This document shows positions 1 to 32,555 of a stretch of DNA of 32,555 nt, piece by piece (the stretch's first letter is position 1; each line of letters opens with the position of its first letter). Made by a program: the position numbers and the translations under genes. The notes under the pieces were generated by a model. The model saw only the letters and a list, made by a program, of their open reading frames with translations, did no database searches and was not told the DNA's origin. This DNA comes from a virus. Location: the IMG/VR virus record IMGVR_UViG_3300017991_000286, positions 1 to 32,555 of that record. The stretch is one strand, 5' to 3'.

Positions 1-95
1 ACTCGTGACCCACCTTTGAAAAGTATTGGTCGATCACTTCCTTCCTGGGCAGATCGGTCGGCATGTCCTCATTGGGAATCTCGCTCTCCCACCAC
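1..95. repeat. terminal direct repeat (contig closure), left copy
   Basis: Bases 1-95 are identical to 32461-32555. Joining the two copies gives a circle of about 32,460 bp and restores the reading frame of the gene that crosses the ends. The most economical reading is an assembly overlap of a circular or circularly permuted molecule. A true 95-bp terminal repeat of a linear genome is possible but less likely, because the repeat lies inside one gene. Confidence 0.9.
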
Positions 96-199
96 TCCTG
101 AACGTATTCATAGAGTTGGTCGAGGAGCCCCCGTTTGGTTCTGTCCGCGTACACGTTCTGCCCGTGCCGATGCTCAACTACCGCTAACCATATTTTCAT
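1..199 (-). CDS. small hypothetical protein, 5' part (crosses the contig junction)
   Basis: This is the first 66 codons of a gene that continues at 32461 and stops with TAG at 32423-32425, giving 78 aa in all. It starts at 199 with ATG after a good ribosome binding site (AAGGAG, about 5 bases upstream). Its start overlaps the stop of the upstream gene as ATGA, which supports translational coupling. The protein begins MKIWLAVVEH and contains an acidic, tryptophan-rich stretch (QEWWESEIPNEDMP). No family was recognised. The small size and tight packing with its neighbours suggest a phage accessory protein. That it reads intact across the junction is the best internal evidence that the contig is circular. 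Confidence 0.75.
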   Translation of the reverse strand, partial: MKIWLAVVEHRHGQNVYADRTKRGLLDQLYEYVQEWWESEIPNEDMPTDLPRKEVIDQYFSKVGHE

Positions 200-462
200 G
201 TTTTCTCCTTATCAAACGATAACGCAACCGATCCGTGTATATCCTCCGCCTTCTCCGCCTCCACGACCCATACCTTCTTGATCGTAACCTCCCTGGCACC
301 ATCGAGGCCCACGCAGGCTACGGCGCGGTCGACGCACTGCTGATCCGCATGCTCGCCGTACACGGTCGTATCGTCATCACCGTTGCCGGAGTCCAACACC
401 TCTCCGTTCAGGAGGATGATGTAGCCGGGGTATCTTCCTTCCGGGTATAGTCGTCTACTCAT
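196..462 (-). CDS. hypothetical protein, 88 aa
   Basis: Small soluble protein starting MSRRLYPEGRYPGYIILLNG, with an acidic loop (DSGNGDDDTT) and a C-terminal strand-rich part (REVTIKKVWVVEAEKAED). ATG at 462 follows GGAGGAGTA, an ideal ribosome binding site. The stop overlaps the start of the next gene (ATGA), so the two are probably translated together. The upstream flank is the stem-loop repeat tract 482-654, which would form its leader. No signal peptide, membrane segment or catalytic motif is visible and the family was not recognised. Confidence 0.7.
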   Translation of the reverse strand: MSRRLYPEGRYPGYIILLNGEVLDSGNGDDDTTVYGEHADQQCVDRAVACVGLDGAREVTIKKVWVVEAEKAEDIHGSVALSFDKEKT

Positions 463-481
463 TACTCCTCCTATATGTGAT

Positions 482-654
482 CCGGCAACAAAAACCTGTA
501 ACCGGCGATGAAATGCCGGTTACCGGCAACAAAAGCCGATAACCGGCAACGAAATGCCCCTTAGCACATACAATGCTCGTTAAGGGGCACTATACTGCCC
601 CTTAACGTAAACGATGTTGTACGTTACAGCCGTTAGTGTTCACTATCGTGAACG
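482..654 (-). repeat. tandem array of about 20-nt stem-loop units in a leader region
   Basis: Four degenerate tandem units start at 482, 502, 523 and 543 with spacings of 20, 21 and 20 bp. Each begins ccggc, has an A-rich middle, and ends in a TAA/TTA-type spacer. The tract continues with stem-loops of unrelated sequence at a similar pitch: ggggca/tgcccc (584-601), cgta/tacg (605-622) and gttcac/gtgaac (638-653). The unit at 502 forms ccggc/gccgg. Neighbouring arms can also pair alternatively: tgcccctta near 555 with taaggggca near 580, and the latter with tgcccctt near 596. There is no credible ORF. The tract lies between the stop of the 71-aa gene and the start of the 88-aa gene, so on the minus strand it is leader RNA. 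It could be an attenuator-like structure or a protein-binding array. Confidence 0.6.
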
Positions 655-870
655 TTACACGATGTCCTCCACGCGCTTTGGGATGTAAGCCGTATCGTGG
701 CACTGCAGGACGAGCTGGCCGGCCACGCCCAACTCGATACCGACGATATCCCGCGCCTCACCGAGATTCTTACCCTCTCTGAGCATCAACCGCCAGAATT
801 CCCGCTTCGTCTCCGTCGGGAGGTTCCTCGCAGCCTCCGCATCCCGTTCCGCTATTTCGGCTGCTGTCAT
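655..870 (-). CDS. hypothetical protein, 71 aa
   Basis: Predicted mostly helical: MTAAEIAERDAEAARNLPT, then a stretch GKNLGEARDIVGIELGVAGQ whose spacing is reminiscent of a helix-turn-helix. The match is by eye only. Start ATG at 870 follows GGAGG with six bases of spacing. The 5' end overlaps the 3' end of the neighbouring 154-codon frame by about 100 bp, which is long for this genome. One of the two ends may therefore be affected by a frameshift. A small DNA-binding regulator is one possibility but is not shown. Confidence 0.6.
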   Translation of the reverse strand: MTAAEIAERDAEAARNLPTETKREFWRLMLREGKNLGEARDIVGIELGVAGQLVLQCHDTAYIPKRVEDIV

Positions 871-1234
871 TACATCCCTCCATGACTAATACAAATGCCT
901 CCGCTCGCTGCGCAGCAGTAGCGTGAAGTAACTTCCACCTGAAGTGCTCTCCTTGGCCGACTATCAGTCCCAGCACGTACTCGTACTGCTGGAATAGTTC
1001 GCTTCCCCATTTACCTAGGCGGCCGGCCAAATACTCTTCAAGAGCGTATGCTGCATTCAGATCATTTGAGTAATCAGGCACCTGCTCGACAAGTCGTTCC
1101 TTGTCTTCCGTTAGCCGCCGGACCCCGAAGAGGATAGGCGGGTCGTAATGATCATCCCAACGCAGATCGACCCAGCCGCAAAGCGCGGCCACCTTTACCT
1201 GCAGCTCCTTCTCCACACTATTCGGTCGTCTCAT
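770..1234 (-). CDS. phage ABA sandwich domain-like protein
   Basis: Frame of 154 aa starting MRRPNSVEKELQVKVAALCG. ATG at 1234 is chosen because GGAGG lies eight bases upstream. An in-frame upstream ATG at 1321 would overlap the preceding gene heavily. The core VPDYSNDLNAAYALEEYL and the later GEHFRWKLLHATAAQRAEAF resemble the phage ABA sandwich family (formerly DUF2591), small phage proteins of unknown function. Family members usually end soon after the last helix. Here about 30 extra residues (CNDSSRNSGTG...) overlap the next gene by about 100 bp, which may mean a frameshift near 890. The family call is by motif memory, moderately sure. Confidence 0.6.
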   Translation of the reverse strand: MRRPNSVEKELQVKVAALCGWVDLRWDDHYDPPILFGVRRLTEDKERLVEQVPDYSNDLNAAYALEEYLAGRLGKWGSELFQQYEYVLGLIVGQGEHFRWKLLHATAAQRAEAFVLVMEGCNDSSRNSGTGCGGCEEPPDGDEAGILAVDAQRG

Positions 1235-1463
1235 CTTCAACCTCCTCACCGGCGGCCGCCACGATAAAGAACTCACCGTCGGGCTTAGCCCCAAACAGAG
1301 CGCCTCCGCCGTTGCCCTCATAATCTCTCGATGGATATAGTACTGTCTTGTCGTCGAGCTGCAGCACCGGCACCGGGTTCACGCATGACCAGCCAACCCC
1401 ACGCTGCTCGCCCGTCGTCATCCACCGTATTCCAACAATTTCACGCCCTATCAGATGCTCCAT
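1218..1463 (-). CDS. conserved phage hypothetical protein, 81 aa
   Basis: Starts MEHLIGREIVGIRWMT. ATG at 1463 is preferred over the GTG at 1478 because AAGGAG lies just upstream of it. The core VLQLDDKTVLYPSRDYEGN followed by GGGALFG looks like a recurrent small phage protein with a beta-strand 'LDDGTVLYPSxDxEGNGPG' signature. The function of that group is not known. The C-terminus is acidic (EEVEDETTE). Its last 17 bases overlap the start of the next gene and contain its ribosome binding site, so the two are probably coupled. Confidence 0.65.
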   Translation of the reverse strand: MEHLIGREIVGIRWMTTGEQRGVGWSCVNPVPVLQLDDKTVLYPSRDYEGNGGGALFGAKPDGEFFIVAAAGEEVEDETTE

Positions 1464-1479
1464 CGCCACTCCTTCCACG

Positions 1480-1872
1480 CTAAAACGTCACTTTAATCTT
1501 CAGTTCAGGACACACCCACGTCCGCGGGTCTTCCCAGTGGCCGTGGCGCGTTGCCCAGTCCACGGTAATCAAGTTACCTTCCTTGTCGCGGACGTGGGGC
1601 ACAATACACTCATTAGAGTCGCACACAAACCGATAGGCCCATATGTCCTCATCATTAACTCGAAGTTCGCGTCCCTCCGAATCGTAGAGCGGCCTCCCGC
1701 TCCAGTCAATCTCCGGCAACGGATTCTCAGGGGGCGTGTCCTCAGCCTTGACAATCCGATACGGTATGTGGTGTTCACGCCACCACCGCATCACGAGGTT
1801 GCCGAGGACGACTGCACTGAAGAGGCCGATGATGCCGATGATCGCCCAGTCACCTAACTGCTGTCGGGTCAT
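1480..1872 (-). CDS. single-pass membrane protein, 130 aa
   Basis: The N-terminus MTRQQLGDWAIIGIIGLFSA leads into a hydrophobic helix of about 22 residues (approx. 9-30) followed by RWWREHH. This indicates an N-terminal membrane anchor with a soluble, tryptophan- and proline-rich C-terminal domain. Two cysteines (CDSNEC) and a C-terminal CPELKIKV strand are notable. Start ATG at 1872 overlaps the upstream stop as TGATG. No family was recognised. It is probably an accessory membrane protein of the phage. Confidence 0.65.
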   Translation of the reverse strand: MTRQQLGDWAIIGIIGLFSAVVLGNLVMRWWREHHIPYRIVKAEDTPPENPLPEIDWSGRPLYDSEGRELRVNDEDIWAYRFVCDSNECIVPHVRDKEGNLITVDWATRHGHWEDPRTWVCPELKIKVTF

Positions 1873-2183
1873 CAGTCGACCTCCCCATCCTTGAAGAAGA
1901 TCGCCGGACCCATGATGGGATCCGCCGCCTCACCGATGCTGTTAAGCCATCGGCCGTATATGGCGGTCGCCTCCTTATTGAGAGGCATACCATTGATCTT
2001 CCCCTCCTCGTTACAGATCATACCCACGAAGTCGCCACCAGCTGGTCCATCTATGTGCGCCCCGCACGGGACGATCTGGATAAGGCCGCCCACGGCATCC
2101 TGCAGCGTCTTCAACGACGTATCGCTCGATGGTGGGATCTCAAAGACCTCCACGTCACAACCCGGCTTAACCAACAATGCCAT
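1872..2183 (-). CDS. DUF3846-like protein
   Basis: 103 aa. The stretch LKTLQDAVGGLIQIVP, then NEEGKINGMPLNKEATAIYG and the terminal DPIMGPAIFF match the pattern of DUF3846. That family consists of small proteins common in phages and plasmids, with a VGG...NEEG...N..AT...G.a.f signature and no established biochemical role. ATG at 2183 follows GGAGGGACTG, a strong ribosome binding site. The stop is coupled to the next gene through TGATG. Length is typical for a single-domain member. Confidence 0.75.
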   Translation of the reverse strand: MALLVKPGCDVEVFEIPPSSDTSLKTLQDAVGGLIQIVPCGAHIDGPAGGDFVGMICNEEGKINGMPLNKEATAIYGRWLNSIGEAADPIMGPAIFFKDGEVD

Positions 2184-2205
2184 CAGTCCCTCCTTTACTC
2201 TCCTG

Positions 2206-2649
2206 TTACGCTATTATTCCCAAATAACAACCCGTCTGGGCGACGAAGATGTGTTCTTCCCCGTGCTGAGTTCGGCAGTGGTCTAATACGCTTACACGCA
2301 CTCTCCCCAACATTGTCTGCCCGTCAAATACACTTACACCATGCCACACCGCACGCTCGAACAGCCCAGCATCTGTGAACACACACCGAAATGACCTCCG
2401 GTCCATCCTCAACAGGTCTAATGCGTCTAACCGCGGTATATATGCGTAGTAAGACGCGTTGAGACCGCGCGCATACGCTAAATCATCAACCGCACCTTTA
2501 ACACGGTCTATTACCGCCTGCGCCTTGAGGTCCGATACCTTACACACCTTTAACCCCGTCGGCGCCGGCAGCCACGACACAGGCGCCAGCCCCGGGATAA
2601 CTACGAGGGCTCCCAAGCACCGGCGCAGAAAACTCCTTCGATCTATCAC
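2206..2649 (-). CDS. protein with Tat-like signal sequence, 147 aa
   Basis: GTG at 2649 is chosen because GGAGG lies six bases upstream and it falls 13 bp after the previous stop. The longer frame to 2745 would overlap that gene. The N-terminus reads VIDRRSFLRRCLGALVVIPG: a twin-arginine motif (DRRSFLRR) followed by a hydrophobic stretch ending near PAPTGL, which looks like a Tat export signal. The mature part is unrecognised. It includes helices (KAQAVIDRVKGAVDDLAYA) and a strand-rich end (WHGVSVFDGQTMLGRVRVSV). Similar twin-arginine starts occur on some phage proteins of unknown role. Export through the host Tat system is inferred only from the motif. Confidence 0.6.
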   Translation of the reverse strand: MIDRRSFLRRCLGALVVIPGLAPVSWLPAPTGLKVCKVSDLKAQAVIDRVKGAVDDLAYARGLNASYYAYIPRLDALDLLRMDRRSFRCVFTDAGLFERAVWHGVSVFDGQTMLGRVRVSVLDHCRTQHGEEHIFVAQTGCYLGIIA

Positions 2650-2662
2650 TGGTCTCCTCCCT

Positions 2663-2965
2663 TCAGATAAGCAACTTGCAGATGGGGATATCGACAAATC
2701 CACTGTGCTCCCAGCAGACAGGCTCGGATACGACGCCGGCGTCACGAAGACACTGCAACATCCCCTCGTTTTCGCTGTAATCCTTTATCGCCACCTCCCC
2801 CTCCTTAATAGCAGGCAGCCACACGCTGGCAACGGCGATATCATCGTCCTCGTGAATATCCTGCTCCGGATAAGCTTGGGCAGCCTTCAACAGCAGCGCC
2901 GTGCCCCCGTTCTTGTACTCGCTCTTCACGATATGACACTTCCACCCGTTGAATACCACGTCCAT
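2663..2965 (-). CDS. DUF4313-like protein
   Basis: 100 aa starting MDVVFNGWKCHIVKSEY. ATG at 2965 is chosen over an ATG six bases upstream because it overlaps the previous stop as TAATG and has GGAGG eight bases away. The C-terminal half EVAIKDYSENEGMLQCL, then GVVSEPVCWEHSGFVDIPIC, matches the KDYsENeGMl...Gfv.vpvC signature I associate with DUF4313, a small domain found in mobile elements and phages with no known activity. It was assigned from motif memory, moderately confident. Confidence 0.65.
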   Translation of the reverse strand: MDVVFNGWKCHIVKSEYKNGGTALLLKAAQAYPEQDIHEDDDIAVASVWLPAIKEGEVAIKDYSENEGMLQCLRDAGVVSEPVCWEHSGFVDIPICKLLI

Positions 2966-3195
2966 TAACATTTCCTCCGTTGTTTGCTCTGACTTATCAT
3001 CTTCTTGATATCCCAGCCGAAGTAGTTAGCTGCCTTCATTACCCAGTAGAGACTATCCATAGCCTCTTTCCTCACCTCGGCCTCCGTGGTCAGTTCGGTG
3101 GAGCAGCAACTGCATCCCGTACTCCGGGCTCTGAAGCCCCGCGACCGCTTCGTCAAATAATTACCAGTATGATCCCATATGCTACCCAGCCCCAT
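2965..3195 (-). CDS. hypothetical protein, 76 aa
   Basis: Starts MGLGSIWDHTGNYLTKRSRG after GGAGGATATT. It contains a compact CSCC cluster and a C-terminal helix (DSLYWVMKAANYFGWDIKKM) followed by a basic tail ending KQRRKC. Four cysteines could bind a metal, but the spacing fits no zinc finger I recognise. The stop is coupled (TAATG) to the DUF4313-like gene. Function unknown. Confidence 0.6.
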   Translation of the reverse strand: MGLGSIWDHTGNYLTKRSRGFRARSTGCSCCSTELTTEAEVRKEAMDSLYWVMKAANYFGWDIKKMISQSKQRRKC

Positions 3196-3228
3196 AATAT
3201 CCTCCTGAATCTTATAACGCGCTATACT

Positions 3229-3438
3229 TTATAATATTCCCCTCTCTATATTTCGCATCGCGTTGACAACGTCGTTGACGTTCGGATCCGGAAGAATACT
3301 GTTCTTACAAGCTTCTATGACCTCCGGCCACGTAATCCCGATCCGCTGCAACCGCCGCGCGGAAGTAATTGCCGGCGGATCAACATCATATTCGTCCTTG
3401 ATCACACCGATGATCGTGTTACGCGTATGTGCGTTCAT
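3229..3438 (-). CDS. hypothetical helical protein, 69 aa
   Basis: MNAHTRNTIIGVIKDEYDVD begins a short helical protein with a good ribosome binding site (GGAGG, seven bases upstream). The order of helices and the phrase ITSARRLQRIGITWPEVIEA loosely resemble acyl-carrier-protein folds. The DSL serine that would carry phosphopantetheine is absent, so it is not called as one. No other family was recognised. Confidence 0.6.
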   Translation of the reverse strand: MNAHTRNTIIGVIKDEYDVDPPAITSARRLQRIGITWPEVIEACKNSILPDPNVNDVVNAMRNIERGIL

Positions 3439-3465
3439 ATCAAGTCCTCCACTACCGGTCCCAAC

Positions 3466-3699
3466 TCAATATTCGTACCTGTGCTCCCACCGCTTTCGCG
3501 CCTGCTCCGCCGTCAACCACCTGTTTTTCGCTTCATCGAATACCGGACAGTTCTCCCCCGTACACGCCTCGCCCTCGGCAAACTCGTGACAACAGACGGT
3601 TACGCCCCCGCAGTTCGGACAGTCCACGTAATCCTGCACCGTACAGTTTTTTACACGGGGACGGCGCCACCATTCAACTTTCTTCCTTTTCTTAGTCAT
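3466..3699 (-). CDS. cysteine-rich zinc-ribbon-like protein, 77 aa
   Basis: Basic N-terminus MTKKRKKVEWWRRPR, then CPNCGGVTVCCHEF and further cysteines (CTGENC), giving a likely zinc-binding core. The C-terminus is charged and aromatic (WEHRYEY). ATG at 3699 is preferred to GTG at 3708, since AGGAG sits eight bases before it and the GTG overlaps the preceding stop region. This gene belongs to a run of small cysteine-rich proteins. Binding of nucleic acid is plausible but not shown. Confidence 0.65.
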   Translation of the reverse strand: MTKKRKKVEWWRRPRVKNCTVQDYVDCPNCGGVTVCCHEFAEGEACTGENCPVFDEAKNRWLTAEQARKRWEHRYEY

Positions 3700-3704
3700 T
3701 GATA

Positions 3705-3932
3705 TCACTCCTGTTCTTCAATCCGGAAGCCCTGCAGGTCGGCTACCCCCATACCGCCGTCCTCGCACCGGTGTAAGGTCGTCTCCGACAACTTATCGTT
3801 AATACTCACCGGGACATCCAGCATGGTATTCTGCAGGATCAGCCAGTGACGGTCGTCATCCGCCGCCGTCTCCGTATTGTCCTGGATGCCGCCGCAGCGG
3901 CGGCACTTGTATTCGTATACAGCTATCTTCAT
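3705..3932 (-). CDS. FmdB-like single zinc-ribbon protein, 75 aa
   Basis: The start MKIAVYEYKCRRCGGIQDN has the YEYxCxxCG pattern of FmdB-type zinc ribbons. A further cysteine (LHRCEDGG) lies about 45 residues on, so a complete four-cysteine site is uncertain. The ATG overlaps the stop of the hexapeptide-repeat gene as TGATG, so it is probably cotranscribed and coupled with it. Role unknown. Confidence 0.6.
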   Translation of the reverse strand: MKIAVYEYKCRRCGGIQDNTETAADDDRHWLILQNTMLDVPVSINDKLSETTLHRCEDGGMGVADLQGFRIEEQE

Positions 3933-4681
3933 CAGTCCAATACCTCCAATCTTCGTACACGCAACTTACCGTCCATTGTCGGCAGACCGGCAAACAGAAT
4001 ATCATCTGATTTTACCCGGACGCGCAGGTGTATCAACTCCTCCCGATGATACTTACACAACCCATACCAAGAAGGATGATGTCCATACCGTAGCACGTGC
4101 AGTCCCTGCCCGCATTGCTGATCCGATATCTCACCCTCTGCTTCGACGATAGTGCCTTTTGGATAATCTATGATAGTGCCTCCGTCAAAGTTAGGACTTC
4201 TCCTTTCCGTGGTAACCCACTTGGAAAAGATATGAGATTCACCCATGTCCTTATAGTGCTGTATATACTCCCTATTAAGCATATCGGATGTAACGCCAGG
4301 ACCAAGATGGACATCGTTGCCGAGCTGGACATTGTTGCCGAGCTGGACATTGTTGCCGAGCTGGACATAGTTGCCGAGATGGACATCGTTGCCGAGCTGG
4401 ACATTGTTGCCGAGCTGGACACGGTTGCCGAGATGGACATTGTTGCCGAGCTGGACATTGTTGCCGAGATGGACCCAGTCGCCGAGATGGACCCAGTCGC
4501 CGAGCCGGACATCGTTGCCGAGCTGGACATAGTTGCCGAGATGGACATCGTTGCCGAGCTGGACATAGTTGCCGAGATGGACATAATTGCCGAGATGGAC
4601 CCAGTCGCCATCGGGTGAAATATACCACCCGTTTTCTAGTGGCCACGAATGAATTTCGTCTACTGTTGCATTCTTTATCAT
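3932..4681 (-). CDS. hexapeptide-repeat (left-handed beta-helix) protein A
   Basis: 249 aa. ATG at 4681 follows AGGAG and matches the N-terminus of the paralogue at 5968-6714 (MIKNATVDEI versus MINNANVDEI). The longer upstream frame would run through hairpins and a tRNA and is rejected. Residues 28-129 are 17 perfect six-residue units of the form V[HQR]LG[ND]x. These fit the [LIV]-[GAED]-x2-[STAV]-x rule of left-handed beta-helices. The C-terminal domain (about 130-249; FSKWVTTERRSPNFDGGTI, then QQCGQGLHVLRYG) is shared with the paralogue and resembles a domain found with 'CGxGLHv' in other phage proteins. The repeats could form a rigid rod or ligand surface. An acyltransferase is unlikely, since no catalytic histidine context is evident. 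Confidence 0.8.
   Translation of the reverse strand: MIKNATVDEIHSWPLENGWYISPDGDWVHLGNYVHLGNYVQLGNDVHLGNYVQLGNDVRLGDWVHLGDWVHLGNNVQLGNNVHLGNRVQLGNNVQLGNDVHLGNYVQLGNNVQLGNNVQLGNDVHLGPGVTSDMLNREYIQHYKDMGESHIFSKWVTTERRSPNFDGGTIIDYPKGTIVEAEGEISDQQCGQGLHVLRYGHHPSWYGLCKYHREELIHLRVRVKSDDILFAGLPTMDGKLRVRRLEVLD
4295..4600 (-). repeat. 17 tandem 18-bp units encoding the beta-helix of protein A
   Basis: On the plus strand the units read as variants of ttgccgagctggacat plus two bases. Each 18-bp unit encodes one hexapeptide. Variation is concentrated in the second and last codons (H/Q/R and N/D/Y/W). The tract is stop-free in several frames of both strands, which produces long false ORFs. Confidence 0.95.
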
Positions 4682-4707
4682 TGTTAACTCCTTTACGTCT
4701 AGACTCC

Positions 4708-4744
4708 GTTTCACGACACATATCGCGACATAGTGTCGCGAAAC
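4708..4744 (-). other. two alternative inverted repeats in the leader of hexapeptide gene A
   Basis: Inner perfect hairpin: tcgcgaca (4723-4730), loop tag, tgtcgcga (4734-4741). Outer alternative: gtttcacgacac (4708-4719) with gtgtcgcgaaac (4733-4744), a 12-bp stem with one mismatch. The two share an arm, so they cannot form together. They lie 27-63 bp upstream of the start codon and could affect translation or RNA processing. Confidence 0.6.
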
Positions 4745-4776
4745 CCAATAATAACGACCAAATAAATCGTCGGAGA

Positions 4777-4801
4777 TGGCGCATAAACCACTTATGCGCC
4801 A
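4777..4801 (-). other. perfect 10-bp hairpin
   Basis: tggcgcataa (4777-4786), a five-base loop, and ttatgcgcca (4792-4801) form a perfect stem. On the minus strand no T-run follows, so it is not a classical terminator. It is one of at least five hairpins between tRNA-Gln and the hexapeptide gene. Confidence 0.6.
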
Positions 4802-4840
4802 GATAAGTCGCCGTAAGTCGCGCAATGAATCGCGCAATCC

Positions 4841-4954
4841 TTGCGGGGTATCCTGCCATTTATCACGCCAGAATGGCAAGATAGAAATGGATATTGCAGT
4901 CGTTGCGGGGTATCCGGCCATTTATCGGGCCAGAGTGGCCTGATAGAAATGGAT
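4841..4954 (-). repeat. two 52-bp direct repeats, each holding an inverted repeat; the second ends in the tRNA 3' end
   Basis: Copies are 4841-4892 and 4903-4954. They differ at six positions (14, 25, 26, 33, 37 and 38 of the unit). Each holds an inverted repeat: tgccatt/aatggca in the first, ggccatt/agtggcc in the second. The change of t to g in one arm is matched by a to c in the other, so the pairing is preserved. The last bases of the second copy contain the CCA end of tRNA-Gln, and the first copy repeats the same tail. The array may have arisen by duplication of sequence next to the tRNA 3' end. Confidence 0.7.
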
Positions 4955-5023
4955 GCCCCGAGTCGATTCGAACGACTGTGACGAGATCCAAAGTCTCGTG
5001 GACGGCCACTATCCCACGGGGCA
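4950..5023 (-). tRNA. tRNA-Gln (anticodon UUG), CCA encoded
   Basis: 74 nt with a complete cloverleaf. The acceptor is TGCCCCG/CGGGGCA, the D stem GGAT/GTCC, and the anticodon stem CGAGA/TCTCG with loop CTTTGGA (anticodon TTG). The T stem is AGTCG/CGACT with loop TTCGAAT, and the encoded CCA follows discriminator U73. The weak U1-A72 pair is typical of tRNA-Gln. U73 in place of the usual G73 is unusual. The D loop is short (AGTGGCC). It would be transcribed from the promoter at 5090-5119, together with the downstream hairpin cluster and hexapeptide gene A. Confidence 0.92.
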
Positions 5024-5025
5024 TT

Positions 5026-5066
5026 ATGCCGATTGGTATAATGCTGATCGGCATCACGCCAATCGG
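5026..5066 (-). other. alternative inverted repeats just upstream of tRNA-Gln
   Basis: atgccgat (5026-5033) pairs with atcggcat (5047-5054). Alternatively ccgattgg (5029-5036) pairs with ccaatcgg (5059-5066). Both stems are perfect 8-mers and share an arm, so they are mutually exclusive. They lie in the 5' leader of the tRNA transcript and could guide 5' processing or act as a regulator site. Confidence 0.55.
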
Positions 5067-5073
5067 ATAGCAG

Positions 5074-5119
5074 TACTATGTACCATAGTATTATGCCGCG
5101 CACCAGCGTGTAATTTAAC
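5074..5119 (-). promoter_or_regulatory. sigma70-like promoter with a palindrome over the start site (tRNA-Gln / hexapeptide A transcript)
   Basis: On the minus strand, -35 GTTAAA (5114-5119) and -10 CATAAT (5090-5095) are separated by 18 bp, with CGG just before the -10. The same arrangement occurs at 6953-6981 and 25978-26006. A palindrome tactatg-tac-catagta (5074-5090) sits over the expected start site (about 5083), as a repressor operator would. The stretch 5120-5185 holds nothing else that I recognise. Confidence 0.6.
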
Positions 5120-5185
5120 GGGGCCGATGGCTAAGAAAAAAGGCGGGCGAGAGGCCGCTGATGCGGCCCCCCACCCACCGGTTTG

Positions 5186-5701
5186 TCAGTTGTATCGCGG
5201 ATGGTCACGCATCAGCTGGAACTTGGCCCAGTACACTTCCGTGCACTCCTTCTTCCAACCGTTCGGACCCCCGTTCCATATCCGTGCCCGATCCTCCCAC
5301 GTGGGCTCTCTCCCAATACGCCTTTCCACCGCGTAGTGGTCGAGGTAGATCCGGCACATCTCTCGGCTTCTCGCCAGCGACGTCCGATCCTCCGCAGTAT
5401 ACCTCTGTTCGCCGACGAGCCTGTTACAGTCCTGCACGACGCCCATCTGTATCTGCATGGGTCCGACGGACTGTCCGCCGTCGCCTACCGCCGTCACGTT
5501 TCCCCCCGATTCGATCGCTGTCAGGACGTCCATGAACAATGGCCACCCCATCTGCGATATCCTCGCCTCACGCTCGGCCGTTATCGCAGCCGCGCGTTCG
5601 GCAGCCTGCAGCTCAGTCTGCTCGATCTCCGACCGGAATGCGATGCACCCGATCACGACGATGACTGAAGCCAACAGCACGAATGTGATCCTGTCACGCA
5701 T
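5186..5701 (-). CDS. lysozyme-like endolysin with N-terminal membrane anchor
   Basis: 171 aa starting MRDRITFVLLASVIVVIGCI. ATG at 5701 is chosen because GGAGG lies six bases upstream, rather than the upstream in-frame ATG at 5734. Residues 5-22 form a hydrophobic helix, suggesting a signal anchor, as in signal-arrest-release endolysins. The catalytic domain starts near residue 55. AIESGGN places the candidate catalytic Glu at E64, followed by GDGGQSVGPMQIQ, a SLT/goose-type lysozyme signature, then CNR, and IWNGGPNGWKKE. It would cleave peptidoglycan glycan strands for host lysis or, if virion-borne, for entry. The spanin-like gene lies directly upstream and shares the same ribosome-binding block. 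Confidence 0.75.
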   Translation of the reverse strand: MRDRITFVLLASVIVVIGCIAFRSEIEQTELQAAERAAAITAEREARISQMGWPLFMDVLTAIESGGNVTAVGDGGQSVGPMQIQMGVVQDCNRLVGEQRYTAEDRTSLARSREMCRIYLDHYAVERRIGREPTWEDRARIWNGGPNGWKKECTEVYWAKFQLMRDHPRYN

Positions 5702-5737
5702 CTTGAACCTCCTTGCTGGTTCGTGGATACACACGGG

Positions 5738-5926
5738 CTACAAGTCCGACAGAGAAACCCAGTTGCCCGATTTTTCGAACTTGAGGTCGTCCTTCAGACC
5801 GGCCACATGTATCTGCAGCGTGTAAACCTCCCACTCCAGATGTGCCACGTAGCGCCTCTGCGCCATAAGCAGTGCCGTCACCAGTATCAGCAGTGTGGCG
5901 AGCACGGCTATCGTTCCGTTCTTCAT
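5738..5926 (-). CDS. small membrane-anchored coiled-coil protein, inner-spanin-like
   Basis: 62 aa. MKNGTIAVLATLLILVTALL is a membrane anchor (about residues 6-22), followed by an amphipathic coil (RRYVAHLEWEVYTLQIHVAG, then LKDDLKFEKS). The topology and position next to the endolysin fit an i-spanin (Rz-like), although it is short for one and sequence homology is not evident. The ribosome binding site GGAGGTTCAAG-ATG is identical to that of the endolysin, suggesting matched expression or local duplication. Confidence 0.6.
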   Translation of the reverse strand: MKNGTIAVLATLLILVTALLMAQRRYVAHLEWEVYTLQIHVAGLKDDLKFEKSGNWVSLSDL

Positions 5927-5967
5927 CTTGAACCTCCTTGGTTCATGAATTTCATTGTGACTGTTCT

Positions 5968-6714
5968 TTAGGTCAGTACCTTCAGCTTCTTAACCCTAAC
6001 CTTTGCATCCATATCCGCCACGCCGGCGAAACAGATATCATCCGCGTTCACCTCCACCAATAGTTCGATGAGAGGTTTAGCAGATATATAACCAGCCCAC
6101 TCCGGCCGGAAGCCGCGCCGGAACACGTGTAACCCAGGACCACATTGTTGGTCGCCGATCACAGCGTCCGGCACTTCCATGGTTGAACCTTTCTTATACT
6201 CCAACACTGTACCACCGTCGAAGTTCGGCGATAACCGGTCCGTCGTTACCCACTTGGAGAATACGTGCGTCTTGCCCATGTCGCGATATAACTCAACGCG
6301 ATCCCTGTTTAACTGTTCGGACGTGGCGCCGTCGTCGAGCCGGACACCGTAGCCGAGCTGGACATTGTTGCCGAGATGGACACCGTAGCCGAGATGGACC
6401 CAGTCGCCGAGCCGGACATTGTTGCCGAGCTGGATACGGCTGCCGAGCTGGACATTGTTGCCGAGATGGACCCAGTCGCCGAGATGGACCCAGTCGCCGA
6501 GCCGGACATCGTTGCCGAGATGGACATAGTTGCCGAGATGGACACCGTTGCCGAGCCGGACACCGTAGCCGAGCTGGACATAGTTGCCGAGCTGGACATT
6601 GTTGCCGAGCTGGACACGGTTGCCGAGATGGACACAGTCGCCATCGGGCGAAACATACCACCCGTCTTTCAACGGCCACGATCGAATTTCATCCACGTTT
6701 GCGTTATTGATCAT
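5968..6714 (-). CDS. hexapeptide-repeat (left-handed beta-helix) protein B
   Basis: 248 aa, paralogue of the protein at 3932-4681. The N-terminus MINNANVDEIRSWPLKDGWY is nearly the same. Residues 28-129 again hold exactly 17 hexapeptides (VxLGxx) with different choices at the variable positions. The C-terminal domain again carries FSKWVTT, NFDGGT and QQCGPGLHVF. ATG at 6714 follows a G-rich ribosome binding site (GAGGGGGGG). The leader is the structured RNA at 6795-6946. The conserved repeat number argues for a fixed rod length. Function unknown; a virion surface or host-binding role is one option. Confidence 0.8.
   Translation of the reverse strand: MINNANVDEIRSWPLKDGWYVSPDGDCVHLGNRVQLGNNVQLGNYVQLGYGVRLGNGVHLGNYVHLGNDVRLGDWVHLGDWVHLGNNVQLGSRIQLGNNVRLGDWVHLGYGVHLGNNVQLGYGVRLDDGATSEQLNRDRVELYRDMGKTHVFSKWVTTDRLSPNFDGGTVLEYKKGSTMEVPDAVIGDQQCGPGLHVFRRGFRPEWAGYISAKPLIELLVEVNADDICFAGVADMDAKVRVKKLKVLT
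6328..6633 (-). repeat. 17 tandem 18-bp units encoding the beta-helix of protein B
   Basis: Same unit as in 4295-4600, with more divergence (units ending YG, DW and SR, and one unit starting with Ile). Both arrays have 17 units and span 306 bp. The two arrays could exchange units by recombination. Confidence 0.95.
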
Positions 6715-6794
6715 AATTCCCCCCCTCAGTTAAAATGTTATAGACTTGAAAAGAGAGTCATTCGCCGTCCCCCGTTCTTAAATGCATACAAAGC

Positions 6795-6876
6795 GGGCGC
6801 CCCAGCCACAATCAGATATAACAACAAGGGCATGCAGCGTTACGGCTAAAGCCGACGCTGATGCGCTGGGGCGCCC
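6795..6876 (-). ncRNA. structured leader RNA: 12-bp closing stem with inner stacked hairpin
   Basis: gggcgccccagc (6795-6806) is perfectly complementary to gctggggcgccc (6865-6876). Inside, gcat-cagcgt-cggc (6830-6846) pairs with gccg-acgctg-atgc (6851-6864) around loop taaa, with two small bulges. This inner stem abuts the closing stem directly. A further hairpin gctgaa/ttcagc lies at 6911-6943. All follow a promoter whose start would be near 6946, and precede the ATG of hexapeptide gene B at 6714. No ORF is credible here. It could be a cis-regulatory leader, a trans-acting RNA, or another Ro60-bound RNA. Confidence 0.6.
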
Positions 6877-6952
6877 TAGACCAGAAATACCCTGTAACGC
6901 CGGGCACGCGGCTGAACTCTCTACCGTGAGATAGGTATTCAGCATGCACAAG

Positions 6953-6981
6953 ATTATGCCGTAAAACTAGGGTTTTTTAAC
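6953..6981 (-). promoter_or_regulatory. sigma70-like promoter for structured RNA / hexapeptide B
   Basis: On the minus strand, -35 GTTAAA (6976-6981), 17 bp, -10 CATAAT (6953-6958) preceded by CGG. The site matches the promoters at 5090-5119 and 25978-26006. The five 11-bp iterons lie just upstream of the -35. Confidence 0.6.
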
Positions 6982-6991
6982 CTGAATAACT

Positions 6992-7046
6992 GGGTAGCGA
7001 GCGGGTATTAACCGGGTAGTGACCGGGTACTGTGCGGGTAACGTAC
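6992..7046. repeat. five 11-bp phased iterons, plus nearby palindrome
   Basis: gggta recurs at 6992, 7003, 7014, 7025 and 7036, exactly 11 bp apart. On the minus strand the consensus is TACCCG plus five variable bases. A perfect 14-bp palindrome, tgcgtcatgacgca, follows at 7052-7065. One-helical-turn spacing places the sites on one DNA face, as for binding of a multimeric regulator, an initiator, or a centromere-binding protein. The array ends about 10 bp from a promoter -35 box. A tubulin-like gene lies about 1.3 kb away, so a tubC-like partition site is one option. Confidence 0.75.
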
Positions 7047-7106
7047 TACAATGCGTCATGACGCAAAAATAGGGTACTTTTTGTGTCACATTAAATGCTA
7101 AAAAAA

Positions 7107-7182
7107 TGGAGCCAGGGGAGGGAGTTGAACCCACAACTTGCCGCTTACAGGGCGGCGGCTCTGCCAGTTGAGCTACCCTGGC
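7107..7182 (-). tRNA. tRNA-Thr (anticodon UGU), CCA encoded, with unusual bases
   Basis: 76 nt. Acceptor GCCAGGG/CCCTGGC, D stem GCTC/GAGC, anticodon stem GCCGC/GCGGC with loop CCTGTAA (anticodon TGT), T loop TTCAACT, U73 and an encoded CCA. Two oddities stand out: position 33 is C instead of the near-universal U, and the T stem GTGGG/CCCTC has one T-T mismatch. A run of seven T follows the CCA on the minus strand. It starts six bases after the stop codon of the lipoprotein gene, so it is probably excised from that mRNA. Confidence 0.85.
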
Positions 7183-7188
7183 CGAACC

Positions 7189-7545
7189 TTACGTTGTCGT
7201 CGTGGTGGTGTTGCCGTTGCGCTTCTTGCGCTGTAGAAGAATAGTGAGGAGTATGCCGCCCCCGCCTCCACCGCCTATGAGGCCACCGCCGAGGACCCAC
7301 TTGCCAACCGTACGATCGGCCCACGCGTCACAGCTATCATCGGCAGTATCCCTAACCTTACCTTTACCTTCCGCGGAGTCGAGATAATCACGACAGGCCT
7401 GCTGGAGAACCACCTGCCCGGCAGGATCCTCCATCGTATTGAGTATCAGCTTCCTGTTGTGCCGGTCAACGTCGTCGCGCAGTACCCCACAGCCCGACAG
7501 TAACATGACGGTGCACAATAACATCGAGTATGTTACATATCGCAT
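7189..7545 (-). CDS. lipoprotein with C-terminal membrane segment
   Basis: 118 aa. MRYVTYSMLLCTVMLLSGCG is a lipoprotein signal with lipobox LSGC, so Cys19 would be acylated. The middle is charged and helical (DDVDRHNRKLILNTMEDPAG). Residues about 84-106 form a very glycine-rich hydrophobic segment (GGGLIGGGGGGGILLTILL), then a basic stretch and six threonines at the end. The ATG overlaps the stop of the endonuclease gene as TAATG. A lipoprotein near lysis genes might be an outer spanin, but the second membrane segment is atypical. Confidence 0.65.
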   Translation of the reverse strand: MRYVTYSMLLCTVMLLSGCGVLRDDVDRHNRKLILNTMEDPAGQVVLQQACRDYLDSAEGKGKVRDTADDSCDAWADRTVGKWVLGGGLIGGGGGGGILLTILLQRKKRNGNTTTTTT

Positions 7546-8381
7546 TATGCTGCCTTATCCTCTTCCGTGCGCTGTAGCTTTTCTCTGTACTTTCTCTTTT
7601 TTGTAGCCGATATTTTCGCCTTCGTCTCCGCTGACATAGGCGGACGCCTGCGCTGTGCCGCAGATAGTTTAGCCCGTGTCTCTTCTGAAGGTCGACGACC
7701 CATCCCAGCCGCAGATATCTTCGCACGCGTCTCCGCAGTAACAGGTGGCCGCGCCTTAGCCGCTGCCGACAACTTGGCCCGGGTCTCTGCAGATACACGT
7801 CCACGCCCTGCCAGCTTACGACGAACCCACGCCTCGCGCATCTTAGCCTTGGTCGCCTCGGATCTGTGAGAGCCTGTATTCAGGGCCACCAGTTTAGCCT
7901 TGGTCTCCGGCGACATCTTCCGCTTTCCCGCATTTGCAGCCACTACATTTCTTATATGCTCTGGCGTATGTTTTTTACCGCGCAATGCACGCGATATAGC
8001 CTGCCGGCGTTCTAAGGTATATTTCTTACCGGTATGAGCCGCAGCAATCTTACGGCGCACTTCCTCCGGAGGGTTGTAGCCTGTAGATCCTTCTCCACCA
8101 TCGGTAGCATTTGTCAGTTTGGCTCCAGATTTACGAAACTGCGCAATTGTCGCTATCTCCGCCTTGCTACCGCTATCGCTAACAGTGGTGAGTAACTTAA
8201 TGCCGGGTTTGTAGCCCGCTGCAAGGCACGCCCGTATCCAGTTACACCGGTGGTTACGTTTACCGCACCGCGCCTCGGATATATGGCAGGAGAGCCGGCG
8301 CGGCAGTTTGCTGCCAGTCTTCCCAATATATCGCACACTACCGTCGTAGTCAGTTAGTGCGTATATATGCGTGTGTCTCAT
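7545..8381 (-). CDS. GIY-YIG homing endonuclease with NUMOD3 repeats
   Basis: 278 aa. The N-terminal domain (about 1-95) carries HIYALTDYDGSVRYIGKT, a GIY-YIG signature with His in place of Gly in the first motif. A conserved glutamate follows (KAEIATIAQF). From residue 100 on there are six or more NUMOD3-type DNA-binding repeats (SxETRAKLSAA and variants). The protein would nick or cut a specific DNA site and spread its own gene. Its ATG overlaps the stop of the tubulin-like gene as ATGA, so it sits exactly at the gene end and interrupts nothing. A free-standing homing gene is the best reading. Confidence 0.85.
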   Translation of the reverse strand: MRHTHIYALTDYDGSVRYIGKTGSKLPRRLSCHISEARCGKRNHRCNWIRACLAAGYKPGIKLLTTVSDSGSKAEIATIAQFRKSGAKLTNATDGGEGSTGYNPPEEVRRKIAAAHTGKKYTLERRQAISRALRGKKHTPEHIRNVVAANAGKRKMSPETKAKLVALNTGSHRSEATKAKMREAWVRRKLAGRGRVSAETRAKLSAAAKARPPVTAETRAKISAAGMGRRPSEETRAKLSAAQRRRPPMSAETKAKISATKKRKYREKLQRTEEDKAA

Positions 8382-9586
8382 ACGTCTCCAAACTTCTTCA
8401 ACTCCTTAATCCGATCGACCGGCGCGTCAAGGCCGCCAATCATGGTATACACCACGAGATTGTCAGCCCTGCCACGGTATACACCTCGGTGTACCATACT
8501 GCCCGACTGCATGATCCGGGTCAACTGCTCGAAGCCGTGGTCTAGGTTAACCTGAGGCACCTTCTCGAGAATGCTCTTGCCGCCTATGATTATAGCGCCC
8601 GCAACTTTACCAGTTCCAAGGTCTAGACCCCCAGCTAAGAGATTTTTCTGAATATTGTCGCGAACCGCGTAGCTGATATCCGTCGGGTCATCCCACTTGG
8701 CGATCGGAGTAGCTCCGAAGACGATCAGGCCGGAGTTGAGCAGGGTACTGTAATCCGTCGCATCAAACGACGTATACCGGCTCGACTTCACAGCAATCGT
8801 GTTGAACAGATGGAACAACGAGGCCACGCTCTTATTCGCGGTCTTCCAGAAGGGGTCGACCGCTAAGTTGGGATATATGGATTCAATGCGTTCATTATCC
8901 AGCACGATGAGCGGAGACACCACTCCCTTGTCCACCAGCTCCATCGCGTGGCTGAGCACCCTGTAGGCGTTGGCGTTGACGCGCGCACCCTCAGCATTCT
9001 TCGGGAGGGCGATGATGACGCCCACGCCCTTATCCTCGATCTTGAGGGCCGCCAGTAGCTCCCTAGCGGTCTCAACGATGGGGAAGAGGGTCCCCGCACC
9101 TGTTCCGCCGCCTGCGCCCGCACACACGAATACGCGGTCGAATGCGGGACCGAAGCTCCGGCGCATGAGATCCAGCACATCTTCCTTCGCGCCCTTGTAC
9201 AGCGCTGCGGCCTTCTCCGGATCCTTACCGGCTCCGCCGCCACCGATGACGAGCTTGTTGTCCTCGGGGATCTTGATCTCCACCATGTCCTGCTGAGCGG
9301 TGTTGATCGCACAGACCCTCGAGTAGCCCATGGCGTTGAAGGCTGCGGCAATGCGGCTGCCGCCCTGTCCGGCGCCGATGAATGCGAAGTTGAATGCGCC
9401 CTCGAACTTGTCCTTGACGCTCTTGTCCTCCGCTGCCTGCGGTAACGGGATATCCGGCACCTCAATGTCGAATCCGACATCTGCTTCCTCTTCAATAGGT
9501 GCCGAATCGTCAACCGGTTTTACGGAATCGTTAACCTCAGGGGTCTCATCGGGAACGCCGCCTTCAAGTCGTGCTGCTTCTTGCAT
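8378..9586 (-). CDS. tubulin/FtsZ superfamily GTPase
   Basis: 402 aa from ATG at 9586 (AAGGAA eight bases upstream). A longer frame to 9712 is possible, but it lacks a ribosome binding site and runs through two perfect hairpins. Residues 1-62 are an acidic linker-like extension. The GTPase domain follows: FNFAFIGAGQGGSRIAAAFN (T1), AINTAQQDM (T2/T3), the signature GAGGGTGAGT at 157-166 (T4), and NERIE. SFDATDYSTLL at 273-283 corresponds to the FtsZ T7 loop N-x-D-x-x-D; both aspartates are kept and the Asn is Ser. Filament formation with GTP hydrolysis is expected for the family. Phage members (TubZ, PhuZ) partition plasmid-like prophages or centre a phage nucleus. Which applies here cannot be told. 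Confidence 0.88.
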   Translation of the reverse strand: MQEAARLEGGVPDETPEVNDSVKPVDDSAPIEEEADVGFDIEVPDIPLPQAAEDKSVKDKFEGAFNFAFIGAGQGGSRIAAAFNAMGYSRVCAINTAQQDMVEIKIPEDNKLVIGGGGAGKDPEKAAALYKGAKEDVLDLMRRSFGPAFDRVFVCAGAGGGTGAGTLFPIVETARELLAALKIEDKGVGVIIALPKNAEGARVNANAYRVLSHAMELVDKGVVSPLIVLDNERIESIYPNLAVDPFWKTANKSVASLFHLFNTIAVKSSRYTSFDATDYSTLLNSGLIVFGATPIAKWDDPTDISYAVRDNIQKNLLAGGLDLGTGKVAGAIIIGGKSILEKVPQVNLDHGFEQLTRIMQSGSMVHRGVYRGRADNLVVYTMIGGLDAPVDRIKELKKFGDV

Positions 9587-9753
9587 TTTTCGTTTCCTTT
9601 TTTTAGCTATACGCGGTGTGACCGCGCGTTTGCGCTGTCTGACAGCGCGTTGTCGCCTAATAGTGTTGCACGCGTTACGGCGTGCCCTCGCGATTGCCGT
9701 GCTCCTCCTCATTTCACGTAACCAATTATATCGTTTCCGTTATGGTTTGTTAC
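9587..9753 (-). promoter_or_regulatory. probable promoter and structured leader of the tubulin-like gene
   Basis: On the minus strand a perfect -10 TATAAT lies at 9725-9730; no convincing -35 was found. Downstream come two perfect hairpins: gcgctgt/acagcgc (9632-9648) and cgcggt/accgcg (9612-9626). These support a leader of about 130 nt with translation starting at 9586. The alternative is an N-terminal arginine/lysine-rich extension of 42 residues encoded by the same stretch. Confidence 0.45.
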
Positions 9754-9984
9754 TCAAGTTCCCCACGGATTCGTGAACATGTCCCTGACCACCGGCCGCA
9801 GATGTCTAGCCAAGTCCCTCAACGTAGTTCCTATGTTGCGGCCCCACTGCTTGAAGACGAACTTGCCGCCATACGGATACCTCGCTCTGTAAGCGGACAT
9901 GTCAGGCCGAGTTGCCGCCTGCTGGCCGAGCTTGTACATCATACGCCTTTTCCATTCTTCGCCTGAATAGTCCTCAAATCGCAC
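9754..9984 (-). CDS. small basic protein with LGQQAA tag, 76 aa
   Basis: Starts with GTG at 9984, eight bases after TAGGAG. The N-terminal part MRFEDYSGEEWKRRMMYKLG runs into QQAATRPDM, an instance of the A[FY]xLGxxAA-like tag shared by five nearby proteins. The rest is basic and aromatic (ARYPYGGKFVFKQWGRN) and helical (LRDLARHLRPVVRDMF). No domain was recognised. Its place among suspected virion proteins suggests a structural role. Confidence 0.6.
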   Translation of the reverse strand: MRFEDYSGEEWKRRMMYKLGQQAATRPDMSAYRARYPYGGKFVFKQWGRNIGTTLRDLARHLRPVVRDMFTNPWGT

Positions 9985-9993
9985 AGTCGGCTC

Positions 9994-10650
9994 CTACCGT
10001 ACCTCGTGCTGAGCAGCTTGCTGCCCCAACTCGAATGCCGAACCCTTGCGGAAGCCCATGATCCGCTGGCCGGCTGATTTCTCCTTATCTTCCTTTTTCT
10101 CGCCGACGGGGATTCCGATTGGTCCCTTACCCTTACCGATACCGAGCCCACGGCCCTTCCCCTTCGATCGGATCTTACTGCCGGGACATGGTTGGCCATC
10201 CACTATCTTCGACTTGTCTTCCTCAGCAATTTTCTTCTCGCCGACGGGGATACCGATTGGTCCCTTACCCTTACCGGTACCAAGTCCACGACCTTTACCC
10301 TTCGAGAGGATCTTGCTGCCGGGACACGGTAGTACCGCAACCGCCGCCTTCTCACCCAACAGAAAAGCTGCAGATTTCTTTTTCGGGAACGGACATTCCT
10401 CGCCCGCCTCCTGACGCCGACCCTTTTTCTTCTTCTCCACACGCCGGCGATAACTGTCCCTGAATGGGCCTGTGCCGTCACGAACTCCGGGTTTATCGTA
10501 TGCTGCTGATTTCATTTCCTTCTTCTCCTGTGCCGGATCCGTGATCGTATTGACTTTGCCGGGCGCCTTCGTCGGGAGCTTCACAACGCGCTTCGTATTC
10601 CGACCGAAGCCTTGGAACTTCCGCATGTTGATTTTGATGTCCTCACTCAT
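9994..10650 (-). CDS. basic protein with two 46-residue repeats and two LGxxAA tags
   Basis: 218 aa, highly basic. ATG at 10650 follows GGAGGAAGGGCA. The middle holds two copies of a unit containing CPGSK, SKGKGRGLG and GKGKGPIGIPVGEKK, 46 residues apart. Tag-like sequences occur twice: AAFLLGEKAA before the repeats, and AFELGQQAA just before the C-terminus (QHEVR). The lysine/glycine-rich units suggest nucleic-acid binding or a flexible linker. No family was recognised. Packaging with the genome is possible but inferred only from charge. Confidence 0.65.
   Translation of the reverse strand: MSEDIKINMRKFQGFGRNTKRVVKLPTKAPGKVNTITDPAQEKKEMKSAAYDKPGVRDGTGPFRDSYRRRVEKKKKGRRQEAGEECPFPKKKSAAFLLGEKAAVAVLPCPGSKILSKGKGRGLGTGKGKGPIGIPVGEKKIAEEDKSKIVDGQPCPGSKIRSKGKGRGLGIGKGKGPIGIPVGEKKEDKEKSAGQRIMGFRKGSAFELGQQAAQHEVR
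10099..10329 (-). repeat. two 93-bp direct repeats inside the basic-protein gene
   Basis: Copies lie at about 10099-10191 and 10237-10329, offset by 138 bp (46 codons), with scattered mostly silent differences. The repeat keeps the reading frame and encodes the CPGSK to GEKK unit. Confidence 0.8.
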
Positions 10651-10680
10651 TGCCCTTCCTCCCGTGAATTCTGTAGCACG

Positions 10681-10860
10681 TTACACGGTCTGGACCGTGG
10701 CGCCGACGGCCTGTACTTCCTCGATCTTTTTCTTGCACCGCTTGCACGTCACCTTGTCGACAACGCGCGCGACCGTCGCCGGCCGGTACTTGATTCGATC
10801 ACTGCATGCCGCACGGATGTGCCCGTCTCGTTTCACTCTCCAATGGATGGTCTTACTCAT
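10681..10860 (-). CDS. small zinc-knuckle protein, 59 aa
   Basis: Start MSKTIHWRVKRDGHIRAACS at ATG 10860 (GGGAG nine bases upstream), rather than a longer frame to 10884. The spacing H..(A)AC......VTCKRCKKKI, with CxxC near the end, resembles a small group of phage proteins carrying a VTCKRC zinc motif. The likely ligands are one His/Cys pair plus the CxxC. It may be a DNA-binding or assembly factor; the role is unknown. Confidence 0.65.
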   Translation of the reverse strand: MSKTIHWRVKRDGHIRAACSDRIKYRPATVARVVDKVTCKRCKKKIEEVQAVGATVQTV

Positions 10861-10864
10861 TGTT

Positions 10865-11221
10865 CTATCTCCCGTAGTATTCACGTATGCCGCGAGGAGG
10901 TATAATAGCCTCGCTCCTATCAGGTGACATTGGCGTTACACCCCACCGCTCAGTGGCCGGATCTAATGCCGCCATTCCGATGGGCGCACCAGCCGCAGCC
11001 CCCGCACCGGCACCGAGTAACAACATGCGCAGAAGCTTCTTCATGCGCGTATCTTTCTTCGACTCGTCAACGGGACTCAACGCCCCGTAAGCTAGACCGC
11101 CGAGACCACCAGCTGCTGCACCGAGACCGGCGCCGGACAGTAAACCCTCCGTAAGCCGTGCGCTCGATGGCCAATACATCGCAGCCTGCTTGCCGAGATT
11201 ATATGCGAATGATTTCTTCAT
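10865..11221 (-). CDS. glycine-zipper membrane protein with N-terminal LGKQAA tag
   Basis: 118 aa. MKKSFAYNLGKQAAMYWPSS begins with the shared tag. Two hydrophobic glycine-zipper segments follow: about 27-51 (LLSGAGLGAAAGGLGGLAYG) and about 64-88 (LLRMLLLGAGAGAAAGAPIG). A charged linker (DESKKDTRMKK) separates them. ATG at 11221 follows AAGGAACACGC. Glycine zippers are common in virion proteins that enter or span membranes during infection, but no homologue was recognised. Confidence 0.65.
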   Translation of the reverse strand: MKKSFAYNLGKQAAMYWPSSARLTEGLLSGAGLGAAAGGLGGLAYGALSPVDESKKDTRMKKLLRMLLLGAGAGAAAGAPIGMAALDPATERWGVTPMSPDRSEAIIPPRGIREYYGR

Positions 11222-11231
11222 GCGTGTTCCT

Positions 11232-11681
11232 TTATACAGCACCCGCAGCTGGCGTACCCGGCGTACCCGGCACTCCCAAATGCCTCTGGGGCGTACGCCC
11301 CGTCCACTGTATCGATTTGTTGTCCTTCCGTGGGATCACGATCCCCATCGAACTGGGAGGGCACTTTTTCTTCTTGCGCTTCCTGCGCTCTTCTTCCTCC
11401 GCCGCCGCTTTCTCACCAAGCCGGAAAGCCGCGGATTTATCCCAGTCCTTCTTCAACTTCTTCCCATTCACCTTCAAATCACTGATCCGATCGGCGCCGT
11501 CGCCGTCCCAACCTACCTTGGTCGTGTCGTCGCCCTCCGGATCCAACACAACTGAATGGCTGTGACCTATATCGCCCATACGTCGAAGATAATCAAGGAT
11601 CTTCACGACGGAATACTTTCCGTCACCCTTCACTTTGAAGGATACCTCGATCTCATCGTCATACTTTCCGAAAGTGCCCAT
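11232..11681 (-). CDS. hypothetical protein with LGEKAA tag, 149 aa
   Basis: Strand-rich N-terminal domain (MGTFGKYDDEIEVSFKVKGD, then KILDYLRRMGDIGHSHSVVL). Next comes the tag KSAAFRLGEKAAAEEE, a lysine run (KRKKKKCPPSS) and a proline/glycine tail (GVPGTPGTPAAGAV). ATG at 11681 follows AAAGGACTGAT. It starts two bases after the stop of the RNA polymerase gene, so it is probably cotranscribed with it. No family was recognised. Confidence 0.65.
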   Translation of the reverse strand: MGTFGKYDDEIEVSFKVKGDGKYSVVKILDYLRRMGDIGHSHSVVLDPEGDDTTKVGWDGDGADRISDLKVNGKKLKKDWDKSAAFRLGEKAAAEEEERRKRKKKKCPPSSMGIVIPRKDNKSIQWTGRTPQRHLGVPGTPGTPAAGAV

Positions 11682-11682
11682 A

Positions 11683-14600
11683 TCAGTCCTTTATGCTGAC
11701 CACGTCCTCAACATTCACGTCCCCGCGCTTGAACGCGGCCACAACGTCCTTCAACTTCTCGTACCGTGGGAGTGTCCGCCGTCCGGAGCGCTTCGTGCTC
11801 GCCGTATACAGGCCCTGCAGGAACTCCTGTCTCGGTGCCCATAATGTAGCAAAATCAGCCGGACTCCGCAAGTTCTGACTTGGGAGCATCTTCCTCTTCG
11901 CCTCCTCGATGGCCTTATCCGACACCACCACATGGAAGTTCATAGCATCCCCGTCGAAATCGGCGTTGAATCCGGGCACAATCGACGGCGACAGCTGGAG
12001 GGTACGCCCCTTCGTGAGTATGGGTTTGAATGCCATGATCGAGAACCGGTGGAGCGCCGGCGCCCTCGTGGCAAGCACGGGACGGGCCTCCATCTCCTTC
12101 GTAAGCGCGTCCAGGGCCCTGCTGTCACGGTTTGCCACCATGCGGACGGCTGCAGCACGTGCCGATGGATTGGTTCCCATCGTACGCACGAGTCGGCGTA
12201 CCACAAATGGTGCATACAGCTTCCACGCCTGATCCTCGGGCAGCCCCACCTGATCCATGTTGAGATCCGGGTTCGGTGTGATAGTAGACCGAGCCGAGAG
12301 ATCGACTGACGTCCCGAGCAGCCTCCGTTGGAAGGCACCTGCCTTCGGCGAGGATCCGAAGACCTCGCCGAGTAGGCCGCGTATGCGTTGTTGTCTACGC
12401 TCGGGCTTGATCGGGTCCCCCAGCCCGGTAATAGCCTTCAACGCCTTGTATGTGTTCAACCTGGAATCGTATACAGGATCACCCGACAGCTGATCCTTGA
12501 TTTCCTTCAGGTTCTTATCGGCGTTCATCAGATCCATGTAGAGCATGTTGACACCCGACACCATATTGAACTTGTTGGTGGCCGTGATCGGGCGAAATAT
12601 GGGAGGTAGGACAGGAACCTTCGTGATCACCATGTCCGCAGGGTGCGTCTTGTTCTTCTTCATGGCACGGAGATAACCAAGCTTCTTGACGGCGGCATCG
12701 CGTGCCACCCCGCTCGTAGCGCTCTTCACAGCATCCCGATTGTGCTTGATGGCCGCATCGAGATTGATGGCCTCCAGAGCCCTCTTGATACCACCCCCGC
12801 CGTGACCGAAGCCGGGGATATCCTCCTTGCCGGCGATAACGTTCTCGTACTGCACCTTCGTGAGGCCGAGGAGACGCCGGATGGGATCCTCCATAGACGG
12901 TTGAGGCATAGGCTCCGACAAGGTAATGTGGCTCCATCGATTCCCGCCGTGCCCACCGGTGATACCACGATCGAAGAGGCCGCCCTTCACCGGATCCAAC
13001 GACTTCTCCCCAAACGTACCACGACCGTACTCCGTAAGCCAGCGGACGGTGCCGGTGTTCTCGATCTCTCCGCCGGACATCTCATCCACGTCCTTGTCCG
13101 TCATAGCCGTCAGGTGCAGGTGATCGCCCCGTTTCTTTATGTTGATGCCCGCCGCCTGCATCATGGACATGAAGCGCTTGTACGCGTTGGGAATGTTCGG
13201 CGAGGGTGGTGGGAAGCCCAGAGCCATCGCGCGCCAGTAGTCGTCCGATCGCTGGCCGCGGATGGTCTTGATATCCTTGATGTTCTCGATAGCGCCGTGG
13301 CTGATCAACGCCTGCATTTCACCGAGCCCGACGCGTTTAGGGTTGTCATCGTCTCCCGGCTGGCCCTTCGAGGGCATACCCTCCATCGTATAGGCGCCCA
13401 GCGCGCGGCCGGACTCCTTGGACTCCGCCGTATGGTGCAGCTTCATGATATATCGATTGCCGGTCAGCACGCGCGGTATCTGCCGACCGGTCTCGGGATT
13501 CACAAGGGTTTCAGTGTCCTTAACGCCGTGCTTTTGCATCTCCTTGATCGTCCACTCAACCATGTTCTCATCCGAGAAGCCAGGCACTTCGTATGGTTTA
13601 CCCCTCTTCGCCGCAATCTTGCCCAGCACGGCCTCGAGCATCTGCGCCGGATTCTTACGGGAGATCACGCCCAGCGGATTCAACAGTACTTCCAGCGGAT
13701 TGCCGCCCTCGTCCATAGGCATCTGGTCATCGGGGACCACAGCGCCTATCACACCTTTGTCACCGTACCGGCCGGACAGCTTATCACCCACTTCCGCCGG
13801 CGCATAGGCTTGGACCGCGACCTTCACGCCATTCTTGTCCGACCATACGTCGGTAACCCGCCCGGGAAAGTGATGCTTCCACACGACAGACGCATCACGA
13901 AAAGGACTTTTCGCGCCACGGTAGAGCATTCCCGCACCCTTCGATGTCCGACGCTGCGTAGCGAGTATGAGAGGATCATCCGGCTCTACGATAGCGCCCG
14001 GCATGACTATTCCGTCATCGCCTATTTTGTCCAGCTGGGCCCTATTATACTGCGCCGGGAACATGGAGACGAATGCGGAGCGCTTCGCCGACGTCATATT
14101 GTCGAAATCCATCTTCTCCGTGTACATGTGTTCGGACGCCAGCTTCTTCGCCGCCGAGTCGCTGACGACAATGGCATCCTCGAAGTTGAGGCCCTTGTAT
14201 GGCATATACGCGACGCGTAGATTCTTACCCAGCGCCACCGTCCCCTGATCATCTGTGAAGTTGCTCTTCGCCAGCAGCTGACCCTTGCTCACCATATCAC
14301 CCACGTTGACCAGCGGGGTGTTGTGAACATAGGTCTTACGGTTCAGGGGAAAGTTGTCGTACATCTCGTACTCACGAAGCTGGCCGTCCGTCTGCTTCAC
14401 CACCACCTGATGGGGCTTCACACGTATCACCTGACCGCCAGCCTCATTCCGTACGGCGCCGACGTACTTGCCCAGACGCTTGTAGAAGCTCTGCGCTTGG
14501 GGATCCACCGACTGTACGAGCGGCGACTCCGCATCACGCAATGGGAGGGCTTGACTCTGCATCTTCGCCCCCATGAGGAGGCGGCCGCCGTCAATGGAGC

Positions 14601-16101
14601 TGACCAGCGGTATCATGTTCGATCCGTAGGTGAACAGGCCCTGATGGCTCGGCGCCTGATACTTGACCTCCTTGATCGGCGCGTACTTCAGTTCCCCAGC
14701 TACCATGGCCTTCACGTGTGTGCGACCCTCCCGCTTTGCCTTCTGCAGCTCACCGGGGAAGGCGATCGCCGTATCCACGAGATCGGTGGGGGGCAGGAAC
14801 ACCGGCTTCCCCGCACGGTTCAGCACCTTCGTGTACATTGCCTTATTAGGACCCTTGAAGGTGTTGAAGGCTACACGGGCGTCGACACCCACACGTCCGG
14901 ACTCTGGGGTCCGGATGGGATCGATGAACATGAAGTGGGATGGCTGTACATCACGCGCTTCCTCCGGTATCGTATCCATACCGGACATACCTCCCTCGCC
15001 CATACGCGTGATCCGGAGGTTCTGATCCAGCGCGTCCAGCGCATTGATCTCCTCCAGCGGCTGTGCCACCCCCGCCTTGAAGAAAACGGCGTCCAGCTGC
15101 GGAGTCAATAAAGAGGGTTGCATTCCGGAGAGGTTGCCGCGGAGTGTGGCCTTCCACAGGGCTCGCGCAGCCAGACGACCGGAGTCCTTCATGATACGTT
15201 CACGGAAGAAGTCGTTGGCCGACCACGTTTCTTGGAAGGCGAGAGAATCACGGTCATCCGTGTCCTCCGTGCCCTTCCCAACGTTGATCAGCTTCTGCAT
15301 CGTACGATTCAGGACCTCGGGAGTAACCCTGTCGTACGGTTGGCCCAGCGTCCTCTTCGTGACCTCCGGATCCAGCTTGAAATTGTCCAGCAACGCTACA
15401 AAGTTCTTCGGTGCCTTCTCATTCGTCTCGTTGCGCGCCCTCGCGTTGGCGAGGCGAGCCCACAGCTTCTCCAGCGTGGAGTCCTTACCCTTGAGCGTCG
15501 CATTCGCTTGGTACAGGTCGCTGCCCCACAGCTTCTGCAGCTGGGCGTCCGACACCCCCATCGCCTTCATGATCGGGTACATACGCAGGCGGGCCTGCCC
15601 CACCTGCATGCGGAAGATGCCCGTACGGGGCTCCATGAACACGCGGAAGCCCGGGCCGCCCTTCACGATGTTGAAGTGGGCCTCGAGATCCCCATTCTCC
15701 TTCCGGCGGGTGAAGACGCCGCCGCGCAGCCGCATCTGGTTCGATACGGTGTACTCGTTGCCGCGTAGTATGTATGTGCCACGGGAGGTCAGGAACGGCA
15801 CGTGCGCAATCGTCGACTTGTAGGTGTCGACGGGTTTGCCCGTGGCCTTGTCGGTGAGCCGCCACGTACCATTCAGGTTACGGTACAGAGAGTTGCGCTG
15901 TAAAATGGCCTTCTTCTGATCGGACAGACTGTAGCGCTCCGGCCCCTTGTAATCCACGTCCGTCAGTTCCAACCGGTACCGGTCGTTCTCGATCGGATAC
16001 TTGGTCTTCACGGCATCGACCACCCCGTCGTAAATGCGGTTCCGCATAGACGGGTAGTCGAGGAAGTCAAGTAGTTCGGGAGGTTGTGGAGCAGGTGGCA
16101 T
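11683..16101 (-). CDS. multisubunit-type RNA polymerase: beta fused to N-terminal part of beta-prime
   Basis: 1,472 aa. Beta landmarks in order: FLTSRGTYILRGNEYTVSNQ (103-122), RDVQPSHFMFIDPIRTPES (383-401), NFEDAIVVS (639-647), GDKLSGRYGDKGV (772-784), LLNPLGVISRKNP (806-818) and the switch-like KESGRALGAYT (895-905). Beta-prime landmarks: GGLFDRGI near 1040 without the usual zinc cysteines, VLPPIFRPI, RSTITPNPDLNMDQVGLP, TRAPALHRFSIMAFKPIL, and the Mg-binding NADFDGD at 1379-1385. The protein ends 87 residues later, so the bridge helix, trigger loop, jaw and C-terminal clamp of beta-prime are absent and are seen nowhere in the window. Both double-psi barrels are present. It lies among suspected virion proteins, so it may be a packaged polymerase, as in phiKZ-like phages. 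ATG at 16101 follows GGAGG. Confidence 0.93.
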   Translation of the reverse strand: MPPAPQPPELLDFLDYPSMRNRIYDGVVDAVKTKYPIENDRYRLELTDVDYKGPERYSLSDQKKAILQRNSLYRNLNGTWRLTDKATGKPVDTYKSTIAHVPFLTSRGTYILRGNEYTVSNQMRLRGGVFTRRKENGDLEAHFNIVKGGPGFRVFMEPRTGIFRMQVGQARLRMYPIMKAMGVSDAQLQKLWGSDLYQANATLKGKDSTLEKLWARLANARARNETNEKAPKNFVALLDNFKLDPEVTKRTLGQPYDRVTPEVLNRTMQKLINVGKGTEDTDDRDSLAFQETWSANDFFRERIMKDSGRLAARALWKATLRGNLSGMQPSLLTPQLDAVFFKAGVAQPLEEINALDALDQNLRITRMGEGGMSGMDTIPEEARDVQPSHFMFIDPIRTPESGRVGVDARVAFNTFKGPNKAMYTKVLNRAGKPVFLPPTDLVDTAIAFPGELQKAKREGRTHVKAMVAGELKYAPIKEVKYQAPSHQGLFTYGSNMIPLVSSIDGGRLLMGAKMQSQALPLRDAESPLVQSVDPQAQSFYKRLGKYVGAVRNEAGGQVIRVKPHQVVVKQTDGQLREYEMYDNFPLNRKTYVHNTPLVNVGDMVSKGQLLAKSNFTDDQGTVALGKNLRVAYMPYKGLNFEDAIVVSDSAAKKLASEHMYTEKMDFDNMTSAKRSAFVSMFPAQYNRAQLDKIGDDGIVMPGAIVEPDDPLILATQRRTSKGAGMLYRGAKSPFRDASVVWKHHFPGRVTDVWSDKNGVKVAVQAYAPAEVGDKLSGRYGDKGVIGAVVPDDQMPMDEGGNPLEVLLNPLGVISRKNPAQMLEAVLGKIAAKRGKPYEVPGFSDENMVEWTIKEMQKHGVKDTETLVNPETGRQIPRVLTGNRYIMKLHHTAESKESGRALGAYTMEGMPSKGQPGDDDNPKRVGLGEMQALISHGAIENIKDIKTIRGQRSDDYWRAMALGFPPPSPNIPNAYKRFMSMMQAAGINIKKRGDHLHLTAMTDKDVDEMSGGEIENTGTVRWLTEYGRGTFGEKSLDPVKGGLFDRGITGGHGGNRWSHITLSEPMPQPSMEDPIRRLLGLTKVQYENVIAGKEDIPGFGHGGGGIKRALEAINLDAAIKHNRDAVKSATSGVARDAAVKKLGYLRAMKKNKTHPADMVITKVPVLPPIFRPITATNKFNMVSGVNMLYMDLMNADKNLKEIKDQLSGDPVYDSRLNTYKALKAITGLGDPIKPERRQQRIRGLLGEVFGSSPKAGAFQRRLLGTSVDLSARSTITPNPDLNMDQVGLPEDQAWKLYAPFVVRRLVRTMGTNPSARAAAVRMVANRDSRALDALTKEMEARPVLATRAPALHRFSIMAFKPILTKGRTLQLSPSIVPGFNADFDGDAMNFHVVVSDKAIEEAKRKMLPSQNLRSPADFATLWAPRQEFLQGLYTASTKRSGRRTLPRYEKLKDVVAAFKRGDVNVEDVVSIKD

Positions 16102-16122
16102 TCAGCCTCCGGTGTATGAGTT

Positions 16123-17970
16123 TTATGAGCCGGCCACAAGCGGCTTCGTCTCAGGCGGTTTCCCCGTTCTTACCGGAGTTCCCGTCTGCTGCGTCCGCAT
16201 GGCCGTCGCCCCCAGCTCCTTCGACATCTGCTGCTGTGCTGCAGCGTCAGACGCCGTCGGCAGAGGTGGTGTAGGTAGAATCGGTTGGGCGGGTGGCTGC
16301 TGTGCTGGTGCCGGCGCGGGTGACGCCGCTGCCTGTTCAGCTGCGCGCGGTACACGTGCCGCCGCATCACTCATGCCCGTGAAGATGGGGGCTGCAGCTT
16401 GACCGCCACGACGCATTAGTCCCATCGCAACCATCGGTAGACTCTTCAGGAGATTGCCGATGCCGCCGGCGCCTTCCATGAAACCGCCCTTGAACTTCTC
16501 CCACCCCTCGAGTGCGCTGGTCGCACGCTCGAGCAGCGGTTGAGCCTGCTCACGCATACCCTTCAAGGCCGCCAGCTCCTGTTTGGCCTGATCCGCCGTC
16601 TGCATCATCTCCTTGACCTTCGGAGTGGCCATGATAGCCTCCGTGGCCGCCTGCGTTGCCCTCGGTACAATTCCGGGCTGTCCGGCGACGATCCGTCCGG
16701 ATGGGTCGTAGGTCAGCCCCGGCATCGCGCGGCCGCCTCGCCCGTAGACAATGCCCTTCGGTTTCCCCAGTACCGGATCCTGCGCGTCCTTCACCAACAG
16801 CATACCCAGCTTCGACAGATCAAGCGCCTCATCAACCTCTTCCTCCTGAGCCTGCGGGGGGAGGATCAACGACGTGCGGTATGCTCCGGGTGCAAGCGTC
16901 TCCGGCGCCTCCGGTGTCACATCCGCTACTTCCTCGGGAGCACGGGGCTCCAGTTCGACCCGAACCGGCCGCTCCTGTACCCGTCGCTGCAGCGCCATCT
17001 CGAGCGCTTTACGCTTCGCGCTGTATGGGTGCTGTCCCTTGCTCATCCGGTATCCGGCCATGCCGCCAACACCCGCAAGGGCCAACAGTAGGCTGTAGAG
17101 GAGGCCCGCCGGCACGTGCGCCTGCGCGTCCTTATCCATCGTCGTCAGCCCACCCTCTGCCATGTGTTCGATCAGGCGGTTGAGCGTCGAAACCTTTTCC
17201 CGTGGTGGTGATGCGAGCAAACCCGCAAATTCTTCCTGAAGCTCCTTCTTCCGCTTCTCGATCTGCTTCGCGCGCAGTTTGTCTGTCATCCAGTCAGCAA
17301 GGTGTTCGCCGGCCAACACCCCGCCTGCGCCGGCGCCGATAGCCGCGGGGACCATCATACCCGCAGGCATACCCCCGAAACGGGCCTGCAACCAGCTCTC
17401 GGGAGGTCCGCCGGTGAGCGCCGCACGAAGTCGGGAGATAAGGGCCTCCCACATGCCCGGATCGGTCTCAGCCGCGGGGCCGGGTGCGCCCTTCGGCGGG
17501 GATACGGTAATGAGTTCGCTGAGGTCGATCTTCGGAAGCTTCGGCAGCACCTTCTCCTTGAATACGTCGCCCAATGCCGCTTCCTTCTCACGGTCTTCCG
17601 GCCTCTTCTCCTTAGGCTTCAACTCCTCACGTGCACGCAGCACCTTCGGGACATGCCGGACAAGTCCGAGTCCGCCGCCGGCCGCCGCCGTACCGAGGAG
17701 GATGTTCACCAAGTTCTTGACAGCCTGTGTCTGCGCCGCGCGCGCCCTCGCCGTATCGGCCGTCAACGCCTCTGCGATGGGCTTCGTGCCCCCGCCCTCT
17801 AACGGCACGGATGGCTTGCCGTGCTTCCATGCAACACGCACAGCCTCGGTCTGAGGCGTCTTCAGCGGCTTCCACCCGCCGGAGGGCAGGGTCACCATCT
17901 TCTTGTAAAGCCTGGCCGCCAGTTCGCCCGGGCTCGTAAACGCATGCTTATCTAAACACTTGCTGTCCAT
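16123..17970 (-). CDS. large virion-like membrane protein, 615 aa
   Basis: Starts MDSKCLDKHAFTSPGELAAR at ATG 17970; longer frames overlap the upstream gene further. At least three glycine-rich hydrophobic segments can be seen: VNILLGTAAAGGGLGLV, MVPAAIGAGAGGVLAGEHL and GLLYSLLLALAGVGGMAGY. They are separated by charged and proline-rich linkers. A late helical region (KEMMQTADQAKQELAALKGM) and a Pro/Ala tail (PAPAPAQQPPAQPILPTP) follow. The architecture is typical of internal virion or membrane-penetration proteins in phage structural modules. No enzymatic motif is seen. It lies directly upstream of the RNA polymerase gene (about 20 bp). Confidence 0.7.
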   Translation of the reverse strand: MDSKCLDKHAFTSPGELAARLYKKMVTLPSGGWKPLKTPQTEAVRVAWKHGKPSVPLEGGGTKPIAEALTADTARARAAQTQAVKNLVNILLGTAAAGGGLGLVRHVPKVLRAREELKPKEKRPEDREKEAALGDVFKEKVLPKLPKIDLSELITVSPPKGAPGPAAETDPGMWEALISRLRAALTGGPPESWLQARFGGMPAGMMVPAAIGAGAGGVLAGEHLADWMTDKLRAKQIEKRKKELQEEFAGLLASPPREKVSTLNRLIEHMAEGGLTTMDKDAQAHVPAGLLYSLLLALAGVGGMAGYRMSKGQHPYSAKRKALEMALQRRVQERPVRVELEPRAPEEVADVTPEAPETLAPGAYRTSLILPPQAQEEEVDEALDLSKLGMLLVKDAQDPVLGKPKGIVYGRGGRAMPGLTYDPSGRIVAGQPGIVPRATQAATEAIMATPKVKEMMQTADQAKQELAALKGMREQAQPLLERATSALEGWEKFKGGFMEGAGGIGNLLKSLPMVAMGLMRRGGQAAAPIFTGMSDAAARVPRAAEQAAASPAPAPAQQPPAQPILPTPPLPTASDAAAQQQMSKELGATAMRTQQTGTPVRTGKPPETKPLVAGS

Positions 17971-18343
17971 GATTAAAACCCCCATTCTTGGGCATTTCCA
18001 GATACACATCACCCCAGCGGAGGAACACCTTGAAGTTGTCGGTCTTCTCGCTCCAATGTCTTTCCTCTGCCGAGATTATTACTTCACCTTTCGCTGCACG
18101 GTCCCATATGGACACGTACTCCTTCAAATCATCGTCGTTGCTCAGGTCGAATACCCTCGCATACGCATCTGCAACCGGTTGCGGTTGCGCATACTCCGGA
18201 TCGTCCTCCTTCAGCTGCGGAAACTGCTGGCCGGCCTGAAGCCGGAAGCGCATGCCGCCAATTCCGGGGTACACCTTGAACGGCAATCTCTTTTCCGCTG
18301 GCGTATCATTTTGTAGCGTTGCTGTGCTTTCTTCATCTGCCAT
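17948..18343 (-). CDS. hypothetical protein, 131 aa
   Basis: Starts MADEESTATLQNDTPAEKRL at ATG 18343 with GGAGG nine bases upstream; a TTG at 18373 is less likely. It is acidic and soluble, with a C-terminal strand (NFKVFLRWGDVYLEMPK) that looks like a compact beta domain. The stop overlaps the start of the 615-aa protein gene by 23 bp. Unrecognised; position suggests a structural-module accessory protein. Confidence 0.65.
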   Translation of the reverse strand: MADEESTATLQNDTPAEKRLPFKVYPGIGGMRFRLQAGQQFPQLKEDDPEYAQPQPVADAYARVFDLSNDDDLKEYVSIWDRAAKGEVIISAEERHWSEKTDNFKVFLRWGDVYLEMPKNGGFNHGQQVFR

Positions 18344-18376
18344 CTTCACATACCTCCTCCAAGGCTGTTCCAACTA

Positions 18377-18889
18377 TCACGATACGGGCATCGGCCTCTT
18401 TTTTGGCGGTGAAACTCGTGCGGGCGCCGCCGGCTTCCTCGGAATGCCGGGAACCTGAGGCACGGGCATCGTCACCTTCTGTTTAGCTTGCTGAATCCTG
18501 TCCGCTGTGGGGCCTGTCGCGGCCACAGCGCTCTCCTTGATCTGCTTACGCCGGCGGAGTCTCCGTACGGCCTCCTCGTACTCCTTCGTGAGCCCGATCT
18601 CCTTCATGGCTTCGAGATCGGCCGGGCTCGTGCGCTTACTGCGGCCGAGACCCCATCCGATACCCAATCCGGCGAGCGGGACGCCCACCAGGCCGAGGCC
18701 GACCAGTGCCTTCGCCAGCCCGGACAGCGCTTTGATCCCCTCTCCCCCTACTTTCCCCGCACCGGCGAGCGCACCACCCACGGCGCTCCCCTGTGCACGC
18801 TTTTCCAACGCAGCGTTCAGCTGGGCCGGAGAAATACCCCGTGCAGCCAGCTCGCGAGCAAATCCGAGTCTGAATGCTTGCTTGTCCAT
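18377..18889 (-). CDS. membrane protein with N-terminal AFRLGF tag, 170 aa
   Basis: The N-terminus MDKQAFRLGFARELAARGIS, then PAQLNAALEKRA, has the AFxLGF...LAxxGIxP form. This is a version of the tag found in neighbouring proteins and, from memory, at the ends of virion proteins of some large phages. A hydrophobic glycine-rich segment follows (ALVGLGLVGVPLAGLGIGWG), then a basic helix (EEAVRRLRRRKQIK) and a proline-rich tail. The ATG overlaps the upstream stop (TAATG). Structural role inferred. Confidence 0.65.
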   Translation of the reverse strand: MDKQAFRLGFARELAARGISPAQLNAALEKRAQGSAVGGALAGAGKVGGEGIKALSGLAKALVGLGLVGVPLAGLGIGWGLGRSKRTSPADLEAMKEIGLTKEYEEAVRRLRRRKQIKESAVAATGPTADRIQQAKQKVTMPVPQVPGIPRKPAAPARVSPPKKRPMPVS

Positions 18890-19920
18890 TACTTCAATAC
18901 TCCTGTGTTCATCAGCAGGCCGGCGATGACACCGGCTGCCTGTAGTCGTTTATGTGTCTTCGGCGCCAAGCCGCCGAACGTTCCATCCAGTACCTTACCA
19001 AAGAGTTTGGCGCCTGCATAGCCCATTCCTGCCCCCACGCCGGCGCGTGCGACGTCCCCCCATCCGATCAGGCCGCTCTTACCATTCGAGGCGTTGCGGA
19101 TGGTGTACACAGCCTTCGCCTTCGCCATCGGGCCCATATACGGGTCGTTCTCGATCTGCTGTATCGTATAGTGGGCGGGGAACCCGAAGCTTTGGCGTCC
19201 GGGTGGTAGGAACGTATCGAATTTCAGGTTCATCCCGCCCGCAAGTCCGTAATCAACGTCCGCGCGCTTGGCACTACCCATCTTCAGGTACGACGGGTAT
19301 TCCGTTGCCGCCCGCTGGCCAAGATACTCTAGGGTCTGATCCGACGGCTCCGGAGTGTACGGCCGTATGGCCTCACTCAGTATCTGTGACCGCCGGGGCG
19401 TCGCCGGCGACAGGCTCGGACGCTCCGGATCGCCACGCTGGCCGGACAGCCAATCCTCCATGAAGTTCAACCACTCAGCGTTGCGGAGTGCACGGGTCTG
19501 CTCCGTGACGGGCAGGTGCTCACCCGCCCCCTCTATGAAGCGCGCACGGACCTTGGGATCCGCCCACTTAGCCCAGTCGATGTTCATGGTCCGGAGCTTA
19601 TCACGCAACGGAACGTTCTTCGCCGCGTGGTAGCCGCGGCTGAGTCCGGGGAGGTTGAGCAGCGGACCCAAGCCGCCGAGCGCCAGTGCGCCGGCCATGC
19701 CAGTACGGTGGGGGTCGAGTCGGCGGCCGGAGAGACGGCCGACAAGTTGCCCGCCACCGTAACCCAGCCCACCAAGTACCAGAGCTTGCGCTAAAGAGCC
19801 GGTCAGCGGCCCGCCAATGTTGCGGAAGAAGGCGGGTGCGGTCGGGCCGCTGACGCTACCGAATCGGCGCTTGAAATCGCCGATTATGTGTTCCAATCCA
19901 GATTGTTTCTTCATGTCCAT
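18889..19920 (-). CDS. virion-like membrane protein, 343 aa
   Basis: MDMKKQSGLEHIIGDFKRRF is followed by a glycine-rich hydrophobic hairpin (about 40-90: LAQALVLGGLGYGGGQLVG and GMAGALALGGLGPLLNLPG). A soluble middle with aromatic and proline residues comes next. Toward the C-terminus there is another glycine-rich segment (VARAGVGAGMGYAGAKLFG) and a final hydrophobic helix. A tag-like sequence LEYLGQRAATEYP is present in the middle. The start is uncertain between codons 1 and 3; no strong ribosome binding site was seen. Function is inferred only from position. Confidence 0.65.
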   Translation of the reverse strand: MDMKKQSGLEHIIGDFKRRFGSVSGPTAPAFFRNIGGPLTGSLAQALVLGGLGYGGGQLVGRLSGRRLDPHRTGMAGALALGGLGPLLNLPGLSRGYHAAKNVPLRDKLRTMNIDWAKWADPKVRARFIEGAGEHLPVTEQTRALRNAEWLNFMEDWLSGQRGDPERPSLSPATPRRSQILSEAIRPYTPEPSDQTLEYLGQRAATEYPSYLKMGSAKRADVDYGLAGGMNLKFDTFLPPGRQSFGFPAHYTIQQIENDPYMGPMAKAKAVYTIRNASNGKSGLIGWGDVARAGVGAGMGYAGAKLFGKVLDGTFGGLAPKTHKRLQAAGVIAGLLMNTGVLK

Positions 19921-19925
19921 AACAA

Positions 19926-20534
19926 TTACCGTGAAAGCTTAGGACCACCCGGTGCTGGGGGTGGAGACGAGAACGTCACTCCGCCAGCCCTGTTTTGAGC
20001 TGTCGACTGTATCGCATTCCGGTTCGCCGGCGCCATAATCAGGTCTTTTCCGGACATTCCGGATAACACGCTCTTACCCATCTCCTTCCGGCGCCTACGC
20101 AGCAACTCCACCATAAACCGGCCGGCGGGGTCCATACTCGGCCCGTCGCCCATAATCGACGTAGCCTCCGGTACGGATTTGCCCGGAGGCACCCCAGCCG
20201 TAGCCGTTTCAGCCCCTACGTCCACAGCTTCCTTAACTGAACCATGGTTCACTCCGTTGGGCACCGTTACAAAATGTTTGTCCAGAATGTTCTGCCCGAT
20301 GGCGCAAGCCACTTTCATCTCCCACCGTCGAAGGTTCCGGCGTTCACATTCATCGATGAATCCGCGGATGAAACCCTCCATTTCGGCGACCTTCGACTTG
20401 CAGAAGTCCTCGAGCTGGGATTCCGTCATACTCTCCGCCATCTGCTTGGATGGTCCCTTCGCGGTTCCTTTCCCCCTCTTCGCCGCCAGTGCCGCGCACA
20501 TGGCCCTACGTTGTTTTTCTGATTCTGCCGGCAT
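19926..20534 (-). CDS. DUF3008-like N-terminus, structural-module protein, 202 aa
   Basis: ATG at 20534 (GAGGG eight bases upstream) begins MPAESEKQRRAMCAALAAKR, and the next part has SKQMAESMTESQLEDFCKSK. This resembles the small DUF3008 family (MPAKSKAQRRAM...L..FA), which has no known function. The rest holds a helix (MEGFIRGFIDECERRNLRRW), a cysteine-containing strand, a helical basic part (VELLRRRRKEMGKS) and a proline-rich end. The start falls three bases after the stop of the preceding gene. Confidence 0.65.
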   Translation of the reverse strand: MPAESEKQRRAMCAALAAKRGKGTAKGPSKQMAESMTESQLEDFCKSKVAEMEGFIRGFIDECERRNLRRWEMKVACAIGQNILDKHFVTVPNGVNHGSVKEAVDVGAETATAGVPPGKSVPEATSIMGDGPSMDPAGRFMVELLRRRRKEMGKSVLSGMSGKDLIMAPANRNAIQSTAQNRAGGVTFSSPPPAPGGPKLSR

Positions 20535-20536
20535 CG

Positions 20537-22405
20537 TTATAGCCCTCGCTTTAGCATGCTCATCTGTTGTTGTTTCCACAAATCCTCGGTCTTGTCCGGC
20601 TGCCCCCTCGTAAAGTACTTGTCGAGCCACCGTGATATCGTCGGCGTCCCCGTAGCCTGCGCCAGCTCCGGCCGTGGTTCTGCCCTGCCGAGTACCACAT
20701 CCGGATCCACACGCTTAGCACCCCAAAAGCCTTGTTGCGGCTGCATCACGTTGCGTGCCTGCCGGTCCAGCAACTGCACGAATTCATCCCCCGTCATCTG
20801 CCCTGTACGGAACATCTCGCGTGCGCGCCCCATCGTAGTCCCCACACCCACGTCCGCCGCCGTCCGCGCTGCCTGCTCGAGACCACGCTCCTGCGCACGA
20901 CGCATGTTCGAGGCTCCGATGGCTCCCAGCATCTTCCCCGGCTCCATAACGGCCTTCAACGGCCTTCGCCATGCGGGGATGTCCCTGTACTCCTCAAGAT
21001 ACCGTCCGGTACGCGCCGCGTAAGGATCAGCGCCCATTCCGAGGGCTTGGCCAGCCTCACCCGCCGTCTGCGCCGCCGTACCCACGAGATAGGCCGTGAG
21101 CGCCTGCGAAGGCAACTTCGCCAGCGCGGGCTTCAACGTCGCGGCCGCCGGCGTACCCCCAACCGCACGCTGTAGTAACGCCCTCCCCAACGCTTCGCCG
21201 CCCATGTATCCGGGGAATGACATAGCCGTCGGCATCAGCATCTCACCGGGCACATCCACACCGCCGGGTATCGTCACATCCCCGGGGGTCGCCCCCACAC
21301 CTTTCTGTAACGCCTCGGTACCCTTGTAGGCGGCACCAGCACCCAGACCGCCGGTTGCGAGCCCAGCGAGACTGCCGGTCCCAGCCGCAAGCAATCCCTT
21401 GCCGCCTCGTGCACCCTTCATGGCCATCAGCGGGTAGATGATGTCCTCTTTACCTATATCGGGACGCAACTCCTCCTTCGCGATATCCCACGCGGTTGGC
21501 AGCGGTACATCGGGGGTCACCACCCCCCACGCCTGCTGTACGCGATTGAGCACATCCTCCGCCTGCTCGTCGCTGATGAACGGGTTGGTCTCGAACTCCT
21601 CCATCACCTTCCTCAACGTGCCGGCATCTCCGCTCTGCATGAACCGGCGGATCCCTCGATCGAACGTGCCCATGAAACGCTGTGCTTCCCCCTCAACAGC
21701 CTCCGGTCCGTACGTGTCGATCAGTTGTTCGCGAATGGACGGCATCTCCGGCATCTTCACCGGCGGAGTCTCCTCAACCTGCGGGGGCGCCAACGTATCT
21801 TGGGAGATTGGACCCTCCGCAGCCACCGCCGTTGGCTCCTGCGCTTTACGCTTGTTGCGGAGCAGTGCGTATAGGCCCGCACCACCGCCCACGGCGAGCA
21901 ATGCGGCAATAAGCTTGCGATTGCGTTGGAACCACGACCTGCGTTCTTCTTCTTCCTTCTCATCACCTTGAGCGGCAGCCTTCGCCATCTTCGGCTTGAC
22001 GCCGACGGTGATATGGAACGGGTGGCTGCCGTGCAGCAGGGGAGTCAGACCGTAACTCTTCCGCAGCTTCTTGAGTTCCGGACTCTGCACGGTAGCGAAG
22101 TAGACTCGGCTCATCTCCGGCCAGCCGGAGGGGTTAACCTGCCGCATGGTCCCCAACGTGAAATGGAAGTCACGGCCCCGCTCCTTTATTTTCTCGCGGC
22201 CGCCCAACTTTTCAATCTCCTTGGTGGTGAATACGGAGATATGAGCTTTACCGTCCGGCAGCCTGACACCCGGATCGCTGATGGACGCGAACAGCCCGCG
22301 GGCTATGGCCTGCGGAACCTGGAGCTTGCCCCACGGGTCATCGCCGCCGGACACCACGAGGCGCCCAACGAGCTGTACACGTTTCAAGCTGTTAACCGGA
22401 GCCAT
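20537..22405 (-). CDS. 2H-phosphoesterase-like domain fused to virion-like membrane protein
   Basis: 622 aa from ATG at 22405 (weak GAGG site). The N-terminal domain (about 1-140) carries three H-x-[ST]-x motifs: AHISVF (H55), FHFTLG (H81) and FHITVG (H131). A pair of such motifs defines 2H phosphoesterases, which open cyclic phosphates on RNA or cyclic nucleotides. A charged stretch and a membrane segment follow (about 163-183, KLIAALLAVGGGAGLYALL). Then comes a long helical and glycine-zipper region (SLAGLATGGLGAGAAYKG) typical of phage virion proteins. It may deliver a nuclease or phosphodiesterase with the virion. The catalytic pairing of the histidines is my inference from spacing. Confidence 0.7.
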   Translation of the reverse strand: MAPVNSLKRVQLVGRLVVSGGDDPWGKLQVPQAIARGLFASISDPGVRLPDGKAHISVFTTKEIEKLGGREKIKERGRDFHFTLGTMRQVNPSGWPEMSRVYFATVQSPELKKLRKSYGLTPLLHGSHPFHITVGVKPKMAKAAAQGDEKEEEERRSWFQRNRKLIAALLAVGGGAGLYALLRNKRKAQEPTAVAAEGPISQDTLAPPQVEETPPVKMPEMPSIREQLIDTYGPEAVEGEAQRFMGTFDRGIRRFMQSGDAGTLRKVMEEFETNPFISDEQAEDVLNRVQQAWGVVTPDVPLPTAWDIAKEELRPDIGKEDIIYPLMAMKGARGGKGLLAAGTGSLAGLATGGLGAGAAYKGTEALQKGVGATPGDVTIPGGVDVPGEMLMPTAMSFPGYMGGEALGRALLQRAVGGTPAAATLKPALAKLPSQALTAYLVGTAAQTAGEAGQALGMGADPYAARTGRYLEEYRDIPAWRRPLKAVMEPGKMLGAIGASNMRRAQERGLEQAARTAADVGVGTTMGRAREMFRTGQMTGDEFVQLLDRQARNVMQPQQGFWGAKRVDPDVVLGRAEPRPELAQATGTPTISRWLDKYFTRGQPDKTEDLWKQQQMSMLKRGL

Positions 22406-22418
22406 TATACACGAACCT

Positions 22419-22763
22419 CTACTTCGCAGCCGTGCGCGCGGCGCCCACACTGTTGGCCACCACGTCCGCCAAATGGTCGATAGAGCCGGAGAGATTATTG
22501 TACCCCTCAGCGTTCTTCGCCAAGGCGTCGGATGTCTCCTTCACCATATCCTTCGTCGACTCAGCGGCTTCCTTCATGTCCTCACGGTAGTGCTGGAGGA
22601 TCTTCACACACATCCAACCGAGTATCACGATCCCGAACGCCAGTATGAACTGGGCCGAACCTTTACCCAACTTCTCGATGTCCGTTGTCGCCTGTATCTG
22701 CCCTACGACGGGCAGCGCCACAACGGAAGCGAAGAAACCCATGAATGTCAGTTGCGTTTCCAT
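22419..22763 (-). CDS. two-segment membrane protein with coiled-coil tail, 114 aa
   Basis: METQLTFMGFFASVVALPVV is a first hydrophobic segment. GSAQFILAFGIVILGWMCVK is a second, and a long coil (REDMKEAAESTKDMVKETSD, then ALAKNAEGYNNL) follows. ATG at 22763 comes after GGGAG. The gene sits directly after the portal gene in transcription order. A holin-like role is possible from its topology, but a structural membrane protein is equally likely. Confidence 0.65.
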   Translation of the reverse strand: METQLTFMGFFASVVALPVVGQIQATTDIEKLGKGSAQFILAFGIVILGWMCVKILQHYREDMKEAAESTKDMVKETSDALAKNAEGYNNLSGSIDHLADVVANSVGAARTAAK

Positions 22764-22777
22764 CTCTCTCGTCTCCC

Positions 22778-24571
22778 TTATACCTGACCCTGTAGTACCG
22801 CCTGCTGACCAACGCTCGAGGCCTCAGAACGGTAATCTTCCAACTTACTCTTAACCAATGCGTGAAGTGTCTCATTCGAGTGCTTGATGTTGATAAGTTC
22901 CTTACGGCGCGCTTCGTAAGGCATCTGCAGCATCTGCTGCGCAAGCTGATCCGCCTGCGCCATCAGATCCATGGGAGTCATGCCGGCCGATGCGGCTCCG
23001 GGAGCCACGGGCGCTCCCATAGGCGGCATACCGCCGGGAGCCATTGGTGCACCGGCGCCCGGCTGCTGGCCGGCCATCTGCTGCTGATTCATCTGCCTCT
23101 GCGCCATATCCTCCGAGAAATCCATCTGCATCTCATCGAACATCTTCTGCTCGGCGAATATGCGCTTCTGCTCGTCCGCGGCGTCAATACCCCACGGTGC
23201 GAACGCCGTACGCTTGCTGACGAGGTTGGCGGCTGCGAGCTGCAACCACGTTTGCCGCTGCTCAATGTCATCGGCCATCGTAACCGGTTGGAGGTACACC
23301 CTCTCCGGCTTGTCCCAGTTGAGGGCGGTGCTGATGATCTCCACGCACCACTCCAGCCAGCCGTTGAAGTTGGCCACCAACTGGGGCCATGTCTGCTGGA
23401 ACATGCGCAGGGCGGTGGGCATCGCCTGCAGCTGTAGCGTACCCCTGTAAAGCTCCGCCGGGATACCAATGGCGTTGAGCATCTCATCCATGCCCTGATT
23501 CAACAGGTCGGGCGTAGCCAGCTCCTTGGCTTCTCCGCCGAGAGCTTGGTACTGGATGGGGAACGGCAACGCGTTCCACGATGCTGGGTCGCGGCGATGT
23601 TTCCTCAGCATGCGCATGACCGTCGAATTGAAATTCGCGAGGTTCATGTTCAGCATCGGGTCGCCTTCCTTAGATTTGGCGGCGGGGGTCAGGACTCGGA
23701 ATGGCACCACGTAGTCGAGAGCAAGCGCTTCATTGTAACGCTTGAGGACTTGACAATACCAAGCCTGCGCGAAGTTAGAGAGAAGGCGGGAAACGCCCCA
23801 ACCCCTGGTGTTAACGCCGGCCAATGTTTGCTCCCGCATGTAGTAGATTACACCGGGATCAAATTTGAACATCCATTTACGTTTGATAGCCTCGATGATC
23901 TCCCACGGCATGTACTGCACGTAGAAGGGCGTTCCCTTCTCGATCTCGCGGCAGATGTACTGTGGGATCTTCCAGAAAATCTCATGGTCTTGAGTGTATG
24001 GGTGGTAAAGCAGGCGCATCTCCTGCGGAGCCCACCGCTTGATACAGATCTTGTCCTCCTCGGCGGACCGGCGGTCGAGGTGCGCGTGCTGCACCCACTT
24101 GCGGCACCGCTGACAATAGGCGCTGAACTTCCACTCCTTGAACTGCCAGCGCGCGGCCTCGATAGGCTGCTCGGACCTGCACGCCCTGCATATGAGGAAA
24201 CGACGGAAGGGGAGCACAACGGACGACATCGACACACCGTAAGCGAGGTAGTCATCACCGACGAGCGAGAGCTGGTCGACGACTCGGAGGCGGTTGTTCA
24301 TGAATGACGCCAGCTTGTTGCGTTCGTCCTCGTCGACATCCTCGAACTCGATCTTCGTGATGAAGTAGCGGACGATCCGGCTGGCGGCCATCCGGTAGGT
24401 GCCGTTCTTCAGCCAGATCCCCTCGCACATATCCAGCACGTTCTTCAGCGAACGGGGCATGGCCAACGACGCCATGTCCAAGAACGGGTCGGGGAACATC
24501 GTAGTATTCTCACTATCCGGTCCGTGCCGGTAGGGAAGCGAGAGTCTGATTGATGATGTATCCAATGCCAT
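22778..24571 (-). CDS. portal protein with zinc-knuckle insertion
   Basis: 597 aa, in the usual range for portals. ATG at 24571 follows GGAGG. The N-terminal part (FLDMASLAMPRSLKNVLDMC), the central GWGVSRLLSNFAQAWYCQVL, and ALPFPIQYQALGGEAKELA with DEMLNAIGIPAELYRGTLQ follow the order of phage portal proteins. The C-terminal 100 residues are rich in Gln, Met, Pro and Ala (about 480-540). Two CxxC pairs at 128-131 and 153-156 form a probable zinc knuckle inserted in the N-terminal third. The portal dodecamer sits at one capsid vertex and is the conduit for DNA. No terminase or capsid gene is recognisable next to it. Confidence 0.82.
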   Translation of the reverse strand: MALDTSSIRLSLPYRHGPDSENTTMFPDPFLDMASLAMPRSLKNVLDMCEGIWLKNGTYRMAASRIVRYFITKIEFEDVDEDERNKLASFMNNRLRVVDQLSLVGDDYLAYGVSMSSVVLPFRRFLICRACRSEQPIEAARWQFKEWKFSAYCQRCRKWVQHAHLDRRSAEEDKICIKRWAPQEMRLLYHPYTQDHEIFWKIPQYICREIEKGTPFYVQYMPWEIIEAIKRKWMFKFDPGVIYYMREQTLAGVNTRGWGVSRLLSNFAQAWYCQVLKRYNEALALDYVVPFRVLTPAAKSKEGDPMLNMNLANFNSTVMRMLRKHRRDPASWNALPFPIQYQALGGEAKELATPDLLNQGMDEMLNAIGIPAELYRGTLQLQAMPTALRMFQQTWPQLVANFNGWLEWCVEIISTALNWDKPERVYLQPVTMADDIEQRQTWLQLAAANLVSKRTAFAPWGIDAADEQKRIFAEQKMFDEMQMDFSEDMAQRQMNQQQMAGQQPGAGAPMAPGGMPPMGAPVAPGAASAGMTPMDLMAQADQLAQQMLQMPYEARRKELINIKHSNETLHALVKSKLEDYRSEASSVGQQAVLQGQV

Positions 24572-24781
24572 TTAGTCCTCCTCCTGCAGCTTCGATACCA
24601 AGGCGAGCGGATCGATCGGCTCCGTAAACGCGGAAAGACTGGGTATGTGCCCAGCCTTTTTCTCCCCCTCCACAGTGCGATGCCGTTCGCAGCGCGCGCT
24701 TTTTCCTTCTATGATGGTGGCAGTCACACCGCATACATCGCAGGGTGAAACGCCAATCCGGACCTCACCTATCTTGTTCAT
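24572..24781 (-). CDS. small zinc-ribbon protein, 69 aa
   Basis: ATG at 24781 (GGGAG eight bases upstream) is preferred to 24859, which would place the first 26 codons in a region without coding character. MNKIGEVRIGVSPCDVCGVT begins a CxxC...CxxH site completed by ARCERH. The tail is acidic (SKLQEED). The stop abuts the start of the portal gene (24571), so translation is likely coupled. Role unknown. Confidence 0.65.
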   Translation of the reverse strand: MNKIGEVRIGVSPCDVCGVTATIIEGKSARCERHRTVEGEKKAGHIPSLSAFTEPIDPLALVSKLQEED

Positions 24782-24912
24782 AGATCGGTCTCCCTGTACA
24801 AGGATGAAAGTTCTCTCTAACTTACCAACCAGCGTACCGCGCACTGTACGGTAATGCAAGCTCTTTTTTCAAATCGGCAGACTTTGTATCAATGCTAAAA
24901 AAAGAAACATAC

Positions 24913-24941
24913 TCTGGGGCGGGGATGACCCCCGCCCCAGA
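24913..24941 (-). terminator. strong intrinsic terminator-like hairpin
   Basis: tctggggcgggg (24913-24924), loop atgac, and ccccgccccaga (24930-24941) form a perfect 12-bp GC-rich stem. On the minus strand it is followed after a few bases by TTTCTTTTTTT. It lies 36 bp past the stop of the 296-aa gene. The stretch 24782-24912 downstream of it holds only a weak promoter candidate for the next operon. Confidence 0.8.
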
Positions 24942-24976
24942 ACGTATGTCAAATTCTGTATTAGCTGGACCACGTG

Positions 24977-25867
24977 TCAGCTTACTTTAGCCGGGTCTGT
25001 CGCTGCCGCCGCTAACGCTGCATAGGAAGGTTCCTGCAGGTCCACCTTACGGATACCGTTTCTGGTGACTCCCGCGGTCATGCCCGTCTTCATCGTTGCA
25101 GCCTCAACAGCCTCGATCGTATTGACGTCCGGCTTCGTAGAAATGTCCTCTGAGGCAGGCTCCGGATCGGGTTCGGGTACTTCCGGCTCCTTGATCAACG
25201 CCTCGGGATGGTTCGATGTATCCTTCAGGATACTATCCAATGCCGTTGCGAACAGCTTCGGCCTGATGTTGTTACGCACAACAATCTTCTCGATCCAACG
25301 ATCGATCTTGCCTCGCGGCGTGACCTTCGTCGAATACTGTATGAGGAACGTACCGCCCTCGACCTTGCCCACAATCGGACCCTCGTCTTCGCCGGACGTC
25401 ATCGGCTGCGTTCTGTCGCCATCGCTGACGAACGCAAGGCACCGCGCGCCGACCGGTACGGACCGTACATCCTGCACGGGCGTCCACTCGTAGATGAGGC
25501 CCGCATTGGGCTTGACCCTCTTGATGAGGCTCTTCGATGGATAGATCCCGCGATCGCGCAGGGCGAGCCGCAGGGGATCCTTTTCCAATTCGTAAGGTAC
25601 GTTACGTGACATCCGCAGCTCGAACTTCTTCAAGCCCTCGCGTCGCCAGATGGTAAGCTTGTAGTTGGCATCCTGCTCGATGCGCCGGTTATCGACGTAG
25701 TTCCCGTCGCCGTCGTAGACGACAACGTGCGAACCACCGCGCTGTGTCTTCCGATAGACCAGCGACATCCCGCCGTTCTCGAGCTTGCTGTTGTATCCCA
25801 ACTGTACGCCGTCTGCAAATGGCCGGCCACGCACTACCTTCAATGAGAACATCGCTACTTGACCCAT
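24977..25867 (-). CDS. hypothetical protein, 296 aa, singly transcribed
   Basis: ATG at 25867 (AGAGG six bases upstream) gives MGQVAMFSLKVVRGRPFADG. The body is rich in strands and charge (GGSHVVVYDGDGNYVDNRR, KLTIWRREGLKKFELRMSRN, GPIVGKVEGGTFLIQYSTKV). The C-terminal 60 residues are an acidic Pro/Glu linker followed by Ala/Thr-rich sequence ending ATDPAKVS. The gene has its own promoter (25978-26006) and terminator (24913-24941), unlike most genes here. That suggests high or separately timed expression. A capsid or decoration protein is conceivable from that arrangement, but I recognise no fold. Confidence 0.75.
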   Translation of the reverse strand: MGQVAMFSLKVVRGRPFADGVQLGYNSKLENGGMSLVYRKTQRGGSHVVVYDGDGNYVDNRRIEQDANYKLTIWRREGLKKFELRMSRNVPYELEKDPLRLALRDRGIYPSKSLIKRVKPNAGLIYEWTPVQDVRSVPVGARCLAFVSDGDRTQPMTSGEDEGPIVGKVEGGTFLIQYSTKVTPRGKIDRWIEKIVVRNNIRPKLFATALDSILKDTSNHPEALIKEPEVPEPDPEPASEDISTKPDVNTIEAVEAATMKTGMTAGVTRNGIRKVDLQEPSYAALAAAATDPAKVS

Positions 25868-25977
25868 GACAAACCTCTGTATTCTCTGAGATGTTTCCGA
25901 CAAATAGTTATGAAAAGGCGCGTCTTCTTATGTCGTTAACTCCTTTCCTGTGTATGTGCTTCCGTTGAAGGCATTAT

Positions 25978-26006
25978 ATTATGCCGTAGATTTGGATGAA
26001 TTTAAC
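25978..26006 (-). promoter_or_regulatory. sigma70-like promoter of the 296-aa gene
   Basis: On the minus strand, GTTAAA (26001-26006), 17 bp, CATAAT (25978-25983) preceded by CGG. A second TATAAT overlaps just downstream. Flanking bases are also shared with the promoter at 5090-5119 (CGTTAAATT and CGGCATAATA in both). The start would fall near 25971, leaving a leader of about 100 nt. Confidence 0.65.
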
Positions 26007-26053
26007 GTACATCCACCGTGGATATCATGACGTTCATAACTAACAGCCGTCGA

Positions 26054-26071
26054 CCTTCCCCGAGAGGAAGG
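26054..26071 (-). terminator. hairpin after the Ro60 gene, weak terminator candidate
   Basis: ccttcc (26054-26059) and ggaagg (26066-26071) form a short stem about 25 bp past the Ro60 stop. It has no clear T-run on the minus strand, so termination is uncertain. Confidence 0.35.
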
Positions 26072-26093
26072 CCGGCAACCGTTAAGATTTCCT

Positions 26094-27701
26094 TTACAGT
26101 TCGACCTGCTTGATCATGTCGACCCAGTGCTGCCCATTCAACTCCCCGTTCACGAAGAACCGGATTATGTCGAACACGTAGTCGCTGAATCCGCCGATGT
26201 ACATGACGTCCTCACGGGGAGGCACCTGCGCATCGTCGTACACGCTGGTGTTGATGCAAACAAGCTTCGCCTTCGGGTTGCGACGCTTGAACCGCGTCCA
26301 TTCCCTCAACGTCTCGGTGCACGACTCCTTGAAGTGGTGTGCGTACAACCGCATACCCCCCTCGGCCGGCACATCCACCCACGATTCGTTATCGGAGACG
26401 TAGATGAGGACATCACCCTTCGCACCCCGCTCGTTAAGCAACCGCAGAGGCGCGGAGCACGCCGTGCTCCCTCCCCCGATGCTGGCCAGCTTGTCGGCAT
26501 TGGTCATCACCGTATCGCGCGGCTCTAACCTAATGGGATGAACCCTTCCCTCGAAGGGAATGATCTCGGCGTCCGGGTTCGCCCGGAGGATGACCGACGC
26601 CACCAGCCCGGCGACGTCCACGCAACGCACCTTCGAGCTGTTACCCGTCCGATAGCCGGTTACGGAGCTACGCATACTCCCCGACACGTCGGGGAACACG
26701 TAGACCTTCCCCGGCAACGCCTCCACGTTCTCCGTCGCGATCTCCAGCGCGTCGTGCAGAGCATCAATAATCGGACGCGGCATATCCTGACTGACATGCC
26801 TGTAGGCAGCCAGCAGCTGATATGGATAAACCCTCGCCTTGTCGATCTGCTCCCGATCGGTCAGTTTCTCCGCAATGCGCTCGACCATCGCCTCGTCGTT
26901 GAGCACACCGTGGCGCGCGAACGTATTGAGGTTCATGCGCGTAAAGTGCCAGCCGCCCGCCAGCGCCACCATCGACCACTGCTCGGTTGTCAACGGCAAC
27001 TGCGTAAGCATCTGGAAAGGCACCCTCGGCGGTACACCCTTCCCGTCCGACTGCTTGTAGGCCTCGAATTCCCGTACCAGCGACGGAAGCTTCTCGGACT
27101 CCTCAGGACTCAAATCCTTGGAGAGTCCGGCGCGGTTCAGGAAGTACCTGTAGAGCGCGCTCTTCTCCGCCGTTGCCGGCTTCGGGTGGGCGATGCGCAG
27201 GATGTCCGCCATTGACGGACTCTGCCCAACGCTGTTACGGAACAGCCAGTTACCCGACTGCACGTCCAGCCATCGCCGTATTCTCGCCTTCGGCCCGCTA
27301 CCAACGGACTTCCGTCCGGACGCTCCGGAGCGGATGATCTGCACAAAGTTGCGAAGCTGTTTGCCATTGTCCACAACCTTGTCAAAGATCTTGTTGAACA
27401 GCTCCGGATCCCTGCGCGATAGCACCGCCAGTAGAAATGCCGGTACGTCCTTGCGGTACCCAGCCTTCCGAGCAAACACTGCAGTCTGCGCCACGAACTC
27501 GGGGTCGCACTTCTCCGCCAGCTTCCGGACTCGGTCCAACTGGGAGGCCGCCCCCTCATAAAATGATTCGCTGAATGTGCCCACCGCCGCATACTGCGCA
27601 AGAGCCTCCTCTGCGCTGTAACAATATGCGAGTCCGCCCGCGCGGTTGACACAGTCTGCTGCCTTCGGCTGTGCGTTCTTGAATGTTGCTTTGTTAGCCA
27701 T
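26094..27701 (-). CDS. rsr: Ro60/Rsr ortholog (TROVE and vWA domains)
   Basis: 535 aa, the usual length for Ro60 (about 530-540). Residues about 10-330 form the TROVE helical-repeat ring: GGLAYCYSAEEALAQYAAVG, then FARKAGYRKDVPAFLLAVLS and RNFVQIIRSGASGRKSVGSG. Residues 333-530 form a von Willebrand A domain with a complete MIDAS: DVSGS at 338-342, the GGGST threonine at 412-413, and VSDNES at 436-440. Ro60 rings bind misfolded RNA ends in the hole and Y RNAs on the outer surface. In Deinococcus a Y RNA tethers Rsr to polynucleotide phosphorylase. Four Y-like RNA modules lie directly upstream on the same strand. ATG at 27701 follows GGAGGGG. Ro60 and Y RNAs have been reported in some phages. 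Confidence 0.93.
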   Translation of the reverse strand: MANKATFKNAQPKAADCVNRAGGLAYCYSAEEALAQYAAVGTFSESFYEGAASQLDRVRKLAEKCDPEFVAQTAVFARKAGYRKDVPAFLLAVLSRRDPELFNKIFDKVVDNGKQLRNFVQIIRSGASGRKSVGSGPKARIRRWLDVQSGNWLFRNSVGQSPSMADILRIAHPKPATAEKSALYRYFLNRAGLSKDLSPEESEKLPSLVREFEAYKQSDGKGVPPRVPFQMLTQLPLTTEQWSMVALAGGWHFTRMNLNTFARHGVLNDEAMVERIAEKLTDREQIDKARVYPYQLLAAYRHVSQDMPRPIIDALHDALEIATENVEALPGKVYVFPDVSGSMRSSVTGYRTGNSSKVRCVDVAGLVASVILRANPDAEIIPFEGRVHPIRLEPRDTVMTNADKLASIGGGSTACSAPLRLLNERGAKGDVLIYVSDNESWVDVPAEGGMRLYAHHFKESCTETLREWTRFKRRNPKAKLVCINTSVYDDAQVPPREDVMYIGGFSDYVFDIIRFFVNGELNGQHWVDMIKQVEL

Positions 27702-27765
27702 GACATTACCCCTCCTTGATTGGGTTGTTGTGAAGTATGTGAGTTATACGTGAAATGGGTGAGGA

Positions 27766-27866
27766 CTGCAACCGACGACGCCAGTAGTTAACAAACCAAC
27801 GTGTTATGATGGTAGCACATCAGTGTATACCGGGTTGTCATTCTGCCCGGCGCCGATAGGTTGCAG
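27766..27866 (-). ncRNA. Y-RNA-like module A (101 nt)
   Basis: On the minus strand, CUGCAACC and GGUUGCAG form an 8-bp closing stem. After a small internal loop (UAU/UC) comes a 9-bp stem, CGGCGCCGG with CUGGCGUCG, with two G-U pairs that would be A-C mismatches on the plus strand. This supports minus-strand transcription. The top holds CCGGG/CCCGG and GAUG/CAUC hairpins. The 3' strand carries UCGUCG, shared with modules B-D. It lies 65 bp upstream of the Ro60 start codon. A helix formed by both ends, with an internal loop and a variable top, is the layout of Y RNAs. Confidence 0.6.
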
Positions 27867-27876
27867 ACAAATTGGA

Positions 27877-27972
27877 GCCCCGACGAAAGTGAGGTAGACG
27901 TGTCAACCTCCCATAAGCGGGAAGTAGCATTCATTTTCATGGTAAATGTAGTCCACGCTCGGCATTCGGGGC
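27877..27972 (-). ncRNA. Y-RNA-like module B (96 nt)
   Basis: The closing stem is GCCCCGA/UCGGGGC. The internal loop is AUGCC versus ACUUUCG, the latter partly shared with C. The second stem is GAG-C-GUGGAC with GUCUAC-CUC. The top holds two hairpins, CAUUU/AAAUG and ACUUCCC/GGGAGGU. Compared with C, the closing stem differs by paired changes (GCCCC/GGGGC versus GUUCC/GGAAC), and the second stem by G-C versus A-U, so the structure is kept by compensatory change. UCCA follows the 3' end, as in a tRNA-like tail. Motifs shared with C: CCGAAUGCC, GGACUACAU, ACACGUCUA and UUUCGUCGG. Confidence 0.68.
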
Positions 27973-27979
27973 ATGTGGA

Positions 27980-28042
27980 GGTTCCGACGAAATATGTATA
28001 GACGTGTATCCAAACGATGTAGTCCATACGGCATTCGGAACC
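27980..28042 (-). ncRNA. Y-RNA-like module C (63 nt, minimal form)
   Basis: Closing stem GGUUCCGA/UCGGAACC (8 bp), internal loop AUGCC versus AUAUUUCG, second stem GUAUGGAC/GUCUAUAC (8 bp with one G-U pair), and an 18-nt terminal loop. It is separated from B by seven bases, and UCCA again follows the 3' end. It lacks the upper hairpins of B, so it may be the bare protein-binding element. The G-U pair is an A-C mismatch on the other strand, so the minus strand is favoured. Confidence 0.68.
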
Positions 28043-28061
28043 ATATAAAAAGCGCTTAACA

Positions 28062-28109
28062 GTACGACGAAAAACGAAGAGACAGTTTGTGGTCTAAGGG
28101 CTTACGTCC
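28062..28109 (-). ncRNA. Y-RNA-like module D (degenerate)
   Basis: Shares the order of motifs with B and C: GUAAGCC, AGACCACA, GUCU and UUUUUCGUCG. The second stem is reduced to AGAC/GUCU and the closing stem to about 4 bp (GACG/CGUC). It lies about 20 bases upstream of C in transcription order. It is either a decaying copy or a variant with a different partner. Confidence 0.45.
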
Positions 28110-28260
28110 TATTTGGTTTTTCGGTTTATGGGATACCGGATGCGTCTGACCAGGACGCGGCTCACCCCCCAAACCTATCGACAGCTATCCGCAGCTCGCT
28201 TTGAGAGCGCCTTAACGCGTGTCGCCAACGCTTCGGACATTACGCGGTTCGCTATTTGCA

Positions 28261-28290
28261 TTAATGTAGTCCCTTACAGCATTCGTACCA
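28261..28290 (-). repeat. isolated 5' half-copy of the Y-like module (E)
   Basis: On the minus strand this reads GGUACGAAUGC, then GGACUACAU, closely matching the 5' half of C (28014-28042). I could not find a matching 3' half that would close the stem, so this is a half-copy or a remnant. The remaining stretch 28110-28260 holds no ORF or other signal that I recognise. Confidence 0.5.
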
Positions 28291-28342
28291 TCAAGCTGCA
28301 GTCGCCGGCTCGTCCGGACACCGGTGACCACGTTTGAAACCA

Positions 28343-28371
28343 TGTATAGCACAGACAGTAACCGAGAGCAA
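28343..28371 (-). promoter_or_regulatory. sigma70-like promoter candidate for the Y-like array and Ro60
   Basis: On the minus strand, -35 TTGCTC (28366-28371), 17 bp, -10 TATACA (28343-28348). It lies just downstream of the stop of the 61-aa gene and upstream of modules E to A. It differs from the GTTAAA/CATAAT promoters. Transcription from here would give a leader of about 630 nt containing all modules before the Ro60 start codon. Confidence 0.45.
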
Positions 28372-28390
28372 GTCCCAACCCGCCCAAAAC

Positions 28391-28576
28391 TCACGTAATT
28401 TTCTGGAGTTCCTTGACTAACAGCTCGACCAGTTCGGGTCCCGTCGTCTCGATGTGAACGTGTGCCCACCCCTCCGGGACGTGTGCCTTCTTGTACTCGC
28501 AGTGGTTTGTTGTCTGACGAAGAAACATCTTGAACGCCTCCGCCAGCTTATCTCTTGTTTCGACATCCAACGTCAT
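28391..28576 (-). CDS. hypothetical protein, 61 aa
   Basis: MTLDVETRDKLAEAFKMFLR begins a small helical protein with a His/Cys middle (NHCEYKKAHVPEGWAHVHIE) and a C-terminal helix (LVELLVKELQKIT). ATG at 28576 follows AAGGGG. It is the last gene before the noncoding RNA tract. No family was recognised. Confidence 0.6.
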   Translation of the reverse strand: MTLDVETRDKLAEAFKMFLRQTTNHCEYKKAHVPEGWAHVHIETTGPELVELLVKELQKIT

Positions 28577-28606
28577 TTCGATTCCCCTTTCCCTGTTATC
28601 TCATGT

Positions 28607-28696
28607 TCAGACGCCGATGGCAAGCAAATCAATGATGCCCGCCAGAAACACGAGGACGCCGATGGAGCACCACACGAAGGAAAACAGTCTGGTCAT
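28607..28696 (-). CDS. 29-aa membrane microprotein
   Basis: Reads MTRLFSFVWCSIGVLVFLAG, then IIDLLAIGV: almost entirely one hydrophobic helix. ATG at 28696 has a strong ribosome binding site (GGAGGAG, eight bases upstream), and the frame fills the gap between its neighbours. The strong initiation signal is the main evidence. Possible holin-like or regulatory micropeptide; function unknown. Confidence 0.5.
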   Translation of the reverse strand: MTRLFSFVWCSIGVLVFLAGIIDLLAIGV

Positions 28697-28697
28697 A

Positions 28698-28907
28698 TCA
28701 GTAACTCCTCCTCTGAGGCAGTGAACGTCCATTGGTGCGCCGACGCATCTGCATCTCCTGTCGCCGTTTCTCACGTCGTTTCTTCCGACGTTCCTCCTCC
28801 TGCAGCATCTTCTTCTCCCGGATTGGATGTTTCTTCTTGTGTCGGGTCCCCGGCGACACCACGGTCCCCGGTCCTCCGGCGAATATGTGTGGTAGTTTAC
28901 CTGCCAC
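28698..28907 (-). CDS. small arginine/lysine-rich protein, 69 aa
   Basis: GTG start at 28907 with AAGGAGG about ten bases upstream inside the preceding gene. After MAGKLPHIFAGGPGTVVSPG, the rest is strongly basic with Glu/Lys/Arg runs (EEERRKKRREKRRQEMQMRR). It may bind nucleic acid or be a short charged helix. Low-complexity composition makes the coding call less certain. Confidence 0.5.
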   Translation of the reverse strand: MAGKLPHIFAGGPGTVVSPGTRHKKKHPIREKKMLQEEERRKKRREKRRQEMQMRRRTNGRSLPQRRSY

Positions 28908-29253
28908 CAGCCATCACCTCCTTGTAAGTCTTGTCGACCTCGGCCTCCGCTTTCTTACAGCGTGCTTGGAAGTCATTGTAAACCGCATCCCGCTCCGTCT
29001 TCAACGCACGGATCTTCAGGTAAGCCTTCAGCAGCTTACGTAGTTTTGGAGTTGGCGGATTCTCGATACATTCCTTGCAGAATTCGCCATCTCCACTGCC
29101 GCCGAAGCTGACCCCGCAACGGAATTCAGTCAAGTGCGCATCATGACAATCGTAACAGTACTCCTTACCGCAGCCGATACATGTGTGTACGTAATCAGCT
29201 TCATTCCCACAGTCGTCGCAGAACGCGACTTCCTTTTCGATCACTTTACGCAT
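28897..29253 (-). CDS. double zinc-finger protein, 118 aa
   Basis: ATG at 29253 (AAGGGG eight bases upstream) gives MRKVIEKEVAFCDDCGNEAD, then TCIGCGKEYCYDCHDAH and FCKEC. The CxxC pairs form a probable cross-brace zinc fold of the FYVE/RING/PHD kind. A long helical tail follows (LRKLLKAYLKIRALKTERDA). The longer frame to 29418 overlaps the previous gene with no start signal and is rejected. A protein- or nucleic-acid-binding adaptor is plausible. Confidence 0.65.
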   Translation of the reverse strand: MRKVIEKEVAFCDDCGNEADYVHTCIGCGKEYCYDCHDAHLTEFRCGVSFGGSGDGEFCKECIENPPTPKLRKLLKAYLKIRALKTERDAVYNDFQARCKKAEAEVDKTYKEVMAGGR

Positions 29254-29642
29254 GGAATGTTCCCCTTGTTTGCAATGAACTGAAGAGCTTTCACCTCCGG
29301 AGTAATAAGCTCGGACACTCTGTTCAGCCATGCGGCGGTAAACATAGTGAGAAGCAGCATAGCCATCACTACTATTACCTTCGCAAACGTCTTCGGGATT
29401 GTTGATGAAGTTTCCCACTCTTTACCGATATCGCGCCACGACGGCGTGCGCCTATATATCAGGAGCACTACGATCCACAGTATGCCGAGCACTGCCGACC
29501 CCGCGATCCAGTCAATCTGAACCTTTCGGACCAAGACGGGCCACAACTGATCGACACCAACGCCCAACTGCTGCGCCAACCCCTCCAGCATGTCCAGTGC
29601 CCTGTTCGCTATCTGTGATGTTACTTCCACTGCATTCGTCAT
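29241..29642 (-). CDS. two-segment membrane protein, holin-like topology, 133 aa
   Basis: MTNAVEVTSQIANRALDMLE begins at ATG 29642 (AAGGA eight bases upstream). Two membrane helices follow: WIAGSAVLGILWIVVLLIYR and a second around FAKVIVVMAMLLLTMFTAAW. The pattern LGVGVDQLWPVLVRKVQID before the first helix resembles a widespread phage membrane protein of unknown role that is sometimes listed as a holin candidate. It overlaps the 3' end of the upstream gene by 131 bp. Confidence 0.65.
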   Translation of the reverse strand: MTNAVEVTSQIANRALDMLEGLAQQLGVGVDQLWPVLVRKVQIDWIAGSAVLGILWIVVLLIYRRTPSWRDIGKEWETSSTIPKTFAKVIVVMAMLLLTMFTAAWLNRVSELITPEVKALQFIANKGNIPCVK

Positions 29643-29943
29643 CCTCAGATCCTTCCTGTTTTGGTATATTATTCTCCAACCATTCAGGCTGAAGAAATTG
29701 CAAGTTCGGCATCCGCCCCGCATCGACCTCCGCACGTGCTTCGTCGATCTTCTCCGAAAGAAGCTCGAGTTCCGCCTTGTGCTTATAGTCGTCGTGATCC
29801 AGCTCGAGCGCTATATCGCAACGCTGACGCAGCTGATAGAGATCGTGCTTAAGGCGCAGGAGCCTATCGCGCCTCTGACACTTTCGCATTTTTTTCGCCT
29901 GCAGCCTGCGTTCCTGTTCACGCTTCTTCCTAGACTTTGCCAT
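29512..29943 (-). CDS. basic coiled-coil protein, 143 aa
   Basis: MAKSRKKREQERRLQAKKMR begins a lysine/arginine-rich helix. A coiled coil (LELDHDDYKHKAELELLSEK, then IDEARAEVDAG) and a Ser/Gly/Asp tail follow. The last 44 codons overlap the membrane-protein gene in another frame, so the C-terminal part may be accidental. No strong ribosome binding site was seen. Function unknown. Confidence 0.5.
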   Translation of the reverse strand: MAKSRKKREQERRLQAKKMRKCQRRDRLLRLKHDLYQLRQRCDIALELDHDDYKHKAELELLSEKIDEARAEVDAGRMPNLQFLQPEWLENNIPKQEGSEDDECSGSNITDSEQGTGHAGGVGAAVGRWCRSVVARLGPKGSD

Positions 29944-29952
29944 AACACAGCC

Positions 29953-30180
29953 CTACTTTCCTCGAAGTTGAATGGCCTCCCCCCGCGTCCGCGGACGCGT
30001 CGCCAGCGCATGACGCTCCTTCGCGTTCCTCGGCTTCGCATCCTTATCCACGCGGATCCGGTTGTGCTTCATGATCCGACGGAGCTTATTGTCCTGCAGT
30101 CGCCCCGAAGACTTGTAGGCGACGTGGGAGGGGTGCGTCCCCTTCCCCTTCTTCTTGGATGTTGACTTCTGTGTAGCCAT
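29953..30180 (-). CDS. small basic protein, 75 aa
   Basis: MATQKSTSKKKGKGTHPSHV continues with a lysine/arginine-rich body (KLRRIMKHNRIRVDKDAKPR and ATRPRTRGEAIQLRGK). GGAG lies some 11 bases before the ATG. The charge suggests nucleic-acid binding. Unrecognised. Confidence 0.55.
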   Translation of the reverse strand: MATQKSTSKKKGKGTHPSHVAYKSSGRLQDNKLRRIMKHNRIRVDKDAKPRNAKERHALATRPRTRGEAIQLRGK

Positions 30181-30186
30181 ACGTCA

Positions 30187-30402
30187 TCACGCTCCTTCCG
30201 CAAAACCGACTACTATCTTCTTCCCCTGAACTGTGTAGTGCGATACAAAGTTCGCTGATGGATGCAGGGGCTCCAAGTCCGTCTCCTGCTCCTCCATCAG
30301 CTCAAATCCGAGACTGAGTCTTTCGCCGTCGCGAAGCGGCCGCAAGTTTCCCCCGAAGTTAAGCGTCCTCACCGTGTGTCCCATACCCTGTACTGTTTCC
30401 AT
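30187..30402 (-). CDS. hypothetical protein, 71 aa
   Basis: METVQGMGHTVRTLNFGGNL, then a mixed strand/turn protein ending KKIVVGFAEGA. ATG at 30402 follows GGGAGAGGATAG. No domain was recognised. Confidence 0.6.
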   Translation of the reverse strand: METVQGMGHTVRTLNFGGNLRPLRDGERLSLGFELMEEQETDLEPLHPSANFVSHYTVQGKKIVVGFAEGA

Positions 30403-30415
30403 CTATCCTCTCCCG

Positions 30416-30556
30416 TTATTTGATGCGTTTTACGACTTCGGCCAATATGCCGACGATCGCCCACACGGCAATCAACAGTAAACCCAACTTGAAGTTTATC
30501 GAGTCAAGCACTCGGTAGATCTTCTCCGCCTTCTCATGCAGTTCCAGATCAGTCAT
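30416..30556 (-). CDS. 46-aa single-pass membrane protein
   Basis: Reads MTDLELHEKAEKIYRVLDSI, then FKLGLLLIAVWAIVGILAEV and VKRIK: an amphipathic N-terminal helix, one membrane helix and a basic end. ATG at 30556 has GGGAGG nine bases upstream, and the frame fills the gap between its neighbours exactly. Possibly a small regulator of a larger membrane protein; function unknown. Confidence 0.6.
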   Translation of the reverse strand: MTDLELHEKAEKIYRVLDSINFKLGLLLIAVWAIVGILAEVVKRIK

Positions 30557-30571
30557 GCATTCGTCCTCCCG

Positions 30572-31087
30572 TTATAGAGTGTCCGCTGTTTCGACATCGC
30601 GCATGTCCAACTGATGTATGGTGAACATGTTGGTCTCATGCACCAACCCGCCGGCAACTAAATCCGTCGCCGCCAGCGCTACTGCATCGGAGTCCATGTT
30701 CGTGATTTCGGCAGCATAGGCCATGCGGTCGTCCGCCACGTATGAGTTATGACGGTCGTCTATGACCCGATAAAGCGCCAGTCTCCCAATACCGTACAGC
30801 CGCGACAGCTTGTCTCCGTCGGCGTCGGCCTGACCCGATGTTGTCGATACAGGTGCACGGAGAAAGGCACGTCCGTGGAACTCGCCGAACACGCGTACGT
30901 TACAGAACACATGGCGGTCTGTATGATAACAGAAGCGTCTCCGCTTTTTTGTCCCACAGTCATACTTATGCAGGTGCGCGCTGTAACAGGGACAACTGCG
31001 CTGCCGACAATGCGGGGCCCCCGTACAATGTACCAGCGGCCCTCCCGTCAAATCGCCCTCCCACTTCGTCCTCGTCCTTCTATCCAT
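30572..31087 (-). CDS. cysteine/histidine-rich hypothetical protein, 171 aa
   Basis: ATG at 31087 (AAGGTG) gives MDRRTRTKWEGDLTGGPLVH. Next come CTGAPHCRQRSCPCYSAHLH and DCGTKKRRRFCYHTDRHVFC, a dense Cys/His region that probably binds one or more metals. The C-terminal half is a mixed alpha/beta domain (AEITNMDSDAVALAATDLVA). The upstream GTG at 31093 is less likely. Unrecognised family. Confidence 0.6.
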   Translation of the reverse strand: MDRRTRTKWEGDLTGGPLVHCTGAPHCRQRSCPCYSAHLHKYDCGTKKRRRFCYHTDRHVFCNVRVFGEFHGRAFLRAPVSTTSGQADADGDKLSRLYGIGRLALYRVIDDRHNSYVADDRMAYAAEITNMDSDAVALAATDLVAGGLVHETNMFTIHQLDMRDVETADTL

Positions 31088-31113
31088 GATCACCTTCTTC
31101 CCGATCGAAGGCG

Positions 31114-31144
31114 CTGGGGGAGCTTGTGTAATGCCTCCCCCCAG
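31114..31144 (-). other. GC-rich hairpin between genes
   Basis: ctgggggag (31114-31122) pairs with ctccccccag (31135-31144), with one bulged C. On the minus strand it is not followed by a T-run, so a factor-independent terminator is doubtful. It may protect an mRNA end or mark a processing point. Confidence 0.5.
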
Positions 31145-31153
31145 TACTACCTG

Positions 31154-31795
31154 TCAATCCTCTGCGATCTCGCTCTCGTGAACGAGGCAGCCCATATTAC
31201 CCAGCTTCCCGTACAGGACTTGGTTGTCCCGCGGGATGTCATCGTCCTCCACCAACCGCGCGGCGTACACGCATGCAGCCTGCACGCCCTCCTCCGCGGA
31301 AGTACGCCAGCTCTCGCCGCTCACACGGTCCCACCAGTCCTCGATGAAGATCCGGCGGTTCCCGTGCATCTCCGCGTTGTTGAACGTGACTTCCTTGCCC
31401 GCCAAGGGGCTCGGCTCGTCGTGCAGACCGTTCTCCGGCGTCGGCTCCTCGACCTCCTGGTTCATCCAGTAGGAACGGAAGGACTCGACTGCCTGATCAC
31501 TGCCGTAGACGTAGTAGCCCGGATGCCGGAGGTCCTCCTTATGTGGAGGCATGGGCACCCGCTGCGGCATCTGCCGCATATCGGCCACGAGAAACTCCTT
31601 CAGGGACCCGCACCAGACCACGCGGATACTCCCGTTGTTCACAAACGGGGACCACGACACTTCCAGCCGGCGATCCCCCACGGCGACCTCGACGTCGTCG
31701 AAGCCGATGTTCTCCCCGTAGAATACGTTGAGGGCGTAAGCGGGGAGCCTCTTCACTCTCTCGAGTGCATTGATGAGTTGTCCAAGTTCGCTCAT
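31154..31795 (-). CDS. hypothetical protein, 213 aa
   Basis: MSELGQLINALERVKRLPAY is followed by a mixed alpha/beta sequence with several aromatic stretches (HPGYYVYGSDQAVESFRSYW) and an acidic middle (EVEEPTPENGLHDE). ATG at 31795 follows GGAGG. No signal peptide, membrane helix or catalytic motif was seen. The flanking intergenic stretches carry a hairpin (31114-31144) and a palindrome (31807-31823). Confidence 0.65.
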   Translation of the reverse strand: MSELGQLINALERVKRLPAYALNVFYGENIGFDDVEVAVGDRRLEVSWSPFVNNGSIRVVWCGSLKEFLVADMRQMPQRVPMPPHKEDLRHPGYYVYGSDQAVESFRSYWMNQEVEEPTPENGLHDEPSPLAGKEVTFNNAEMHGNRRIFIEDWWDRVSGESWRTSAEEGVQAACVYAARLVEDDDIPRDNQVLYGKLGNMGCLVHESEIAED

Positions 31796-31806
31796 GCATC
31801 CCTCCT

Positions 31807-31823
31807 TTTTTGTGACACAAAAA
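31807..31823. promoter_or_regulatory. operator-like palindrome
   Basis: tttttgtg-a-cacaaaaa is a perfect inverted repeat just upstream of the ribosome binding site of the 213-aa gene. Thirteen bases of it (31811-31823) recur in the opposite orientation at 7078-7090, next to the iteron region. It could be a site for a phage regulator. The rest of 31824-31894 shows no clear feature. Confidence 0.45.
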
Positions 31824-31894
31824 CCAATCGTGACCTAACTGGCAGCGATACGTCGATCATTACGATCCGCATCCATCACCGTCTTCGCCTTACC

Positions 31895-32407
31895 TTACTT
31901 CTCATTGCAGGCCAGGCAGACAAACTCGGGCGGGTTGCTCGCGGGCCGTTGGTTGTCCCAATCGACCTCCGTCTCGCCGGCCCATTCGATCGTGCCGTCC
32001 GGTTTCACACCCTGTATGTGGGCGTATCCGGGAATCAGATCGATCTGGGCCATGCGTTGTGAACCGCACTCAGGACAGACCAACGGCTTGGCCTCGTCGT
32101 CTTCCTCGATGGACTTTTCACGGAACACGTTTCGGACATCTTCCCACTCCATGCTGAGCGCGTTTGGGTTATGCTCCACGAGATGGTCCCGGAGCTTATC
32201 CGGTTCCACCATGTCGCCGCAGATCCCGCATTCCAGGTCGTCGTCATGCGCTTCATACACGAGCGCCCCGCAGTGCGGACACTCGGCGCAAGGCACCGTG
32301 CCACCCGGCCCGATTCGCTTGAGTAAATCCGGAATATACGGAAAGACATGCTTGAACTCGCTCATGTCCCGGAACTTCTTTCCGCAGTTATCACATTCCA
32401 TGTTCAT
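31895..32407 (-). CDS. multi-zinc-ribbon protein, 170 aa
   Basis: MNMECDNCGKKFRDMSEFKH opens the first CxxC. Next come CAECPHCG, LECGICGDMV, VCPECGSQ and a terminal VCLACNEK, making at least six cysteine pairs. A histidine-rich helix (DKLRDHLVEHNPNAL) makes one finger C2H2-like. ATG at 32407 follows GGAGAACGACTG. Proteins of this kind in phages often bind nucleic acids or act as structural adaptors; the exact role is unknown. The junction-crossing gene follows directly in transcription order. Confidence 0.7.
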   Translation of the reverse strand: MNMECDNCGKKFRDMSEFKHVFPYIPDLLKRIGPGGTVPCAECPHCGALVYEAHDDDLECGICGDMVEPDKLRDHLVEHNPNALSMEWEDVRNVFREKSIEEDDEAKPLVCPECGSQRMAQIDLIPGYAHIQGVKPDGTIEWAGETEVDWDNQRPASNPPEFVCLACNEK

Positions 32408-32422
32408 CAGTCGTTCTCCTTC

Positions 32423-32555
32423 CTATTTCGTCAGAGTCACGTCCGACAGTGTTTCCAGCCACTCGTGACCCACCTTTGAAAAGTATTGGTCGATCACTTC
32501 CTTCCTGGGCAGATCGGTCGGCATGTCCTCATTGGGAATCTCGCTCTCCCACCAC
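32423..32555 (-). CDS. small hypothetical protein, 3' part (crosses the contig junction)
   Basis: Contains the last codons and the TAG stop (32423-32425) of the 78-aa protein whose start is at position 199. The final residues after the junction read WLETLSDVTLTK. Within this linear copy the 5' end is missing, because the sequence stops inside the terminal repeat. Confidence 0.75.
   Translation of the reverse strand, partial: WWESEIPNEDMPTDLPRKEVIDQYFSKVGHEWLETLSDVTLTK
32461..32555. repeat. terminal direct repeat (contig closure), right copy
   Basis: Identical over 95 bases to positions 1-95. The non-redundant length of the molecule is therefore about 32,460 bp. Confidence 0.9.

What the first reader, a model, noticed from the sequence alone, without database searches (positions are those of the whole stretch)
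27701..28371. Ro60 with a tandem array of four Y-RNA-like modules in its leader
Seen: four adjacent stem-loop modules (A-D), 7-20 bases apart, upstream of a full-length TROVE-vWA protein. B and C share motifs in the same order (CCGAAUGCC, GGACUACAU, ACACGUCUA, UUUCGUCGG). Their closing stems differ by compensatory changes, and their stem wobbles are G-U only on the minus strand. Known: Y RNAs bind Ro60 and are encoded near it in bacteria and some phages, often with a tRNA-like part. Inference: these are Y RNAs. What looks unusual is the close-packed array, the reduced form C, the UCCA directly after the closing stem of B (one base further on in C), and the position on the same strand as a possible shared transcript. 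The array might be processed into several Y RNAs with different upper domains serving different partners.
Basis: partly seen in the sequence, partly recalled or inferred. Interest (0 to 1): 0.88.

Follow-up and report, generated by a model that had tools for sequence, protein, structure and literature searches.

The report
Phage Ro60 gene with three Y RNAs
A phage genome fragment carries a gene for the RNA-binding protein Ro60 (Rsr) and, just ahead of it on the same strand, three closely packed small RNAs of the known bacterial Y RNA family, one of them unusually long; it is a well-supported new example of a known arrangement, and the clustering itself turns out to be common.

Summary
The core claim holds, but the anatomy needs correcting. 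The leader of the phage rsr gene (26094-27701, minus strand) holds three Y RNAs, not four. Modules B (27877-27972) and C (27980-28042) match a covariance model built without window sequence (45.6 and 51.1 bits; E 1.6e-9 and 6.7e-11). Module A is a stable hairpin but matches neither model.

The family's helices covary strongly. All listed matches beside related rsr genes lie on the rsr strand (70 viral; 300 listed of 319 bacterial). Of 22 records with a related phage RNA polymerase, the three with full-length rsr carry 4, 5 and 3 Y RNAs; the other 19 carry none.

Close-packed arrays (gaps 6-20 nt) and short forms like C are common, and UCCA is not conserved. Verdict: genuine Y RNAs, a new member of a known kind. 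Points of interest left are the 243-nt member and three different upper domains lacking the tRNA-like motif. Expression, processing and partners are untested.

The parts
26094..27701 (-). rsr: Ro60/Rsr homologue, 535 aa, TROVE plus vWA domain with DVSGS metal-site motif
   Evidence: Pfam TROVE 5.6e-6 and vWA_Ro60 4.6e-14; PHROG 850 1.2e-39; D. radiodurans Rsr structure 2NVO 1.8e-25; alignment. NCBIfam Rsr equivalog matched at 5e-25 but far below its cut-off (87.9 of 900 bits).
27766..27866 (-). module A: about 100-nt hairpin closed by CUGCAACC:GGUUGCAG; not a recognisable Y RNA
   Evidence: fold z -3.1; no match to R1 or R2
27877..27972 (-). module B: Y RNA, 96 nt, upper loop of about 51 nt with a hairpin, no T-arm motif
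   Evidence: R1 45.6 bits E 1.6e-9; R2 46.3 bits E 1.4e-10; fold z -3.6
27980..28042 (-). module C: short Y RNA, 63 nt, upper loop of about 18 nt
   Evidence: R1 51.1 bits E 6.7e-11; R2 47.2 bits E 8.1e-11; fold z -3.5
   Evidence: R2 32.2 bits E 8.7e-7 in the window, alignment; 14-bp and 7-bp helices; pair probabilities mostly 0.70-0.95 without constraint

Best explanation
The leader encodes three phage Y RNAs that bind the phage's own Rsr. Each has the family core: a closing stem ending in CGA:UCG, CGAAUGC on the 5' side, a second helix GGAC:GUCU followed by UACAU, and UUUCGUCG-like sequence on the 3' side. Known for relatives: the basal stem of a bacterial Y RNA holds Rsr, and the upper domain can tether it to the exonuclease PNPase. 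Inferred here: the leader is transcribed towards rsr and yields separate RNAs of about 243, 63 and 96 nt. C, with almost no upper domain, would act mainly as a gate or stabiliser of the Rsr ring. B and the long RNA would present upper domains, without the tRNA-like motif, to nucleases or other partners, giving Rsr several jobs in RNA decay or repair during infection. Identity as Y RNAs is well supported (about 0.95); the split into gate and tethers is a guess (about 0.4).
For: Model R1 (no window sequence) finds B and C; R2 (bacterial sequences only) finds B, C and the long RNA, next match E 1.9. Covariation: 99.1% of cells paired, score 0.546 against 0.150 shuffled; viral set 0.846 against 0.183 (alignment fitted to the model); RNAalifold predicts the same helices. 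All listed matches beside rsr genes are on the rsr strand. Among relatives sharing the phage RNA polymerase, Y RNAs occur in the 3 records with full-length rsr and in none of 19 others. 27 of 31 viral rsr records have a match. Same motifs in Rfam YrlB/YrlA next to a bacterial rsr. Full-length TROVE-vWA protein. Function of Rsr-Y RNA-PNPase from PMC7790460 and PMC8394870.
Against: No expression data; no Rfam match in the leader; whole 243-nt RNA is not more stable than shuffles (z 0.38); no promoter-like site in the leader; binding of these RNAs to this Rsr is untested; no PNPase seen in the fragment among the ORFs scanned.
Confidence: 0.85

Rival explanations
1. The modules stay in the rsr mRNA as a cis-regulatory leader: Rsr binds its own 5' UTR copies and controls its message, with little release of separate RNAs.
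For: They fill the 690-nt stretch directly before rsr on its strand; leader-like placement also in L019, L026, L027, L031.
Against: In most viral and bacterial relatives the RNAs lie downstream of rsr or kilobases away, which a 5' UTR switch would not tolerate.
Confidence: 0.1
2. Chance hairpins or decayed repeats with no function.
For: No Rfam match; no expression data.
Against: Independent models, covariation, strand bias and co-occurrence with rsr.
Confidence: 0.02
3. The long element is not one RNA: the 5' half at 28285 is a relic and D is unrelated, leaving two Y RNAs.
For: Whole-length fold not better than shuffles (z 0.38); 185-nt insert longer than nearly all relatives.
Against: Both family helices pair in the unconstrained minimum-energy fold; 4 of 20,000 shuffles nearly as good; R2 E 8.7e-7; R2 also finds matches of 185, 241 and 247 nt in other viral loci.
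Confidence: 0.07

Closest known systems
Bacterial Y RNAs YrlB (RF02565) and YrlA (RF02553) in rsr-yrlBA-rtcBA RNA repair operons
   Same: CGAAUGC and GGA(C/U)UACAU motifs, closing stem next to rsr, several in tandem, one short (YrlB) and longer ones; operon in PMC7790460
   Different: Window RNAs lie upstream of rsr, are not matched by Rfam, show no tRNA-like T-arm motif, and no rtcB was seen in the fragment
Phage Rsr loci with Y RNAs (mycobacteriophages, Chen et al. 2014 as cited in PMC12282133; putative in Listeria phage CKA15)
   Same: Phage-encoded Rsr with non-coding RNAs nearby; in CKA15 three highly transcribed regions within 2 kb upstream of the Rsr-like gene on the same strand
   Different: Here the RNAs are identified by covariance models; those of CKA15 were a suggestion, and its RNAs were not compared here
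Y RNAs of viral records G010, G013, G008 that share this phage's RNA polymerase
   Same: rsr plus arrays of short Y RNAs, gaps 6-14 nt in G010
   Different: Arrays lie downstream of rsr or far from it, not in the leader

Membership tests
Bacterial/phage Y RNA | Closing stem with CGA:UCG and the GGAC:GUCU second helix, supported by covariation | tested here: met
   B, C and the long RNA by R1/R2; covariation in the family
Bacterial/phage Y RNA | Encoded near rsr on the same strand | tested here: met
   Within 600 nt upstream of rsr, minus strand
Bacterial/phage Y RNA | Binds Rsr through the basal stem | not testable with these tools
   Needs binding assay
Bacterial/phage Y RNA | Expressed as a discrete small RNA | not testable with these tools
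   No transcript data for this record
Bacterial/phage Y RNA (module A) | Core motifs and helices | tested here: not met
   No match with R1 or R2 at E up to 10 in the leader
YrlA (RF02553) in the strict sense | Rfam model match and tRNA-like domain | tested here: not met
   No Rfam match at E up to 5; no T-arm motif in B and C; the long RNA's upper domain was not matched by ARAGORN or Rfam tRNA
Rsr / Ro60 protein | TROVE plus vWA domains with the metal-site motif | tested here: met

The most novel reading that the evidence does not exclude
Phage Rsr loci carry a kit of Y RNAs whose common core binds Rsr and whose divergent upper domains (here about 18, 51 and 185 nt, none with the tRNA-like motif) recruit different partners, including a giant Y RNA form, so that one Rsr serves several RNA-processing machines during infection.
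Probability: 0.3. Interest if true: 0.62.

Novelty: new member of a known kind. Interest (0 to 1): 0.42.

Why it matters
What phages do with Ro60 and Y RNAs is open. This locus, and covariance models that find several hundred relatives in rsr neighbourhoods, most outside what Rfam's two enteric-type families were built for (my inference), make it possible to ask which Y RNAs are made during infection, whether short ones gate Rsr, and what upper domains without a tRNA-like part bind. It also shows that a Y RNA can be split by a long insert so that its two ends look like separate failed modules.

Tried and rejected
Rfam at gathering threshold and at E up to 5: nothing in the leader. Module D as its own RNA: z -0.67 and no model match worth the name. 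Copy E as a decayed short Y RNA: dropped when its stems were found to pair with D. Module A as a Y RNA: no model match. UCCA as a conserved feature: 14 of 190, near background. The window Rsr alone, and a neighbouring 597-aa protein, as queries found no viral relatives; an alignment was needed. DNA similarity of the leader and of the long upper domain in phages: nothing meaningful. A sigma-70-like promoter in the leader: none. Two 'phage' records with similar Rsr (OR845705, OR851267) proved to be bacterial rsr-Yrl operon fragments.

Full report
What is there. The window is a 32,555-base virus record with a fused beta/beta' RNA polymerase, a tubulin-like protein and tRNA genes. The gene at 26094-27701 (-) is a full-length Ro60 homologue: Pfam TROVE and vWA_Ro60, PHROG 850, D. 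radiodurans Rsr 2NVO by sequence at 1.8e-25, and the DVSGS motif. Its best relative in the annotated phage collection is Rsr of Myxococcus phage Mx1, 47.8% identity over the full length. In a quick tree of 80 sequences it pairs with Mx1 (SH-aLRT 82); viral and bacterial Rsr fall on two sides of one branch, itself weakly supported (23).

Checking the modules. The motif CGAATGY-N3-10-GGACTACAT occurs three times in the window, all on the minus strand in this leader, and never in 100 shuffles. Two copies are B and C; the third (28264-28285) was not reported. B, C and A fold better than shuffles (z -3.6, -3.5, -3.1); D does not (-0.67).

Are they Y RNAs? Rfam has no match in the leader. But two phage records turned out to hold bacterial operon fragments in which Rfam's YrlB and YrlA follow rsr and share these motifs; in L003 an RtcB-like frame follows, recognised by eye. 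Scans with a protein alignment gave 35 viral and 80 bacterial rsr loci. The motif appears in many of them, always on the rsr strand. From 25 short examples, none from the window, an alignment gave 99.1% paired cells and a covariation score of 0.546 against 0.150 shuffled and at most 0.085 for slid controls; RNAalifold found the same two helices on its own. Helix 1 carries a selection bias, since examples were kept when their ends paired. Helix 2 was selected only by GGA(C/T) on one side, and still shows compensatory changes (C-G to U-A in 5 of 25 at its inner pair). Model R1 found C at 51.1 bits (E 6.7e-11) and B at 45.6 bits (E 1.6e-9) in the whole window with filters off; the next match had E 1.1.

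The third Y RNA. The 5' half at 28285 and the 3' half inside D belong together: GCUUGAUGGUACGA pairs with UCGUACUGUUAAGC over 14 bp and AAGGGAC with GUCUCUU, giving a 243-nt RNA at 28054-28296. Both helices are in the unconstrained minimum-energy fold, pair probabilities mostly 0.70-0.95. Stems nearly as good arose in 4 of 20,000 dinucleotide shuffles. Model R2, built from 150 bacterial matches only, scores it 32.2 bits, E 8.7e-7 in the window, next to C and B. R1 missed it, I infer because of the insert length. The whole RNA is not unusually stable (z 0.38), so the claim rests on the family motifs and helices. In transcription order the leader is therefore: long Y RNA, 11 nt, C, 7 nt, B, about 10 nt, hairpin A, then rsr.

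How usual is it? R1 gave 188 matches in the bacterial rsr loci and 52 in the viral ones, R2 319 and 70; all listed ones are on the rsr strand. Of 22 records with a related phage RNA polymerase, the three with full-length rsr have 4, 5 and 3 Y RNAs and the other 19 have none (one of these has a weak partial vWA match); chance of that split is 1 in 1540 by hand, with the caveat that many records are fragments. 27 of 31 viral rsr records have at least one match (some of them trained R1). Gaps of 6-20 nt are common; G010, a polymerase relative, has five in a row with gaps of 6, 7, 11 and 14 nt. Viral forms are mostly short: 6 of 40 viral matches have a T-arm motif against 61 of 150 bacterial ones (found with a model of short forms, so biased). 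Matches of 185, 241 and 247 nt occur in other viral loci (the 241-nt one overlaps a shorter R1 match, and a 333-nt one may be spurious).

Mechanism. Shown elsewhere: Rsr is tethered by Y RNA to PNPase in D. radiodurans (PMC7790460), and the basal stem of YrlA holds Rsr while its tRNA-like domain is described as the PNPase-binding part (PMC8394870). Inferred here: three phage RNAs bind phage Rsr through the shared core. C has almost no upper domain and would gate or stabilise Rsr; B and the long RNA could tether it to partners, and without the tRNA-like motif these need not be PNPase. Co-transcription with rsr is likely from position but unshown; no sigma-70-like promoter lies in the leader, which says little for a phage with its own RNA polymerase.

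Known context. Y RNAs with Rsr in bacteria and mycobacteriophages were described by Chen et al. 2014, as cited in PMC12282133; that paper and the 2018 review could not be read here. PMC12282133 reports three highly transcribed regions within 2 kb upstream of an Rsr-like gene in Listeria phage CKA15 and suggests Y RNAs. TROVE proteins in jumbo phages are noted in PMC7824862. So this is a new member of a known kind, with one unusually long member; how often arrays of this size have been described before I could not check.

Noticed in passing
L148, L151, L153-L156, L158, L159 and L149 (IMG/VR records G023, G025-G029, G031, G032, G024): These viral contigs carry the strict Y RNA motif, most with a Y RNA model match, but show no Rsr/TROVE gene in the fragment: possibly phage Y RNAs without their own Rsr, or simply fragments.
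   Followed up: partly
L164 670-795 and 1022-1125 (+) (Myxococcus phage Mx1, OR576727.2, about 45.2-45.6 kb): Two Y RNA matches about 11 kb upstream of Mx1 rsr, on the same strand (one also). I did not check what the record annotates there.
   Followed up: no
L002 and L003 (OR845705, OR851267): Records filed as Escherichia and Salmonella phages are fragments of a bacterial rsr-YrlB-YrlA operon, with an RtcB-like frame in L003.
   Followed up: partly
window 11683-16101 (-): Single 1472-aa protein with both beta and beta' RNA polymerase domains, nearest to Salmonella phage Arash and Vibrio phages at about 32% identity.
   Followed up: partly
window 20537-22450 (-): 637-aa protein with an N-terminal 2H-SAK phosphoesterase domain, a domain type linked to RNA repair in general knowledge.
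   Followed up: no
window 8378-9712 (-): Tubulin/FtsZ-like protein.
   Followed up: no
window 7107-8381 (-): tRNA-Thr next to a GIY-YIG/NUMOD3 homing-endonuclease-like gene; a tRNA-Gln at 4950-5023 was seen by ARAGORN only.
   Followed up: no
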